Translations under genes and position numbers: made by a program
Shown: positions 1-64,000 of the stretch, one piece after another
How positions within the stretch are numbered: the first letter of the stretch is position 1
How the letters are laid out: every line of letters begins with the position of its first letter
NCBI GenBank assembly: GCA_020072585.1
Contig: JAIQGL010000004.1
Location: 372,001-436,000, forward strand
Source: Terriglobia bacterium
GTDB taxonomy: Bacteria > Acidobacteriota > Terriglobia > Terriglobales > Acidobacteriaceae
DNA length: 64,000 nucleotides
Direction: 5' to 3'
Notes under the pieces: generated by a model
What the model saw: the letters and a program-made list of their open reading frames with translations, nothing else
Database searches by the model: none
Told to the model about the DNA's origin: nothing

Positions 1-435
1 GCGATGGTCATGGAATGTATCCAGCCACATGCCCACCTGGTCGTCATCGTCAATCAGTTCGCGGCGCAGCATGCGGGCGCGCAGCTTCCTGGGGTTTTTA
101 TCAAAAGCCAGAAACACGGCATAAAAGTTCTTGTCTGTATAGCCCAGGTAAGCTTCCGTCGGCTGGCTTACAGGCGCGCCGTCATGTGGTTCTTTTTGGG
201 TGAACCTGGCAATCTTCAACATCTTTCGGGCCAGATCACTGGCCGGCTCCATGCCTTCAAAGTCCCCAAGCTTGGGAGCAGCCTGCAAGCGAGGAATGGT
301 AAGTGAGCTGATCTCAGCGGTGAGATTAGGGGCAGGCAGGCTTGGGCCTTTCTGCTGCGCCCACAAAGATGTTGCCGCCAGAATGATGACCGCAAGCGTT
401 CGGATGAAGTCGTGCAAGTGTCGCCGTTTTGCCAC
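1..435 (-). CDS. DUF5916/CBM9-like secreted protein, N-terminal part only
   Basis: The minus strand from 435 reads a basic N-terminus, a hydrophobic core (TLAVIILAATSLWA) and a likely signal-peptidase site after the A-Q pair, then about 115 more residues until the window edge cuts the gene. The stretch RKMLKIARFTQKEP followed by TEAYLGYTDKNFYAVFLAFD resembles the CBM9-like sugar-binding fold that opens DUF5916 proteins, which in relatives is followed by an outer-membrane-type barrel region; that part is outside the window. The start is GTG because an in-frame stop lies about 60 nt upstream and no ATG falls between. The protein is probably exported. The family call rests on pattern only. Confidence 0.6.
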   Translation of the reverse strand, partial: MAKRRHLHDFIRTLAVIILAATSLWAQQKGPSLPAPNLTAEISSLTIPRLQAAPKLGDFEGMEPASDLARKMLKIARFTQKEPHDGAPVSQPTEAYLGYTDKNFYAVFLAFDKNPRKLRARMLRRELIDDDDQVGMWLDTFHDHR

Positions 436-587
436 GTCAATATATACCTGGGGTCCGTGATGGGGTTCCCAATTTTAGACTCAAACTGATAAGAAAGGTT
501 AACTTTGGGCACTTACGAAGGGTCATTGTTTAACAAGATCGGCAGAATGTCTGGAAAAATACGGTGACTTTTCCAAAACGATTCACT

Positions 588-1628
588 CTAGAACAAGTCC
601 GGCTGACGGCCATACTTGATGCCGAAATGCTCATAGGCCATTCGGGTGGCGACACGGCCACGCGGCGTGCGATCAAGAAACCCGATCTGAATCAGAAAAG
701 GCTCGTATATCTCTTCCAACGCGTCCTGGTCTTCCGCCAGGGCGGCGGCCAGCGTGCTGAGTCCCACAGGTCCTCCGTTATATTTCTGGATAATCGTCAG
801 CAGCAGGCGCCGGTCAATCTCGTCAAAACCGTGCTTGTCCACTTCCAGCATCTCCAGCGCGGCCTGTGCGGTGGCTTTGTCAATGCGGCCCTGCCCGCGA
901 ACCTGGGCAAAGTCGCGCACCCGGCGCAACAGGCGGTTGGCGATGCGCGGTGTGCCGCGGGCACGGTGTGCCAGTTCGTCAGCCCCGGCATCGTCAATGG
1001 ACACTCCCAGTATTTCCGCAGAGCGTTCCACAACGAATTTGAGTTCCTCAGTGGTATAGAACTCCAGCCGCAAAAGGATGCCAAAGCGTGAGCGCAGTGG
1101 AGCGGAGAGCATACCGGCACGCGTGGTGGCCGCCACAAAGGTAAACGGACGCACGTCAATCGTGTGCGTTCTGGCGGAAGGCCCCTGCCCAATGATGATG
1201 TCCAGCTTGTAATCTTCCAGCGCCGAGTAAAGGATTTCTTCCAGTGCTGGCTGCAAGCGGTGGACTTCATCCAGAAACAGCACCTGCCGGTCGCGCAGGT
1301 TGGTAAGAATGGCAGTGAGATCGCCCTTGATCTGTATGGCTGGTCCAGCGCTCTGCTGGTAGGCCACGCCCATTTCATTGGCGATGATGGTGGCCAGCGT
1401 CGTCTTACCCAGCCCCGGCGGACCATAGAGCAAAACGTGGTCCAGGGCCTCACCGCGAGACTTGGCTGCCTCTATCGCCACAGACAGGTTTTCCTTGACC
1501 TTGTTCTGGCCGATGAATTCGCGCAGGTAGCGCGGACGCAGCTTTAACTCAAAAGAAGCATCGTCTTCCGCCTGCACGGCGGACACCAGGCGGTCTTTAT
1601 CAATCGATTTGTGCTCCGCGGCAGACAC
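588..1628 (-). CDS. ruvB: Holliday junction branch migration ATPase RuvB
   Basis: RuvB is the hexameric AAA+ motor that drives branch migration of Holliday junctions with RuvA. At 346 residues the length is typical. An N-terminal [12 protein letters not shown] segment precedes Walker A (GPPGLGKTT, about residue 70), Walker B (LFLDEVHR), sensor 1 (VAATTRAG) and the arginine-finger region (LRSRFGI). The C-terminal winged helix ends in [13 protein letters not shown]. The start codon is GTG with only a weak ribosome site. ruvA and ruvC are not next to it here. The identification is secure. Confidence 0.97.
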
Positions 1629-1826
1629 TCTGGCGATGGTAAAGCGAACTGGGAAAAAATGGAAGAACCGAGATGGAGAAAAGAGAGTGTTGCCGTTGGC
1701 AATCGGTTAGATCGATTCGCTGGGATCACTCAATTTCTAAACGGCTTAACCTCAAGATTTCAGCAACAGTTCCGGTAGGCGGCAGTTGTTGAAGGATGTG
1801 GTTCGCTATTTTCTTGTAACAAAGGA

Positions 1827-2141
1827 CTACCGTATCTTTGACAAACTGGCTCGTGAAAAATGGAGGTTGTATCTGGCGTTTACGCTATGTTCCTTGAGCT
1901 CTCGATATTCGGTCTTAATTCCCTTGAGATAATCGAGTTTTTTCACTTTCTCTGAGCGGGCCTGATGATCCGGCGGATGGATGGCGTGATTGTGGGCCAG
2001 CAGCGCATCGACCAGGTGCAGGGCTGCGTAGAAATATGCCGTGACAACCCAATCAAGATACGGTGTAGCATCAAGATCAAAGGATTCCGCAAGGCGCAGA
2101 TTGTGAAGGGAGCGTTCTAAGTGTTCGTTCGTGCTCGGCAC
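1827..2141 (-). CDS. HEPN-like small protein, second gene of a coupled pair
   Basis: A 104-residue helical protein. The core YLDWVVTAYFYAALHLVDALLA, a following HPPDHQAR segment and a late SVNARYNL segment match a HEPN-like family with D-W-V-V-T-A-x-F-Y-A-A-L-H and S-x-x-A-R-Y signatures. HEPN proteins are often RNases or toxins, but the classical R-x4-6-H motif is not clear here (R and H are three residues apart in ARYNLHF), so nuclease activity is uncertain. Its GTG start directly follows the TAA stop of the upstream gene with no gap, so translation is probably coupled. What it acts on is unknown. Confidence 0.6.
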   Translation of the reverse strand: MPSTNEHLERSLHNLRLAESFDLDATPYLDWVVTAYFYAALHLVDALLAHNHAIHPPDHQARSEKVKKLDYLKGIKTEYRELKEHSVNARYNLHFSRASLSKIR

Positions 2142-2486
2142 TTATGCAGTACGTTTGAATACCGGTGTTGCGTCCGAAATGAAATCGTCAATGGTGCGGC
2201 CCGGCGGAACGGCAATCAGATTAAAATCAAATTTGACGTCCGAAAAATCCTTTTCGATTTTATCTTCTATGCCGTAGATGGCACGCCGCACGTTCTCGTC
2301 TTTATATTTGGTTGTGCCAACCCAAGTGGAAAAAATTCCATCACGAAATAGAAAGTGCAGAGAAACCACTCCCTCAACTTTTTTAAGAAGCGACCCCATC
2401 TCCGTCGTTATTCCCGTCGTGATGTCAGTGGCGACGAGCGGTGACGCTAATGTGCCTGGGGACGACGATGCTGCTGTTTTCACCAT
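2142..2486 (-). CDS. Conserved-looking hypothetical protein, partner of the HEPN-like gene
   Basis: A 114-residue soluble protein with no signal peptide or membrane segment. The N-terminal 30 residues are rich in Ser, Thr and Ala. The body alternates strands and helices (VEGVVSLHFLF, VRRAIYGIEDKIEKDF, VKFDFNLIAVPPG). The start at MVKTAASS is chosen because a GAGGGG ribosome site lies about 9 nt upstream; an earlier in-frame Met lacks one. The stop abuts the GTG of the HEPN-like gene, so the two form a unit. Small two-gene units with a HEPN member are often toxin-antitoxin modules, but no nucleotidyltransferase motif is visible here, so that role is only inferred. Confidence 0.55.
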   Translation of the reverse strand: MVKTAASSSPGTLASPLVATDITTGITTEMGSLLKKVEGVVSLHFLFRDGIFSTWVGTTKYKDENVRRAIYGIEDKIEKDFSDVKFDFNLIAVPPGRTIDDFISDATPVFKRTA

Positions 2487-2843
2487 ACAATTTATCCCCT
2501 CATCTGGGTGGCTGATCATATTATCTCATTTCCCAAATTGCGCGCTTGATACTGCCGGTTACTTAAGTAGTTTCGCGTTTGATCCATGTTGATTCAATAA
2601 ATTCAATAACTTAGAAGCGCCCGGCATGTGGCGCGTTGGCTCATACCTTAAAACCCCTAATTATTCCTATCGACGCACAATTTACATTTCTTCATAGTCC
2701 CGTGGCACAAAGAGCTGCGAATCCTGCCTCATCATATAGACGTTTTCGGCGCCGGAGAATACACAAAATAATTGCGCCAAAGAGAGGCCGCTACGAAGAT
2801 TGTCGTAGAGATTCGTGATGCTGGCGGCAATCCCAGGTGACAG
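2487..2843. other. Gene-free stretch upstream of the HEPN-like pair
   Basis: About 357 bp between the 5' end of the HEPN-like pair and the 3' end of the TPR gene. It is more AT-rich than its neighbours. Short open frames here have no ribosome site or recognisable product. It presumably holds the promoter of the HEPN-like pair, but I cannot point to a convincing one. Confidence 0.5.
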
Positions 2844-4019
2844 CTATTCCTTTTTGGCGGAGACGCTTAGATCTTCAAGGCGCTTGGCATCGGTCCTGAG
2901 CGTTTCCGCATCCGGAGAGTTCGGCGCCGCGGCCAGGTAGTCGCGGATTTCGCGCGCTGCGCCCGCGTAGTCCTGTTTGCGCGAATAGATGTAGCTCAAC
3001 AGAAGACAGACGTCAGGATGGCTGTGCTGAGTGTCCACGGCCTTGAATTTTTTGCCGCTCTCTTCCGCGGCATCAAATTTTTGCACGTTGTAGTTGGCTG
3101 CCGCGTTAAAAAAATAGGCCAGCGGAAAGGCGAAGGCATTCAGCTTCACCACCTGATCGGTAAGGTGGATGGCTTCGTCCCACTTCTTTTCCTGCATCGC
3201 GATCATGGCCAGGCCGTAGGAAGGGTTTACAAACTGTGGGTCAGCCGCAATGGCCCGCGTGTATTCGCTGCGCGCATCCTCAAACTGATCACGTTGCCGG
3301 TGGATGTCCCCCAGCAAGGTCCATGCCGCGGCGAACTGGGGATAAATCTGGACCGCCTTGTTCAGGTCTTTCTCGGCTTCAGCCGGCTTGTCTGCTTTGA
3401 GCTTTTGCGCTTTCTCATAAGCGCGCATGGCGTCTTTGGGCGCCACCATGCTGGTCACGCTGATGGTGGTGCCTTTGGCATCGCCCATGCGCTTGAGAAA
3501 AATTGTGCCGATATCAAATTGCCAGGTATCACCGCTGGTCCGCAGTATGGCGGTGCTGGACTGGTAGCCGGCCAGTACGGCGCGAAACTCACAACCGGTC
3601 AGGTCCATGGGCCTGCGATTGGCGTTGCTGCCCGGACGCGACACAGTACCGGGGTTCAGGCGCGAATCATTTTCGCTGGCGTCCTGAAATCCAATGTTCA
3701 AGCCCAGCTGAAATTCAAACTGCCCCTTGGAATCGCTGTAGCCTTCCCGGCGGATGACCCCGCCGCAGATGCGCTCGATTGCGACTGGTTCCAGCAAAGT
3801 TCCACCGCCTTCCAGCATGACTTTGCCGGAGACGAACATCGGCTGCGCCGAAGTGTCAGGTGAGGTTGGAGTCCGCGACGGAATGGTGGTCCTGTTTGTT
3901 GTATTGGACGAACCGGTAGGGCCGCGCTGGGCCATAGCGGCCTGTGAGAGCAGAACAACGCCAACCAATACCCAGGTTCCAAACTGAAAGGTCCTGAACT
4001 GAGCGGAGCTTGGATTCAT
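2844..4019 (-). CDS. Secreted TPR protein with carboxypeptidase-regulatory-like domain
   Basis: 391 residues. A signal peptide (WVLVGVVLLSQAAMA, cleavage near AMA-Q) is followed by a Ser/Thr/Pro-rich linker and a beta-sandwich segment (VSGKVMLEGGG to DSKGQFEFQLG) typical of carboxypeptidase-regulatory-like domains. The second half holds tetratricopeptide repeats (AWTLLGDIHRQRDQFEDAR, YGLAMIAMQEKKWDEAIH and further units), which mediate protein contacts. The start MNPSS is chosen because GGAGG lies 5-6 nt before it; a TTG codon 24 nt upstream lacks a good site. It probably works in the periplasm or on the outer membrane as a scaffold. No specific partner is visible. Confidence 0.8.
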   Translation of the reverse strand: MNPSSAQFRTFQFGTWVLVGVVLLSQAAMAQRGPTGSSNTTNRTTIPSRTPTSPDTSAQPMFVSGKVMLEGGGTLLEPVAIERICGGVIRREGYSDSKGQFEFQLGLNIGFQDASENDSRLNPGTVSRPGSNANRRPMDLTGCEFRAVLAGYQSSTAILRTSGDTWQFDIGTIFLKRMGDAKGTTISVTSMVAPKDAMRAYEKAQKLKADKPAEAEKDLNKAVQIYPQFAAAWTLLGDIHRQRDQFEDARSEYTRAIAADPQFVNPSYGLAMIAMQEKKWDEAIHLTDQVVKLNAFAFPLAYFFNAAANYNVQKFDAAEESGKKFKAVDTQHSHPDVCLLLSYIYSRKQDYAGAAREIRDYLAAAPNSPDAETLRTDAKRLEDLSVSAKKE

Positions 4020-4236
4020 CGCAACCTCCATCCGCGCCCACAAACAGGCGCAGAACTGGCGCTTACTGGTCAGATATAAGGAATGTTACGCCTTTTATGT
4101 TCCCGTTTGATTAAAAAATTGTTCGGGTAAAAATCCGGAGTACCCGTCCGAGTGGAGAATTTCCCGCAGTCCCCCTGGCCGGGAACGGCAAAAGAACAAG
4201 AAGAAACTGGTCCAAGAAGTTAGACAGGAAGGCAGG

Positions 4237-4443
4237 CTATTCTTTGCGCGTGTTTCCTATTTCTGCAATGATTTCCTGGCCCAGCATCTTGCTGCCGTCA
4301 TAGAGCACTTCAATCAGGCGGGCGCGGGACGCACGGGCGTTCGCCACCACGGTCGCCAGCTCCGTGCTGGGAAACAGCCCGACGATTTCCCACTTGTTGT
4401 CTGCGGTTTGTACCCAGAGCTCGTATTGCTTCCACTTGGCCAT
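4237..4443 (-). CDS. Small hypothetical protein
   Basis: 68 residues from MAKWKQYELWVQ, preceded by a GCAGGGA ribosome site. The pattern (aromatic strand YELWVQTADNKWEIVGLF, then helix ELATVVANARASRARLIEVLYDG) resembles small conserved acidobacterial proteins of unknown function. There is no signal peptide or membrane segment. It lies alone between the TPR gene and the higBA pair. The open frame extends 21 codons further upstream, but that part has no ribosome site. Confidence 0.6.
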   Translation of the reverse strand: MAKWKQYELWVQTADNKWEIVGLFPSTELATVVANARASRARLIEVLYDGSKMLGQEIIAEIGNTRKE

Positions 4444-4548
4444 TCGTGTCCCTGCTAGTGTCTCATATCGGAAGAAGATTTCGCGCGGACAACGCTTAGA
4501 AGACAATCTGAAACGTCGCTGATCACTGTTGAAATTAATTTACGGCGA

Positions 4549-4863
4549 TCATGCTGCGTCGGCATGGGGTTTGATTTTTTTGATTTTATTCCTGATTTTC
4601 TTTCCGACGCTGGCCAGGGCGTAGGAAGATTGCAAGTTCATCCAGAATTCGGCGGATGTCCCAAAAAACGCAGCCAGCAGCATCGCCATGTCCGCGCTTA
4701 TGCCGCTTTTTCGGGTTGTTATATCGCTGATTCTTTGCGCGGTAACGCCTATGGCTTTGGCCAGAGCATATCCTGAGATTCCCATGGGCTTCAGGAATTC
4801 ATGCTTGAGGATATCTCCAGGATGGGTTGCCCAAGCTGCTGATGTTCTTCTTTCAAACGACAT
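4549..4863 (-). CDS. higA: HigA-family antitoxin
   Basis: 104 residues with the HigA pattern: HPGDILKHEFLKPMGISGYALAKAI, then a recognition helix (TAQRISDITTRKSGIS) and the closing FFGTSAEFWMNLQSSYAL. It is an XRE-type helix-turn-helix repressor that neutralises the HigB toxin and, in the family, represses the shared promoter. It starts 11 nt after the higB stop, with an AGGGA ribosome site. The lysine-rich tail (KKIRNKIKKIK) is slightly longer than usual. Confidence 0.93.
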   Translation of the reverse strand: MSFERRTSAAWATHPGDILKHEFLKPMGISGYALAKAIGVTAQRISDITTRKSGISADMAMLLAAFFGTSAEFWMNLQSSYALASVGKKIRNKIKKIKPHADAA

Positions 4864-4874
4864 TTCTATTTCCC

Positions 4875-5156
4875 TTAGTGATAGTCGGTAATCTCGACAT
4901 CGTAAGCATGGCCGTCTTTCCAGGTGAAACAAACTCTATATTTCGCGTTTATCCAAATCGCATGCTGGCCGAGCCGGTCATCTTCAAGAGCGTGAAGCCT
5001 GTTTCCGGGAGGCACCTTGAGATCACGCAATTCTCTTGCAGCCTCGACCATATCCAGTTTTCTCCTGGCCACATTGCGCACATTCGGAGGGACCGTGCTG
5101 CTAGCGCCTTTTTCCCAGAACTTTCGAGTTCCTTCATCTGCGAACGATTTAATCAC
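4875..5156 (-). CDS. higB: HigB/RelE-family toxin
   Basis: 93 residues: VIKSFADEGTRKFWEKG at the front, RKLDMVEAARELRDLKVPPGNRLHAL in the middle and HAIWINAKYRVCFTW-DAYDVEITDYH at the end. This is the HigB fold, a ribosome-dependent mRNA nuclease. The family keeps the late W-R/K-x-x-F and YDVEI-DYH signatures, both visible. GTG is chosen as start because GGAG lies 7 nt upstream and the homologous N-terminus begins at this residue. Order is toxin first, antitoxin second, the normal hig order. Both genes look intact. Confidence 0.92.
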   Translation of the reverse strand: MIKSFADEGTRKFWEKGASSTVPPNVRNVARRKLDMVEAARELRDLKVPPGNRLHALEDDRLGQHAIWINAKYRVCFTWKDGHAYDVEITDYH

Positions 5157-5276
5157 TTGCGATCTCCACAATAGCGGGGATTCAATATCATGTCAAACAT
5201 TATTAATGCTTCACATGACTATACTAAGCGCCCTTAAATATTGAAGTATCCAAAGCAACGCTCAAGCGAACCAGCT

Positions 5277-5307
5277 GAGAAAACGGGCGGGCACTTGGCC
5301 CGCCCGT
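5277..5307 (-). terminator. Rho-independent terminator of the M2 peptidase gene
   Basis: On the minus strand a 10-bp perfect stem (ACGGGCGGGC / GCCCGCCCGT) with a 5-nt loop is followed by TTTTCTC, 29 nt beyond the stop of the peptidase gene. Confidence 0.8.
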
Positions 5308-5335
5308 AATCAGCGATTGATGAATCTGCTCAGAT

Positions 5336-7303
5336 TTACCTGCTGGTATGCCGAGGCGGAGTTTCTGCTCCGGTGTCCATGCCCTGCCAGCCGGCTTTTT
5401 CGCCCTGGTTCTGTTCGTCGAGCCATTTTTTTAACGGCGCAAAATAATCCAGGATCGCGGTAGCATCCATCTGGCGCTGGCCGGTGAGGGCTTCCAGTGC
5501 GTCCGGCCAAGGCTTGGTCTTACCCATGGTGAGCATCTTGTTCAGGCGCTCGCCCGCCGCCTTGTTTTTATAAATGGAGCAGCGATGCAGCGGCCCCTGG
5601 AATCCCGCCGTCTGACAAAGCGCGCGCTGAAACTGGAATTGCAGAATGCGCGCCAGAAAGTAACGCACGTAGGGAGTGTTATTCGCGATGTGGAATTTTG
5701 CGCCGGGATCAAAATCAGCCTCGCTGCGCTCCACCGGAGGAGCCACGCCCTGATATTTGGCTTTCAGGTCCCACCATGCTTTGTTGTACTGCGCGGGCGT
5801 GGTCTCGCCGGAAAAGACCTGCCACCGCCACTTATCGATCATCAGGCCGAACGGCAGAAAGGCAATCTTATCCATGGCCTGTTTGAGCAGGTAACCAATG
5901 TCAGCACTCTCCGGCGGCACAGCGTCCAGTAAGCCTACTTCTTTCAGATACTCAGGTGTTACGGAGAGCGCTATGGTATCTCCCACAGCTTCATGGAATC
6001 CATCATTGGCGCTATCTTGAAAGAGCGGGTCCTGGTCTTTATACGCGCGTTGATAAAAATTGTGGCCAAGCTCGTGATGGACGGTCACGAAATCGTCGTC
6101 TTTGATTTCAATGCACATCTTCAGGCGAAGATCTTCTTTCTGGTCGATGTCCCAGGCATTGGCATGGCAGGTAACGTCACGGTCCCGCGGCTTGATAAAC
6201 AATGAGCGTTCCCAGAAAGTCTTTGGCAGCTCGGCAAACCCGAGTGACTTGAAAAAGCCTTCGGCATAGCGGACCATGCCCTGCTCATCGACCTTGTGGT
6301 CTTTGAGGATCTGGGTCAGGTCATAACCCTTGTCGACGCCGGCCGGCGCCACCAGAGGATAGATATTGCCCCACTCCTGCGCCCACATGTTGCCCAGCAG
6401 GTGCGCGGGAATCAAGCCGTCAGGCCGCTCCGCCACTTTTCCGTATTTCTTGATGAGCTGTTTGCGGACGTAGGTGTGCAGGGAAACATAAAACGGCTCC
6501 ACCTGCCGCCACAGACGTTCCACTTCAGCACTGAATTGCTCCGGAGTCATGTCATAGGCGCTCCGCCACATAGCGCCGGTCTCGGGGAATCCCAGCTCTT
6601 TTGCGCCCTGGTTGGAGAGCTGCGCAAAACGAGCATACTTTTCTCTCATGGGCACGGAAATCTTGTGCCAGCCTACCCATGCGTCCAGCAGTTCGTCAGG
6701 ATTGGTGCTGCTGGCCAGAACGCGGCTGAGATCGCCCAGCGAACGGCAGCTTTCCTTGCCATCCGGCCCGGGCTTGCAGTATTTGCCCTTGCCATACATG
6801 CCATCCAGTTTGCTGGCGAGCTCGGTCAGCTCTTTGCGCTCAGCGTCATTGTTAGGCGCTGGCGCCGTGAGCGACAACTTGAGCAACAGGAATTTTCTTG
6901 CCAGAGCGGGCGGCAGCTTCATGCCGTCAAAGCGGCGGGCATCGAGCGCAAACTGGGTCACGGCGGCGGTAAGCTTCTCATTGGCCTGCGCGGCCATGGT
7001 CTCCGTGTCATCGGTAATGAAGTTTTCCTGTACCCAGCCGGCGCGACTGGACCGGACAACGAGGTCCTCAAGCTGATCTTCCGCCTTCTTCATGAACGCC
7101 TGCGCTTCTGCGACGGTAGGCGTCTTTGCCGGACGCAGAGTTTTTGCTTGCGCCGCCGGCTTTTTAGGCGCGTCCTGCGCAAAGGCCGAGCAGACTGCGG
7201 GCAGAATGAGAATGGCCAATCTGATTATTGTCGTTCTAAGTTTTGGCGGCTTTGCTTTTGGAGATCCGGGAATTGTCGATTTGAAAATACGGTGTGAAAA
7301 CAT
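5336..7303 (-). CDS. Secreted M2-family zinc dipeptidyl carboxypeptidase (ACE-like)
   Basis: 655 residues. A signal peptide (TTIIRLAILILPAVCSAFAQ) and an Ala/Lys/Pro linker precede the M2 domain. The zinc motif HHELGH sits near residue 410, with the third ligand in GFHEAVGDT about 24 residues later. Other family features include GSDANDGFHEA-like spacing and the PFGLMIDKWRW segment. M2 enzymes remove C-terminal dipeptides from peptides; bacterial members are exported and probably serve peptide scavenging. The start is well supported by GGGAGGAG 2-8 nt upstream. The length matches single-domain ACE homologues. It is a single gene with its own terminator. Confidence 0.93.
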   Translation of the reverse strand: MFSHRIFKSTIPGSPKAKPPKLRTTIIRLAILILPAVCSAFAQDAPKKPAAQAKTLRPAKTPTVAEAQAFMKKAEDQLEDLVVRSSRAGWVQENFITDDTETMAAQANEKLTAAVTQFALDARRFDGMKLPPALARKFLLLKLSLTAPAPNNDAERKELTELASKLDGMYGKGKYCKPGPDGKESCRSLGDLSRVLASSTNPDELLDAWVGWHKISVPMREKYARFAQLSNQGAKELGFPETGAMWRSAYDMTPEQFSAEVERLWRQVEPFYVSLHTYVRKQLIKKYGKVAERPDGLIPAHLLGNMWAQEWGNIYPLVAPAGVDKGYDLTQILKDHKVDEQGMVRYAEGFFKSLGFAELPKTFWERSLFIKPRDRDVTCHANAWDIDQKEDLRLKMCIEIKDDDFVTVHHELGHNFYQRAYKDQDPLFQDSANDGFHEAVGDTIALSVTPEYLKEVGLLDAVPPESADIGYLLKQAMDKIAFLPFGLMIDKWRWQVFSGETTPAQYNKAWWDLKAKYQGVAPPVERSEADFDPGAKFHIANNTPYVRYFLARILQFQFQRALCQTAGFQGPLHRCSIYKNKAAGERLNKMLTMGKTKPWPDALEALTGQRQMDATAILDYFAPLKKWLDEQNQGEKAGWQGMDTGAETPPRHTSR

Positions 7304-7426
7304 TGCTCCTCCCGACGGGGTCCACGAAACTGCCTAGAGTAGCGGTTCTGCGGAGCGTAAGCAAATCAGAGAGGCTAAATGATAGAGACCCATGGGTTCT
7401 GTTTGGCCCCGCAACCAAGGGAAGAT

Positions 7427-7768
7427 TCACTTGCCGCGGCGGGCGACCACGTGCGCATTCCGAATTCGCTTCACAATTACAGGCTGAGATGCCCCCTGCT
7501 TGTATCGTTCCGTGGGGCAGATGGTGAAATCCGCAAATAGAGCTTGATTATCACTCTTTGGATAATGCAGATAGCGGAAGATCAGTTCTGAGGATTCTTC
7601 ATCAACAACGAAGAAAGTGTGATGCGTTCCGACGTGCCAAATTTCGAGGAAGGCGTCACCGCTGTACAAAATTGCTCTGCCATGAATCTCACGGCAAGCC
7701 TCCGCAAACGAAGACTGTCCAAAAACTGTTAGCAGAGCCAGGCCAATCAACATGGAAACCCGGTTCAT
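7427..7768 (-). CDS. Small secreted hypothetical protein
   Basis: 113 residues starting at MNRVSMLIGLALLTVFGQ, a clear signal peptide with cleavage near SSFAEA. The mature part has two Cys and a beta-rich look (GRAILYSGDAFLEIWHVG, HTFFVVDEESSELIFRYL). The upstream open frame without a ribosome site is ignored; AGGAGA lies about 11 nt before the chosen ATG. I do not recognise the family. Confidence 0.6.
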   Translation of the reverse strand: MNRVSMLIGLALLTVFGQSSFAEACREIHGRAILYSGDAFLEIWHVGTHHTFFVVDEESSELIFRYLHYPKSDNQALFADFTICPTERYKQGASQPVIVKRIRNAHVVARRGK

Positions 7769-7977
7769 TGTCTTAAAATGTCTCCTTTGGATACCAACGA
7801 GGGTACCATCGCGGCGGCTCTGCTTTTGCCGTCTGAGCGTGCGATTCAAACAGCAGAAACCAGGAACATGGACGAATCCAACCGATCTCGCCAGGCATCT
7901 TTTCAACATTCATGATTTCTGGAAACATGTTCTTGAAAAGTATGGGTTACTGAAAACAGCAATACGAAGGGACCATC

Positions 7978-8460
7978 ATGACCAATGAGAAATTGCTAGT
8001 GTCAGTGGCATTGAACGCCTGGAACACAAATATCGCGAGAGCCGAGAAGACGTTTTCCGGCCTCACTCAGGAACAACTCCAGAAGGAAGTTGCGCCAGGC
8101 AAGAACCGCCTGATTTACGTGTGGGGACACCTGGCTGCCGTACACGATGGAATGTTGCCTCTGCTCGACTTCGGGCCGCGGCTCCATCCTGAACTTGATG
8201 CCTCGTTTTTGACCAATCCTGATAAGACAACGCCAAATCTACCTACAGCGGAGGAAGTGCGGAAAGCCTGGAATAACGTGAACCGCAAATTGTCCCAGGG
8301 ATTTGCCAATCTGCAACCGGAGCAGTGGCTGCACAAACATACTGCTGTATCGGACGAAGACTTTGCCAAAGAGCCATGGCGTAATCGCTTTGCCATCCTG
8401 CTGAGCCGTACGACTCATGTTGCATATCACCTGGGCCAGGCAGCGTTGGTTCCGAAGTAA
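7978..8460 (+). CDS. DinB-like metal-binding four-helix protein
   Basis: 160 residues of the DinB/YfiT-like fold: a first helix (LVSVALNAWNTNIARAEKTF), a conserved His in VWGHLAAVHDGM and a second His pair in TTHVAYHLGQAAL, the usual metal ligands. Family members bind a divalent metal; several are thiol-dependent transferases, but the substrate cannot be read from the sequence. It is a single gene and the start is the first ATG. The name reflects fold similarity to damage-inducible DinB of Bacillus, not the DNA polymerase. Confidence 0.85.
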   Translation: MTNEKLLVSVALNAWNTNIARAEKTFSGLTQEQLQKEVAPGKNRLIYVWGHLAAVHDGMLPLLDFGPRLHPELDASFLTNPDKTTPNLPTAEEVRKAWNNVNRKLSQGFANLQPEQWLHKHTAVSDEDFAKEPWRNRFAILLSRTTHVAYHLGQAALVPK

Positions 8461-8729
8461 TATCGGGATCAATGCTGTCCCCTCATTTTGAATTCTAAAT
8501 ACATGTACGCCCATGACCCGCCCCGCTGGGTTCATTGGAGTGTGACCGCCTGTTCGCTTTCGGAACCGAACTGTGCGATTTCGAACAGCAGAAATCTGGA
8601 ACCGGGGACGAGTGGATGGCGTATATCTACTTGGCATTCAGGTGCTTGGCTGTCTTTACCGGTTAGGGCATCAGATTGCCAGTCTTTAGTTCTTCTGCTG
8701 ACAGTGAGCCGCGCGCCGGAGGTAATTTT

Positions 8730-11210
8730 ATGGGCACTTTGATTCAAGACATTCGCTACGGGACCCGCATGCTGTTGAAGAATCCTGCGATGACTCTGGT
8801 TGCGGCGTTGACGCTTGCCCTGGGTATTGGCGCAAACACCACGATCTTTAGTGCGCTCAACGGTCTCCTGCTCCGGCCGCTTCCCGTGGCCAACGCCGAG
8901 AGGCTGGTGGTGTTTGGCGGACAGCAACAGGGGGGCGATACCTTCGTCCACTTCTCTTACGCGGATTTTAACGATATCCGCGCCCAGGCTGACGGCTTCT
9001 CCCACGTGCTGGCTTATGACATCACCCTCGCGGGCATGGAGGCTGAAGGGCGCACTGAGCCGACGATCCTGAGTTACGTGAGCGGGAACTATTTTCAGGC
9101 GCTGGGATTAAATCCAGTTCATGGACGGCTGATTTATGGCCAGGAAACGGAAAAACCAGGCTCGGAAAATGTAGTTGTTCTGGGATACGGTTACTGGAAA
9201 AAACGCTTCAATGCAGATCCCGGAATCGTTGGCAGGCAAGTCAAGCTGAACGGACACCCGGTAACCGTGATTGGGATTACGCCGGAAAGTTTTCATGGGA
9301 CCTACGCCCTGGTGGACATGCAAGCCTACATCCCACTGGGCCTGCGGACGCTGTGGCGGCAGAGCTACGACAAGAACGAAGATCCGAACGAGTATTGGAC
9401 CAAGCGTGATGTGCATGACCTGACGATCATGGGCGTGTATAAGCCTGAATTGACGAGGAAGAGCGCTGAGGTTTCCGCCAACATTGTGGCGCAGCGCTTC
9501 AACCAGCAATATCCTGAGACGCACAAGAGCGTGAGCTACCGGCTCTATCCGGAAAAATTTGCGCGGCCTGACCCTGATCCTGCCAATGGAATGGTGGTTG
9601 TGGGCGCGTTATTTATGTTGCTGGCCGGCATGGTGCTGTTGCTGGCCTGCTCCAACGTTGCCAACATCGTACTGGTACGCGCCACCGCACGCGAGCGGGA
9701 GATGGCCATCCGCACCGCGCTGGGCGCTGCGCGCATACGGATTGTCCGCCAGCTCATGACGGAAAGCATATTACTGGCCGCAATGGGCGGCGGCATTGGC
9801 GTGCTCATCGGGATCTGGGGAAGCCGGCTGCTTAGCTCGATCCGCATTGAAGTAGCGACGATCCCTATCCGTTTTGATTTCAGCTTTGACTGGCGCGTGT
9901 TTCTTTTTGGCCTGTCAGCCGCTCTAATGACCGGCGTGGTGGTTGGACTGGCGCCGGCATGGCGTGCTGCCCGGGGCCAATTCAACAAGGTTCTGCATGA
10001 AGGCAGTCGTGGCGTGGTGGGGTCGGGGAAATCGCGTTTCCGCAGCGTGCTGGTAGCAGGACAGGTTGCAGTTTCACTCATGCTGCTGGTGGTTGCCGGA
10101 TTGTTTGTCCGCAGCGCGCAAAACACGGAACATAGCTATCTCGGTTTTGATCCGCACAATGTTTTGAATGCCACGGTGGAAACGCGCACCATCGGCTTTG
10201 ATCTGGAGCGAAGCAAACAGTTCTTCCGTGAACTGGAAGACCGGGCGCGAGCGCTGCCGGGTGTGCAGTCCGTGAGCATTGCCGCATCCGTGCCCCTGGG
10301 CTATGCCAATGAAAACAGCCTGGTTTACGTGGAAGGCCAGCCGGCAACCAGCAAGGAAGCTGTTCCTAATTCTCTTTATAACGTTGTTGATCCACCGTAC
10401 TTTGCCACCATGCGAGTGCCGATTCTGCGTGGGCGCATCTTTACCGAGCAGGATACAGAGAAGACGCCGCTGGTGGCCGTGATCAATGAAGCCATGGCCA
10501 AGAAATTCTGGCCCAATCAGGATCCGCTGGGTAAACGTTTTAGCACCAAGAGCGCCGCCGGCCCATTTATGGAAGTGGTGGGGCTGGCCAGGCAAGGCAA
10601 ATATAACGATCCGGTGGATGAAACTGCGTTGTTCTATTACGTGCCGCAAGCGCAGTCGCCCTCAACTTTTATGACGCTGCAACTGCGTACCGCCGGCGCG
10701 CCGCAGACGTTGATCCCTGATGTTGAACGGCTGGTGCATGAGCTGGCGCCCGGCATGCCCGTAACCGACGTCCAGACCATGGAAGAAGCTCTGGGCGGAG
10801 TGAACGGCTATTTCCTGATACGGATGGGAACTCGCTTCTCCGTTGTTCTTGGGCTGCTGGGACTGATACTGGCGCTGGTGGGAGTTTACAGCGTGATCTC
10901 ATACGCCACGGCGCAACGCACTCATGAGATTGGAGTCCGCATGGCCCTGGGCGCGGCCCGCGGCGACATTCTGAAAATGGTCCTGCGACAAGGGCTTGTA
11001 CTGGTAGGCGCAGGCGTGCTGACGGGACTGGTGCTGACATTCTTCGCCGCGCGCGGCATGGCGTCATTGCTGGTAGGCGTAAGTCCCAACGATCCGTTGA
11101 CCCTGGGAGTGGTTTCCGTCCTGCTGGCGATTGTGGGCCTGATTGCGTCATTTATTCCTGCGCGCCGCGCCATGAATATTGAGCCGCTACGGGCATTGAA
11201 GTACGAGTAG
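8730..11210 (+). CDS. ADOP-type MacB/FtsX permease
   Basis: 826 residues. The first helix (NPAMTLVAALTLALGIGANTT) is followed by a large periplasmic MacB-like domain, three membrane segments around residues 285-415 (LLAGMVLLLACSNVANIVLV), a second periplasmic domain and a final FtsX block with three membrane segments (SVVLGLLGLILALVGVYSVIS and others). This duplicated arrangement is the acidobacterial ADOP permease family, expanded in soil Acidobacteria. It lacks its own ATPase and no ATPase gene is adjacent, so the partner is elsewhere. The start at MGTLIQDIRYG has GGAGGT 7 nt upstream. The substrate is unknown; relatives export macrolides, lipoproteins or peptides. Confidence 0.93.
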   Translation: MGTLIQDIRYGTRMLLKNPAMTLVAALTLALGIGANTTIFSALNGLLLRPLPVANAERLVVFGGQQQGGDTFVHFSYADFNDIRAQADGFSHVLAYDITLAGMEAEGRTEPTILSYVSGNYFQALGLNPVHGRLIYGQETEKPGSENVVVLGYGYWKKRFNADPGIVGRQVKLNGHPVTVIGITPESFHGTYALVDMQAYIPLGLRTLWRQSYDKNEDPNEYWTKRDVHDLTIMGVYKPELTRKSAEVSANIVAQRFNQQYPETHKSVSYRLYPEKFARPDPDPANGMVVVGALFMLLAGMVLLLACSNVANIVLVRATAREREMAIRTALGAARIRIVRQLMTESILLAAMGGGIGVLIGIWGSRLLSSIRIEVATIPIRFDFSFDWRVFLFGLSAALMTGVVVGLAPAWRAARGQFNKVLHEGSRGVVGSGKSRFRSVLVAGQVAVSLMLLVVAGLFVRSAQNTEHSYLGFDPHNVLNATVETRTIGFDLERSKQFFRELEDRARALPGVQSVSIAASVPLGYANENSLVYVEGQPATSKEAVPNSLYNVVDPPYFATMRVPILRGRIFTEQDTEKTPLVAVINEAMAKKFWPNQDPLGKRFSTKSAAGPFMEVVGLARQGKYNDPVDETALFYYVPQAQSPSTFMTLQLRTAGAPQTLIPDVERLVHELAPGMPVTDVQTMEEALGGVNGYFLIRMGTRFSVVLGLLGLILALVGVYSVISYATAQRTHEIGVRMALGAARGDILKMVLRQGLVLVGAGVLTGLVLTFFAARGMASLLVGVSPNDPLTLGVVSVLLAIVGLIASFIPARRAMNIEPLRALKYE

Positions 11211-11250
11211 GGGGTTCTGAAACCCAAGTGGGAGATTAATTCTGAAGTGG

Positions 11251-13692
11251 TCAGGACTTCCTCAATTTGATTCGTCCTGCTTCGCCATCTTCATTGGCTG
11301 CCTCAACTTGGAAACCCGGCACCTCAACATTTGTCATTGATCCCACTGTCGCTTTGACAAATTTCATTCCGTTAGGAATTTCGACAACGGGTGATGGAAT
11401 CCCAGCGCCGTCAGCAAGCCCTTGAATAGCCGTTACTACCCAAACGGCATTGCGCGAAGCATCGAAGCGCTCATAGTAGAGAGGGTCTGACCGAAAGCGG
11501 CAATATTCGCTCAAACTCCGAGATTTAGCATCATTTATCTTCAGCAGTGCGGCTTTGAGAATATTTTTAGTGATGGTCTTCTGGGTTGCCAAACCGTCCC
11601 TCAAATGCAAGGCTAGTTCGTTCAGCTCATCAAACCGGAGCATGGCAAACTTTGCTAACGTATGTTTCGGGGGCAGCGGCTTGCCCTTTGTTTTCTCGAT
11701 CGATTTGCAGGATATGGATTGCATTGCCTCGTTGATGCTGTCTTCAGTGATGTCAGATGCAAAGCCTGCTTCGATGTGATGCTCTGTTTGGAGAATATCC
11801 AATATCTTTCTTTGTTTGGCTTCAAAAGATGGGGGACTTATGAAGATAATTGCATCAAAGCGTTCGCTCCTTGTAACAGCTCGGTCAAAATACTCAATGT
11901 GATTTGTTGCAACAAAGTACATAACTTTGCGGGCCTTCCAGAGTTCCGCAAGACGAGGGAGCATGCTGGTTGTGAGAAACCTTCCGAATTGGTCTGGCTC
12001 GATATCACGCTCTCTCACAAGCTCGTCGATTTCGTCAAAAAGAACCACAGCGCGATCCAATTCCATAAGCTTCCCAAAGATGATATCGGCTGTATGCTGG
12101 ACGTTCGGTAGGCCTTCAGCGACGAAATGGCTTGGGTGCAGTTCGATATACCGCCACCCAATGGCTCCCGCAATCGAACTTACCAGGGAAGTTTTGCTTG
12201 TTCCCGCTGGCCCGAAGAGGATGGCAGAACGGGGAAACTTCTCGGCGATAAGAGGAAGATCAGGGTCAAACCGATCATCGTGGCTTGCACTACCCAATGT
12301 CCATTGATCGGTAGTAGATTCGCTTCGGTTACTCGCCATCGACACCGGATTGATAAACATAGTCCATAACTTATCGGCCAAGTTTGGGCATGACCACACG
12401 GTTGCTCGCTCGAGGATCTTCTTTTTCGCCTCAGCTTGGTTTGGTGCTGCGGGCTTGTAATTTAGAGCAGAGAGCGCCTCCTCTCGGGTCCAAATACCTA
12501 TAAGCCTGCGCAGTGCCTGCGCAAACTCGAATACACTCGCGGTTGCCCAGCTCTCTAAACGTGAACTGATCCTGTGTCCAGAGGACCAGGCGAGCTGACC
12601 ATTTTTGTTTTTTGCCTGGGTTGAAGCCGAATACTGCCAAAGCTTAACGAGAGAAGCGAAATGCTGCTTCAGCGTTGCCCGAACAAATTCTGCCCCAGGT
12701 TGTAATGCCTCCCTTAGAATTGCGGCAAATGTTTCAAAAACATAACAGTAAGCATTTCCCGCACTAGGATAATGGAACAGTGGGGCATAGTGTCGCCACG
12801 TCCCAACTCGCTCTTGTGTACTAAATAAGCATTTAAATGCGTGCCTGATGAAATCTTGCTCTGCAAGGTTGGATTGGTACTCTCGAGGCTGACTTATCAA
12901 TATTGCGAGCGCCCAAGCAAGCTGGTCAGAATCGAGTACCGATGAATTGGCGGAATGCAGGGCTACTTGAACGCCAAGTTGCTGACGTGCCCACAGTAGC
13001 ATTTCAGAACATTGGCGGGATGACGGCAGATGTTTGCTTGTGTTGTATTCATGCTTGAAACGATCCTCGAGAACCCGCATAACCCGCAGCGTCCAGTAAG
13101 TGTGATAAGCATTTGGTTTGTACCAATTCCTATGCTCTATCGTTTTGTCTGGTTGCTCAGGAATCTCAGCAGCTTCACCGATCGCGAACCGTGGCTGATC
13201 ATCGTTGTTCAGTTGATAGAAGATCCTATGCAAATGGTCCTCGATTTGAGGGTGCCATTGTTCAAGTCGTGACAGAACGTAAGGAAGCCCACGGCAACTG
13301 CAATAAATCTCAGCTGCGCCGTCAGATCGCCATTGATCCAGCGGCAGCGAGATCGCAATCTGCGCAAATCTCTGTCCTAGAAGGTCGAAATCTGGTTCCC
13401 CCTTCCTCCTCTTAGGACGAAACTCATCGGGACACCCTGCGATTGATGCGTAACAGGTGGCGCTGCTAGTGATGTGGCGGAATCTGATCGGTTGTGGCTG
13501 TTCATCATCCAAACGAAAAATGGGATGGTTCTTGTAGTCAGCAGCAAGAAAAAACTGCAAACTCGGTACGTGTGCGAAACAGAATTCTTGCAAGAGCTTG
13601 CGCTCCCTTGAAAGCTCCTCAAAGCTTGGAAGGAGCGGCGAATCCAATTTTCCTAGTACGGGTTTTTGGGACAGAGACTCGCTATCTGGCAA
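11251..13692 (-). CDS. Large AAA+ ATPase of a kinase/NDT-MazG/AAA cluster
   Basis: 813 residues. The first ~480 residues are helical and match nothing I recognise. A classical AAA module follows: Walker A GPAGTSKTS (about residue 495), Walker B VVLFDEIDE, sensor 1 VATNHIEYFDRAV and an arginine region RSERFDAI, then about 200 further residues. AAA proteins of this type remodel or move protein partners. Its TTG start lies inside the end of the upstream NDT-MazG gene (11-nt overlap, weak ribosome site), so it is probably translated by coupling. The context of two nucleotide enzymes suggests a conflict or stress system in which this is the sensor or motor. That role is inference. Confidence 0.8.
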   Translation of the reverse strand: MPDSESLSQKPVLGKLDSPLLPSFEELSRERKLLQEFCFAHVPSLQFFLAADYKNHPIFRLDDEQPQPIRFRHITSSATCYASIAGCPDEFRPKRRKGEPDFDLLGQRFAQIAISLPLDQWRSDGAAEIYCSCRGLPYVLSRLEQWHPQIEDHLHRIFYQLNNDDQPRFAIGEAAEIPEQPDKTIEHRNWYKPNAYHTYWTLRVMRVLEDRFKHEYNTSKHLPSSRQCSEMLLWARQQLGVQVALHSANSSVLDSDQLAWALAILISQPREYQSNLAEQDFIRHAFKCLFSTQERVGTWRHYAPLFHYPSAGNAYCYVFETFAAILREALQPGAEFVRATLKQHFASLVKLWQYSASTQAKNKNGQLAWSSGHRISSRLESWATASVFEFAQALRRLIGIWTREEALSALNYKPAAPNQAEAKKKILERATVWSCPNLADKLWTMFINPVSMASNRSESTTDQWTLGSASHDDRFDPDLPLIAEKFPRSAILFGPAGTSKTSLVSSIAGAIGWRYIELHPSHFVAEGLPNVQHTADIIFGKLMELDRAVVLFDEIDELVRERDIEPDQFGRFLTTSMLPRLAELWKARKVMYFVATNHIEYFDRAVTRSERFDAIIFISPPSFEAKQRKILDILQTEHHIEAGFASDITEDSINEAMQSISCKSIEKTKGKPLPPKHTLAKFAMLRFDELNELALHLRDGLATQKTITKNILKAALLKINDAKSRSLSEYCRFRSDPLYYERFDASRNAVWVVTAIQGLADGAGIPSPVVEIPNGMKFVKATVGSMTNVEVPGFQVEAANEDGEAGRIKLRKS

Positions 13693-14551
13693 GGAATTTC
13701 TCGACGTTCATGATTTCTTTTTCCTGCACAATACTCGCAAGATCCAGGCCTAAGACATTGGCCATGTGCACGACGTACAGAAACACATCAGCCAGTTCGT
13801 GTGCCTCATTTGACCCCCTGTAGGAGCCGTGGCGAACCAGTTTTTCGCGTTTGCGTAAGGCCCTAGCCAGTTCGCCCACTTCTTCAACCATCAGAAGCAA
13901 GCAATCCTTCGGCTGCTCTTTCGTGTAACCGCGCTGGATGGCAGCTCGTTTGTAGTACTCCTGAAATGCATTTAGTGCAGGTGCGGGGGGCTCCGGGTGA
14001 TGAGGTACAGCCTTGAGCACCGACAAAGGCGAATCCACAACGCGCACAAATGATCGTAAGATAGTGTCTGTCGGTTCTTGTTGTGCGTAAACAGGGACGC
14101 CCACGGCATTTGCATACCCAACCTCTAAAGCAGCAGTCGGGCCAACGTAACCCTCTGGGGCATGAAGCCAAACAAAATTTGCGCGTTGAATTGCTTTGAG
14201 GTGGCGATTCTCGATTCCTTGAGGTGTTTGTGTCTCCTCTCCTCGCATATAGACAAAACCGTCATCCTCGCGGACGATAGACACGTTGCTGGGCGATAAG
14301 ATCGTGCATCCCAAGTCACGAAACTCTTCATAGGTGGCCTTTAATGTTTCGAACTCCTTGCGATAGGAACCAGAAAGTACAACCTCGCAATTAAAAGCAC
14401 GGCCAGGTGTGCCCGTGGCAGGCACTGCTGATTCAATTAGGGTTGAAACGGCTTCCGATCCAGAGAGTACATTCCCCTGATGGGGAAGCCCAGCCGCCGG
14501 TGCGGGAAAGCTGAGGACGTGCTGGTCTGAAGAACCTCTGTATTTTGCCAT
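13682..14551 (-). CDS. Nucleoside 2-deoxyribosyltransferase-like/MazG-like fusion
   Basis: 289 residues. Residues ~50-185 are deoxyribosyltransferase-like: CEVVLSGSYRKEFETLK at the front and TAALEVGYANAVGVPVYA carrying the expected catalytic Glu. Residues ~195-289 are MazG-like (CLLLMVEEVGELARALRK, then NEAHELADVFLYVVHMANVL with E-x-x-D metal ligands), a fold that hydrolyses NTPs to NMPs. NDT-fold enzymes cleave N-glycosidic bonds and some, such as the retron effector RcaT, attack NAD. The start MAKYRG has AGGG 5 nt upstream. A GTG at 14731 in the same frame overlaps the kinase stop as GTGA and would add 60 unremarkable residues; it cannot be excluded. Confidence 0.85.
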   Translation of the reverse strand: MAKYRGSSDQHVLSFPAPAAGLPHQGNVLSGSEAVSTLIESAVPATGTPGRAFNCEVVLSGSYRKEFETLKATYEEFRDLGCTILSPSNVSIVREDDGFVYMRGEETQTPQGIENRHLKAIQRANFVWLHAPEGYVGPTAALEVGYANAVGVPVYAQQEPTDTILRSFVRVVDSPLSVLKAVPHHPEPPAPALNAFQEYYKRAAIQRGYTKEQPKDCLLLMVEEVGELARALRKREKLVRHGSYRGSNEAHELADVFLYVVHMANVLGLDLASIVQEKEIMNVEKFLAR

Positions 14552-14727
14552 GCAAACCCTACGTGTTTCGATGCTAGGTGCGAGATCATGTTCGGTCAAG
14601 CTGCATGTCAAGTTTGTGTCTTGGTTATCCACACTAAAACAGGCGAAATCGCTGGAAAAGCTGTTGATAAAAATCTGGAAAACAGGCATGCAACTTTTTT
14701 GGTGCGTTGTGCTCGTATGAATGAGTG

Positions 14728-15261
14728 TCACGATTCCACCCTAATCCGCTTAACAATATCTCCAACAAGCACGTCCACCGGCGGCTCTCCATCGATCACC
14801 CAATCAGCCAAGTTGCGAATAGAATCGATTTCTTGTTCGGAAGAGTGTGCCTCAATTCTGGTTATGGAATCAGCGTCAGAGTGAGTCCGTTGTTCTAACC
14901 TCTGCAGCCGAGTTGCGTCCGTGACTGAAATAGAGACAATCTTGAGTTTTGCGGGAAATATCAGTTCGCGGATAATGTTAATGGTTCTGATGTGTCGGAG
15001 GCCATCGATAATGAGAGGCTGACCGGGCGTCCAGCCGTTGAGGGAGAGAGCCGCGTTACAAAAACCACGCGGATCCGCCTCAAGCAACTCTGTACCTACT
15101 GTTTGCAAATTCTCCCTCGTTTGTTCCAGTCCTCTGTCGCGGACAACCTTGCGCACATAATCTCCAAAGCTTACGCGTGGCCAACTGAGTGCTTTTGCAG
15201 TCGCACTGCTGATCGTTGTCTTGCCACTTCCGAGTTTCCCACTAAACGCGATTACAAGCAT
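14728..15261 (-). CDS. P-loop (deoxy)nucleotide kinase-like protein
   Basis: 177 residues from MLVIAFSGKLGSGKTT, where Walker A (GKLGSGKTT) sits at the very N-terminus as in adenylate-kinase-like and dephospho-CoA-kinase-like enzymes. Later features fit an NMP-kinase fold: SFGDYVRKVVRDRG, LIIDGLRHIRTI (Walker B-like) and an Arg-rich lid (RLQRLEQRTHSDADS). The substrate is not readable from sequence; a nucleotide is likely given the neighbours. It is the first gene of the minus-strand cluster, and its stop overlaps a possible GTG start of the NDT-MazG gene by 4 nt. No strong ribosome site precedes the ATG. Confidence 0.78.
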   Translation of the reverse strand: MLVIAFSGKLGSGKTTISSATAKALSWPRVSFGDYVRKVVRDRGLEQTRENLQTVGTELLEADPRGFCNAALSLNGWTPGQPLIIDGLRHIRTINIIRELIFPAKLKIVSISVTDATRLQRLEQRTHSDADSITRIEAHSSEQEIDSIRNLADWVIDGEPPVDVLVGDIVKRIRVES

Positions 15262-15529
15262 CAGGCAATAATTTGCGGCTGCAGTTGAACGATTTATTTG
15301 TATTTCCCTAATTAAACACTCATTTTTAGTCCCGCAACAAGTAACTGCAAAAACTCCGGATTTTGAGATTAGCAAGTCTGGCTGCGGAGCAGACATATTG
15401 GGATGCCCACGATTACTTTGGTTCAAGCGAGTACGAAAAAACTGTGCAAACCCTCTGGAAAACGCGTCTTAAACTGCGGGAAATCTGCGTTGACGCGGCG
15501 CGGCGAATCCATGACAATCGCCTGACATT

Positions 15530-16015
15530 ATGTTTTTCTACCTTGCAGGCTCCATCGAGTACTCTCCTGACCAGGGTAAGGGCTGGCGCGCCGAACTTAA
15601 GCCTGCTCTGGCGGCGCTGGGACACGGGTTTTACGATCCTGCCGAAGACGAGATCAAGAACCTGACTGAGACTGAGGTGCGGGAGTTTCGCAGCTGGAGG
15701 ACAACCGATCTCAAGCGCTTTCGCCAGACCATCCAGAAAATTATTGCCTACGACCTTGATCTGATCGAGCACCACTGTGATGCCATTGTCTGCTACTGGG
15801 ACCAGTTCGCCGGACGCGGCGCAGGCACGCAGGGTGAGCTGACCTTCGCGCATCGCATCGGGATACCGGTGTATCTGATCTGCGGCGTTCCCGTGGAGCA
15901 GATCAGCCGCTGGCTTCTGGGCTGTGCAACGGAAATATTTACCAGCGTCGAAGAGTTTCATACATTTATGAGTCAAATGCCGGTGGCGACCGAGATCGGC
16001 AGCGGCGTGAAATAA
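15530..16015 (+). CDS. Nucleoside 2-deoxyribosyltransferase-like protein
   Basis: 161 residues beginning MFFYLAGSIEYSPDQGKGWR, the usual front of NDT-like proteins, with a long helix (FRQTIQKIIAYDLDLIEHHCDAIVCYWD) and GAGTQGELTFAHRIGIPVYLI, where the Glu of GTQGEL occupies the catalytic position. It probably acts on a nucleoside or a related N-glycoside. It is divergently oriented from the kinase/NDT-MazG/AAA unit and followed by thymidine kinase 105 nt downstream, so it may belong to deoxynucleoside salvage. It is shorter than, and clearly distinct from, the NDT domain at 13.7-14.5 kb. Confidence 0.75.
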   Translation: MFFYLAGSIEYSPDQGKGWRAELKPALAALGHGFYDPAEDEIKNLTETEVREFRSWRTTDLKRFRQTIQKIIAYDLDLIEHHCDAIVCYWDQFAGRGAGTQGELTFAHRIGIPVYLICGVPVEQISRWLLGCATEIFTSVEEFHTFMSQMPVATEIGSGVK

Positions 16016-16120
16016 AAGCAAACGAAAGCGGCGTCAATCGGCAGCGCCGCTGTGGTCCATGCAGTGCCAGAAGTGGACGTAGTGCCCAACAGCGGCGCCG
16101 GAAAAAAGGGAGCAGCACAA

Positions 16121-16738
16121 ATGAATGCGATGCGGGGAAGTCTTGGCTGGATTGAAGTAGTCTGCGGGCCCATGTTCAGCGGCAAGAGTGAAGAGCTGAT
16201 CCGGCGGTTGCGCCGTGCTGAGATTGCGCGCCAGCGCGTGCAGATCTTTAAGCCCGCCATTGACGAGCGTTACGCCACCAACCAGATCGTCTCCCATGAC
16301 GATGGCCGGATCCACGCTGAATCCGTCAGCAACGCCACGGAAGTCCAGGCCAAGCTTGACGTGCGTACCGAGGTCATTGGCATTGACGAAGCGCAGTTTC
16401 TGGGTGAAGCCATGGTTGACTTCGTCGTCCGCCTGGCCGATATGGGCAAGCGCATCGTCATTGCCGGCCTGGATACCGACTATCTCGGGCGCCCATTCCA
16501 TCCCATGCCGGAGCTGCTGGCCGTGGCCGATGAGATCACCAAAACGCTCGCCATCTGCATGCAGTGCGGGAACCCGGCCAAGCACACGCAACGACTCATT
16601 GCCAGTGAGGACCTTATCGTGGTGGGCGCCGCCGGAATGTATGAAGCACGCTGCCGGCGCTGCTTTGAGCCCAACCTTGCCGCCGTGGAAATACAGAAGA
16701 AGAAACAGATGGAGCTGATCACGGCAGTGGCAAGATAA
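16121..16738 (+). CDS. tdk: Thymidine kinase
   Basis: 205 residues of the bacterial type II thymidine kinase, which phosphorylates thymidine in salvage. Walker A is [19 protein letters not shown], the Walker B-like segment [10 protein letters not shown] holds the catalytic Glu, and [18 protein letters not shown] is the nucleoside lasso region. Two Cys pairs (CMQCGNPA and CRRCF) form the structural zinc site. The start [10 protein letters not shown] is chosen because GGGAG lies about 10 nt upstream; the frame stays open 23 codons earlier without a site. Length matches the family. Confidence 0.95.
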
Positions 16739-17162
16739 ACAGCAGTTAGCCGTTAGCACTTAGCTATTAGTAAAAAGCAAAACCAAAAATAAAGCCTTAC
16801 CGCGGATCAACACGGATTGGCGCAGATTTTTTATTCTTTTTCCAATTACCAAATTTTTTCGATCACCAAATTCCCCACCGCCCAAATTCTTTCCCCTGCT
16901 GGTAAATGTTTGCCCGAGTGCATCCGTGGTAAGTCTTTTCCGGTTTTCCCTGCCGATCCGTATCAGCCGTGTTAATCAGTGGTAAGGTTTGCCGATCACG
17001 TGCAATGCCGGCGATCAGGGCGATTCTTTCAGCTCTCGATTTTTACCGGATATTCAAACCGGCAACTCTACGCGCGCGTAAAATCATGAGATGCCTGTCC
17101 TATAGGCACGTCGACTGAGGACATCCTTGTCCAGCTATTTACAAAAAAAGGAGACAAAATTC
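16739..17162. other. Gene-free stretch with dispersed CCGCGGAT-type repeats
   Basis: No gene is visible. The segment near 16800 reads ACCGCGGATCAACACGGATT, and near 16921 and 16978 come ATCCGTGGTAAG and AATCAGTGGTAAGG, variants of a short dispersed repeat also seen at 23.9 kb and, in looser form, near 31.2 and 36.9 kb. AT-rich runs lie between. AGGAGAC, just before the VOC gene, is its ribosome site. Confidence 0.6.
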
Positions 17163-17654
17163 ATGACAGCTTCCGCAAAACCAATTCCTGAAGGCCTACA
17201 TACCGTAACCGCCAGTCTTGTTGTCCGGGACGCGGCCAAAGCAATTGAGTTTTACAAAAAAGCGCTTGGCGCCCAGGAGCTCTCGCGCATGCCGGACCCT
17301 GACGGCAAGATCATGCATGCTGAGCTGAAAATCGGCGACTCCGTCATTTTCATCTCCGATGAAAATCCCCGAATGGCCAACATCAAATCCCCGCAAACCC
17401 TGGGCGGCTGTACCGGAGCCCTGAACGTGTATGTCCCCAACGTGGATGAACTTTTCAAGCAGGCCATTGCCGCCGGCGGCAAGGAAGCCATGCCGGTGGC
17501 AGACCAGTTCTGGGGTGACCGCTACGGCAGCTTCACAGATCCCTTTGGCTACAGCTGGGGAGTGGCCACACACAAGGAAGACCTGAGTCCGAAGGAAATG
17601 AAAGAGCGCGCCCAGGAATTCTTCGCCGGCATGGCAAAACAAAAAATAGCGTAG
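17163..17654 (+). CDS. VOC (glyoxalase/PhnB-like) family protein
   Basis: 163 residues with the paired beta-alpha-beta-beta-beta pattern of vicinal-oxygen-chelate proteins: TVTASLVVRDAAKAIEFYKKALGA in the first half, GALNVYVPNVDELFKQAIAAGG and WGDRYGSFTDPFGYSWGVAT in the second. This arrangement is the PhnB-like subgroup. Members bind a metal and handle small electrophilic or phosphonate-like compounds, but the substrate here is unknown. A good ribosome site (AGGAGAC) precedes the chosen ATG. It stands alone. Confidence 0.88.
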   Translation: MTASAKPIPEGLHTVTASLVVRDAAKAIEFYKKALGAQELSRMPDPDGKIMHAELKIGDSVIFISDENPRMANIKSPQTLGGCTGALNVYVPNVDELFKQAIAAGGKEAMPVADQFWGDRYGSFTDPFGYSWGVATHKEDLSPKEMKERAQEFFAGMAKQKIA

Positions 17655-17883
17655 GACGCATTGCGTTCCACTGAACCCGATATAAACCAAATGGGCGTGA
17701 GGGCTTGGACAGTTTGTGAGCTTTCGCGCCCCTTATTTTGTAAATCACGGCCTGCCTTTCACGGCTTGCCTTTCAAGACCCAGCAAAACCTTACCGCAGG
17801 GCCCCAGGGCTTCAGAGCTCCAGAGCAGCACGCGGCTGAGTCCAGAAAAAAAGTGGCGTTGTCGGTTATCATCTCAATAACTT

Positions 17884-18873
17884 ATGGCCACCTCTGTCCG
17901 GTCCTTTGCCAAAATCAATCTCGGCTTGAAAATCGGTCCCTTGCGTGAAGATGGCTTTCACGAGCTGCGCACGGTCTACCAGACCATCGCGCTGAGTGAT
18001 ACCGTCCGTGTGGACGTGGGCAAAGGCGTGGGCATTGAGATTGCCTGCAAGGATTCCCGCGTTCCTACCGAGGAGACAAATACCTGCTGGCGCGTGGCTG
18101 ACCGGATTCTGCGATCGCTCAAGGTCCGGGGAAAGATCCGCATTGCCATTGAGAAGCGTCTGCCAGTACAGGGCGGCGTGGGTGCTGCGTCATCGAATGC
18201 CGTGGCGACGATGATAGCGCTGGAAAAAGAGCTGAAGCAGCAGCTGGCGCCGGAAGAGCGCTTACGGATCGCATCCGAGGTGGGCTCTGACCTGCCGCTC
18301 TTTCTGGTGGGCGGCACGGTGCTGGGAACGGGCCGGGGTGAACAGGTTTATCCGCTGGAAGATCTGCCCAGCTTCCATTGCGTGATCGCCACGCCGGCGG
18401 TGGGGGTTTCAACACCGGCAGCCTTTGCTGACTGGGACAAGAAATGGGCCGCCAAATTGACTGACCCAAAATTGACGGCCAAAGACGGCTCAGATAGAAT
18501 AAATACGTTCAGTCGCACGATTTATGAATGGCTGAGCGGAAGTTTTACCCCAACCGGTGTCCCAAGCAAAGGCTGGGACCGGGCCGAGGCGCTGCTTCTC
18601 GACCTAGTCCGTACCGGGATTGAAAACGACTTTGAAAGTGTCGTTTTCCCTAAGTATCCCGCAATACGTGAGGTCAAACGTGCGCTTGAACGCTCTGGGG
18701 CGAAGTATGTGTCGCTTTCGGGCTCGGGCTCCACGGTGTATGGCTTGTTCGCGGACCAGGAGTCCGCAGCCAAAGCCGCGGAAAAGCTGACTGCTAGTGG
18801 CGTTCCAGCACAAGCGACCGTGACGTTGCCAAGAGAGCGGTACTGGAAAGAGATTTGGGGAAAGACCGGGTGA
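17884..18873 (+). CDS. ispE: 4-diphosphocytidyl-2-C-methyl-D-erythritol kinase
   Basis: IspE phosphorylates CDP-methylerythritol in the non-mevalonate isoprenoid pathway. 329 residues of the GHMP kinase fold: RSFAKINLGLKIG with the catalytic Lys near the start, DGFHELRTVYQTI, the ATP loop LPVQGGVGAASSNAVA (about residue 96) and the late GSGSTVYGLFADQESA. The loop is somewhat unusual in having GVGAASSNA where many IspE have GLGGGSSDA. The protein is 30-40 residues longer than many homologues. The start ATG has only a weak upstream site. Confidence 0.93.
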   Translation: MATSVRSFAKINLGLKIGPLREDGFHELRTVYQTIALSDTVRVDVGKGVGIEIACKDSRVPTEETNTCWRVADRILRSLKVRGKIRIAIEKRLPVQGGVGAASSNAVATMIALEKELKQQLAPEERLRIASEVGSDLPLFLVGGTVLGTGRGEQVYPLEDLPSFHCVIATPAVGVSTPAAFADWDKKWAAKLTDPKLTAKDGSDRINTFSRTIYEWLSGSFTPTGVPSKGWDRAEALLLDLVRTGIENDFESVVFPKYPAIREVKRALERSGAKYVSLSGSGSTVYGLFADQESAAKAAEKLTASGVPAQATVTLPRERYWKEIWGKTG

Positions 18874-18937
18874 TTGTGGATGGAAGCCCGGGTTTGAATC
18901 GGCTAAGCTCTTTGTTTTGCTAGTTGAGTGGCAGGGG

Positions 18938-19045
18938 GGTACCTGGAATTGCAGGGGCTAAAGCCCAATCAATTCAAGGCACTTACGGCACGGCTGAAGC
19001 CGTGCCCTGATACCCGCAGAGGCTAAAGCCAGCCGCAAAGACGGT
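18938..19045. repeat. GGGGCTAAAGCCC-type palindromic repeat cluster
   Basis: Contains GCAGGGGCTAAAGCCC, then GGCACGGCTGAAGCCGTGCC and GAGGCTAAAGCC. Each is a short palindrome built around CTAAAG or CTGAAG. Related units occur at 23.3, 32.2 and 50.7 kb. Such extragenic palindromes are common in acidobacterial genomes. Confidence 0.65.
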
Positions 19046-19131
19046 TTCGGGAACCCCGGCAAGTAAAGGGAACTCCGGCGGCGTGGGGTGACCCGGCGGT
19101 GAGAGTTTGTTTCTTGGATACAGCGATTTTT

Positions 19132-19205
19132 TGGGCCGTCGACTAATGGTAGGTCAAGTGCCTTTGGAGCACTTTGTCTAGGTTCGAATCCTAGCGGCCC
19201 AGCCA
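19132..19205 (+). tRNA. tRNA-Gln (anticodon TTG)
   Basis: 74 nt with encoded CCA. The acceptor stem TGGGCCG pairs with CGGCCCA, the anticodon stem is AGTGC/GCACT around loop CTTTGGA (anticodon TTG), and the T arm is CTAGG-TTCGAAT-CCTAG. The start with T and the ending CCCAGCCA are typical of bacterial tRNA-Gln. Two partial copies of its 3' end follow downstream. Confidence 0.95.
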
Positions 19206-19453
19206 AGTTTAGAGATCGGCATTTTTAGGTGTGGTTACGGCTGTGGGTCCTTCGGCTTCGCTCAGGATTTCGCCAGCAGGCTCGGACGCCTGCTAGCGGC
19301 TCAAGTTCGAATCCTAGCGGCCCAGCCAAATTTAGAGATCGGCATTTTTAGGTGTGGTTACGGTTGTGGGGTCCTTCGGCTTCGCTCAGGATTTCGCCAG
19401 CAGGCTCAGACGCCTGCTAAGCGGCTCAAGTTCGAATCCTAGCGGCCCAGCCA
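19206..19453 (+). repeat. Two tandem ~124 bp units, each ending in the tRNA-Gln 3' end
   Basis: The units are offset by 123 and 125 bp and differ at only a few positions (two single-base insertions, a few substitutions). Each unit ends in GTTCGAATCCTAGCGGCCCA followed by GCCA, identical to the T-loop and acceptor 3' strand of the tRNA. The 5' half of a tRNA is missing and the T stem cannot form (CTCAA opposite CCTAG), so these are not functional tRNAs. The unique part carries GCCAGCAGGC-N-GCCTGCT-type hairpin sequence. No integrase lies near. Confidence 0.85.
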
Positions 19454-19727
19454 GAATCATCGGGAGATCGCCGACATCGCACATCATCGGGTGATCAGAG
19501 GATTTTTCGAAGCAGTAGGCACGGTGTACAAAGTTAGTCCAAAATAAAGCCAAGTCCAAAACTTAGGGTCCGAGGTTTCGGAAGTTGCAATCGTGGAAGA
19601 GGGTGAGCCGAATGGCAAGCGCGTATCGCGCGAGCCTGAGGCGAGAGCAAAAATCGCTTTTTGGCGATGGAGCTCTTTAAAGGAAAGCCCCGATGTAGCA
19701 AACCAGCTCATACGGAGTGAAAAAGCC
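19454..19727 (+). other. Upstream region of prs
   Basis: No independent gene is seen. The prs reading frame stays open back to about 19593, but the first ATG with a ribosome site and family-like sequence is at 19728. The promoter should lie here; I see no convincing hexamer pair. Confidence 0.4.
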
Positions 19728-20759
19728 ATGGCGACGATAGCGACAGCAACGGAAAAACTGGAGAAGAAACAACAGGCAGTGCAGCCCAAGGGCGAGCAAA
19801 AGCCGCAACGCGCACGCACAGACGATAAGTTCAAGATCTTCTGTGGCACTGCCAATGAGGCTTTAACCGACGAGATCTGCGAATTCCTTGGGATGGCCCG
19901 GGGCAAGGCGACGGTCACGCGCTTTTCCGATGGCGAAGTTTATATCCAGGTCATGGAAAACGTGCGTGGAGCCGACGTTTTTGTCGTCCAACCTACGTGC
20001 TTTCCGGTGGATGAACACCTGATGGAACTGTTGTTGCTGGTGGACGCGTTGAAACGCGCGTCGGCCCGGCGCATCACCACGGTGATTCCGTATTACGGCT
20101 ACGCGCGCCAGGACCGCAAGGACAAGCCGCGCGTTCCGGTGTCTTCAAAGCTGATTGCGGATTTGCTTACAACGGCGGGAGCGCATCGCGCACTCATTGT
20201 TGACCTGCATGCGCCGCAGATCCAGGGCTTTTTCAATATTCCGGTGGACCACCTGTTTGCTTCACCTGTGCTGGTGGACTATTTCAAGAAGATGCAGCTA
20301 CCGAACTTGACCGTGGTTTCACCGGATGCCGGCGGCGTGGAGCGCGCACGCTTCTTCGCCAAGAAAGTGGATGCCGCGCTGGCCATTGTGGACAAACGGC
20401 GCACGGACGTAAACGTGGCCGAGGTGATGCACGTGATCGGCGACGTGAAAGGGCGGACCTGCTTGATTATCGATGACATCATTGACACGGCGGGAACGCT
20501 GGTGAAAACCGCTGAGGCGCTGATGAGTGCGGGAGCGGCGAAGGTTTTTGCCTGCGCATCACATCCGGTGCTTTCCGGGCCGGCGATTGAAAGAATTTCG
20601 AAGTCGCAACTGGAGCAGGTGGTGGTTACAAACACCATTCCGCTTACGGGCGCGGGAAAATCCGAGCCCAAGATCAAAGTTTTGTCGATTGCCGGCCTGC
20701 TGGGCCGCGCGATCCAATCCATACACGAAGAGACTTCCGTCAGTTCGCTGTTTGCTTAA
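19728..20759 (+). CDS. prs: Ribose-phosphate pyrophosphokinase (PRPP synthetase)
   Basis: Makes PRPP from ribose 5-phosphate and ATP for nucleotide, His and Trp synthesis. 343 residues. A ~35-residue Lys/Gln-rich extension precedes the conserved start FKIFCGTANEALTDEI. Then come RFSDGEVYIQV, the flexible loop YYGYARQDRKDKPR, DLHAPQIQGFF and the PRPP-binding signature CLIIDDIIDTAGTL. The start MATIATATEK has CGGAGTG about 10 nt upstream. It heads a conserved plus-strand run with rplY and pth, a grouping seen in many bacteria. Confidence 0.96.
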   Translation: MATIATATEKLEKKQQAVQPKGEQKPQRARTDDKFKIFCGTANEALTDEICEFLGMARGKATVTRFSDGEVYIQVMENVRGADVFVVQPTCFPVDEHLMELLLLVDALKRASARRITTVIPYYGYARQDRKDKPRVPVSSKLIADLLTTAGAHRALIVDLHAPQIQGFFNIPVDHLFASPVLVDYFKKMQLPNLTVVSPDAGGVERARFFAKKVDAALAIVDKRRTDVNVAEVMHVIGDVKGRTCLIIDDIIDTAGTLVKTAEALMSAGAAKVFACASHPVLSGPAIERISKSQLEQVVVTNTIPLTGAGKSEPKIKVLSIAGLLGRAIQSIHEETSVSSLFA

Positions 20760-20792
20760 GCGCTGGTGGAAGCGGAGAAGAAGGAAGAGACC

Positions 20793-21497
20793 ATGAGTGC
20801 AACTGTAGAAGTTTTAGAAGCCCAACCCCGTCCGGACAGTTCCCGCGGCAAAAACGAAGCGCGGCGGCTGCGCGTGAGTGGCCGGGTACCGGCAGTGGTT
20901 TACGGCGCCAAGAAGGAAACCGTGGCGGTGAGCGTTGATCCAAAGCAGATCAGCAAGATCCTGCGCTCTGATTCCGGCCACAACACAATTTTTGATCTCA
21001 AAGTGGGCAACGAGAAGGCCAAGGCCATGATCGTTGACTGGCAATATGATCCGCTGAAGGGCACCCTTCTGCATATTGACCTGAAGCGCATTGCCATGGA
21101 CCAGAAGATGCGCGTGATGGTGCCCATCCACCTGGTAGGGGAAGCTGCCGGCGTGAAGCAGCAGGGTGGCATCATGGACCAGGTGCTGCGCGAGGTGGAA
21201 ATCGAGTGCCTGCCTGCGGACATTCCCACCCATATTGACGCGGACGTCTCTGAGTTGGTGTTTGGCGCGGTGCTGCGCGTAAAGGACCTGCCCCATGGCG
21301 GCAAGCTGAAATTCATCACTGATGACGAGCAGGCGATTGCGCACGTGACCTCAGTGAAGGAAGAAGTTGTGGCCACGCCTGAAGCAGCAGCGGCGGAAGC
21401 GGCAACGGGTCCGGCTGAGCCTGAAGTCATCAAGAAGGGCAAGCAGGAAGCTGAAGAGGGTGCTGAAGCCGAGAAAGCACCTCCGGCGAAGAAGTAG
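20793..21497 (+). CDS. rplY: 50S ribosomal protein L25/general stress protein Ctc
   Basis: 234 residues, the long (CTC) form of L25, which binds 5S rRNA. The N-terminal L25 domain reads ARRLRVSGRVPAVVYGAKKE and DLKVGNEKAKAMIVDWQYDP; the C-terminal TL5-like domain contains RVMVPIHLVGEAAGVKQQGG and IPTHIDADVSELVFG. An acidic Ala/Glu-rich tail follows. The ribosome site AAGGAAGAG precedes the ATG, 33 nt after prs. Confidence 0.95.
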   Translation: MSATVEVLEAQPRPDSSRGKNEARRLRVSGRVPAVVYGAKKETVAVSVDPKQISKILRSDSGHNTIFDLKVGNEKAKAMIVDWQYDPLKGTLLHIDLKRIAMDQKMRVMVPIHLVGEAAGVKQQGGIMDQVLREVEIECLPADIPTHIDADVSELVFGAVLRVKDLPHGGKLKFITDDEQAIAHVTSVKEEVVATPEAAAAEAATGPAEPEVIKKGKQEAEEGAEAEKAPPAKK

Positions 21498-21502
21498 GGC
21501 CG

Positions 21503-22108
21503 GTGAAGCTGATCGTTGGGTTGGGAAATCCTGGTATCGAATACCAGTTCACGCCCCACAATATCGGCTTTCTGGCGGTTGACCGGATCGCCGAGCAATG
21601 CGGCGTGATGGTGGACAACCGCCACTGCAAGGCGCTTACGGCCAGGACCAGAATCGGCAACGAGGAGGTCCTGCTGGCCAAGCCGGAAACCTATATGAAC
21701 CTGAGCGGCATGTCAGTACTGGAGCTGGTCAGGAAATATGAAGTTGAACCGGGGCGGGACATGATCGTGATTTATGACGAGCTCGACCTGCCGCTGGGGA
21801 TGATTCGGATCAGGGCGCGGGGTTCGTCAGCCGGGCACAATGGAATGCAGTCAATCATCAATGCGCTGCAGACCGAAGAGATTGCACGGATACGGATCGG
21901 GGTAGCGCCAGACGATCCGCGCAAGGGCGGAGCGAAGTACATACTCTCACCTTTTCGCAAGCTGCAGATGGTGGCGGTGGATGAAGCACTGGACCTGACG
22001 GCAGAGGCAGTGAATGTGATCGTGAATGAGAACATTCTGCTGGCCATGAACAGATTTAACCGGAAGAACAAACCTCCGGAAGATGAAGATTCGGAAGAGA
22101 AGAATTAA
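21503..22108 (+). CDS. pth: Peptidyl-tRNA hydrolase
   Basis: Frees tRNA from prematurely released peptidyl-tRNA. 201 residues with LIVGLGNPGIEY, the catalytic His in TPHNIGFLAVD, KPETYMNLSG, and YDELDLPLG...GSSAGHNGMQSI. All key residues are present. The start is GTG, 5 nt after the rplY stop, so translation is probably coupled. The tail is charged (PPEDEDSEEKN). Confidence 0.96.
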   Translation: MKLIVGLGNPGIEYQFTPHNIGFLAVDRIAEQCGVMVDNRHCKALTARTRIGNEEVLLAKPETYMNLSGMSVLELVRKYEVEPGRDMIVIYDELDLPLGMIRIRARGSSAGHNGMQSIINALQTEEIARIRIGVAPDDPRKGGAKYILSPFRKLQMVAVDEALDLTAEAVNVIVNENILLAMNRFNRKNKPPEDEDSEEKN

Positions 22109-22259
22109 TTGGTTGTTTTGAATTCTTGGGAACAACCGAATTTTTGGAATCAAAGCCGCGAAGCCGGTTAGCGCGCTGAGCGGCATGCTTCAAGTGCTGA
22201 AGGAACCTACGGTACATCAGGCTCTAAAGCGGTCTGGAGCGAAGCGACAGGAGAAAATG

Positions 22260-22658
22260 ATGCAACGAGCTTATGAAGTAATGTTTATCGTGCGGCCTGA
22301 CCTGTTGGAAGAGGACATGGACAAGCTGATCGCCACGCTACAGGGCCATGCCACCACGGCCGGGGCAACGGTAGTGAACACGGAAAAGATGGGCAAGCGC
22401 CGCCTAGCCTATGACGTGAAGAAATTTTCTGACGGCCAGTACGTGCTGTTCGTCCTGCAAGCTGATGGCAAGGCCATTCACGAACTGGAACGCCGCATGC
22501 GCGTGGCTGAGCCGGTGATCAAGTACATCACCGTGCGCACGGACGAAGAAAAGCAGCGTCTGGACAAAGTGCGAAAGCTGCGTGAAGCCAAGGTGAAGCG
22601 TCCGCCGGCAGGGTCGCAGCAGGCAGCGGAAGCGGAGAGCCCGAGCGTCAGCGCGTAA
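22260..22658 (+). CDS. rpsF: 30S ribosomal protein S6
   Basis: 132 residues. YEVMFIVRPDLLEEDMDKLI, the loop KMGKRRLAYDVKKFSDGQYVLF and EPVIKYITVRTDEEK are diagnostic of S6, which pairs with S18 on the platform of the small subunit. Two consecutive ATGs follow AGGAGAAA; the second gives better spacing. An Ala/Ser/Pro tail of about 25 residues extends the usual length. It starts a rpsF-rpsR-rplI group. Confidence 0.95.
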   Translation: MQRAYEVMFIVRPDLLEEDMDKLIATLQGHATTAGATVVNTEKMGKRRLAYDVKKFSDGQYVLFVLQADGKAIHELERRMRVAEPVIKYITVRTDEEKQRLDKVRKLREAKVKRPPAGSQQAAEAESPSVSA

Positions 22659-22825
22659 GAAGGCCCGCCTTTGGCTATTCGCCATTGGCCCCTGAGTTTC
22701 TGCATCGACGCTCTCATAGCTTCAATACAAGCAAAGCTACAACTTGAAAGCCCGGTCCCTTTGGACCGGGGCTGACTACAAAAGAAGATTCGCGCGCTTC
22801 AGAGCGTGCCGTTCGAAGGAGAAAC

Positions 22826-23149
22826 ATGGCAGACGACAATCAGGAAGTATCTACACCATCGCCACGGCCCCAGGGTGGAAGGCCGGATGGTCCGCGACCG
22901 GACCGTGGTCCGGGCGGCCGCGATGGCGGACGCAAATTTTTCCGTCGCAAGAAGGTGTGCAAGTTCTGCGTCGAGAAGATTGACGACATCAATTACAAGG
23001 ACGTGCGACTGCTCGGCCAGTTTGTGGCGGAGCGAGGCAAGATCGTCCCACGGCGGCTGACCGGGGTGTGCACGCCGCACCAGCGCCGCCTCACGGCGGC
23101 CATCAAGCGGGCGCGCAATATTGCCCTGCTGCCGTTTGCCGCGCGGTAG
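22826..23149 (+). CDS. rpsR: 30S ribosomal protein S18
   Basis: 107 residues. A Pro/Gly/Arg-rich extension of ~35 residues precedes the conserved [39 protein letters not shown] and [20 protein letters not shown]. The C-x-x-C pair marks the zinc-containing form. The ribosome site AAGGAG is 5 nt before the ATG. A small hairpin (GGTCC-CTTT-GGACC) lies in the gap after rpsF. Confidence 0.95.
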
Positions 23150-23379
23150 AGCAAAACCTACCACGGAGACACGGAGGCACGGAGAAAAGCAGAAAGTTGG
23201 CTCGTATCAGCCCCCCGCGTTGAAGATGTGGTAAGGATCTCAGCCCGATTGGCTTCAGAGCGGTTTGAATATGAAATCGAGCTGCTTGCGCCGCCGCAGA
23301 AGAGGACGGCGTTCAGCCGCCCGTTGAGGCGGATAAAAAGAACCGGGGCTTCAGCCCCTGCAAACTGGAGATTTTGAAA

Positions 23380-23832
23380 ATGGAAGTCATTCTCAAAGAA
23401 GATGTTCCCAAGCTGGGCCACCGTGGCGATGTGGTGAAGGTCGCCGAGGGCTATGGCCGCAATTACCTGTTGCCGCATAAGCTGGCCATTGAAGCCACCA
23501 CGGCCAACCGCGCCGTGATCGAGCAGATGAAGCAGTCTGCGGTGCGCAAGTCAGCGGTGGAGAAGACTGCTGCTGACGCACTCGCCCAACAACTGGACGG
23601 CACCGCTCTCACCTTTCAGCGCAAAGTCGGCGAGAAGGACCACCTGTTCGGCTCGGTCACCACGTCTGACATTGCGGAAGCGCTGGAGCGCAAGGGCTTC
23701 AACATTGACCGGCGCAAGCTCCAGCTCAATGAGCCAATCAAGAGCCTGGGCGAGTTTGAAGTGCCTGTCCGCCTGCATCGCGACGTGATCAGCAAGGTGA
23801 AGGTCTCAGTGGAGAAGGAAGCAGAAGCGTAG
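23380..23832 (+). CDS. rplI: 50S ribosomal protein L9
   Basis: 150 residues: MEVILKEDVPKLGHRGDVVKVAEGYGRNYLLP at the front is the L9 N-domain, followed by the long connecting helix (NRAVIEQMKQSAVRKSAVEK) and the C-domain (LFGSVTTSDIAEALERKGF). L9 binds 23S rRNA near the L1 stalk. The ATG fits the family start; GGAG is about 9 nt upstream. The ~230-nt gap after rpsR contains a GGGGCTTCAGCCCC palindrome. Confidence 0.95.
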   Translation: MEVILKEDVPKLGHRGDVVKVAEGYGRNYLLPHKLAIEATTANRAVIEQMKQSAVRKSAVEKTAADALAQQLDGTALTFQRKVGEKDHLFGSVTTSDIAEALERKGFNIDRRKLQLNEPIKSLGEFEVPVRLHRDVISKVKVSVEKEAEA

Positions 23833-23928
23833 GCAATTTGCCAAAATCGCCGAAATTGCCAAAGATTGCCAAATTGAAAAGCGATTGAAGCATCGCGGTT
23901 TGGCAATCGCATATAGGGCAGAAGTATT

Positions 23929-23988
23929 ACCGCGGATCAAATGTGAATTCAGCCGAGATCAGGCCTGAATCCGCAAATGATCCGCGGT
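23929..23988. repeat. ACCGCGGATCA inverted repeat between convergent genes
   Basis: ACCGCGGATCA at 23929-23939 and its perfect complement TGATCCGCGGT at 23978-23988 enclose 38 nt and are followed by TTGGTTTT. It belongs to the dispersed CCGCGGAT repeat family and may act as a terminator for rplI. Confidence 0.65.
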
Positions 23989-24007
23989 TTGGTTTTAGGG
24001 CAAGCAA

Positions 24008-25000
24008 TCAGGTGGCTGAAGATCCGGAGGCAGCGGTTTCGTTACCCTGCTCCACAGTTATTACTATTTTTCCTTTGGCATGTTTTTCTTCAAGATAGCG
24101 GAGAGCTTCAGCCACGCGGCTTAACGGGTAACGTCTATCGATGACGGGCACAACTTTCCCGGCTTCCAGAAGGTCTTTCAGAAGGCCCAAATCCTTCTGG
24201 TTTATGTTCGCGATAAAGAAGCGCATCTTCTTGCTGCCAAGCAATGAGAGTAATGGTCCCAGGAGCATGCCCTGGAGAATTTGAATCCCGCCGCCTCCTG
24301 CCAGAACATAAATTCCCCTGGGACTCAGCGCATGCCTGTAAGCGAAAATCGAATGATAGGCGTTGGCAGCAAGAATCAAGTCGTAAAGCTGCCCGCTTTT
24401 GGTGAAATCCTGTTGAGCGTAGTCAATCACATGGTCTGCGCCAATCGATCGCGCCGTGTCCATCTTCTTCATGCTGCACACGGCCGTGACCTCAGCCCCG
24501 AAGGCTTTGGCAATCTGGACTGCAAATGTGCCGACGCCACCAGACGCGCCATCTATCAGGACTTTGTGGCCCGGCTGGATCTGTCCCTTGTTACGAAGGC
24601 CCTGAAGGGCAGTGAGTGCCGCCACTGGGATAGAGGCAGCCTCCTCAAACGATATGTTGGCCGGCTTGAGCGCCAATTTATCTTCGATAGCACATCTGTA
24701 CTCAGCAAACGCCCCGCGGCACACGCCAAACACTTCATCGCCTGATTTGAATCGGGTTATGTTCTTGCCAACCGCTTCAACCTGGCCGGCCATGTCACGG
24801 CCTACTCGTGCGTCCTTGGGTTTGCGCAGCCCAGTCAGTATGCGAAGGATGTATGGTACTCGGAAGATGCGGTCAACTGGATTGACGGAAGCTGCACGAA
24901 TTTTTATCAGTACTTCATTGTCCTTCGGGACAGGTTTTGCTGCCTCCGTAAAGTGCAGCACATCGGGTGGTCCGTATTGTGTGCAAACAATCGCTTTCAT
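24008..25000 (-). CDS. Zinc-independent medium-chain NAD(P)-dependent oxidoreductase
   Basis: 330 residues of the quinone-reductase-like MDR family. The front is MKAIVCTQYGPPDVLHF, then NEVLIKIRAASVNPVDR, GRDMAGQVEAVGKNI and the NADPH fold IDGASGGVGTFAVQIAKAFGAEV. The catalytic and structural zinc ligands of alcohol dehydrogenases are absent. Relatives reduce enones, quinones or bind zeta-crystallin-type substrates; the exact substrate is not readable. The start has GGGAG 8 nt upstream. It is the last gene of the minus-strand operon, 46 nt after the DUF4386 gene. Confidence 0.88.
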   Translation of the reverse strand: MKAIVCTQYGPPDVLHFTEAAKPVPKDNEVLIKIRAASVNPVDRIFRVPYILRILTGLRKPKDARVGRDMAGQVEAVGKNITRFKSGDEVFGVCRGAFAEYRCAIEDKLALKPANISFEEAASIPVAALTALQGLRNKGQIQPGHKVLIDGASGGVGTFAVQIAKAFGAEVTAVCSMKKMDTARSIGADHVIDYAQQDFTKSGQLYDLILAANAYHSIFAYRHALSPRGIYVLAGGGGIQILQGMLLGPLLSLLGSKKMRFFIANINQKDLGLLKDLLEAGKVVPVIDRRYPLSRVAEALRYLEEKHAKGKIVITVEQGNETAASGSSAT

Positions 25001-25046
25001 ACAGTGCTCCCTGAGGCACATGATCAGTTGGCAGCAGCTTTCATCT

Positions 25047-25784
25047 CTATATGGCCACCACCACGCTGCCGGCTTGCTCCTTCCATCGTTGTTCATTCAC
25101 GCCAAACACGAGGAGCCAGAAGATCAGCGATGCTGCCCCGAGGATGGCGAAGATTGCAAGGAAGGCGAACAGACGGCTTCCAAGCGGCGGATACAAGAAG
25201 GTAAGCCAACCCAATCCTCCAAGCACCGAGAACACGCCCAGGACCCGAGGCAGGAAGGTGGACCTGATCATGAGGTAGCCCGTCAGGAGTGCATAGAATC
25301 CAAAAAATACCAGGGCGATGCCGGCGCCACGGTCATTCACCTTAAGAAAGAGGAGCGCCAGCGCCTGCAACTGTTCCGCGCCGAACACACTCAAGTAGTG
25401 TGCGCCTCCCAGGATGAACAAGGGGGCAACAAAAAAGACACGGCTAAAAGTTTTGATGACGCAACCGGTGAGGCCCAAGAATGCCGCAATCAAAGAGACG
25501 CTCCTGCCCGACGGTTTAAGCAGATCGTAGAAAAGGGCCGTAAGCGCGACCTGGCACGCCATTTCAATCATGTAGACTGCGAAACCCAACTGCAACAAGC
25601 CAGGGTGGGCCAGAATGTTGGCCGCCGTCGCTGTGGCGTCGCCGCTGACCACCAACCTGCCGGTCACGAAACCGGCAGAGAATATTCCCGTCAGTATGGT
25701 GATGAGATAAAGCACACCGGCGATCCTGCCCATCCGACGCGGCGACGTTTCTTTGGCCAGTTCCGTCATTACTTCTGTGCTCAT
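25047..25784 (-). CDS. DUF4386 family membrane protein
   Basis: 245 residues with six predicted membrane segments (GVLYLITILTGIFSAGFV, AVYMIEMACQVALTALFY, SLIAAFLGLTGCVIKTF, AGIALVFFGFYALLTGYL and two C-terminal ones). RRMGRIAGVLYLITI and the LLKP-VSLIAAFLGL region are typical of DUF4386. No enzymatic or transport role is established for the family. It lies in an operon 47 nt after the ABC permease gene. Confidence 0.88.
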   Translation of the reverse strand: MSTEVMTELAKETSPRRMGRIAGVLYLITILTGIFSAGFVTGRLVVSGDATATAANILAHPGLLQLGFAVYMIEMACQVALTALFYDLLKPSGRSVSLIAAFLGLTGCVIKTFSRVFFVAPLFILGGAHYLSVFGAEQLQALALLFLKVNDRGAGIALVFFGFYALLTGYLMIRSTFLPRVLGVFSVLGGLGWLTFLYPPLGSRLFAFLAIFAILGAASLIFWLLVFGVNEQRWKEQAGSVVVAI

Positions 25785-25831
25785 ATTAGTTTCTCCCTAT
25801 GCACGGCCCATCGATCTAGCGCTCAAGCGAA

Positions 25832-26758
25832 TCAGATGGGACCACGATAGCGACGCAGCCAGACTGCTGCCGCGAGGAATCCCACAGCGAGTGCCAGGCC
25901 GTTCCACAGGCCCGGCGTGCTGAAAAAGTGCATCGGTGGGAGTGCTGGCATCAGGTCCATCATGGTGCTGCCCGGCACCGGGGTGTAAGTCTCCGGGCCC
26001 GTTGCGCGGTACAGCAGTATCCCAGCAAAATGCGAAGTATTGAACGCCATCTTCTCGACGGCGCAGATCACGAACGGTGGTAAGAAGGCCCATATAAATG
26101 GCGCACGCGGCGCTCCAGCTGAGACCACCAGCAACCAGCCATAGAAAGGCGCGTACCAAAGGCCATGAATGATCAATAGGTGGGAGAGCAGACCCAGTGA
26201 CACGTGGAAGAAAGAAGATTGTGTCCATAGTGTTCCAACACCCAGGCCGCTCCCCAGCAAAACGACGCTGCTCAGCAGCAGCATGATGAACTGCGTGGCC
26301 ACGGTGATGGCGAAGGAGAACAGCGGCAAAATGACGAGGGGAATGGCGAGCTTCGACAGCACAGTGGTGAGATCGGAAACCGGCAGCGACTTCCAGAAAA
26401 GGATGCTGCGGTCGCGGCGCTCGCCGTATAGCGCGTCAAGGCAGTAGAACACGCCAACGATAATAGCGATGCCCATAATCAGGGCAGCCACGGTATCGTA
26501 CGGCATCTCAATGGCGGCGTGCTGCTTCGCCGGGTCGAGTGCCGAGAGGCCACGCATTTTGCGCGGCAGACCAATCAAGCTGATCAAGAAGCCGGACAGG
26601 AAGACAGCCGCCGCGACTAGTGGTGCGAGGTAGATCGAACGGTTCTCCCACAATTCGCGCCGCACCGACCAATACATGGGCCGGGTCACTGACAAGGCCG
26701 CGGGCGCGATTCCCTGCGAGCCGAAAGACCCGGATACGGCGCTCGATTGAGTATTCAT
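25832..26758 (-). CDS. ABC-2 type permease of a YtrA-regulated exporter
   Basis: 308 residues with about six membrane segments (SIYLAPLVAAAVFLSGFLISLIG, ALIMGIAIIVGVFYCLDALYG and others). The loop YGERRDRSILFWKSLPVSD is the usual cytoplasmic signature of ABC-2 permeases in GntR/YtrA operons. Its start overlaps the ATPase stop by 4 nt (ATGA), so the two are produced together. The exported substrate is unknown; related systems answer to cell-envelope stress. Confidence 0.87.
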   Translation of the reverse strand: MNTQSSAVSGSFGSQGIAPAALSVTRPMYWSVRRELWENRSIYLAPLVAAAVFLSGFLISLIGLPRKMRGLSALDPAKQHAAIEMPYDTVAALIMGIAIIVGVFYCLDALYGERRDRSILFWKSLPVSDLTTVLSKLAIPLVILPLFSFAITVATQFIMLLLSSVVLLGSGLGVGTLWTQSSFFHVSLGLLSHLLIIHGLWYAPFYGWLLVVSAGAPRAPFIWAFLPPFVICAVEKMAFNTSHFAGILLYRATGPETYTPVPGSTMMDLMPALPPMHFFSTPGLWNGLALAVGFLAAAVWLRRYRGPI

Positions 26759-27666
26759 ACAGCCGCTCCTTGTGTGTCTCCAGCGGGACCGCCCATCACG
26801 GCAACGAACAAATCGGCGATGCTGGGTGTGCGTACATCGCCCAATCCAGCGAGCTGGCTGCGATCGACGTGATTGGACGCCTGATCAGACGCCAAATCGG
26901 GCGCTAAATCGAACAACAGGATGGTGCGGCCGAACAGCTGGCGCTGGTGAATGGGCTTGAGCGCCTGCGCTTCCGCGATATGTCCGGGGTGCACCATGAC
27001 CTCCATGTAGCGCGACTCGATTTGTTCCATGCTGCAATCAAATACGATGCGGCCGCGGTTGATGAACATGAGATCGGTGAGGACGTGCTGGACCTCTTCG
27101 ACATGATGCGTCGTCAACAAGATGGTGCGGCTGCGATCAAAGTAGTCGGTCAGCAGGGAATCGTAAAACTGCTTGCGATAGAGGATATCGAGACCAAGCG
27201 TCGGCTCGTCCAGCACCAGCAATTTCGCATCAATGGCCATGACCAGTGCGAGATGCAATTGGGCCACCATGCCCTTGGATAATTCCCTGACCTTGCTGGT
27301 GCGACGGATGGTGGTCTTGGCCAGAAAGCCTTCGGCCTTGGCGCGATCGAATCGCGGATGCACTCCGGCGACGTAGTCAAGCGCCTGCGAGACGCGCAGC
27401 CAGCGGGGCAGCACGGCAACATCAGCAATAAAGCAGACATCGCGCGTGAGCTGATCACGCTCAGTCCAGGGGTCGCGCCCAAGCACCCGAAGTTCTCCCT
27501 GATATGGGGTGAGGCCGAGAATCGCGTTCAGGGCGGTGGTTTTGCCTGCGCCGTTTGGACCAATGAGCCCGAGAATGCGGCCTTCTTCCACCCGCAAATT
27601 GACGCCGTCCAGCGCGATGGTTGTGCCGAAGGTCTTGCGGAGGCCACGTGCTTCTATGCATGCCAT
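26755..27666 (-). CDS. ABC transporter ATP-binding protein
   Basis: 303 residues. Walker A GPNGAGKTTALNAILGL, signature VRELSKGMVAQLHLAL (S-K-G-M in place of the common S-G-G-Q, usual in this subgroup), Walker B LLVLDEPTLGLD and H-loop TTHHVEEVQ. It powers the adjacent permease. The start MACIEARGLRKTFG is 4 nt after the GntR stop with AAGGAG upstream; the open frame continues upstream through the GntR tail, where it reads a repeat artefact (MSHPR twice). Confidence 0.93.
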   Translation of the reverse strand: MACIEARGLRKTFGTTIALDGVNLRVEEGRILGLIGPNGAGKTTALNAILGLTPYQGELRVLGRDPWTERDQLTRDVCFIADVAVLPRWLRVSQALDYVAGVHPRFDRAKAEGFLAKTTIRRTSKVRELSKGMVAQLHLALVMAIDAKLLVLDEPTLGLDILYRKQFYDSLLTDYFDRSRTILLTTHHVEEVQHVLTDLMFINRGRIVFDCSMEQIESRYMEVMVHPGHIAEAQALKPIHQRQLFGRTILLFDLAPDLASDQASNHVDRSQLAGLGDVRTPSIADLFVAVMGGPAGDTQGAAV

Positions 27667-27670
27667 GACT

Positions 27671-28120
27671 TCAGCGCTCCTTCTTAGGGGGATTGGATTC
27701 AGGGGGATTCGACGGTGCAGCATCCTGGGGTGCGACATCCTGGGGTGCGACATCAGAAGACGACGGGTTGGTTGCGCCGTTCAGCAGTTCTGCCGCGCTG
27801 AGGCCAAGCCGTTGAATGGTGGCGTGGATCCTGGGCCATTCTTCGCCCAGAAACTTCTGCCGTTCACCCTGGAGCAACAAACTGTGCGCGCCGGCATTGA
27901 TGAACATGCCGAGACCGCGTCTGCTCTCGACCAGCCCTTCATCCACCAGTTGCTGATAGCCCTTGAGGACCGTGAGCGGATTGACGCGATAGTCAGCCGC
28001 GACGTTGCGCACGGAGGGCAGCGGATCGCCCTCCTTGAGAACGCCGTCGAGTATCATCGCGACGACCCGGTCGCGAAGCTGGCGGTAAATCGGCTGACTG
28101 TCATTCCATTCACGGTCCAT
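27671..28120 (-). CDS. YtrA-type GntR transcriptional regulator
   Basis: 149 residues. The winged helix (PIYRQLRDRVVAMILDG, PLPSVRNVAADYRVNPLTVLKGYQQL, GLVESRRGLGMFI) is followed by a short helical tail, as in YtrA-group regulators, which control ABC operons like this one and usually repress their own promoter. The C-terminus contains tandem VAPQD-type repeats encoded by a 15-bp unit. The tail is probably disordered. Confidence 0.9.
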   Translation of the reverse strand: MDREWNDSQPIYRQLRDRVVAMILDGVLKEGDPLPSVRNVAADYRVNPLTVLKGYQQLVDEGLVESRRGLGMFINAGAHSLLLQGERQKFLGEEWPRIHATIQRLGLSAAELLNGATNPSSSDVAPQDVAPQDAAPSNPPESNPPKKER

Positions 28121-28137
28121 CAGGTTTCCAGTAAGTC

Positions 28138-28707
28138 CTAACGCGCGCTGGCCTCTTGTTGCTTTACTCGCTGCAAATCCATGTGCGCGTGCATGAGCTT
28201 GTCGCCCTTCATCTGAAAGGTCCAGTCCTCGGTGTGATGGTTTGCGTCGATCAAGGTGAACAGTGCGTGTTGCATGTGGCCGTACTTCGTGTTGCCGGCG
28301 ACGTCAACAAAATCGAATTCCACGGTCTTTCCGTCCGGCGACACCCTGGCCGCCATACGAGGCCGGTTACCGGCGTCACAATAATGCGTCAGAAACAGGC
28401 GATCACCATCCAGATAGAACATGGTAACCGGATGGTCATACTTGGTGGGATCGTCTTTTCCGATCTCACCCATCTCATGCACGAGTGCGTTGCCGCGGGA
28501 GGTGACGCGCAGCAAAACGTCCGCCATCGCGCCGTCTCCCATCTCTTTCACCGGCGGGTCCGTGGTGACGGTTGCGTGCCAGGCGCCGGCGAGAGTTTTA
28601 AGTTTGTCGAATGACTTTTGTGCGTCGGTTGGCGTTGTGGATTGGGCGAAAACCACGGTTGAAAGCGACATCAGAGTCGTAAACAGCAGAAAACGAAGGG
28701 ATTTCAT
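28138..28707 (-). CDS. Secreted lipocalin-like/DUF1579-like protein
   Basis: 189 residues. The signal peptide is MKSLRFLLFTTLMSLSTVVFAQ. The mature part starts FDKLKTLAGAWHATV, the G-x-W motif that opens small beta-barrel domains, and continues with strands such as GNALVHEMGEIG, PVTMFYLDGDRLFLTHYC and TEDWTFQMKGDKLMH. Such proteins are common in Acidobacteria; the function is unknown. AAAGGAG precedes the ATG. It is the first gene of the GntR-ABC operon, 17 nt before gntR. Confidence 0.75.
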   Translation of the reverse strand: MKSLRFLLFTTLMSLSTVVFAQSTTPTDAQKSFDKLKTLAGAWHATVTTDPPVKEMGDGAMADVLLRVTSRGNALVHEMGEIGKDDPTKYDHPVTMFYLDGDRLFLTHYCDAGNRPRMAARVSPDGKTVEFDFVDVAGNTKYGHMQHALFTLIDANHHTEDWTFQMKGDKLMHAHMDLQRVKQQEASAR

Positions 28708-28747
28708 GTTGGATTCTCCTTTAAGCGGCTGGCTGGGCCGCATGTAC

Positions 28748-28783
28748 TGTTATACTTAACTATAACACTATACAACATGTCAA
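28748..28783 (-). promoter_or_regulatory. Promoter and likely GntR operator of the ABC operon
   Basis: On the minus strand a perfect -35 (TTGACA, 28783-28778) is followed within one promoter length by the inverted repeat TGTTATA-N6-TATAACA (28767-28748). The palindrome covers the -10 region, so a bound YtrA-like repressor would block transcription. The exact -10 is uncertain (TAGTTA or GTTAAG). Operator assignment is inferred from position and symmetry. Confidence 0.6.
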
Positions 28784-28927
28784 GGGCTTTTTGGCTGATA
28801 GGCGCTATCTGCATAAGGACAAAAGGCATTTGGCCGCTGAGCATCGCGGACTTTGCGGCTGTTTTTGGAGGGCAAAAGAAGGGGGCGCGGCTCACGCAAC
28901 GCCCCTTGGGTGTTGTGTCCGGAATCT

Positions 28928-29284
28928 TTAGCTGGCTGGTGGAAGTTGCGGCGGGCTTTGGCGCTGGCCGGCAAGGCGCTCAAAGTGGCCGGCATTGGCC
29001 GTTTCTCGCTGGGTGATGATGTCGAGAAATTCGCGGTTGGCCTGGGCGCGAAGCTCGCCAACAGCAATGTGCATGGCGGCAATGCGCGTGGAGGGAAGAA
29101 AGTCGACTTGCTGGAGTCTCTTGAGCTCCTGCATGGTCAGTTCAAATCCAGCATTCATTTCGGCAATGGCGCGGTAAATGTAGGCCTTGACCGGCAGCAG
29201 CTTGGCTGCGGGTTGGGTTTGGGTTTGAGTTTGCAGTTGATGTTGCGCGAGGTGGATGGAGCGTTTAGCTTTATGCGTAGCCAT
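28928..29284 (-). CDS. Small helical protein downstream of HTH-leader cassette 1
   Basis: 118 residues. A short basic start (MATHKAKRSIHLAQHQ) and a Gln/Thr run (QTQTQTQ) precede a helical body (VKAYIYRAIAEMNAGFELTMQELKRL, AMHIAVGELRAQANREFLDIIT). There is no signal peptide. AAGGAGGGCAACC, the 3' end of the conserved leader, directly precedes the ATG, which supports expression. It shows no similarity to the protein in the same place in cassette 2 (50221). Function is unknown. Confidence 0.65.
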   Translation of the reverse strand: MATHKAKRSIHLAQHQLQTQTQTQPAAKLLPVKAYIYRAIAEMNAGFELTMQELKRLQQVDFLPSTRIAAMHIAVGELRAQANREFLDIITQRETANAGHFERLAGQRQSPPQLPPAS

Positions 29285-29285
29285 G

Positions 29286-29353
29286 GTTGCCCTCCTTGGG
29301 GGCGATTCTGGTTAGGGCGCGTTCGGTGTTCATGCACCGGGCGCTGCCCGTTA
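29286..29353 (-). ncRNA. Conserved hairpin leader, copy 1
   Basis: 68 nt between the HTH gene and the next start codon, almost identical to 50154-50220. It folds as an outer stem GGGC(A)GC/GCGCCC, an internal loop, an inner stem CGGTG/CACCG and a 6-nt loop, then single-stranded sequence ending in AGGAGGGCAAC. The small hairpin GGGC-AGC-GCCC would exclude the outer stem, so two states are possible. It may be a cis-regulatory RNA or a DNA repeat. Confidence 0.6.
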
Positions 29354-29361
29354 AATGGTGG

Positions 29362-29628
29362 TTATTTCTTTTTTGGTTTGCGAGGCACGGGTGATTTGGC
29401 CTGTGCCTTTTGTTTTGACTTCTGGTGACGGGTCTTTCTGCCGTTGGCGATCTTCGGCAGAAGTTGTTGTAGCTGTTGAATTTCTTTTTCAGTCCAGAGA
29501 TGCAGCGTCATCTTGCCGCTCGTAACGGATTTCGGTGCCGGAACTTTTTTTGCCTTAATATATTTACTCAATGCAGCTTGGGTGATACCTAGCTTTTTAG
29601 CTGCTTGATGAGTTGAATAATAGGTCAT
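29362..29628 (-). CDS. Small MerR/excisionase-like HTH protein, cassette 1
   Basis: 88 residues. The HTH (YSTHQAAKKLGITQAALSKYI) and a wing-like segment (MTLHLWTEKEIQQLQQLL) are followed by PKIANGRKTRHQK and a Lys-rich tail. It is clearly paralogous to the protein at 49859-50143: 12 of the 13 residues in PKIANGRKTR[H/Y]QK are identical. It is a DNA-binding protein by fold. It is transcribed away from the PIN gene, with 132 nt between the two starts. No ribosome site precedes the ATG; the likely -10 lies 9 nt upstream, which suggests a leaderless mRNA. Confidence 0.8.
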   Translation of the reverse strand: MTYYSTHQAAKKLGITQAALSKYIKAKKVPAPKSVTSGKMTLHLWTEKEIQQLQQLLPKIANGRKTRHQKSKQKAQAKSPVPRKPKKK

Positions 29629-29637
29629 TTGTCATCA

Positions 29638-29663
29638 ATGATAACGTTATCTTGGACAAGATC
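29638..29663 (-). promoter_or_regulatory. Promoter and palindrome of HTH gene 1
   Basis: On the minus strand TATCAT (29643-29638) lies 9 nt before the ATG, the same spacing as in cassette 2. The perfect 12-bp palindrome GATAACGTTATC (29640-29651) overlaps it and is a likely operator for the HTH protein or a partner. A weak -35 (TTGTGA) lies about 18 nt further upstream. Confidence 0.5.
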
Positions 29664-29760
29664 ACAAGTAAAAATTTCTTGAATAAGGATTTGAACGTTC
29701 TGCTGACGTAAAATATTCAGCATGAACCCTAATGGCAGCCCTGTTGTACAGTGATTTTTT

Positions 29761-30846
29761 ATGGAAGATTTCAGACTAGATCAATTTATCCGATCCGATG
29801 CTCTTGCAGATCTGAACGAATTTCGCAAACGCAGTCCAGTCCTTCGAGAGGTAACTGGGGAGCCAATTCAAATTCGGCTAGTCCTAGATGCCTGTATTAT
29901 CCAACGAGAGCTCAGATTTCGCCTCCGGCATAAAAGAAAAGCTGAGGCGAGAACTGCCCTGCAAGAAATCCTGGATTCAGGAACGGTTGTGCCTTTTGCT
30001 CCTCCGAAACTCATCGAAGAAGTTGAGGAACATGCCGCAGAGATTGCCGTTTACTGTCAGGTTAGTGTCGAACGAGTTCGACAAGAGTGGGCGCATCTGC
30101 AAAAGAAGATTCATTTTTATGAACCGGAAACGCAAAACCCTATTGGATGTATTGATCCCGACGATGAGCCATATCGGCAAGTATGTATTGAAATAGGCGC
30201 TCATGCAGTCTACACGAGGGACAATCACTTTAAATCTATGGGGGTTCCGACGATCAACGTTGACCTAGATCACATGCTCCGCAAAAACGCCCGAGCTTCC
30301 AGTATTAAATTAACAGTAAGTATTGGTTCCACCTTTAGTTTAATGATCAGTTTTAGCCTGCTCAAAGAGCTTTGGGGGTTAGCGTATAAAGGAATTCAGA
30401 AAATACCAACACCAATAAAAATTGGTATTCTTGCCGCCACCGCGGCCGCATTCATACATCCTCGATCCCGAGCCAAGATCATCGAAGCTGGAACATTCCT
30501 TTGGACAAAGCTTAATGATCCAAGAGTTAAAGCCGTTTTGTCATCCCTTGCTTCTCAAATGTACGAGGCATGCGAAATTGCTAAGAATACCTCTAAAGAG
30601 ATCGAGGATTCTCTGCCCAGCCCACAAAAACGGTACGCTATTCATTTTGCAAGAGAGGTATGTGCAATTGAAAGGCGGCCTCTAACTCTGGCTGAAATTG
30701 CAAGCTATATGAAAAAAGCAGGGTATATTACACGGTCCAAGAATTTTGCTGCATATTTACGGCGATTGCTGCATGGCAGTTCGAATTTCCTTGAGGTAGC
30801 GCCTGGTTATTGGATTTTACGGATCAGTGAGCCGAAATCTGCTTAA
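29761..30846 (+). CDS. PIN-domain protein with membrane segments and C-terminal winged helix
   Basis: 361 residues. Residues ~38-180 are a PIN nuclease domain: RLVLDACIIQRELRF (first Asp), PPKLIEEVEEHA (Glu) and a DDEPYRQVCIEIGAHAVYTRDNHF segment with the late acidic residues. Hydrophobic stretches follow (SSIKLTVSIGSTFSLMISFSL; IKIGILAATAAAFI), then ~60 residues of winged-helix type (RRPLTLAEIASYMKKAGY to EVAPGYWILR). PIN domains are Mg-dependent RNases. A PIN tied to the membrane with a C-terminal winged helix is unusual. The gene is AT-richer than its neighbours and has a weak ribosome site, which suggests transfer. It is divergent from HTH gene 1. Confidence 0.75.
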   Translation: MEDFRLDQFIRSDALADLNEFRKRSPVLREVTGEPIQIRLVLDACIIQRELRFRLRHKRKAEARTALQEILDSGTVVPFAPPKLIEEVEEHAAEIAVYCQVSVERVRQEWAHLQKKIHFYEPETQNPIGCIDPDDEPYRQVCIEIGAHAVYTRDNHFKSMGVPTINVDLDHMLRKNARASSIKLTVSIGSTFSLMISFSLLKELWGLAYKGIQKIPTPIKIGILAATAAAFIHPRSRAKIIEAGTFLWTKLNDPRVKAVLSSLASQMYEACEIAKNTSKEIEDSLPSPQKRYAIHFAREVCAIERRPLTLAEIASYMKKAGYITRSKNFAAYLRRLLHGSSNFLEVAPGYWILRISEPKSA

Positions 30847-30847
30847 T

Positions 30848-30987
30848 CGGCGCTCCGCTGCGCTGCGCACCGGCCTACGGCGTGTGGAAGAAATCTTTCT
30901 TAGCTTACCCGGCATTAATTCCTCATCCCGGCTCGCCGGGACTCGGAAACATGCCGGGCTACTATCAAGCCGTCCCGCTGAAGCGGG
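30848..30987 (+). repeat. Structured dispersed repeat, copy 1 (after the PIN gene)
   Basis: Aligns with 49651-49787: shared blocks GGCGCTCCGCT, GGCCTACGGCGT, TTACCCGGCA, ATTCCTCA, CTCGGAAAC, GCCGGGCTA and CCGTCCC. An outer pair CCCGGCAT/ATGCCGGG encloses an inner hairpin CCCGGCTCGCCGGG. In copy 2 the inner hairpin is GCGCGC-GAT-GCGCGC, a different sequence with the same pairing. Confidence 0.75.
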
Positions 30988-31545
30988 ACTGAAGTCGAGT
31001 CGAAAGCCGGAATTTTCTGCGACATCTTCACGATCCGAAAGAATGCGATTTGATTGTGTGCTGGGAGCACAATTGGCCGGAGTGCCCGCTGGAGGTGGTG
31101 GAGCTGAGAGGGAAGATCGGGGGATCCGGTGATCGCGCGTGATCGGGTAATCGGAGAGCAAGAGATGGGTGCGAAAGTCGGCTAATCTGCCAGAACCGCC
31201 AGAATTGGGCGGGAAATCAAACCCACTTTGCCGCAGATTTTCGCCGATGAGCGCAGATCAAGGAAAAAGCAATTGCCAAAAATTTCAAAAATTTGAAGAT
31301 CGGCGCAGAATCCGTGCCGTTTTGGAAACTCCATTTTGGGACCCCCTGGTTGACCAGTGACGGAAAAGGGCGTCTGATCCCAGAAGGGCACTGGGTTGCA
31401 CCTGGGGTTGGGCAGGTTGAGGGGCTGAAACAGCCCATTCCGGGCATTTCCCAAGTGTCCGAAAATGGGATACTCTCAGCTTACGTATCGCGGTTCAGGC
31501 AGTCCAAGTAATTGCAAGGAGAGAGGATTACTTAAGGACGAATAG
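30988..31545. other. Gene-free stretch upstream of the sigma factor
   Basis: No convincing gene. It contains short palindromes (CCCGCTGAAGCGGG at about 30990), a CCGCAGATTTTCGCCGATGAGCGCAGAT variant of the CCGCGGAT repeat near 31231, and an AAGGACGAATAG ribosome site just before the sigma factor gene. Short frames of 60-100 codons here run antisense to one another and lack ribosome sites. Confidence 0.5.
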
Positions 31546-32223
31546 ATGCCGGCCGAATCAGCACTTTTAGGGGTGGCGGTTGGCGCGAGCGGTGGTACGA
31601 AGAGCTCCCATTCTTCCGGAGAGATGGTGAGTCAAGCCCTAAGTCGAATCAACGACAGTGAGCTGATACGTGCCGCCCAGCGCGGGGACCGCACAGCTTT
31701 CGAGACACTGGTGCGCCAGTATGACCAGGCCGTTCTGCGTCTGGCCCTGCACCTGACCGGCTCAGACGCCGACGCGCATGACATCTACCAGGAGGCCTTT
31801 CTCAAGGCTTATCGGCATATTGGAAATTTTCGCTTCGAGTGCTCGTTTTACACCTGGATCTATCGTATTGTGACCAATCTCTGCCTGGACCATCTGCGCA
31901 AACGGCAGACGCGCAAAGAAGACCCGCAGATGGTGATGGATTCAAGCGGACAGCCGGTGGACGTGCTGGAGCGCGTCTCTGACGACCGCGCGGGCGCAAA
32001 CCCGGAGCGCGACCTGATGCGCCGCGAACTGGGATCAAAGATCAACCAGGCGCTGACCAAGCTGACGCCGCGCGAGCGCATGGTCTTTGAGTTGAAACAT
32101 TATCAGGGACTGAGATTGAGAACGATTGGCGAGATGCTGAACACAACGGAAGAGACGGCCAAGAACACGCTCTTCCGGGCGACCCAGAAGCTGCGCAGCG
32201 CGCTGGCCACGATGAGGAGTTAG
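31546..32223 (+). CDS. ECF-type RNA polymerase sigma factor (RpoE-like)
   Basis: 225 residues. Region 2 reads ELIRAAQRGDRTAFETLVRQYDQAVLRLAL, DIYQEAFLKAYRHIGNFR and FYTWIYRIVTNLCLDHLRKR; region 4 reads LTPRERMVFELKHYQGLRL and EMLNTTEETAKNTLFRATQKLR. It directs RNA polymerase to stress-type promoters. The 26-residue front is low-complexity; an internal ATG at 31624 with GGAGAG is an alternative start. The anti-sigma gene follows 275 nt downstream across a repeat-bearing gap. Confidence 0.93.
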   Translation: MPAESALLGVAVGASGGTKSSHSSGEMVSQALSRINDSELIRAAQRGDRTAFETLVRQYDQAVLRLALHLTGSDADAHDIYQEAFLKAYRHIGNFRFECSFYTWIYRIVTNLCLDHLRKRQTRKEDPQMVMDSSGQPVDVLERVSDDRAGANPERDLMRRELGSKINQALTKLTPRERMVFELKHYQGLRLRTIGEMLNTTEETAKNTLFRATQKLRSALATMRS

Positions 32224-32290
32224 CAGGGGCTAAAGCCCCAGATCTTTTTAGCAGTTGGGCCGCAGGCATAAATGCCTGCTCCACCCAGGT
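32222..32290. repeat. GGGGCTAAAGCCCC-type palindrome between sigma and anti-sigma genes
   Basis: GCAGGGGCTAAAGCCCC directly follows the sigma factor stop, then GCAGGCATAAATGCCTGC. Both are short perfect palindromes of the dispersed family and could reduce read-through into the anti-sigma gene. Confidence 0.65.
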
Positions 32291-32498
32291 GGGTTGACAA
32301 GGGCTTGATAGGGTTTGCAGGGGCTTTGAGTTTTATGAATATTGTGGGCTTTCGAAGGAAACGCAAGGTCCTTCCGGCCTACTCCCACCCCAGCCGCGCA
32401 ACATCGGCGCGCCTGGGGACCCCGGACTCGCACGCTGGTAAATGCGCGTGCTGGTTTTACGGCCGTCAGGATGACGACCCGAAAGTCGGAGAAAGCTT

Positions 32499-33443
32499 AT
32501 GAATTGCGACTGGACCAAAGAAAACGTTGCCTTGTTTATCTATGACGAGCTGGCCGACGACGCCAAGTTCGAATTTGAGCAGCACGTCCGCCACTGCCTG
32601 GGATGCCGACGGGAGCTGGAGGCCGCGCTCGAGTTCAAAGACAGCATGGCCGCGCTTCCCATGAAAGATGTTTCGCCCAGCTTTCTGGCCGCCAATCGGA
32701 TGCAGTTGCAGGAATCACTGGAGCACGCGGAGCAGTCGCGCAACATTTTTAGTTCGTTCATCTTTGATGCAACGGGATGGTTCCACCAGATCAAGCTGGC
32801 GCCCGCGCTGGTGGCCGCGCTGCTGATTATCGGCTTCGCGGGCGGAGTAGGAACGTCATATCGAATGTTCCGCATCGACCGGCCTCCGGTCGCAGAGGGT
32901 GGTGGCCCGCCTCTTCAGCCACCTGCGGAAGCCAATATCGCCGGAATTGAATCCATTACTCCTGACGCAAATTCCAACCAGGTCCAAATCAAATACAACA
33001 CATTGCAGCCGCAGATCATGAACGGGTCCACGGATGATCCGCGCATCCGGCAGCTGCTGGTGCTGGCGGCACGGAACAACCGGAACTCCGGCCTGGTGCT
33101 GGATTCCATTGATGTGCTGACCCGGCGCACCGAAGACAACGCGGTACGCGAAGTACTGGTGGAAGCGCTGCGCTATGACAAGAACCCCGGCGTGCGGTTG
33201 AAGTCGCTGGATGCGCTGAAGAGTTACGTCCGCGATGATGTACATGTAAGAGATGCTGTTGTAGAAGCTTTGTTGCACGACAACAATGCCGGCGTGCGCC
33301 AGGAAGCCATCAGTCTGCTGGATGTGGTGAAGGCCGATACCAGCGTGCGATCCGCTTTAACGGTGCTGGCGGAGCGCGATTCGAACAAGTTTATCCGTGA
33401 GGAATCAAAGCGTTATCTGGCAAGCATGCCACATCTTGATTAG
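32499..33443 (+). CDS. Membrane anti-sigma factor with zinc finger and HEAT repeats
   Basis: 314 residues. An N-terminal zinc-finger anti-sigma domain (FEQHVRHCLGCRRELEAAL, H-x3-C-x2-C) sits in the cytoplasm, one membrane segment (LAPALVAALLIIGFAGGVGTS) follows, and the C-terminal half is HEAT-like (DPRIRQLLVLAARNN, VREVLVEALRYDKNPGVRL, VRDAVVEALLHDNNAGVRQ). It should hold the upstream ECF factor and perhaps release it on an envelope signal sensed by the HEAT part. GGAGAAAG precedes the ATG. Confidence 0.88.
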   Translation: MNCDWTKENVALFIYDELADDAKFEFEQHVRHCLGCRRELEAALEFKDSMAALPMKDVSPSFLAANRMQLQESLEHAEQSRNIFSSFIFDATGWFHQIKLAPALVAALLIIGFAGGVGTSYRMFRIDRPPVAEGGGPPLQPPAEANIAGIESITPDANSNQVQIKYNTLQPQIMNGSTDDPRIRQLLVLAARNNRNSGLVLDSIDVLTRRTEDNAVREVLVEALRYDKNPGVRLKSLDALKSYVRDDVHVRDAVVEALLHDNNAGVRQEAISLLDVVKADTSVRSALTVLAERDSNKFIREESKRYLASMPHLD

Positions 33444-33462
33444 ACACAGAGAAGAAGCAGCA

Positions 33463-34647
33463 ATGACGAAGCATTTACAACTTGCGACACATGTTCTGGC
33501 GGTCAGCTTTTGTTCAGCTGGCTTTCTTGCAGCAGGCTTTCTTGCAGCAAGTCAGGCCGCGGTCGCGCAAAGCCCTACGCCACGTTTGTATCGCGCATCG
33601 AGTATTGAGTGGGTGCAGGAAGTTTCAGGGTCATTTTCCGCGGGAAAATTCGTGAAAGTGAAGTCCAGCAATGGGTCCATCCGCGTACAAGGCGCCCAGC
33701 AGAACAGCATCACGTACACCATCCGTGAACATGTTCGCGCCACAACAGAAGACCGTGCGCGCCGTGAATTGAACCGCATGAGATTCACCACCTACAGCTC
33801 AGGCGATACGGTGGTGCTACAGGCGGATTGTGAAGGCTCCAGGCAGGGGGCGATTGATTTTGATATTCAGCTGCCGGCGCAGACCTCTGTGGTGCGTTTG
33901 GAAACCGAAGGCGGAAGAGTAGCGGCGAACAACCTCTCCGGCCGAGTGGAAGCAAAAACAGGCGCTGGCGGAATTCAGCTTGACCGGATTTCCGGCGTGA
34001 TCTCGGTTTCGAGCGGCGGAGGGAACATCGAGATCGGGAAAGTTGGAAACGATGTAGAAGCGTCGACCGGGGGCGGAAACATCCGGCTGGTATCCGCGGC
34101 AGGCCATGTTACAGCGAAATCTGGCGGCGGAAATCTCAAAATCGGATGGGCCAAAGTTATGACCCTGCAAACCGGCGCCGGATCTATCCAGGTTACCAAG
34201 TGCGACGGCAAGATCAAGGCGGAAACCGCTGGCGGCAACATTGAGTTGAATGACATTGCAGGTACCGCAGAGATTGAGACCGGAGGCGGAAGCATCCATA
34301 TTGGCCCCGTCCAGGGCGGCGTGCGCGCTGAAACCAGCGCCGGCGGCATCATGGCCAAACTGGCTTCAGGCGGAGCGCCGTTTACTGATTCCAAACTGGA
34401 AACGCAGGTGGGCGACATTGTGGTCTATGTTCCGGAAGGCCTGGGCGTGAATGTGCGCGCGGCGGTGGAAGCAGCCCGGAGTTATGGCATCCGCAGCGAG
34501 TTTGGGGAATTAAAAATTACCAGCCCCACACGCAACCTTGGCCCACGCGAGTTTTATGCTGAAGGCAGCCTGAACGGTGGCGGACCAATTTTGCACGTCC
34601 ACACGACCGCGGGCAATATCGAGATCAAGAGAGAAATAAGACCCTGA
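33463..34647 (+). CDS. Secreted DUF4097-type beta-strand repeat protein
   Basis: 394 residues. A signal peptide with a short internal duplication (AGFLAAGFLAASQAAVAQ) leads into repeated strands with Gly-rich turns (SGGGNIEIGKVGNDVEASTG, GGGNIRLVSAAGHVTAKSGG and more), the DUF4097 right-handed beta solenoid. In Acidobacteria and Firmicutes this family often accompanies ECF sigma/anti-sigma genes and is thought to be an envelope-associated component. It starts 19 nt after the anti-sigma stop. Confidence 0.88.
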   Translation: MTKHLQLATHVLAVSFCSAGFLAAGFLAASQAAVAQSPTPRLYRASSIEWVQEVSGSFSAGKFVKVKSSNGSIRVQGAQQNSITYTIREHVRATTEDRARRELNRMRFTTYSSGDTVVLQADCEGSRQGAIDFDIQLPAQTSVVRLETEGGRVAANNLSGRVEAKTGAGGIQLDRISGVISVSSGGGNIEIGKVGNDVEASTGGGNIRLVSAAGHVTAKSGGGNLKIGWAKVMTLQTGAGSIQVTKCDGKIKAETAGGNIELNDIAGTAEIETGGGSIHIGPVQGGVRAETSAGGIMAKLASGGAPFTDSKLETQVGDIVVYVPEGLGVNVRAAVEAARSYGIRSEFGELKITSPTRNLGPREFYAEGSLNGGGPILHVHTTAGNIEIKREIRP

Positions 34648-34679
34648 ATAATCAAGAATGAAAATCTGGAGCGTTCCCC

Positions 34680-35804
34680 ATGATGCTTATGATTGCTAAT
34701 CGCATGACTCACATAATGACGACTACGCTGCTGCTGGCCGGCCTTGCGATTCCCACTCTTGCGGCTGAGCAAGGGTTCCAGCCGGACTCACTCTATCGCC
34801 AGATACCCAGCGGCAATTTCTATGCGGCGGCCGGACGCGCTTACCTGGGCGTTGATATTCGCGATGTAACAACCGACCGCGTGGCCGCTCTTAAGCTAAA
34901 AGAGGAACGCGGCGTAGAAATAACAATGGTAGACGGTGATGCCCCTGCCGGCAAAGCCGGTTTAAGAGAACATGATGTAATACTCGATTTCAATGGAACG
35001 GCCGTGGAAAGCGAAGAGCAGATCCGGCGGCTCATCCGTGAGGTGCCGCCCGGACGCACGGTCACGCTCGGCATCAGCCGTGACGGTACTCCAATGAAAA
35101 TCAGCGTGCAGCTTGCCGATCACAGTGCCATGGTCGCGCAGTCGCGTCCGCGTCGCATCATTATTCCCACCCCTCGTTCTTATGACTTTCCTCGCAATGG
35201 CATGGACATCCCCGGCGTCCAGATTCAGATTTACTCCGCAGCGCTTGGGGTGCAAACGGAGAACCTGACCCGGCAGCTGGGAGAGTTCTTTGGGGTTAAG
35301 AACGGCGAAGGCGTGTTGATCCGGTCCGTGGAAAAAGGGAGTGCTGCGGAAAAAGCAGGCCTCAAGGCCGGGGACGTGATCGTCCGCGCCGATAACGAAA
35401 AACTCACTGACCGTAGTGACCTGAGCCACATACTGCGCAACCATCGCACTGGCGGAAAAGTAACGCTGGTGGTAATGAGAGACAAGCATGAGCAAACTTT
35501 CGTGGTGACTCTGCCCGACCGTGGGTCGCGCGACTCATCCATGCTTGGGTTTGATACGGAAGAGCTTCAGGCCTCTCTCGGGAACGTTGAAGACATGTTG
35601 CAGGGACTTGAAGGCGACGAAAGCCTGATTTCACTTGATGGCGAGTTGGCTTCGCTTGATGGGAACCTGGCGCTTCTCGATATGGCTCACCAGGGCTCAT
35701 TGCTGGAGCTGAATCCGGAGATGGAAAAAGCCATGCAGCAGATGGAAAAGACACTGCAAGAATTAGACTTTACAAGATTAAAGATCGGCTCCGATCCTAT
35801 CTAG
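34680..35804 (+). CDS. Exported protein with two PDZ domains
   Basis: 374 residues. A signal peptide (MTTTLLLAGLAIPTLAAEQ) precedes PDZ1 (AYLGVDIRDVT to TPMKISVQLAD, about 55-145) and PDZ2 (GEGVLIRSVEKGSAAEKAGLK to FVVTLPD, about 205-285), with an acidic helical tail. No protease domain is present, so it probably binds C-termini of envelope proteins and may help regulate the sigma/anti-sigma pair. It is the last gene of the run, followed by a terminator. Confidence 0.87.
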   Translation: MMLMIANRMTHIMTTTLLLAGLAIPTLAAEQGFQPDSLYRQIPSGNFYAAAGRAYLGVDIRDVTTDRVAALKLKEERGVEITMVDGDAPAGKAGLREHDVILDFNGTAVESEEQIRRLIREVPPGRTVTLGISRDGTPMKISVQLADHSAMVAQSRPRRIIIPTPRSYDFPRNGMDIPGVQIQIYSAALGVQTENLTRQLGEFFGVKNGEGVLIRSVEKGSAAEKAGLKAGDVIVRADNEKLTDRSDLSHILRNHRTGGKVTLVVMRDKHEQTFVVTLPDRGSRDSSMLGFDTEELQASLGNVEDMLQGLEGDESLISLDGELASLDGNLALLDMAHQGSLLELNPEMEKAMQQMEKTLQELDFTRLKIGSDPI

Positions 35805-35832
35805 TTGATTTCCTTCATGCCTCCTTCAGTAT

Positions 35833-35864
35833 GAGCGTGGCCCGTATGGTCACGCTCTTTTTTT
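35833..35864 (+). terminator. Rho-independent terminator of the sigma/anti-sigma cluster
   Basis: Stem GAGCGTG/CACGCTC around an 11-nt loop, followed by seven T residues, 28 nt after the PDZ gene stop. Confidence 0.9.
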
Positions 35865-35936
35865 AGCAATGCGCTTTGAAGCCCGGCATGGGGGCGGCGT
35901 TGTCAAACGAATGGTTGAACATGGTTTGAGCGAGTC

Positions 35937-36827
35937 TCACTGCTCCGGCGGATGCAGCTCCAGCAGAGTTTGTGGATTCAGGTATTCGCCCCTCCAGCGC
36001 ACGGCAAAATGCAGATGCGGCGCTGTAGCTCTGCCCGTACCACCGCTCAATCCCAGGAGTTGGCCTTTCGCAACCGTGTCGCCTTCTTTGATCTTGATCT
36101 CAGAAAGATGCAGATAGAGCGTAATCAGTCCCTGGCCGTGGTCAATCATCACGCAGTTGCCTTCAAAGTACAGGTTGCGCGCTAGAATGACCGTTCCATT
36201 GTTCGTGGCGGCAATCGGCGTGCCTGTTGTTACGCGGAAATCCAGCCCTGTGTGCTGGCTCTTCTTCACGCCGTTGAACACGCGCGCAGATCCAAAAACG
36301 CCGGAGACTTCAGCTTCCGCCGGAGGCTGAAAAAGCCCCGCCCATTCGGGTTCGGGCTGCGTTGTGGCAAAAGCCCGCTTCTTGATGGCTTGGTCTTCCT
36401 CAATGCGCGCCAGAGCTTCTTTAGGAGGCTCCACAAACCCCGGCGCGACCTTGAGTGTACTGGAAGGATAGTGCGCAGCACCTACTGCAACCAGATAGCT
36501 CATTGTGATTTGTTTCTCGCCTGTGCTTTTGCCTTCGACGCGCAGTGTGTACGTCCCCGGCTTGGCCGCCAGGCTTACTCCCGCAATCGCATACCAGCAA
36601 TGGCACGCGAGGCTGGAACGAAATTCCAACTCCTGCCCCAGAAAACTTCCCCGCAGCTGCTTAAAGTTTGCGGGAGCAGTTACCCGAAATAGTACGGGTG
36701 ATCCATTCACCGGCTTTGTGGGCTCCCATTGCGCGCTCCACCCTCCAGGGCGAGGCTCACTTGCAGAGATGCCTGCCGAAGCGAGCAAGAGAAAAATCAT
36801 CGAGAATTGCCGGCAGAAATGGAACAT
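35937..36827 (-). CDS. M23-family metallopeptidase
   Basis: 296 residues. A signal peptide (MIFLLLASAGISASEP) and an Ig-like front part precede a LytM/M23 domain: GVFGSARVFNG, zinc ligands in HTGLDF and HLHFAVRW, and the connecting ITLYLHLSEIKIKEGDTVAKGQ. All three expected ligands (H, D, H) and the extra His in YLHLS are present, so it should cut peptidoglycan cross-links in the periplasm. It is a single gene convergent with the PDZ gene. Confidence 0.92.
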   Translation of the reverse strand: MFHFCRQFSMIFLLLASAGISASEPRPGGWSAQWEPTKPVNGSPVLFRVTAPANFKQLRGSFLGQELEFRSSLACHCWYAIAGVSLAAKPGTYTLRVEGKSTGEKQITMSYLVAVGAAHYPSSTLKVAPGFVEPPKEALARIEEDQAIKKRAFATTQPEPEWAGLFQPPAEAEVSGVFGSARVFNGVKKSQHTGLDFRVTTGTPIAATNNGTVILARNLYFEGNCVMIDHGQGLITLYLHLSEIKIKEGDTVAKGQLLGLSGGTGRATAPHLHFAVRWRGEYLNPQTLLELHPPEQ

Positions 36828-36919
36828 GAATTTGGTCGCGGACGGAGAACAGGTTCAGACAACTTAGATCACTTCACGTCTCATCAGTGTTTATCAGTGT
36901 AAATCAGTGGTGAAACTCT

Positions 36920-38158
36920 TTACTCCGTCCACCTTTTGAAGATCAGCGATCCATTCGTGCCACCGAAGCCAAATGAATTGGAGAGCGCCACGTTCAACGG
37001 AGCTTTGCGTGCCACATTCGGCACGTAGTCCAGGTCGCATTCAGGGTCAGGCACGCAAAGATTGATGGTTGGCGGAAGAATCTGATCACGCAGGGCCAGG
37101 ATGGTAATGCCGGCTTCCAGTCCGCCGGCGCCGCCCAGCAGATGTCCCGTCATTGATTTTGTGGAGCTGACGGCAATTTTGGTATCCGCGCCAAAGGTCC
37201 GCTTGATGGCCTTGGTTTCCAGCACGTCACCAATTGGAGTAGAGGTACCGTGGGCGTTCACGTAATCGATGTCGGCAGGAGTGAGTTTTGCGTCTTTAAT
37301 GGCATTGGTCATCACCCGCCATCCGCCTTCACCGTCTTCCGCTGGCTGGGTAATGTGGTAGGCATCAGCGCTCATGCCATAGCCAATGATTTCAGATAAT
37401 ATCTGTGCGCCGCGGCGCCGCGCGAACTCCAGGTCTTCCAGCACCAGAATGCCTGCGCCCTCGCCGATCACGAAGCCGTCACGCTCAGAGTCCCAGGGCC
37501 GGCTGGCTTTTGCCGGATCATCATTGCGGGTGGAGAGTGCGCGCATGGCGGCAAAGCCGCCCACGCCCATCGGAGTGATGGCCGCCTCAGATCCGCCGGC
37601 AATCATCACGTCAGCATCACAGCGCTGAATGATTTTGTAAGCGTCTCCAATTGCGTGTGCGCTGGTGGTGCAGGCCGTGGCGGTGGCTTCATTGGGCCCC
37701 TTGGCGCCATAGCGGATGCTCACGTGCCCAGCAGCAAGGTTCACGATGGCAGCGGGAATGAAGAAAGGAGATATCTTGCGCGGGCCGCCTTTCAGCAGCT
37801 GCTCATGCTCGCGCTCGATGACGTCAAACCCGCCTACGCCCGACCCGATATGCACGCCGACCCGCGTGGCAATCTCAGGCGTGACCTGGAGAGCTGACAT
37901 CTTCATGGCTTCATCCGCCGCGGCCATGGCGAGATGGATGAAGCGGCCCATTTTCTTGATCTCTTTTTTTTCGATGAACTTTAGAGGATCAAAGCCCTGG
38001 ATTTCAGCCGCAATCTGGCAGGCAAAATTTGTAGTGTCAAAGCAGGTAATTTTGGCCACACCGCTTTTGCCCGCAATAATGTTCCGCCAGACTTCAGTAC
38101 TGGTGTGACCCACGGCGCAGATCAGCCCGATCCCCGTTACCACCACCCGCCTGGCCAA
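36920..38158 (-). CDS. fabF: Beta-ketoacyl-ACP synthase II
   Basis: FabF condenses malonyl-ACP with acyl-ACP in fatty acid elongation. 412 residues with VVVTGIGLICAVG, the active-site Cys in TATACTTSAHAIGDA, first His in VNAHGTSTPIGD and second His in KSMTGHLLGGAGG, ending NSFGFGGTNGSLIF. It starts with TTG directly after the TGA stop of the acyl carrier gene (no gap), so translation is coupled. A unit of ACP then FabF is the normal bacterial order. Confidence 0.97.
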   Translation of the reverse strand: MARRVVVTGIGLICAVGHTSTEVWRNIIAGKSGVAKITCFDTTNFACQIAAEIQGFDPLKFIEKKEIKKMGRFIHLAMAAADEAMKMSALQVTPEIATRVGVHIGSGVGGFDVIEREHEQLLKGGPRKISPFFIPAAIVNLAAGHVSIRYGAKGPNEATATACTTSAHAIGDAYKIIQRCDADVMIAGGSEAAITPMGVGGFAAMRALSTRNDDPAKASRPWDSERDGFVIGEGAGILVLEDLEFARRRGAQILSEIIGYGMSADAYHITQPAEDGEGGWRVMTNAIKDAKLTPADIDYVNAHGTSTPIGDVLETKAIKRTFGADTKIAVSSTKSMTGHLLGGAGGLEAGITILALRDQILPPTINLCVPDPECDLDYVPNVARKAPLNVALSNSFGFGGTNGSLIFKRWTE

Positions 38159-38407
38159 TCACTTGCCGCCTTTCGCGTGCTTTTCAATGTAGTCAATGGC
38201 GTCCTTGACCGTTCGGATCTTCTCCGCGTCCTCGTCTGGAATCTCGATGTCAAAGGCCTCTTCAAACGCCATGACCAGTTCCACCGTGTCCAGCGAATCC
38301 GCGCCCAGATCATCCACAAAGGAGGCGTTGGGTGTTACCTCACCTTCATCCACTCCCAGCTGTTCAACAATGATTTGTTTCACTTTATCTTCAACGGCTG
38401 CTGCCAT
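38159..38407 (-). CDS. acpP: Acyl carrier protein (copy adjacent to fabF)
   Basis: 82 residues. The phosphopantetheine Ser is in [40 protein letters not shown] closes the fold. It carries acyl chains to FabF. It is about 80% identical by eye to the second ACP just upstream (38457-38705), so the pair arose by tandem duplication. The ribosome site AAGGAG lies before the ATG. Confidence 0.96.
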
Positions 38408-38456
38408 AGGCTTGCGTCTCCTTCTAGGTTGTTGCTGAATTCGAATCTTCGGGCCG

Positions 38457-38705
38457 TTACTGCTTTACTGACTTTGCATTCTTCTGAATGTAATCGACCG
38501 CGTTCTGAACGGTGACGATTTTTTCCGCATCTTCATCCGGAATTTCAATTCCAAAAGTCTCTTCCAGCGCCATGATCAGTTCCACGCGGTCCAGGGAGTC
38601 TGCCCCAAGATCGTCGACGAAGGAGGAAGCGGCGGTAACTTCCGCGGCATCCACTCCAAGCTGGTCCACGATAATGTTTTTTACCTTCTCCTCGACTCCG
38701 GGCAT
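38457..38705 (-). CDS. Second acyl carrier protein
   Basis: 82 residues from [19 protein letters not shown] with the Ser in [21 protein letters not shown] and [27 protein letters not shown] precedes the ATG; a start six codons earlier lacks this. It lies 49 nt before the fabF-linked ACP. Differences cluster near helix 2 (T to R after SLD; MAF to MAL) and at the tail (NAKSVKQ versus HAKGGK). Both copies look functional; a specialised partner is possible. Confidence 0.94.
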
Positions 38706-38775
38706 AGAGGTTCTCCTGCACACATGTCAAACCGGTTAGTGTAATTGCTCGAAAAATGCCGTGTAAAGGGGGGCC

Positions 38776-39807
38776 TCAAAATGGTTTTCGCGCCACCACC
38801 AGCGATTGCGGCATCGGCTCCAGCGGTATCTGCCTGGGTGGTTCCAATCCGGCGTTGCGGCACATGGCCGTATATTCGGCCAGGGTGTAGGCATCGCCTT
38901 GGGGTGTGTTGCCCAGCATCGTCAAGCTAAACATGGCCGCCCCTGGGGGCGTTATCCGGTCCTCGTTCGGCACAAACTCCAAGATTATCACTTGTCCGCC
39001 CGGATTGAGGGCCGCATGTACCTTTTTCAACATCTTTTCGTTGGCCGCGGGCTCAAAGTGATGCAGCAGATTGGTAATCAAAACAGCGTCATACCCGGCG
39101 CCATATTCCACATCAAAGGCGCTCCCCGGCAACAGGTGATACCGGTCCGCCAAACCCTGTTTCCCGGCGTTTTCCCGGGCCACCTCAAGCACGTTGGCCC
39201 AGTCCAGCGCATAAATGTGCGCCTTGGGCAGCCTTTGCGCCACTGTAATGCCAAACAACCCATGGCTGGCGGCGATGTCCAGGACCTTGGCGGAGGGCCG
39301 GGAATTCAGCTCCTGAAAGAGTAGCCCGGCCATTGCCTGCGCGGCCGGCATCATCAGGGGGGCCATGCCGTTGGCAAAGTCCACCCAGATCGGGTCATTG
39401 GGGGCAAGGCTGCCCTCGTCAAACGAGCCGCCTTTGCGCGCTGCATCGCCCAGTCGCTCAAACCTGGCCAGCTGCGTGGGATGCAGCAGGAACTTGAAAG
39501 CCAGGCCCATATAGGCTGGTGACCGGCTATCCAGGAAAAAAGCGCTGTCAGCAGTCAAGGCATACCGGCTCTCTGTCTTGGTCAGGAAGCCCATCACCAC
39601 CAGCACGTCACACAGGATGCGCACACCGCGCTCTGACGCATTGCAGGCCTTGCCGATCTCGCTTGCAGTGCTGCTACCCTTTCCGATCGCCGTGAACAGG
39701 TCAAGATCAACCGCCGCCTTCAGCGCAAAAGCACGCTGATAGCCCTGAACGGTGTTAAAGATCTCCATTGGATTGGGTGGTGGGGCCGGTATTGGTTGCG
39801 CTGACAT
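38776..39807 (-). CDS. Class I SAM-dependent O-methyltransferase-like protein
   Basis: 343 residues. The N-terminal dimerisation/winged-helix part (MEIFNTVQGYQRAFALKAAVDLDLF, GVRILCDVLVVMGFL) and the SAM fold (KVLDIAASHGLFGITVAQ, IYALDWANVLEVAREN, DAVLITNLLHHFE, GGQVIILEFVPNEDR) resemble small-molecule O-methyltransferases of the acetylserotonin or bacteriochlorophyll/polyketide type. The motif I Gly pattern is looser than usual (IAASHGLFG). The substrate is unknown. GGAGG lies 11 nt before the chosen ATG; 39831 is an alternative start. Confidence 0.82.
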   Translation of the reverse strand: MSAQPIPAPPPNPMEIFNTVQGYQRAFALKAAVDLDLFTAIGKGSSTASEIGKACNASERGVRILCDVLVVMGFLTKTESRYALTADSAFFLDSRSPAYMGLAFKFLLHPTQLARFERLGDAARKGGSFDEGSLAPNDPIWVDFANGMAPLMMPAAQAMAGLLFQELNSRPSAKVLDIAASHGLFGITVAQRLPKAHIYALDWANVLEVARENAGKQGLADRYHLLPGSAFDVEYGAGYDAVLITNLLHHFEPAANEKMLKKVHAALNPGGQVIILEFVPNEDRITPPGAAMFSLTMLGNTPQGDAYTLAEYTAMCRNAGLEPPRQIPLEPMPQSLVVARKPF

Positions 39808-39888
39808 CGGTGGAAAAACCTCCGCATCCATTCTAACTGTTTGCCGTCACTTCCAGAGCCGCCGCTCGGGCTTTACAATACTTCCTTG

Positions 39889-40536
39889 TCTGCACCGAAG
39901 TTTTTTCTGAAATATACTGCCTGGCTCGCTGCCCTCAAGACGCTTGGGGCCTGGGGCGTATTTATCATTGCCATTCTGGATTCGGCCGTCTTCGGCCTGC
40001 CCATGGACCCGCTGGTGGCCGGATACGTCTATTCCAACCCGCACAAGGCCTGGCTGTATTGCCTTGTCGGAGCCGTGGGTTCAGCACTGGGATGCATCCT
40101 GCCTTACGGCCTGGGACGCGCCGGCGGTGAGCTCTTCCTGCTCAAGCGGATTGATGAAGCAAAGTTACAGCGCATTCGCGACCGCTTTGAGCGCCAGGAG
40201 TTTCTCGCCCTCATGGTACCGGCCATGCTCCCGCCACCAACACCGTTTAAGCTTTTTGTCTTCGCCGCCGGCGTGTTCGAAATGAAGCCACTGGCATTCC
40301 TGCTGGCCGTGATCAGCGGACGCCTGGTGCGCTTCGGCATGCTGTCCGTGCTCACCGTCGTCTTTGGGCCGCAGATCGTCGCCGAGACAAAAACTCTGAT
40401 CAAGACACATCCATCTGTGCTGGTGCTGATCGGCGTGGGACTCATCCTGGCTGGTTATCTGATCTACCGGCTGCTGCGGCAGCCGGCGAAAGAAATCGCA
40501 GAAGAGATTAGGCACGAAGACGAGGCAAGGAAGTAA
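39889..40536 (+). CDS. DedA/YqaA-like (VTT domain) membrane protein
   Basis: 215 residues with membrane segments GVFIIAILDSAVFGLPMDPLV, AWLYCLVGAVGSALGCILPY, LVMVPAMLPPPTPFKLFVFAAGVF-type region and a C-terminal helix (VLVLIGVGLILAGYLIY). The E/F-x-x-PPPxPxK-type loop is the VTT/SNARE-associated signature. DedA-family proteins move lipid carriers or lipids across the membrane. No ATG precedes the first helix; TTG at 39889 is the most plausible start, since 39841 would leave almost no room for a promoter from the divergent methyltransferase gene. Confidence 0.82.
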   Translation, partial: SAPKFFLKYTAWLAALKTLGAWGVFIIAILDSAVFGLPMDPLVAGYVYSNPHKAWLYCLVGAVGSALGCILPYGLGRAGGELFLLKRIDEAKLQRIRDRFERQEFLALMVPAMLPPPTPFKLFVFAAGVFEMKPLAFLLAVISGRLVRFGMLSVLTVVFGPQIVAETKTLIKTHPSVLVLIGVGLILAGYLIYRLLRQPAKEIAEEIRHEDEARK

Positions 40537-40678
40537 CGAGCTAGTTGCCAAATCCCCGAGATTGAAAACCAAGCTTCGCGCGAATCTGACGATATTTCAC
40601 GCGGAGCTTACATCGGTGCGAGGCCAGCCTTTAAATTTTGGCAATCTTTGGCAGTATCGGCGATTTTGGCAATTCTTC

Positions 40679-41218
40679 TTACGCCTCTGCGTTCTTGCCC
40701 TCAATGGCGTTCTGTGTCTGTGCCACCAGGGCTCCAATACCAAAGAACACCAGTGAGAACAATACGTCAGAGATGATTCCGTTGCGGAAGAACGGAATGG
40801 CTTTGGTGTAGCATAGCAGCAAGCCCGAGAGGTTCTTGGCATAGGCGATGTTGCCGAATGCCCATACGGCAAAGTTGCTGGTCAGGAAAAAGCCAAGTCC
40901 CGTACCCAGCCCCGCGCCCAGCACCGTAAGCGGCTTGATTTTGTCGCGCATAAAGAAGCCGATGGCGCAGGGAACCAGGTACCAGCTCCACATCACGATC
41001 TGGTCCAGCGTGAAAGGCAGCTGGTAAACGCGAAGGTTCAGATAGATATCGGAGCCCACCAGCAGCGCGGCGGGAATCCAGAATTGGTTGCGCGGCATGC
41101 GTGATCCAAAGAACAGAAGTGAAGCTCCCACCAGGCTGAAGCCCAGAGTCGCGAACGTGCCGGTTCCAGCTCCAACTCGTATTAATACCGCGAGAATCAC
41201 AAATAGATAAGCAAGCAT
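40679..41218 (-). CDS. DUF6580-like integral membrane protein
   Basis: 179 residues with five or six membrane segments (LAYLFVILAVLIRVGAGTG, FATLGFSLVGASLLFFGSR, LTVLGAGLGTGLGFFLTSNFAV, VLFSLVFFGIGALVAQ). The late SNFAVW-YAKNLSGLLLCYTKAIPFFRNGI block is characteristic of this family, which resembles substrate-binding membrane subunits of ECF-type transporters. The substrate is unknown. The start has GAGGTG 6 nt upstream. Confidence 0.78.
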   Translation of the reverse strand: MLAYLFVILAVLIRVGAGTGTFATLGFSLVGASLLFFGSRMPRNQFWIPAALLVGSDIYLNLRVYQLPFTLDQIVMWSWYLVPCAIGFFMRDKIKPLTVLGAGLGTGLGFFLTSNFAVWAFGNIAYAKNLSGLLLCYTKAIPFFRNGIISDVLFSLVFFGIGALVAQTQNAIEGKNAEA

Positions 41219-41274
41219 GCGCACCTCAGAATAAGTATTGTGACGGTTGGAAACCATAAACGTCAAGACGGATG

Positions 41275-42339
41275 CTATTTCCGATTTGGAACTGCTTGTG
41301 GCGCGGGCCCGGTCCACATCTCTTCCACCCGCAGCTGCGGATCAAGCACAACATAGCCTGTCAGCGGCGGATTACGATGCTGGGTCACGCTCTCCACAGT
41401 TTCAAAACGCAGGTCCTCAAACCCCACCTGATGGCGGCCGCCTTCCAGTGCGTCAACAGACACCAGCGGATACGCCGCCCAATCCAGGTACACACGCCCC
41501 AGGCGTGATTTTTTTGCGGCCAGCGTGACCGGCGTCTCTTCCGGCTTAAAGCGCACAATACCTTTGTTCAACGGATCAATCTCGCCGGAGCCGGAATCAA
41601 CTGGCAGCATGTGAAAAAAATCCTGTGTCTCCACCACGCCATTCCAGGCAAACGGACTTAAAAACCGGGGAAAGGCAGAGGCGCGCAACGGCTCCTGGTT
41701 GCGGTACGTGTGCGCGTTCAATGCGTTCACGGCGCGGCGGTGTTCATAGTCGCGCACAAAGATCACCGTGGCCACACAGACCAGGGCAATGATCGCGCCC
41801 GCGCGTCCGCGAAACTGGGGCTTGCGTGATCCAATTTCCTCTGTGATGAGCGCCAGCAACCCCGGAAGCACCAGCCCCAGCAGGAGCGCCGCCAGCATAA
41901 AGGGATCAAGAATGAAGACAATGTCCCATGAGTACCACCGGGGATTGAAAGGCGCAAAAGGCCGCACACCATAATGGTTGGTGAAGTCCTGAAAAAGATG
42001 TATCAGCGCGCCCAGAACAGCGTAGGCATACAGCAGCTTCCAGTTGGGCGGCGCCTTGGGTTCAGAACCACGCAACTCCATCCCGCGCCAACCCATGAAA
42101 CGATGCACGCCATAAACAATCGCCACCACCAGCACCGCCACAAACGGGGCCCCCACAAAACTGTGGGTAATCCCGCGATGGTGTTGCAGCATGGAGACAG
42201 AGCCACCCAGCAAATAGACTGAGTCAACGTCTGGAGCTTCAGCGGCAAGCGCCAGGGTCAGCGTTGCCAGCGCGGTTGTGCGATTCAGGCCGGCGCGGCC
42301 CAGGCATGCGCCGGTGAGTATATGTGTGACAGGGTCCAA
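41275..42339 (-). CDS. YdjM-like metal-dependent membrane hydrolase
   Basis: 354 residues beginning LDPVTHILTGACLGRAG and with EAPDVDSVYLLGG and QHHRGITHSFVGAP carrying conserved His and Asp residues, the pattern of the YdjM/DUF457 membrane-bound metal-dependent hydrolases. Four to five membrane segments follow and a soluble C-terminal half of ~150 residues. It starts with TTG, chosen because GAGG lies 9 nt upstream and the family begins at this residue. It overlaps nothing and lies 57 nt before the DUF6580 gene. Confidence 0.82.
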   Translation of the reverse strand: MDPVTHILTGACLGRAGLNRTTALATLTLALAAEAPDVDSVYLLGGSVSMLQHHRGITHSFVGAPFVAVLVVAIVYGVHRFMGWRGMELRGSEPKAPPNWKLLYAYAVLGALIHLFQDFTNHYGVRPFAPFNPRWYSWDIVFILDPFMLAALLLGLVLPGLLALITEEIGSRKPQFRGRAGAIIALVCVATVIFVRDYEHRRAVNALNAHTYRNQEPLRASAFPRFLSPFAWNGVVETQDFFHMLPVDSGSGEIDPLNKGIVRFKPEETPVTLAAKKSRLGRVYLDWAAYPLVSVDALEGGRHQVGFEDLRFETVESVTQHRNPPLTGYVVLDPQLRVEEMWTGPAPQAVPNRK

Positions 42340-42497
42340 ATAAGGTGGCCTCAAATCCAATCAATCAAATAAGCATTCTAAACATGGCCGTTGCACCCGC
42401 CCACTGTATAGCTATCCTTTTGACCGGTCTTTGGGGTCACAATGCGACATATTGTGGAGTTGATTCGCCTGATGAAATAATCAAGCGGTGCGTTTGC

Positions 42498-43202
42498 ATG
42501 AGCCCCGATCAACCATCATCAGTGCGTTTGCTTTTGTGCTCCCGCCAGAGCGACTCCGTGCTCTCTCTACAGGATGCCGTTTTTCGTGACTCCGGATACG
42601 CCGTGGTGGCCGCTGCATCGAACGCAGAAATTCAGGAGCACATCGAAAATAGTGACTTTGATGTGATTGTCCTGAACCATACTCTCTCCTTCAATGACCG
42701 CAAGGCGCTTGCCAGAAAAGCCAAGACGCGCAATCCTGCCACCGGGGTCCTGGTGCTGCACCATAGCGGCTGCCTGGGCAATCCTTATGTCGACCTGGCG
42801 GTGGATTCCAGGTCGGGCGTCCAGCCGATGCTGCTGGCGCTGAAGCGGGTCCAAGCCATGCAGCATGCGCGCAGCCACTACCGCAATGAGTTTGAAAGCG
42901 AATATACCGCGGTGGTGGACGCCAACCGCAACTACACCTTTGTTACCGATGGTGTCTGCAAGCTCCTGGGCTATGACCGCGCCGTGCTTCTGGATCTGCG
43001 CATTGACGATGTTGTGGCCGGCTCCACATCCGTAGCGGCCCCCTTGTTCCAGGAGTTTGTGGCCAAAGGGACGCTAACAGGCAGAATCGCTCTGCGCCAC
43101 CGGTCAGGGAAACTGGTCACGGTGAACTATTGGTCCAGGGTGGAACCTGATGGATGCATGATCGCGCGCTGGGAGCCCATGGAAGCCGCAACCACTGACT
43201 GA
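42498..43202 (+). CDS. Receiver-like/PAS protein without output domain
   Basis: 234 residues. The first ~115 resemble a response-regulator receiver (VRLLLCSRQSDSVLSLQDAVF, FDVIVLNHTLSF, GVLVLHH) but the phospho-acceptor Asp is replaced by Asn (VLNHTL), so phosphorylation is unlikely. A PAS domain follows (FESEYTAVVDANRNYTFVTDGVCKLLGYDRAVLL). No kinase or DNA-binding domain is present. It may be a partner or adaptor for another signal protein. The start at MSPDQPS is uncertain because no good ribosome site is seen. Confidence 0.75.
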   Translation: MSPDQPSSVRLLLCSRQSDSVLSLQDAVFRDSGYAVVAAASNAEIQEHIENSDFDVIVLNHTLSFNDRKALARKAKTRNPATGVLVLHHSGCLGNPYVDLAVDSRSGVQPMLLALKRVQAMQHARSHYRNEFESEYTAVVDANRNYTFVTDGVCKLLGYDRAVLLDLRIDDVVAGSTSVAAPLFQEFVAKGTLTGRIALRHRSGKLVTVNYWSRVEPDGCMIARWEPMEAATTD

Positions 43203-43207
43203 CCTAC

Positions 43208-46283
<3,076 letters not shown>

Positions 46284-46389
46284 TTTTATATCCCGAACGA
46301 AGTGAGGGAGCCCTATTGTAAAAAACACTCTTTACGCAAATACTTAACTCGGACTTTATCATTCATCGTAACGATAGGGATCCCTCGCC

Positions 46390-48102
46390 ATGCTCGGGAC
46401 TAAAGAAAATACCTTCCTTTCCGCCCGCGACTTTCTTCTCACCCATCGCGACGATTACGCCACCGCTTACGCCGGCTTTCAATGGCCGAAGCTTGAGCGC
46501 TTCAACTGGGCGCTGGACTGGTTTGACCAGATTGCCGCCGGCGATCGCCGCAACCAGACAGCGTTGTGGGTGGCCTACGAAGACGGTCGTGAGGACAAGC
46601 TGACGTTTGCGGAGCTCTCAGATCGGTCTAATCGCTTCGCTAACTACTACCAGAATCTAGGCGTGCGTCGCGGCGATCGCGTTCTACTCATGCTCGGCAA
46701 CATTCCTCCGTTGTGGGAGACCATGCTGGCCATGATGAAGCTGGGCGCAGTGATTATTCCCGCCACCACGCTGCTCACGGCGAATGATGTTGCAGACCGT
46801 ATTGCGCGCGGGCGCGTGCGGCATATTGTCTGTGCGGCCGAGCTGGCGCCGAAGATTGATGCTGCCTGCGGAAACTGTACGCGTATCGCCATCGGCGGCA
46901 AAACTCCGGGTTGGCATGAGTATGAGCAAGGCTATGCTTCGCCTGCGACATTTCAGCCTGACGGCGAAACCCGCGCCAGCGATCCCTTGCAGCTCTATTT
47001 CACCTCCGGAACCACGGCCAAGCCAAAGCTGGTAATGCATTCGCATACCAGTTATCCGGTTGGCCATCTTTCCACCATGTACTGGATCGGCATCAAGCCC
47101 GGCGACATACACTGCAACCTCTCGTCTCCCGGCTGGGCCAAGCATGCGTGGAGCTGCTTCTTTGCGCCGTGGAACGCCGAAGCCACGGTGTTTGTGATCA
47201 ACCAGTCGCGCTTCAGCGCGCGCGGCCTGCTGGACGCGATTACAGGTTGCGGCGTGACCACGTTCTGCGCGCCGCCCACGGTGTGGCGCATGCTGATCAC
47301 GGAAAGCCTCGCAGACTGGAAGGTCAAGCTGCGCGAACTGGCCAGCGCGGGTGAGCCGCTGAATCCTGAAGTGATCGAACAGGTGCGCACCGCGTGGGGG
47401 CTGACCATACGCGATGGCTACGGCCAGACCGAGACAACGGCGCAGGTCGGTAATCCTCCGGGACAGAAGTTGAAGGTCGGGGCCATGGGACGTCCACTAC
47501 CCGGCTATCACGTGCGGCTGCTCAACACGGAAAATAAAGACGCTGACGAAGGCGAGCTTTGTCTGCCGCTCAATCCGCCGCCTGCGGCGCTGATGCCCGG
47601 CTACCAGGGTGATGATGGCAATCTGATTCCGCTGGAAGGCCCGGTCTATCGCACAGGCGATGTGGTGCAGCGCGACGCCGAAGGTTACCTGACGTTTGTT
47701 GGCCGAGCCGATGACGTCTTTAAAGCTTCTGACTACCGCATCAGCCCGTTTGAAGTGGAGAGCGCCTTGATCGAACATGCTGACGTGATTGAGTGCGCCG
47801 TGGTGCCCACGCCTGATCCGTTGCGCCATGCGCTGGTTAAAGCGTTCGTCACGTTGCGCGTAGGTTGCCCGCCCTCGCGCGAGACTGCGCTCTCCATCTT
47901 CCAGCACAGCCGCAAAGTCCTGGCTCCGTATAAGCGTGTGCGGCGGCTGGAGTTTGTGGATCTGCCAAAGACGATTTCCGGGAAGATCCGGCGGGTACAG
48001 TTGCGGACGGCGGAGGCGGAGAGAGCCCAGAATGCAAGGCCAAGTGAAGAGTTTAGGGAAGAGGATTTTGGGGAGTTGATTTCTGAAACCCCGAAGCGCT
48101 AG
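46390..48102 (+). CDS. Acyl-CoA synthetase, AMP-binding (medium-chain type)
   Basis: 570 residues of the ANL superfamily: YFTSGTTAKPKLVMHSH (ATP loop, with Ala where Gly is common), DGYGQTETTAQ, TGDVVQRDAEGYLTFVGRADDVFK and the late Lys in LPKTISGKIRRVQL. ANL enzymes activate carboxylates as adenylates and transfer them to CoA; the layout (FNWALDWFDQIA, RVLLMLGNIPPLWE) matches medium-chain acyl-CoA synthetases. Substrate chain length is not readable. Confidence 0.9.
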   Translation: MLGTKENTFLSARDFLLTHRDDYATAYAGFQWPKLERFNWALDWFDQIAAGDRRNQTALWVAYEDGREDKLTFAELSDRSNRFANYYQNLGVRRGDRVLLMLGNIPPLWETMLAMMKLGAVIIPATTLLTANDVADRIARGRVRHIVCAAELAPKIDAACGNCTRIAIGGKTPGWHEYEQGYASPATFQPDGETRASDPLQLYFTSGTTAKPKLVMHSHTSYPVGHLSTMYWIGIKPGDIHCNLSSPGWAKHAWSCFFAPWNAEATVFVINQSRFSARGLLDAITGCGVTTFCAPPTVWRMLITESLADWKVKLRELASAGEPLNPEVIEQVRTAWGLTIRDGYGQTETTAQVGNPPGQKLKVGAMGRPLPGYHVRLLNTENKDADEGELCLPLNPPPAALMPGYQGDDGNLIPLEGPVYRTGDVVQRDAEGYLTFVGRADDVFKASDYRISPFEVESALIEHADVIECAVVPTPDPLRHALVKAFVTLRVGCPPSRETALSIFQHSRKVLAPYKRVRRLEFVDLPKTISGKIRRVQLRTAEAERAQNARPSEEFREEDFGELISETPKR

Positions 48103-48225
48103 CGAGGGGACCCTGCCGCCCCAATTTGTTTAAGAGTCCCGCAAACTCCCTATAGTTGATGAAATGAAAATTGCTTTCTGAAAGCTCATTGCGGCAAAAT
48201 CTCTTGGGGTTTCGGAAACCTAAAC

Positions 48226-49575
48226 GTGACTGTTTGTCGATATTGTGCGCGAAAAACGCTCTGGTTCAGTGACGTTCACAGTCGCTGCATCGAAAAGGCT
48301 CGTCAAGGCTATTCTTTCCTTGTTGCTGAAGTGGCTGCTGCCGTGAGTGCGGACAAGTCGTTTGCTAATGTTCGGCCAACCCTAGAGCGCATCAGCAACG
48401 AGCACAAAGTTCTTGCCCCTGAGATGCACGAAGCAATTAAAGAAGGTTGGGCCAACGCCGCCGACCAAATCGGCTTGGCTGGGCCATTGCATGTGGACCG
48501 ACACGCGATTATCGTACATTTCTATGAAGATGCAGGTATTACGGGGAGGGAAATCGCCAATACAAACGGATTCAAGACTGCAACATTTAGCATGATGCTC
48601 TGGCTTGTGATGACAGGCAACCCAATTGCCTCTGAACATCCGCACCCTTTTAACCTAGACAGAGACGAGATTCCTTTGAACTTTTTCGGGAGTGTTGTCT
48701 ATTACCATAAAGTCGGTATTAGGGCTTATGGAAGGACCAATCCAGGTGCAAGTGTCCAGCTTGGGCATGGCCGTTATTATCCCTTCAGTAATTTTATGAC
48801 AGAGCGAGCAGATACCGCGATGCTCAAAGAAATTGATTATGGTGGAATGCTTTTTACGACGAATAATGTATATTTTGGCGGGGAATACAAGAGTTTTCGC
48901 ATTCCGTATGACCGTATTGTTAAACTCAGGCCATATATAGACGGACTGGAAATATCTCGCGATGCCAGTGCGCAATGTGAAGTGTTCAGTGTCGTAAATT
49001 TTTGGCCTACCTGCGGCTGGCTTCTATTTAATTTAGCTCACTTCCTTGCTCAACCTGGAGCGAGGGCGCTCTATGGCGAAGAAAGAAAAATCAGTTTTTC
49101 CGGGAAAAGTCAGCCACAGGCAACAAATTCTGTGAATTCCAGTCAAGCGAAAAAATGGGATGTCTTCATCTCACACGCGAGTGAAGATAAGGACGAATTA
49201 GTTCGGCCATTAGCATCGGCTTTGAAGAATGCCAATATTTCTGTTTGGTATGACGAGTTTTCGTTAAAACTCGGAGACAGCCTGCGAAAGTCCATTGATT
49301 TGGGACTCGCTAATTCCCGTTATGGCATTGTCGTGCTCAGCAAGAACTTCTTTGCAAAGCATTGGCCCGCTCAGGAATTAAACGGATTAGCCATTAAAGA
49401 AGTGGATGGAAACAAGGTCATTCTGCCGATTTGGCACCGAGTGACATTTGAAGAGGTTCGGGCGTTTTCCCCAATACTGGCGGATAGGATCGCCGAAAAT
49501 TCCACTGTGGGGCTTGAGAGATTGGTGCAGCGGATTGTTGAAGTCTTGAAGTCGGGGCATGAAAAATTGCCATAG
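48226..49575 (+). CDS. TIR-domain protein with N-terminal Cys motif and PH-like domain
   Basis: 449 residues. Cys-x2-Cys with a further Cys (CRYCARKTLWFSDVHSRC) opens the protein, a helical part follows, then a region resembling bacterial PH/TerB-linked domains (GGMLFTTNNVYFGGEYKSFRI, PYDRIVKLRPYIDGLEI). Residues ~305-445 are a TIR domain: WDVFISHASEDKDELVRPL, ISVWYDEFSLKLGDSLRKSID, RYGIVVLSKNFFAKHWPAQEL, the last holding the Glu needed for NADase activity in TIR enzymes. This suggests an abortive-infection or stress effector. It starts with GTG, has a weak ribosome site and is AT-richer than its neighbours. No Thoeris or CBASS partner is adjacent. Confidence 0.8.
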   Translation: MTVCRYCARKTLWFSDVHSRCIEKARQGYSFLVAEVAAAVSADKSFANVRPTLERISNEHKVLAPEMHEAIKEGWANAADQIGLAGPLHVDRHAIIVHFYEDAGITGREIANTNGFKTATFSMMLWLVMTGNPIASEHPHPFNLDRDEIPLNFFGSVVYYHKVGIRAYGRTNPGASVQLGHGRYYPFSNFMTERADTAMLKEIDYGGMLFTTNNVYFGGEYKSFRIPYDRIVKLRPYIDGLEISRDASAQCEVFSVVNFWPTCGWLLFNLAHFLAQPGARALYGEERKISFSGKSQPQATNSVNSSQAKKWDVFISHASEDKDELVRPLASALKNANISVWYDEFSLKLGDSLRKSIDLGLANSRYGIVVLSKNFFAKHWPAQELNGLAIKEVDGNKVILPIWHRVTFEEVRAFSPILADRIAENSTVGLERLVQRIVEVLKSGHEKLP

Positions 49576-49650
49576 ACGGGGCTGCAACATGATTTCTTTT
49601 ACGTTCGCTCCGAGCGATGCTCAGATGGTTAGCGACAGTTTCTAAAAAGG

Positions 49651-49787
49651 CGCTCCGCTTCGCTGCGCGCTGGCCTACGGCGTAAGGAATCGTCTTTTTT
49701 ACTCCTTTACCCGGCACTTATTCCTCAGCGCGCGATGCGCGCCTCGGAAACGTGGCCGGGCTATTACCAGCCGTCCCTGCCGGGACT
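49651..49787 (+). repeat. Structured dispersed repeat, copy 2 (after the TIR gene)
   Basis: Aligns along its length with 30848-30987. The outer pair is CCCGGC/GCCGGG and the inner hairpin GCGCGC-GAT-GCGCGC (49728-49742). It begins 75 nt after the TIR stop and ends about 35 nt before the promoter of HTH gene 2. A CTGCCGGGACTTTTTTG tail could aid termination. Confidence 0.75.
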
Positions 49788-49821
49788 TTTTTGCGACTCT
49801 GAGATTATTTTGAGATTTTCG

Positions 49822-49849
49822 TTGACAATTTGTTATCTATCTCTATCAT
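49822..49849 (+). promoter_or_regulatory. Promoter of HTH gene 2
   Basis: TTGACA (49822-49827), 16-nt spacer, TATCAT (49844-49849). The ATG is only 9 nt past the -10, so the mRNA should start at or within a base or two of the start codon. The block TATCATTGAT-GACA is shared with cassette 1. Confidence 0.7.
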
Positions 49850-49858
49850 TGATTGACA

Positions 49859-50143
49859 ATGATCGCTTATTCGACTCGCGAAGCAGCCGCGAAACTGGGG
49901 GTAACACAAGCAACCCTGAGCACGTACATCAAGGCAGGGAAGATACCTCCTCCAACAATTTTGCAGATTGGGCGACGAACGGTGCATTCATGGACGGAAA
50001 GCGACATTGAGCAGGTCCGCAAACTCTTGCCGAAAATCGCCAACGGCCGGAAGACCAGGTATCAGAAGTTAAGGGAGAAACAAAAGAAGACTGGAGGAGC
50101 ACAGGCGATGGCGCCTATGCTCCAGAAGAAGAAAAAGAAGTAA
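49859..50143 (+). CDS. Small MerR/excisionase-like HTH protein, cassette 2
   Basis: 94 residues. HTH YSTREAAAKLGVTQATLSTYI, second segment TVHSWTESDIEQVRKLL, then PKIANGRKTRYQK and a Lys-rich tail (QKKKKK). It is paralogous to 29362-29628 over the whole HTH. It is predicted to bind DNA, possibly the promoter elements shared by the two loci. There is no ribosome site; the promoter spacing indicates leaderless translation. A TTG two codons upstream is an unlikely start. Confidence 0.82.
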   Translation: MIAYSTREAAAKLGVTQATLSTYIKAGKIPPPTILQIGRRTVHSWTESDIEQVRKLLPKIANGRKTRYQKLREKQKKTGGAQAMAPMLQKKKKK

Positions 50144-50153
50144 AACCTTAACC

Positions 50154-50220
50154 TAACGGGCAGCGCCCGGTGCTTGAACACCGAACGCGCCCTAACCAGA
50201 TCGCCCCGTAGGAGGGCAAC
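50154..50220 (+). ncRNA. Conserved hairpin leader, copy 2
   Basis: 67 nt, differing from copy 1 (29286-29353) at only a few positions, including one in the hexaloop (CTTGAA versus CATGAA). The stems GGGC(A)GC/GCGCCC and CGGTG/CACCG are unchanged. It ends in AGGAGGGCAAC, which places a strong ribosome site immediately before the ATG at 50221. The hairpin sits about 25 nt before that site. Confidence 0.6.
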
Positions 50221-50382
50221 ATGGCTGTTGTCAACGGTAAATTGTATTTTTCCTGGGTGCAACGTTCCCGCCTGTGCATCCCTGATCCCACCGGCATTTC
50301 AGCAAACAGCAATTGGCCAATCGCAATTCGCCAAACCTCCGCGTCTCCGCGCCTCTGCGGCGAGAATGGAGGCCGCCGATGA
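50221..50382 (+). CDS. Small protein downstream of leader 2
   Basis: 53 residues starting MAVVNGKLYFSWVQRSR. The second half is encoded by a low-complexity stretch (CCGCGTCTCCGCGCCTCTGCGG) that occurs as an intergenic repeat in many soil bacteria, so the original protein may have been cut short. The ribosome site is excellent. The stop overlaps the next ATG (ATGA). Function is unknown. Confidence 0.4.
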   Translation: MAVVNGKLYFSWVQRSRLCIPDPTGISANSNWPIAIRQTSASPRLCGENGGRR

Positions 50383-50714
50383 AGCGCATCACGGCGAGCA
50401 AAAGCAAAAAGCCCCGCAAAGTCACTCCGCGCCCCAGGCCGACGCAGACGGCTGACCCACTGCACATGATGGAGCACACGGCCGACGGCGGAAGTTTTAT
50501 CCAGTTTCCGCAGATCAAGGGTAAAAGGCTGGAAAAGATACAGCTACACACCACTGCGGAATATCACTCGATTGATCTGGATTTTGACGACTGGACAGGG
50601 CTCACCCTGAGACTTGGGCCCCGCGTTGCACTGCGCGCTACCTATTTCAACCTGATGAAAGGAAGCAAGACGGTCAAGGAAAAATGCCTGCCGGTTCACC
50701 GGGACGGGGGCTAA
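50379..50714 (+). CDS. Hypothetical basic protein, last gene of cassette 2
   Basis: 111 residues. The front is Lys/Arg-rich (KRITASKSKKPRKVTPRPRPTQ), the rest alternates strands (GGSFIQFPQIKGKRLEKIQL, YHSIDLDFDDWTGLTLRLG). GGAGG lies 7 nt before the ATG, and the start overlaps the preceding stop by 4 nt. No family is recognised; the basic front suggests nucleic-acid binding, which is inference. Confidence 0.55.
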   Translation: MKRITASKSKKPRKVTPRPRPTQTADPLHMMEHTADGGSFIQFPQIKGKRLEKIQLHTTAEYHSIDLDFDDWTGLTLRLGPRVALRATYFNLMKGSKTVKEKCLPVHRDGG

Positions 50715-51337
50715 AGCCAATTCTTTTGTGTTGCTATTTGCGGCAGGGCTGAAGCCCATGCCCTGATACCTATCAGGGGCTAAAGCCGAAGAATAGGCAT
50801 CGGGTTCTAGGTGTTTTTGGGCTTCAGTAGTCATTTTTTCATTGACAATATAGCGAACATATAACAAAATACTACACCTCGCTCAAGCGAGGGACCCGCC
50901 TGTGCGGGAGGGGATCTTTGACAATTAGCAGTCAGCACTAAGTGGTCAGCACTCAGACGAACTAAAAAGCCCAAAAGCGCGACCCTCTGCCGGATCTCTC
51001 AGCCGGAATGGGGATCAGTTGGGGAGGTTTTAGATAAGGCTTGTGTTTGCAACCTCAGTGTCTGGGGATCAGTGGGGAGGAATCGCGTAAGTCTTTTAGA
51101 AATGGGGATCGGGAGAGGGGGGTAGGGTATCGGGGAATCTCCTCATCCGTGACATCGCACGTGATCGGAAGCAACGCCTTACCGCTGACGAACGCAGATG
51201 AAACTTGATCAGACAATGACACAAAACAAAGCCAGCGCGGAGGGCAAATCGTGGAGCACACGAGTTATTCCCGATTCGGAACAGCGTTGGCGCAAATGAA
51301 GATCGGGAAGGCAAACACAGATCGGGGTGCCCCGAAA
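50715..51337. other. Repeat-rich gene-free stretch
   Basis: About 620 bp. It contains two GGGGCTAAAGCC palindromes with a GGCAGGGCTGAAGCCCATGCC unit between (50706-50795), two short hairpins (CTCGCTCAAGCGAG and CCCGCCTGTGCGGG, about 50878-50911) and a CCGCTGACGAACGCAGAT variant near 51183. Two GGGGATCAGT(T)GGGGAGG copies lie at about 51009 and 51065. No gene is convincing. Confidence 0.6.
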
Positions 51338-51814
51338 TCAGAACTTCGACTTGATTCTCTTGTACGTCGTTTGCAAGTCTTCCGGCAGCACACGCGTTTC
51401 GCCCACGGAGGTCATGAAATTTACGTCGGCAAACCAGCGCGGCAAAAGATGCATGTGAATATGGTCGGCCACGCCGGCGCCGGCCGCCTTGCCCAGGTTC
51501 ATTCCCAAATTGATACCGTCAGGGCGATAAAGTTCGCGCATCACGCCTTCCAGCCGTTGGGAAAGAGCGATCATTTCTTCCGCGGCGGGCGTGGAAAGTT
51601 TCTGCAACTGGTCAACGTGCTCATACGGCACCACCATGGTGTGGCCGGAGGTGTAAGGATAGGCGTTCAGGACCACGAAGCAGTGCTTGGCGCGATGAAC
51701 GATGAATACTTCTTCATCGTTTTTTGCCTGCACAAGGCCGCAAAACAGGCAGTTGCCCGGGTGATTGGCGGCGGTTACATAGGCATAGCGCCAGGGGGTA
51801 AAGAGGAAGTCCAT
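51338..51814 (-). CDS. HIT-family hydrolase (Ap4A phosphorylase/hydrolase-like)
   Basis: 158 residues. An N-terminal zinc pair (CLFCGLV) precedes SGHTMVVPYEHV and the histidine triad HIHMHLLPRW. The length and CxxC match the bacterial HIT group that acts on dinucleoside polyphosphates or adenylates. TPWRYAYV at the front is typical of the group. It is divergent from rpsA. Confidence 0.93.
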   Translation of the reverse strand: MDFLFTPWRYAYVTAANHPGNCLFCGLVQAKNDEEVFIVHRAKHCFVVLNAYPYTSGHTMVVPYEHVDQLQKLSTPAAEEMIALSQRLEGVMRELYRPDGINLGMNLGKAAGAGVADHIHMHLLPRWFADVNFMTSVGETRVLPEDLQTTYKRIKSKF

Positions 51815-51886
51815 TGGCCTTAAAAAAGATATCAGACGGAAGACAAGTTTTACGCGGTTTTACGCAATTTTAACGGCCCCAAACGT

Positions 51887-51915
51887 TTGACAGTGCCGTG
51901 GGCGGTTGCTATAGT
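51887..51915 (+). promoter_or_regulatory. Consensus sigma-70 promoter of rpsA
   Basis: TTGACA (51887-51892), exactly 17 nt, TATAGT (51910-51915). This is one of the best promoters in the window. Transcription should start near 51922, which leaves a 5' leader of 175-350 nt depending on the true rpsA start. Confidence 0.85.
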
Positions 51916-52197
51916 CGAAGGAGTCTTATGGCCCTTTCAGGACTGCCGTAAGATCCGGCCGCTGGTTTCCGAGTCTTCCGAATAATTTATACGGAAGCAA
52001 ATCTGCCAGTGGGACTCGGGGTCCCGAGTCCGCCTTCAGCACTACTGCCTCTCTTGAGTGAGTTCCAGCCGTGTTTTAGGTCCGTTGGCAATATAGGAAT
52101 GTTGGTCGAGCACACAGCCCGCAACGAAAATGTTTCGTCAGAAGCTGAATCCAACAGCTCAACCGATTCCGCACAGTCCTACGAAAACTCAACCACT

Positions 52198-53952
52198 ATG
52201 TCCGGGAATCAATCTCAAACTCAATCTCCTGAGCAGCCCATCGCGGGCGTGACTCATAAAGAAGAAACGCATATGGACGATTTCGCAGCCGCTCTTGAAT
52301 CGTACACCTTGGAAACCGAGCCGGCGCCCAGTGAAGACAATGTCTTCAAAGGCACCGTCATCAAGATCACCGCAACGCATGTTGTCGTCGACATCGGCTT
52401 CAAGTCAGAGGGCCTTGTGCCCATTGCTGAAGTCACCGATGCTCATGGCAACGTGAAGTTCCAGCCGGGCCAGGAAATTGAAGTGATGGTCCAGCGCGGT
52501 GAGAATGAAGAAGGCTCCGTTCTGCTTTCGCATGAACGGGCTGAGCGCGTACGGGTGTGGGAGAACATTGAGAAGGCATATCACTCCAAGGAAGCCATAA
52601 AAGGCACCGTGGTGGAGCGGGTGAAAGGCGGGGTCTCCGTAGACATCGGCGTAAAAGCGTTTATGCCAGGATCGCAGGTGGATATCCACCCGGTGCGCAA
52701 CCTGGAAACGCTGAAAGGCCACGAGATTGACGTTCGGGTCATCAAGCTCAACAAAAAGCGCGGCAACATAGTCGTCTCGCGCAAGGCGATCATGGATGAA
52801 GAAATCGCCTCCAAACGCGGCAAGACCCTGGAACATCTGGAAGAAAACGCCATCATGACCGGCACGGTCAAGAACCTTACCGATTACGGCGCTTTCGTGG
52901 ATCTGGGCGGCATTGACGGCCTGCTCCACATCACGGACATGTCCTGGGGGCGGCTCACGCACCCGCGCGACCTGGTCCATGTGGGCGACCAGATCCAGGT
53001 TAAAGTCCTGAAGTTCGATCCGGAAAAGCTGCGCGTTTCACTCGGCTTCAAACAGCTCACGCCTGATCCCTGGCTTGACGCTGCGGAACGCTATCCGATT
53101 GGCGCCCGCGTAAAAGGCCGCATCCTGAGCGTGACTGACTACGGCGCTTTCGTGGAGCTGGAGCAGGGCATTGAAGGTCTGGTCCATGTGAGCGAGATGT
53201 CATGGTCCAAGCGGATGAAACATCCTTCCAAGCTGGTAAACGTTGGCGATGAGATTGAATGCGTTGTGCTGAACGTGAATTCCAACGAACGCCGCATCTC
53301 TCTGGGCCTCAAACAGCTTGAATCGAACCCCTGGGAACGGCTGCATGAGAAGTATCCCATTGGCTCAACCGTGGAAGGCCGTGTTCGCAACCTGACCGAC
53401 TTCGGCGCATTTATCGAAATTGAAGATGGCATTGACGGGCTGGTCCACGTAAGCAACTTGAGCTGGACCAAGCGCGTGAAACATCCTTCTGAAGTACTGA
53501 AAAAAGGCGAGAAGGTAAAAGCCATTGTGCTGGGCATTGAGCCGGAACAGCGGCGCTTGTCACTCGGCGTGAAACAGCTTCAGCCGGATGCCTGGGAGAG
53601 CTTCTTCCAGACGCATCGGATTGGCGATGTTGTCCACGGCAAGGTGCTTCGGTTGGCGCAGTTCGGCGCATTTGTTGAAATCGCGGAAGGCGTGGAAGGC
53701 CTGTGCCACAATTCTGAAGCCACAGACTCAACTGGCTCCGGAGTAAAGCTGGAATCCGGCCAGGAGCACGACTTCAAAATTATCAAGATGAACGCCGAGG
53801 AAAAGAAAGTTGGCCTGAGTCTGCGTGCTGTTGGTGAAGAAGCCAGCCGCGCCGATGTGGAAGCGTATAAACATCCCGCTTCCAGCGCCAGCGCCACCAC
53901 TACCCTGGGTGACATCATCAACTGGAAGCGTGCGGGCAACGATCAGGATTAA
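52198..53952 (+). CDS. rpsA: 30S ribosomal protein S1
   Basis: S1 recruits mRNA to the 30S subunit. Six S1 motifs are visible: GTVIKITATHVVVDIGFKSEG, GTVVERVKGGVSVDIGVKAF, GTVKNLTDYGAFVDLGGIDG, GRILSVTDYGAFVELEQGIEG, GRVRNLTDFGAFIEIEDGIDG and GKVLRLAQFGAFVEIAEGVEG. The open frame runs from 52009; ATGs lie at 52099, 52198 and 52273. None has a good ribosome site, which is common for rpsA. 52198 is a compromise and the front 25 residues are low-complexity. 52273 (MDDFAAALESY) would give the more family-like N-terminus. Confidence 0.93.
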   Translation: MSGNQSQTQSPEQPIAGVTHKEETHMDDFAAALESYTLETEPAPSEDNVFKGTVIKITATHVVVDIGFKSEGLVPIAEVTDAHGNVKFQPGQEIEVMVQRGENEEGSVLLSHERAERVRVWENIEKAYHSKEAIKGTVVERVKGGVSVDIGVKAFMPGSQVDIHPVRNLETLKGHEIDVRVIKLNKKRGNIVVSRKAIMDEEIASKRGKTLEHLEENAIMTGTVKNLTDYGAFVDLGGIDGLLHITDMSWGRLTHPRDLVHVGDQIQVKVLKFDPEKLRVSLGFKQLTPDPWLDAAERYPIGARVKGRILSVTDYGAFVELEQGIEGLVHVSEMSWSKRMKHPSKLVNVGDEIECVVLNVNSNERRISLGLKQLESNPWERLHEKYPIGSTVEGRVRNLTDFGAFIEIEDGIDGLVHVSNLSWTKRVKHPSEVLKKGEKVKAIVLGIEPEQRRLSLGVKQLQPDAWESFFQTHRIGDVVHGKVLRLAQFGAFVEIAEGVEGLCHNSEATDSTGSGVKLESGQEHDFKIIKMNAEEKKVGLSLRAVGEEASRADVEAYKHPASSASATTTLGDIINWKRAGNDQD

Positions 53953-53984
53953 TTTCCTTGAAAGAGCTCTGCTAAAAACATAAA

Positions 53985-54017
53985 GGTCGTCCCAAATTGG
54001 GACGGCCTTCTTTACTT
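53985..54017 (+). terminator. Terminator of rpsA
   Basis: Stem GGTCGTCCC/GGGACGGCC (one G-T pair) with loop AAATT, followed by TTCTTTACTT, 32 nt after the stop codon. Confidence 0.85.
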
Positions 54018-54045
54018 CCTGCAAAAAACTGTTTTCGTAAAAAAA

Positions 54046-54417
54046 TTATTTGCCGTGAATTTTCAGGGTAATGTTGGCTTGTTTACGGCTGTCAAACCCG
54101 CTCAGCGTTTTGGTATCGCTCCGCGCTCCTTCGCGCTCGGCATACACTTCGTAATCCACGTTCGCGGCCAGACCGGGAAAGCGATAGCTGCCGTCTGCCT
54201 CGCTGATGTAGGTCTTGATCGCCAGAGTCTTGGTGTTCTTGAGGTAGACAATCGCCTTTTGCAGCGGCTCACTCTGGCCATTCAATACATGCCCTGTCAG
54301 CGTGCGCGACTCGCCCTGGAAGCCCCTCTGTGCGCTTTCCGCAGCCTTGGCAGCCGGAATGGCGCAAAGAGCGCCCAAGGCCATCATGATTGCGGCCACG
54401 GCGATAAACTTCTTCAT
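54046..54417 (-). CDS. Small secreted carboxypeptidase-regulatory-like protein
   Basis: 123 residues: signal peptide MKKFIAVAAIMMALGALCAIPAAKAAE, then a single Ig-like/CarboxypepD regulatory domain (LTGHVLNGQSEPLQKAIVYLKN, EADGSYRFPGLAANVDYEVYAE). AGGAGG lies 7 nt before the ATG; a GTG one codon earlier is too close. Acidobacteria encode many such proteins; function unknown. It is followed on the same strand by nothing before the rpsA terminator. Confidence 0.82.
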   Translation of the reverse strand: MKKFIAVAAIMMALGALCAIPAAKAAESAQRGFQGESRTLTGHVLNGQSEPLQKAIVYLKNTKTLAIKTYISEADGSYRFPGLAANVDYEVYAEREGARSDTKTLSGFDSRKQANITLKIHGK

Positions 54418-54448
54418 CACGCCACCTCCTGCCTGGATTTTGATTGAG

Positions 54449-54937
54449 CTACTCAGTTAGATGCACGCTGATGTCAAGCCGCTCCTCGTTTTCCACGTGG
54501 ATCTTGGTTTCACCCTTAAGTCTTTTTGCTTTAGATATTTGCGGCTTGCCATCCGGGCCGGCGGGGGCGAATTGCGCCTCCCCGTGGACCAGGTAGTCGC
54601 TAGGGCCGGGAGGCACGCGTTGAGCGAACTCACCGCGATGGTCTGACATCAATTCCCAGCTCGGATGTTTTTTGGTCTGCGACCGGATCGTGATCTTTAC
54701 ACCGTACAGAGGCCGGTCGTCTGGTCCGTAGGCGGTGCCAAAGATCAGAGCATACGGCTTTTCCGCTTTGTTCTTGCCCTTTTTTTCAGCCGCTTTCGGC
54801 TGATCCGCTGCCTGGGGTTTCTCAACCTGAGGTTGCGGTGCCTGCTGCTCGGCTGCTTGCGGCTGCGCTAGAGCAGACAGCGCCATGACCGCAACGCACG
54901 CAGCCATGCTCCGCTTCCAGGGCCGGTTAGTAATCAC
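54449..54937 (-). CDS. Secreted regulatory-domain-like protein coupled to the zinc ribbon gene
   Basis: 162 residues. The front (NRPWKRSMAACVAVMALSALA) is a signal peptide. A Gln/Pro/Lys-rich linker (QAPQPQVEKPQAADQPK) leads into a beta domain (YALIFGTAYGPDDRPLYGVKI, SDHRGEFAQRVPPGPSDYLVHG) of the carboxypeptidase-regulatory type. The GTG at 54937 overlaps the zinc-ribbon gene stop by 11 nt; an ATG at 54907 is the alternative. It probably works in the periplasm. Confidence 0.68.
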   Translation of the reverse strand: MITNRPWKRSMAACVAVMALSALAQPQAAEQQAPQPQVEKPQAADQPKAAEKKGKNKAEKPYALIFGTAYGPDDRPLYGVKITIRSQTKKHPSWELMSDHRGEFAQRVPPGPSDYLVHGEAQFAPAGPDGKPQISKAKRLKGETKIHVENEERLDISVHLTE

Positions 54938-55130
54938 TGTCTTCTTCTTCCTCGTCATCATCGTCGTCTTCGTCATCCTCGTCCAGCTCGTCCACCGGGT
55001 TCAATTCCAGAGGATGTTTCGTGATGACTTCAAAATCCGAACCGCATTCCGGGCATGAAACAATGTCGCCCTCATCCAGCTCTTCCTCGTCCAAATCGAG
55101 GTCGGTATCACATTCCGGGCAAATCGGCAT
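54927..55130 (-). CDS. LysW-like zinc ribbon with an acidic tail
   Basis: 67 residues: CPECDTDLDLDEEELDEGDIV, CPECGSDFEVI, then a tail of about 20 mostly Asp/Glu residues. The two C-P-E-C knuckles and the GDIVSCPECG spacing match LysW/ArgW amino-group carriers, but those end in EDWGE with a reactive C-terminal Glu, whereas this one ends DSDY. No lys or arg genes are near. It may be a zinc-binding helper. AGGAGG precedes the ATG. The gene overlaps the following one. Confidence 0.72.
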   Translation of the reverse strand: MPICPECDTDLDLDEEELDEGDIVSCPECGSDFEVITKHPLELNPVDELDEDDEDDDDDEEEEDSDY

Positions 55131-55231
55131 TTCTTTTCCTCCTACGGGGTTCACAAAGGTGGCCAGAGCCACGTGATTATATTTAGAATCTCTGGGGATT
55201 ATTCGTCAAGTTTTCGAAATTGAGGGACTGA

Positions 55232-56671
55232 ATGTTACTCCTGCGCTGCTGCCTTAAAATGGCCTTGATTGTATCGATTGCGCTTCTGATGCTCACCGCG
55301 CCCTGCGCCGTTGCCCAGAAGCATCCGCCAAAAACCCGCAGTTCAGCCGCTTCAACGCCAAAAAGGGCCAAACGCGAACGCGACTCGGCAATCACTCAAA
55401 TCATCAAAGACGTGTCGCCTCAGCATATCCAGCAGACCATTGAAAAGCTGGTCAGCTTTGGTACCCGCCACACGCTCTCGGTCAATAATCCTGACGCATC
55501 CACTTCCGCTCAGGGTATTGTAGCGGCCCGTAACTGGATCAAGTCTGAATTTGAGCGTATCTCATCAGAATGCAATGGGTGTCTGGAAGTCAAGACTGAT
55601 ACGTTTATGGAACAGCCCAAGAACCGTATACCAGCGGCTACGGAAATCCAGAACGTCTATGCGATTCTAAAGGGAACTGACCCCGCCCAGGCCAAACGCA
55701 TTTACCTGGTTACAGGTCATTACGATTCGCGCAACTCTGATGCGCAGAATTCCACCGCCCCCGCGCCCGGCGCCAATGATGACGGCAGCGGCACTACCGT
55801 ATCATTGGAATGCGCGCGCGTGCTCAGCAAGCATCGTTTTCCCGCAACGATTATTTTTCTCACCGTGGCTGGCGAAGAGCAGGGCCTGAACGGAAGCACC
55901 CATTTTGCCAAGATGGCCAAAGAACAAGGCTGGCAGCTTGAGGGCGTGCTCAACAATGATATCGTCGGCGGCAACCGCACTCCCGGTGATGCCGCGCAAA
56001 ATAACAACTGGGTGCGTGTCTTTTCAGAAGGGATTCCTGCCGCCGCGACTGAGGCGGAGCTTCGTCGCATACGCTCCGTGGGTGGTGAAAATGATTCGCC
56101 CTCACGCGAGTTGGCCCGCTACATCAGCTCCGTGGGGGATACTTATGATTTTGGAGCGTTTAGCCCCAAGCTGATCTTCCGTCGTGACCGCTACCTTCGC
56201 GGCGGCGACCATAGCGCTTTCAATGATTCAGGCTTTGCCGCTGTGCGCTTTACCGAATATCGCGAAGACTACAACCACCAGCACCAGAACGTGCGGACGG
56301 AAAACGGTATTGAATATGGAGACTTGCCGAAGTTTGTGGACTTTGAATATGTCGCGAACGTGGCCCGGCTGAATGCGGCGACTCTGGCTTCTTTGGCTTC
56401 GTCTCCCGCGCCCCCGACAGGTGTTCACTTGCTGACCAAGCAACTGGAAAATGATTCCAAAATCGAATGGAAGCCGGCGCCAGGAGCAACTGGGTACGAA
56501 GTACTATGGCGCAAAACCACTGACGCCGATTTCCCGGAAGAAGACTCTCTTCAAACCGCTGAAACAAAGGTCGATCTGCCCGATTCTAAAGACAACGTGA
56601 TTTTTGGAGTACGATCAATAGATGCTAAAGGCCACAGAAGTCTGATCGTGATTCCTGAGCCGGAAAGATAA
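55232..56671 (+). CDS. Secreted M28-family metallopeptidase with fibronectin-like tail
   Basis: 479 residues. Signal peptide ALIVSIALLMLTAPCAVAQ. The M28 zinc site is visible: VTGHYDSRN (His, Asp), GANDDGSGTT (Asp), VAGEEQGLNGS (Glu-Glu), NNDIVGG (Asp) and RGGDHSAFNDSGF (His). After residue ~390 a fibronectin III-like domain follows (VHLLTKQLENDSKIEWKPAPGATGYEVLW). It is an aminopeptidase-type enzyme exported to the periplasm or medium. GAGGG is 7 nt before the ATG. It is followed after 2 nt by the rhomboid gene. Confidence 0.92.
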   Translation: MLLLRCCLKMALIVSIALLMLTAPCAVAQKHPPKTRSSAASTPKRAKRERDSAITQIIKDVSPQHIQQTIEKLVSFGTRHTLSVNNPDASTSAQGIVAARNWIKSEFERISSECNGCLEVKTDTFMEQPKNRIPAATEIQNVYAILKGTDPAQAKRIYLVTGHYDSRNSDAQNSTAPAPGANDDGSGTTVSLECARVLSKHRFPATIIFLTVAGEEQGLNGSTHFAKMAKEQGWQLEGVLNNDIVGGNRTPGDAAQNNNWVRVFSEGIPAAATEAELRRIRSVGGENDSPSRELARYISSVGDTYDFGAFSPKLIFRRDRYLRGGDHSAFNDSGFAAVRFTEYREDYNHQHQNVRTENGIEYGDLPKFVDFEYVANVARLNAATLASLASSPAPPTGVHLLTKQLENDSKIEWKPAPGATGYEVLWRKTTDADFPEEDSLQTAETKVDLPDSKDNVIFGVRSIDAKGHRSLIVIPEPER

Positions 56672-56673
56672 GT

Positions 56674-57519
56674 ATGGCGAGGTCAGTAACTCTATCCTTC
56701 CCGCCGTTTACGCGGTCGATTAAGACTTTAATCGCGATCAACGCGGGCATTTATCTCTTTGGTCTGGTTCTGGTTGCCGTTGGACAGGGAAATCTGGCCA
56801 ACATCATTCTGAGCCCCCTTGCGCTCAGGGCCACCAATGTTGTGCACGGGCATATTTACCAGTTGCTGACCTACGGGTTTCTTCACGCCGGCTTCTTTCA
56901 TCTATTTTTCAACATGCTCATGCTGTGGATGTTCGGATCCATGTTGGAAGTTTCGTGGGGCAGCCGGCGGTTTCTGGAATTCTTCCTTTTTGGCGTGGTT
57001 GGGGCTGGGTTAGGCACGGTTGCCTTGGCTTACACCGTGGGCTCCATTATTCATCTCTCGCCATCCATTCCCACGGTTGGCGCGTCAGGCGGGATCTATG
57101 CAATTTTCATGGCCGCCGCCATGCTGTTTGGCGATCAGGAAGTTTTCATGTTCCCGTTTCCGTTCGCCATCCGTCTGAAGTACCTGGTGGGAATCCTCGC
57201 TTTTATTGCGCTTGTAGGCGCACTAGGGGACAGAGGAGATACAGCCAACGTCGCTCATCTCAGCGGCTTGCTGTTCGGCTACCTTTACGTTAAGTTTGTA
57301 CCTGCCCGCGGGTTATTGTTTTCATTCTCAGAGGCGTCGTATGGATTCACCAACCGTTACCATCGCTGGAAACGCCGTCGAGCAGGAAAAAAATTCCAGG
57401 TCTATATGCGCAAGCATAACCAGGACTCTTCAGATTACTTTGATGAGCACGGAAACTTCCGTCCGCCCGAAGATAAGGACAAGAAAAACGGTGGCAGCAC
57501 GGGTGGATGGGTGAATTAA
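56674..57519 (+). CDS. Rhomboid-family intramembrane serine protease
   Basis: 281 residues with six membrane segments. HAGFFHLFFNMLMLWMFG (the H-x3-N loop 1 region), GASGGIYAIFMAAAMLFG (catalytic Ser) and NVAHLSGLLFGYLYV (catalytic His) are all present. Rhomboids cut membrane helices near the outer face. A basic/acidic cytoplasmic tail of ~60 residues (KRRRAGKKFQVYMRK) follows. It is 2 nt after the M28 gene, so likely co-transcribed. Confidence 0.93.
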   Translation: MARSVTLSFPPFTRSIKTLIAINAGIYLFGLVLVAVGQGNLANIILSPLALRATNVVHGHIYQLLTYGFLHAGFFHLFFNMLMLWMFGSMLEVSWGSRRFLEFFLFGVVGAGLGTVALAYTVGSIIHLSPSIPTVGASGGIYAIFMAAAMLFGDQEVFMFPFPFAIRLKYLVGILAFIALVGALGDRGDTANVAHLSGLLFGYLYVKFVPARGLLFSFSEASYGFTNRYHRWKRRRAGKKFQVYMRKHNQDSSDYFDEHGNFRPPEDKDKKNGGSTGGWVN

Positions 57520-57651
57520 ATCTTTTCTGAAATCCCGAATGCCGCGCAGCGGCAGAGGGAACTCTATTGCTAAGACAACCTCAAGGACCTAACAACAGCG
57601 AAAGCTTCTGACAATAGGGGCCTCTCGCTGCGCTCGAGGTTTCAGAAAACT

Positions 57652-59172
57652 CTACCGCTTTCTTCTCTCCAGCGGACTCACCGGTTTCTGTCGCGGCCCT
57701 TTACGGCGCTCCTCGCGCCCAGGCGCAGCATGTTCGCCCGTACCCACCACATGCAGCCGTAGAAAGTTGGTTGAGCCGCTGCTGCTGCGGGTTCCCGCCA
57801 CCACGGCAATTACGTCCCCGGGCTGCGCGGCATGCAATTGCAGCAGATACGTTTCCGCATTCATCACCATATCTTCCGCATTGGGCGTCATCTCGCAGGA
57901 GAGTGGTGAAACGCCCCACATCAAATTGAGTCGCGCACTAACTGCTGAGCTCGCCGCAAAAGCATAGACCGGCGACTTGGGCCGGTATTTGGAAATCAGC
58001 CGCGCCGTCGTCCCAGTCTCTGTGTAGACGGCAATGGCTTTCATCTCCAGGTCCTGCGCAGCGTGCGCCACCGATTCGCAAATCGTCTCTGAGATAGAGA
58101 GATGCCGGCGCTGGCGGCGTCGCGGCATTGGCTCTTCTTTGGCCGATTCCGCCTCAAGCACAATCTTCGCCATGATCGCCACGGCTTCACGCGGATATTT
58201 GCCGCTGGCTGTCTCCGCGGAAAGCATCACCGCATCCGTGCCATCAAGAATCGCATTGGCCACGTCACTGGCCTCGGCGCGCGTGGGACGAGGATTTTCA
58301 ATCATCGATTCCAGCATCTGCGTGGCCGTAATCACGGGCTTACGCCAGTCCGCCGCGCGACGGATCACATGCTTCTGGATGATCGGCACTTTTTCCGGTG
58401 GCATCTCCACGCCCAGATCGCCGCGCGCCACCATCACGCCATCAGCAACGTCAAGAATCTCTTCCAGGTTCGTCGGATCAATGGCCTGCGGCTTCTCCAG
58501 CTTGGCAATCACCCATGCGTCAGAGTTGTGCAGACGCACCAGCCGTTTCACCAGTCGCACATCATCCGCCGTGCGAATAAACGAGACAGCCACCATATCC
58601 ACTCCATGCTTTAGGCCGAATTCCAGGTCTTTTTCATCTTTCTCCGTCAACGACGGTACGCTGACAACGGCCCCGGGCAGATTAATGCCCTTGTGCTCAC
58701 CCAGAAGACCGCCGTTGATTACCTCGCACTCCACATCGTCTCCACGGACAGCAACCACGCGGAGCTCAATCAGTCCGTCAGAGAGCAGAATGCGCGAACC
58801 AGGCTCAACCTCTTTGGCCAGCGTCTTGAAAGTGGTGGAAAGAAGCGTGGCCGTGCCGGCAATATCACGCGGGGTAATGGCCAGGCGTGTTCCCGTCTTG
58901 ATAGAAATCGGCGTCCGGTACTTGAGCCTACCTGTACGGATCTTGGGCCCTTGAAGATCTTGCAGAATACAGATCGAGCGGCCTTCTTTTTCCGCAACCC
59001 GGCGCAAGCGGTCGATCACTCGCGCGTGCTCTTCATGTATGCCGTGGGAGAAATTGAGCCTGGCCACATCCATACCCAGGCGCATCAGGTCGCGCAGCAC
59101 TGCTTCAGATCCGCTGGCCGGTCCAATCGTGCACACGATTTTTGCTTTGCGCGCACTGGTTGCAGCGCTCAT
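57652..59172 (-). CDS. pyk: Pyruvate kinase
   Basis: 506 residues. Glycolytic enzyme that makes pyruvate and ATP from PEP. KIVCTIGPASGSEAVL, ARLNFSHGIHEEH, the catalytic Lys-Glu block VIAKLEKPQAIDPTNLEEIL, VMVARGDLGVEMPPEKVP and ITATQMLESMIENPRPTRAE are diagnostic. The C-terminal domain ends in a basic Arg-rich tail. The start MSAATSARKAK is 27 nt inside an open frame whose first GTG overlaps the YihY stop; the internal ATG fits the family better. Confidence 0.95.
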   Translation of the reverse strand: MSAATSARKAKIVCTIGPASGSEAVLRDLMRLGMDVARLNFSHGIHEEHARVIDRLRRVAEKEGRSICILQDLQGPKIRTGRLKYRTPISIKTGTRLAITPRDIAGTATLLSTTFKTLAKEVEPGSRILLSDGLIELRVVAVRGDDVECEVINGGLLGEHKGINLPGAVVSVPSLTEKDEKDLEFGLKHGVDMVAVSFIRTADDVRLVKRLVRLHNSDAWVIAKLEKPQAIDPTNLEEILDVADGVMVARGDLGVEMPPEKVPIIQKHVIRRAADWRKPVITATQMLESMIENPRPTRAEASDVANAILDGTDAVMLSAETASGKYPREAVAIMAKIVLEAESAKEEPMPRRRQRRHLSISETICESVAHAAQDLEMKAIAVYTETGTTARLISKYRPKSPVYAFAASSAVSARLNLMWGVSPLSCEMTPNAEDMVMNAETYLLQLHAAQPGDVIAVVAGTRSSSGSTNFLRLHVVGTGEHAAPGREERRKGPRQKPVSPLERRKR

Positions 59173-59195
59173 CTCCACACCCTTTGCTCCATTGG

Positions 59196-60053
59196 TCACT
59201 TGCTCATACCCTTCTTTTCCATGCCGCCGTCTTCAGCCGTTTTTGGATACCATTGCGCATTCAACTCCGCTCCCAGCAGGACAATCACTGAAACAATGTA
59301 CAGCCACACCAGCAGGGCGATGGCCGCGCTCAACGATCCATAGACCACTGTATAAGTAGCATAGACCCTTACATACCAGCCAAACAGCATGGTGGCGGGA
59401 AACCAGAGCACGGCCGCGAAAACCGCACCGGGCAGCACACGCCGCCATGATTGCGTTTTAGGCAGTCCGTGGTGATACATCAGGGCCATCAGCGCAATTG
59501 CTGTAAACAGGGCAATGCCCCAGCGGACGCCATCCCATACCAGCAAGATGAGAGGCTTAAAGAGGTGCATGGTTCCGCTTTGCACCCAATTCTCCACTTC
59601 ACTTCCGAAGGCCACCAGGATGGTGGCAAACCCCAGCGGAACCAGCGCCAGCAATACCAGATACAACGCAATCGCGCGCTCATACCAGAAACTCCAGGTA
59701 TTGGCCATGCCATAGGCTTTGCGGAAGCCATCCATCCAGGAGATCATCACCCCGGACGCCGCCAGTAACGTGACAATGGAAGCAGAGTAGATAATGCGCG
59801 TGGCATGGTGTTGCTTGGTCTGAAAAAACGAGAGTGCCACTGACCTTGCGCCCGGCGGCAGCACCCAGCCCACCGCCGCTGAGATCTGTTGCAGAAAACC
59901 TTCCGTGTTGTGCGAGGCCTCCAGCACTGACGTGATGATCAGAAATGCCGGAAACAGCGTAAGGATGGAGGAGTATGCTGCGCCTTTCGCTACCGAGAAT
60001 TGCCCGTGTTGGAAGGCCTGCCAGAAGGCCCGACGAAGCCGCGTAAAGTGCAT
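59196..60053 (-). CDS. YihY/BrkB-like membrane protein
   Basis: 285 residues with about six membrane segments and the family signature AAYSSILTLFPAFLIITSVL; also VVYGSLSAAIALLVWLYIVSVIVLLGAELNAQW near the end, highly characteristic. YihY proteins are envelope proteins of unclear role (sometimes misnamed RNase BN). Its stop overlaps the possible GTG start of pyk. Confidence 0.92.
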   Translation of the reverse strand: MHFTRLRRAFWQAFQHGQFSVAKGAAYSSILTLFPAFLIITSVLEASHNTEGFLQQISAAVGWVLPPGARSVALSFFQTKQHHATRIIYSASIVTLLAASGVMISWMDGFRKAYGMANTWSFWYERAIALYLVLLALVPLGFATILVAFGSEVENWVQSGTMHLFKPLILLVWDGVRWGIALFTAIALMALMYHHGLPKTQSWRRVLPGAVFAAVLWFPATMLFGWYVRVYATYTVVYGSLSAAIALLVWLYIVSVIVLLGAELNAQWYPKTAEDGGMEKKGMSK

Positions 60054-60458
60054 TAAGTGAATAGGTTAAAGGGGTTTAAGAAGCTAAGCAACAGGAAGTG
60101 GAGAAACAGAGCCAAAGTCCACCCGAAAAACGGCGGAGACAGGGCCGCCAAACACCCTCAACAAGACCGACATCATATCCCGCATGGAAAATGCCAGCCT
60201 TCCCCTGGACTGGATAAGCAAGAGCCAAATCCGGACGGGATAAGGCGCCCGGAGTACAAAAGTGGAAGAGAAGCCTCTGGACCCGGCGCTGTTTGAGCTG
60301 CCGCTGGGCTTTACGCAGGCGGCGGCCAACTGGCACAACGACCAACCCTGAGGCTACCCAAGCCGCGAATGTTAGCGGCTGGAGTGCTCCCCTACCGGGC
60401 CAGGCTTCGGGCATAAGACAATACGAGGTTCATGCGGCTTTAACGCGGTATTCGGCCG
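60054..60458. other. Gene-free stretch with a possible gene remnant
   Basis: No intact gene is seen. The plus strand 60244-60354 reads VEEKPLDPALFELPLGFTQ and then a stop. LDPALFELPLGF resembles the C-terminal end of a secreted acidobacterial protein, so this may be the last piece of a decayed gene. The remaining frames look random. Confidence 0.35.
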
Positions 60459-60776
60459 CTAACGCCATGCATTGTTTGTCCAGTGCGGATGAAACTCAAC
60501 AAGAAAATAGATGATTTTCCTTTCGAGGTGCCTGCCACATTGATTGCAGAAGAAACTTGCTTCCTGCTCCTCAAGCCGGGAGGCACAACAGGGGCAGAAC
60601 CATAATCCTCCGAATCTAAATGACCGGTTTGAAACCGAGAGAACGGCGTTTCTGCCTTTTTCCTCATACTCGCGCAACCGTCTTGCAAGATCTATCGACG
60701 TGGGCATTCGACCCTTGACGCAGGTGAAGATCTCGCCATCTTCCGCCATCTGCTCTCCACATTTTGGGCAGTACAT
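60459..60776 (-). CDS. Small multi-zinc-ribbon protein
   Basis: 105 residues with several Cys pairs: YCPKCGEQMAEDG, FTCVKG, WFCPCCASRLEEQ and FFCNQCGRHLERK. The pattern suggests two zinc ribbons, one N-terminal and one C-terminal, joined by a helical Arg/Glu segment (LARRLREYEEKG). No catalytic domain is present. The role is unknown; such ribbons bind nucleic acids or proteins. Confidence 0.72.
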   Translation of the reverse strand: MYCPKCGEQMAEDGEIFTCVKGRMPTSIDLARRLREYEEKGRNAVLSVSNRSFRFGGLWFCPCCASRLEEQEASFFCNQCGRHLERKIIYFLVEFHPHWTNNAWR

Positions 60777-60889
60777 TCCTCTTCAGCCTTTGCACCATTG
60801 TAGACAAAATCAACGGCGGGCTGTATTTTTCCCACCCGCCTTGGTTTATTGATTAGTAAATGATTGTTTACTCAGAATTCATTTGGCAG

Positions 60890-60919
60890 AAAAAACCGGG
60901 CCAGCTTTCGCTGGCCCGG
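60890..60919 (-). terminator. Rho-independent terminator of rpoC
   Basis: On the minus strand the perfect 10-bp stem CCGGGCCAGC/GCTGGCCCGG with a GAAA tetraloop is followed by TTTTTTC, 25 nt after the rpoC stop. It is a textbook terminator, presumably the end of the rplJL-rpoBC transcript. Confidence 0.95.
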
Positions 60920-60943
60920 ATCAATTCCGCTCAATGCAATTGT

Positions 60944-63900
60944 TTACTCGGCAGCCATCTCTTCGGCTTCGCCTTCCTGGCGCAGAAGTTCCAGCGCACG
61001 CTCGGCTTCCGCGTAGGCCTGGGAGACTTCCTCCTGCACCTTGGCGGCTGCTTGCTCGAGTTCTGGGGCCAGCTTCACGTTGCGATAGTGGTCCATACCC
61101 GTTCCGGCTGGGATCAGGCGGCCCACGATCACGTTTTCCTTGAGGCCGCGCAGGTGGTCTACAGCGCCCTGGATTGAGGCTTCTGTGAGTACCCTGGTCG
61201 TCTCCTGGAATGACGCCGCGGAGATGAATGACTCCGTTGAGAGTGAGGCCTTGGTGATTCCGAGCAACAGCGGACGGCCCGTTGCCGGACGGCCACCGTT
61301 GGCGATCACGCGCTGGTTCTCTTCCGTGAAGCGGAACTTATCAATCTGCTGTTCCAGCAGGAAGGCCGTGTCACCCACGTCTTCCACCTTCACCCAGCGC
61401 ATCATCTGGCGGACAATCACTTCAATGTGCTTATCACTGATGGTTACGCCCTGCAGACGATAGACTTCCTGGATTTCGTTCACCAGGTAAGCCTGCAGCT
61501 CTTTTTCACCAAGGACCGCAAGGATGTCATGCGGGTTCAGCGGCCCATCCATCAGCGGTTCACCCGCCCGGACGCGCTCGCCTTCCTGCACGTTGATGTG
61601 GACGCCCTTGGGCACCGAGTATTCCTTCTCCGTGCCGTTATCGGCCACCACGTAGATTTTGCGTTGGCCTTTTGAAACCTCGCCGAACTTCACCACGCCA
61701 TCAATTTCGCTGATGATAGCGGTTTCACGCGGCTTGCGGGCCTCAAACAGCTCGACCACGCGCGGCAGACCACCGGTGATGTCCTTGGTCTTGGTGGTTT
61801 CACGCGGGATCTTGGCCAGCACATCACCCGGATGAACTTCATCTCCGTCCTGCACCATCAAGTGCGCGCGTGACGGCATGAGGTAACGCCGGGTTGCTTT
61901 GGCCTTGATCACGATTGCCGGCTGGCGCTTCTCGTCTGGTGACTCGCCCACCACATGGCGGGAGAGACCGGTGACTTCGTCCACTTCTTCATGGAGCGTA
62001 ACGCCTTCCTGCAAGTCTTTGAACTGCACGGTACCGCCCACCTCGGTGAGGATAGCGAAGGTGTATGGGTCCCACTCGCCCATTACCTGACCCACGGAAA
62101 CCTGCTGTCCATCCTGGACTTTGAGCCTTGCGCCGTAAACCACCGAGTAGCGCTCCTTTTCGCGGCCCTTTTCATCCACCACGGCGATCGACATTGCACG
62201 ATTCATTACCACCAAATCACCAGACTTCGCTTTAACAGTCTGAGGATTGATGAAACGCACCATACCGTTGGTGCGGGCTTCCAGTCGTGACTGCTCAGAC
62301 ACGCGGGATGCCGTACCGCCGATGTGGAAGGTACGCATCGTCAGCTGCGTGCCCGGTTCGCCGATGGACTGCGCTGCGATCACGCCCGTCGCTTCGCCCA
62401 GCTCCACCATGCGGCCGGAAGCCAGATTGCGTCCGTAGCAGGCGATGCAGACGCCGCGCTTGGACTCGCAGGTCAACACGGAGCGGATCTTCACCCGCTC
62501 GATGCCGGCAGCCTGGATCGCGCTGGCCAGCTCTTCTGTGATGTCCTGGTTCACGTCCACGATCACGTTGCCTTCGTAGTCCTTGATTTTTTCCAGCGAG
62601 ACGCGGCCCACAATGCGGTCGCGCAACGGCTCAATGATGTCGCCGGCCTCCACAATGGAACCCACGTAGATGCCATCCACCGTTCCGCAATCCTGCTCGC
62701 TGATGATTACGTCCTGCGCCACGTCCACCAGGCGGCGGGTCAGATAGCCTGAATCGGCGGTCTTGAGCGCCGTGTCAGCCAGTCCTTTACGCGCGCCGTG
62801 CGTGGAGATGAAGTATTGCAGCACGGTCAGCCCTTCACGGAAGTTCGCCGTGATGGGCGTCTCAATAATTTCGCCTGATGGCTTGGCCATCAGTCCGCGC
62901 ATGCCGGAGAGCTGGCGAATCTGCTGTTTTGATCCGCGAGCGCCGGAGTCAGCCATGACGTAAATCGGGTTCAACTGGCCGACCTTGTCCAGCTCCTGCA
63001 TGTTATTGAACATTTCGTCGGCGACTTTTTCCGTCACGTTCGACCAGATTTCAATCACCTTGTTATAGCGTTCGCCGTTAGTGATGGCGCCATCCAGGTA
63101 TTGTTGCTGCACGGCGATGACCTGCTTTTCTGCGTCCTTCACCAGTCCCTTTTTGTGCTCAGGGATGACCATGTCATCAATGCCGATGGAGAGACCGGCC
63201 CGCGTCGCATAACGGAAGCCCGTCTCTTTTACTTCATCCAGCATCTTGACCGTGATTTCCAGGCCGAAGCGCAGGTAGGTATAGTTCACCAGCTGCCCAA
63301 TGCCTTTTTTCTTGAGCAGGCCATTGATGAATGGCATGCCTTCAGGCAGATGGTCATTGAGAATCGTGCGGCCCACGGTGGTGTTGATGAACTGGCGTTC
63401 AAAGTTCACCGGCTCCGTGTGCACAATGTCCTGATCGTCATAGGCCTGGGTCAGGTCGATGACTTCGCCGCTATAGCGCAGGCGGATCGGAGTCAGCGTC
63501 TCCACTTCTCCGGCTTCCAGCGCCAGCAACACATCTTCAGTGTTGGCAAAAGCGCGGCCTTCGCCCTTGGCGCCCGGCTTGCCTTTGGTCAGATAGTAAA
63601 GACCAAGCACCATGTCCTGTGTAGGCACGGTGATGGGCTGGCCTGATGCCGGCGAGAGAATGTTGTGTGAAGACAACATCAGCACGCTGGCTTCGACCTG
63701 CGCCTCCGGTGAGAGCGGAATATGGACCGCCATCTGATCGCCGTCAAAGTCGGCGTTAAACGCCGTGCAGACGAGCGGGTGGATCTTGATGGCCTTGCCT
63801 TCCACCAGCACCGGTTCAAATGCCTGAATGCCAAGACGGTGCAGCGTTGGGGCGCGGTTCAGGAGCACTGGATGGTCTTTGATGACCTCTTCCAGGATGT

Positions 63901-64000
63901 CCCATACGATCGGCTCCTGCTGTTCCACCATTTCCTTGGCTTGCTTGATGGTGGTGCAGTGGCCTGTCTGCTCCAGACGGTGATAAATAAATGGCTTGAA
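60944..64000 (-). CDS. rpoC: DNA-directed RNA polymerase beta' subunit, 3' part
   Basis: 1,018 residues are visible; the start of the gene lies beyond the right edge. [19 protein letters not shown] is followed by the catalytic [12 protein letters not shown] (three Asp that hold Mg). The bridge helix/trigger-loop region ([40 protein letters not shown]), the zinc-type CxxC (VCIACYGRN) and the C-terminal [31 protein letters not shown] block are intact. Its terminator follows. Confidence 0.98.

Follow-up and report, generated by a model that had tools for sequence, protein, structure and literature searches.

Arrays of paralogous toxin-antitoxin systems consist of many autoregulated modules with distinct specificities that are insulated from one another. 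For phage T4, hairpins that sequester the ribosome-binding site are described for the homing endonuclease genes I-TevI, mobE, and segB, and seg43 has a stable hairpin directly 5' of its ribosome-binding site (PMC2988022, in its passages on these genes). STAXI RNAs are repeated pseudoknots and are described in the same paper that lists the Acido-1 and Acido-Lenti-1 motifs (PMC2864571, in the part dealing with these RNAs). The leader RNA analysed here occurs twice in the window, i.e., the whole 64,000-nt stretch of Terriglobia bacterium contig JAIQGL010000004.1 that was studied, and has relatives throughout this genome, in other Acidobacteriota and in phages.

Two cassettes and their copies in the genome

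Two loci of the window share the order promoter, HTH gene, leader, and ATG, an arrangement noticed in the initial annotation and confirmed from the sequence and its open reading frames (ORFs). Cassette 1 lies on the minus strand. Its promoter region (29640–29659) has a -35-like TTGTCC and a palindrome, GATAACGTTATC, which is a candidate operator 5' of the HTH gene; the assignment comes from the sequence and from the locus-specific palindromes found near this position throughout the family, and in this copy only four of eight positions are symmetric at the fixed centres. The HTH gene (29362–29628) encodes a MerR/excisionase-like winged HTH protein of 88 amino acids with a basic tail, which scores 19.5 bits with the Pfam model HTH_17, below the curated cut-off of 27. 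It is followed by the leader RNA (29279–29355), composed of the hairpin P1, the linker CUAACC, the hairpin P2 with part of the Shine-Dalgarno sequence (SD) and AUGGCU, and by a cargo gene (28928–29284) for a family A protein of 118 amino acids that is predicted to form a two-helix hairpin. Cassette 2 lies on the plus strand and has the promoter TTGACA-N16-TATCAT with a start-proximal region (49822–49858, read from the sequence, with five of eight symmetric positions), an HTH gene (49859–50143; 94 amino acids counted from the ATG; 37.7 bits with HTH_17, above the cut-off) and a leader (50152–50226) recognised by a covariance-model match and by folding. At the leader ATG begins a short ORF of 53 amino acids (50221–50382), the TGA of which overlaps the next ATG (ATGA). 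This second ATG starts the cargo gene (50379–50714) for a family B protein of 111 amino acids, predicted with low confidence to be a beta protein. Cargo proteins of 118 and 53 amino acids had been contrasted initially; the former stands as a member of family A, and the latter is not the real cargo, which is the family B gene. The two leaders had been called nearly identical and are so, with 94% identity over 65 bases (BLAST) and scores of 81.8 bits (cassette 1) and 75.8 bits (cassette 2) with the covariance model R2, which was built from 50 leaders with that of cassette 1 among them.

Some neighbours of the cassettes deserve mention in their own right. A PIN-domain-like protein with a HARE-HTH-like end (29761–30846, plus strand) is divergent from cassette 1. 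A TIR-domain protein (48226–49575, plus strand; best PADLOC match PDC-S66, then ThsB-like) lies directly 5' of cassette 2, and BLAST relatives of it are found within approximately 5 kb of 7 of the 44 copies in the genome, the family check covering the window protein only. A sub-threshold match to Acido-Lenti-1 (49710–49787; L002 1054–1131; 24.6 of 37 bits) is located just 5' of cassette 2, and a weak extra match to the leader model (6790–6843, minus strand; 16.5 bits, E 0.006) is probably due to chance.

When the whole genome (6.9 Mb in 74 contigs) was searched, at least 40 BLAST matches to the leader (the best 40 of 48 candidates) and at least 40 matches to the HTH gene were obtained, and 36 adjacent HTH-leader pairs were identified by coordinates among the matches listed. 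A covariance model, R1, built from 42 leaders of this genome (the leader of L084 is truncated and was excluded from the alignment), located leaders behind the four remaining HTH genes (L101–L104; in L104 approximately 200 nt further on), so that a leader follows every one of the 40 HTH genes listed. With R2 the number of leader matches rose to 63, 23 of them without an HTH gene among the 40 listed. Recurrence on this scale is far beyond chance. DNA homology between the copies is largely confined to a region from about -450 to +550 of the leader, i.e., promoter, HTH gene, leader, and cargo, and farther out only patchy repeats are common to copies, which bears out the proposal of a modular cassette with a conserved structured leader in front of variable genes. 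Among the cassette copies there was no sign of recent transposition, of element ends or of target duplications. In L095 a second leader (5908–5981) lies approximately 0.9 kb behind the first and in front of an A-like ORF, i.e., as tandem units, and L064 and L074 each have two family A genes in succession, the second one diverged and situated about 380–800 nt behind the leader start. Another protein family recurs near 12 of the 44 copies (L066, L070, L073, L075, L079, L082, L083, L085, L100, and three more), and a 110-amino-acid piece of its member in L100 matches the homing-endonuclease-associated repeat HNH_repeat.

Of 150 genomes of the family, 16 have the HTH gene, the own genome among them, and three congeners have 6, 3, and 12 copies of it together with 7, 22, and 22 leaders, respectively. 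Promoter stretches are identical between L166 and L182 and between L171 and L202, which identifies G412 as Candidatus Angelobacter sp. Gp1-AA117 and makes this genus the most likely source of the window. In the congeners G388 and G412, 18 leader copies chosen for having no HTH gene (of 44 matches) all carry cargo of family A (8) or B (10). The flanks of cassette 2 are kept in order in G388, where 10 kb of other genes replace the TIR gene and the cassette; the site is a variable region and not a clean empty site.

Profile HMMs built from clear members identified cargo of the helical family A or the beta family B in 42 of the 44 own loci and gave no match to either in L097 and L100. A short first ORF with a stop that overlaps the real cargo start by four bases (ATGA or GTGA) is found in seven own loci (L062, L069, L071, L072, L073, L075, and L077) and elsewhere in L170 and L178; L104 fits the pattern by its list of starts, and L066, L173, L175, and L177 do not. 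L179 was considered as an HTH-B fusion and rejected, its HTH being truncated, and is read as a decayed copy. Neither family has a significant match in Pfam or PHROGs, or any match in NCBIfam or PADLOC. The AlphaFold model of A has two long helices (pLDDT 78), that of B shows a small beta sheet and has low confidence (pLDDT 63), and searches of PDB structures with the two models, that of B being of this low confidence, gave nothing informative. The same Pfam and PDB comparisons revealed no HNH or GIY-YIG domain in A or B, and across Pfam, PHROGs, NCBIfam, PADLOC, and PDB they resemble no known nuclease, recombinase or toxin. A and B are two new protein families.

Structure and occurrence of the leader RNA

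The leader had been described as one long hairpin. It does fold, but into two hairpins: P1, the sequence of which is largely free, and the small P2, which follows a near-fixed linker, CUAACC (variants CUGACC and CUAGCC). Linker and AUGGCU are the nearly fixed parts and pair with each other through the CC of the former and the GG of the latter. The pairing is conserved, as had been anticipated: in 50 leaders that include distant Acidobacteriota, two-sided changes occur at 15 of 18 pairs, covariation is 0.374 compared with 0.091 for shuffled and at most 0.044 for slid alignments, and the distant leaders swap out entire helices (the search for them took the best 16 candidates per genome, and counts from it are therefore minimum values). 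In 38 viral leaders (see below) covariation is 0.740 compared with 0.186 shuffled and at most 0.098 slid, with 15 two-sided pairs, a number equalled in 23 of 500 shuffles. As both alignments had been made to fit the model structure, the slid controls weigh most. In the own genome the 3' arm of P1 hardly varies, covariation is 0.022 vs. 0.007 shuffled, and three slid versions outscore the model (0.035–0.052), so that covariation within this set is uninformative. RNAalifold did not predict the long P1 from the 42 own-genome leaders; single folds contained P1 in six of eight cases (absent in L100 and L085). The structure is therefore settled by the far leaders only. By their pairing, the leader is a structured RNA.

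The start codon is unpaired to 0.37 in own-genome leaders (43) and to 0.38 in far leaders (53) compared with 0.55 in the controls, which number only 12 ORFs (p 0.02 each), and accessibility of the SD does not differ from that in these 12 ORFs (p 0.18 own, 0.84 far). As the start codon is less accessible and the SD is not, it is the anatomy of the leader that suggests a gating of translation, for which thermodynamic support is weak. If these genes were controlled by a ligand riboswitch or thermometer, this would account for the conserved linker, the two hairpins and the involvement of the ribosome-binding site. P1 is however largely free, there is no aptamer-like conserved core, the genes have no metabolic pathway in common and the ribosome-binding site is predicted to be closed only weakly, all of which makes this explanation very improbable.

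No Rfam family matched over the leader at the gathering score in the window, 10 far loci, and 10 viral or phage loci, and a comparison proposed initially, with Acido-1 (RF01686) and Acido-Lenti-1 (RF01687), came out negative at this score in the same loci, as did that with STAXI. A scan of four loci with loose E-values gave only sub-threshold matches at the leader, to symR (36.4 of 61 bits) and Plasmid_R1162, which were treated as chance. As far as the loci scanned show, the leader is absent from Rfam 15, and no description of the motif was recognised in open-access full-text literature (bioRxiv preprints were outside the scope). Two further candidates were dropped on inspection, i.e., an attC-like site, the repeats being arranged unlike attC, and programmed frameshifting in the A-rich stretch that closes the HTH gene, as the gap between the HTH stop and the leader varies between about 0 and over 100 nt.

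Matches to R2 were found in at least 45 of 396 sampled genomes of the phylum, the own genome and a congener included (best 12 candidates per genome). Those examined in G024, G050, G428, and G451 are without a start codon and probably belong to another element. Six start-less matches from genomes of family f20 (L245, L249, L253, L256, L258, and L259), several with a conserved 3' part (TCGTCCTATGCTGGAGGAAGAGCCAGCC), look like a separate repeated element. Gene context was examined at 73 leader sites outside the own genome (32 + 41). As read from the sequences, the HTH family precedes the leader at only five of these sites (L135, L145, L153, L158, and L162). In a count that left out first ORFs of less than 60 amino acids, a tiny, mostly basic-tailed ORF ends between -12 and +5 of the leader at 25 of the 73; 23 of the 25 were scanned with Pfam, two of the HTH family being left out, and the classes are ribbon-helix-helix, zinc-ribbon-like (a label given by eye) or HTH. 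Pfam assigned the first genes behind the leader (47 of 51, leaving out four B-family genes of G257) to six resolvases, three RadC, two ArdC, and one phage integrase, with an estimated two thirds matching no Pfam family, and the second genes (43 of 52, leaving out nine ORFs that were spurious-looking, repeated or outside the question) included 16 phage integrases, five ArdC, and four resolvases; gene classes were assigned to loci by reading the sequences. At nine of the 16 integrase loci (L139, L140, L151, L157, L227, L240, L248, L251, and L257), a count made without a control, a tRNA gene lies at most 100 nt from, or overlaps, the integrase end, as expected for elements integrated at tRNA genes. 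The downstream genes are variable, as the initial annotation had supposed, and the upstream HTH gene is mostly absent outside this genus.

IMG/VR was searched with a pattern that combined linker, SD core, and start codon, which gave at least 120 stretches, and 80 loci were taken. R2 found full-length leaders (E below 1e-5) in 35 of the 80, with 38 matches. As the pattern fixed linker, SD core, and start codon it supplies part of the R2 scores, so that independent evidence comes from the pairing. For 30 of the 38 leaders the first ORF was suitable for scanning: 11 match HNH_3, others further HNH models, one GIY-YIG, one endonuclease VII, and two Bro-N. The HTH family was found before the leader at none of the 38 viral sites. 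In one viral contig (L313; leader at 7922–8002, minus strand) a different, excisionase-like HTH ORF of 68 amino acids ends right at the leader, and the HTH-leader order is thus also found outside the acidobacterial genomes examined. In Rhizobium phage RHph_N3_2, a complete genome record, a leader precedes an annotated HNH endonuclease gene, and a second leader begins two bases after the stop of EVB98_023. Counting ORFs of at least 45 codons, a stop codon lies between -12 and +8 of the leader at 31 of 62 acidobacterial sites (random points 8%; the six start-less f20 sites and the five HTH-plus-cargo sites were omitted) and at 14 of 36 viral sites (random points 7%; two of the 38 are too near a contig end), and in 21 of 43 copies only in the own genome. 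A leader at the stop of the preceding ORF is the anatomy of a gene arriving with its own 5' leader.

The HTH gene, its candidate operator and its partners

The HTH protein matches PHROG 66 (excisionase and transcriptional regulator) and has a conserved LPKIANGRKTRY motif and a basic tail, together with a strongly diversified reading head and wing; the most variable positions are those of the recognition helix and the wing. In the HTH promoters TTGACA is followed by a palindrome centred 26.5–28.5 bases after it, the sequence of which is specific to the copy. In 40 promoters 5.10 of 8 positions pair compared with 3.97 (sd 0.13) with arms exchanged (0 of 1000), the centres having been picked by eye from these same first 40 promoters and the scan being anchored on the -35; earlier scans, by a per-locus palindrome score or anchored on the ATG, gave a mixed signal. 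A repeat with unchanged settings in an independent set of 19 relatives gave 5.21 compared with 4.33 (sd 0.19; 0 of 2000), where L171 and L202 are one locus and which omits L166 and L182 (one locus, no recognised -35) as well as L183, L184, L188, L197, L199, and L207 (start not found). Similarity of the recognition region and wing correlates with similarity of the operator (r 0.238, 0 of 2000). No correlation is seen with the neighbouring spacer used as control (340 of 2000), and the rest of the HTH protein correlates less with the operator (r 0.175, 13 of 2000). The most similar HTH pair, L061/L094, goes against the trend in the frame used, with an operator similarity of 6 where the mean is 10.2. 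As the recognition region varies together with the palindrome in the gene's own promoter, the HTH protein most likely reads its own operator.

It had been proposed that the HTH protein controls whatever gene follows the leader. The data do not support this, given the occurrence of the HTH family at only 5 of 73 far and 0 of 38 viral sites, the 18 of 18 leader copies that were picked in congeners for having no HTH gene and still carry A or B, and the HTH itself, the recognition region of which tracks the own palindrome and the similarity of which has no detectable link to cargo class (same-class nearest neighbour in 23 of 39 cases, 19.0 when shuffled) or to P1 (Mantel r 0.04). The leader behaves differently, as the nearest neighbour belongs to the same cargo class in 28 of 39 cases for P1, in 30 of 39 for P2 and in 39 of 39 for the first 14 codons (19 when shuffled); by Mantel tests only P2 and the first codons are linked, weakly (r 0.21, 23 of 1000), with an r of 0.04 for P1 and the first codons. 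The simplest reading of these comparisons would be that recombination has shuffled HTH genes against leader-cargo units. No recombinase was seen beside the HTH gene among those neighbours in the window that were examined. A search of viral contigs with the HTH yielded no confirmed relative, one of plasmids with cassette 1 DNA no match, and one of phages only a weak match of 31%.

The lack of HTH-cargo linkage, the sharp borders of the unit and the imperfect palindrome of the leader are also what one would see if the leader were a DNA site for recombination or integration, at which the downstream cargo is exchanged, and not an RNA. We give this very little credence: part of the SD in P2 and the pairing of the linker with the AUG make sense only in RNA, the sequence of P1 is largely free, and the type of leader follows the cargo behind it in the nearest-neighbour counts, which places the exchange upstream, between HTH and leader.

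It is conceivable that the leader is bound by a specific protein, either the small basic DNA-binding protein encoded upstream or the product of the downstream gene, which would repress translation as a feedback control. The tiny ORFs that end at the leader in 25 of 73 far sites would fit such a role, as would the shared cargo class of P1 and P2 nearest neighbours. The upstream proteins however fall into three or more classes, and the remaining 48 sites gave no such protein. With P1 largely free, only the linker could serve as a common binding sequence, the downstream gene products are unrelated, and in the Mantel tests P1 is unlinked to the first codons and P2 only weakly linked. We regard control of this kind as unlikely.

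Genus-specific operons of a toxin-antitoxin-like or regulatory kind must also be considered. Here the HTH protein would be an antitoxin or repressor and A or B an effector, the translation of which is limited by the leader, and orthogonal operators would prevent cross-talk in approximately 40 systems. A DNA-binding gene in first and a small gene in second place, the signature of autoregulation and the many diverged paralogues all agree with this, and so does a comparison of 780 pairs in which no HTH reading heads exceed 82% DNA identity despite five cargo pairs that reach 93–98%, a comparison that applied a length limit to the cargo pieces. Antitoxin and toxin should on the other hand stay paired, whereas the HTH is unlinked to cargo class; the HTH-less copies picked in G388 and G412 would be effectors without antitoxin; A and B are without a PADLOC or NCBIfam match or a significant one in Pfam; and elsewhere the leader accompanies unrelated genes. 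Such operons are therefore an improbable account of the cassettes.

Proposed function and comparison with known systems

The case is strong for the existence of the leader and for its association with mobile genes, its structure and distribution, the correlation between HTH and operator, and the lack of linkage between HTH and cargo all being observed. From these we infer repression by the HTH protein, gating by the leader and mobility of the unit. The leader probably serves mobile ORFs as a portable, structured 5' region gating translation, joined in part of the copies in this genus to an insulated autorepressor HTH module. It would be a 5' UTR that travels with mobile ORFs and often comes to begin at, or a few bases past, the stop codon of a resident gene. 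The leader, in which P2 holds part of the SD and is predicted to be closed by pairing of the linker CC with the GG of AUGGCU, may then insulate the new ORF from ribosomes finishing on the preceding gene, and the ORF start would stay gated until the leader structure opens. Phages would use the leader for HNH and GIY-YIG homing-type genes and acidobacterial integrative elements for operons of recombinase, integrase, ArdC, and RadC genes, while in this genus the leader-plus-ORF unit carries the small protein A or B and has become multi-copy. The HTH gene with its own promoter, placed before 40 copies here, would be an added module, and each HTH protein most likely represses its own promoter via a private palindrome over the -10 element. 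With a private palindrome for each HTH protein, the copies would not silence one another.

It is tempting to speculate further, although we do so with some doubt, that what is conserved in a selfish unit here is the leader itself rather than any of the genes. It would act as a portable RNA start module from which unrelated mobile ORFs are expressed wherever they land and, in one soil bacterial genus, would have been amplified and joined to approximately 40 self-diversifying, mutually insulated repressor-operator pairs in a single genome. If so, phage homing-type endonucleases, the recombination and antirestriction genes carried by integrative elements, and a multi-copy family of Acidobacteriota would all have one structured leader in common. 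The leader could then serve as a sequence-based means of locating mobile genes whose function is unknown, and as a tractable case of how inserted genes acquire a translation start. The 40 diverged repressor-operator pairs in one genome would be a natural data set for the recognition code of winged HTH proteins, and would be equally suited for asking how paralogous regulators avoid cross-talk.

Among known systems, arrays of toxin-antitoxin modules are similar to the cassettes in consisting of many paralogous modules with distinct specificities, autoregulated here as judged from sequence. Unlike in such arrays, the HTH gene is unlinked to its partner gene and the partner also occurs without it; no cognate pair inherited together is seen, neither in the linkage of HTH and cargo nor in the copies of A and B that have no HTH gene. 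The small DNA-binding proteins of the excisionase, HTH_17, and MerR families resemble the HTH protein by the match to HTH_17, above the cut-off for cassette 2 and below it for cassette 1, and by PHROG 66. The diversified reading head and wing, the conserved motif and the basic tail set the cassette HTH apart from these families, and its palindrome, which overlaps the own promoter and tracks the recognition helix, is what an autorepressor would be predicted to have. STAXI RNA is, like the leader, structured and found near genes for antirestriction, integrases, and other DNA handling; it is made up of repeated pseudoknots in its published description, whereas the leader has two plain hairpins (PMC2864571). 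The T4-type hairpins are similar in that mobile nuclease genes lying between phage genes begin with structured RNA (PMC2988022), and RNA structure at the ribosome-binding site of a mobile nuclease gene is likewise found on the viral contigs, going by the pairing and by the HNH and GIY-YIG first genes. As described for the T4 genes, such hairpins belong to single genes, mostly with late promoters (PMC2988022). In the T4-type arrangement translation is repressed by stable sequestration of the SD and a late promoter within the hairpin lifts this repression; in the leader the SD is no more paired than in the 12 control ORFs. The leader, on the other hand, is one homologous two-hairpin motif with a fixed linker and AUGGCU, present in front of many unrelated gene families.
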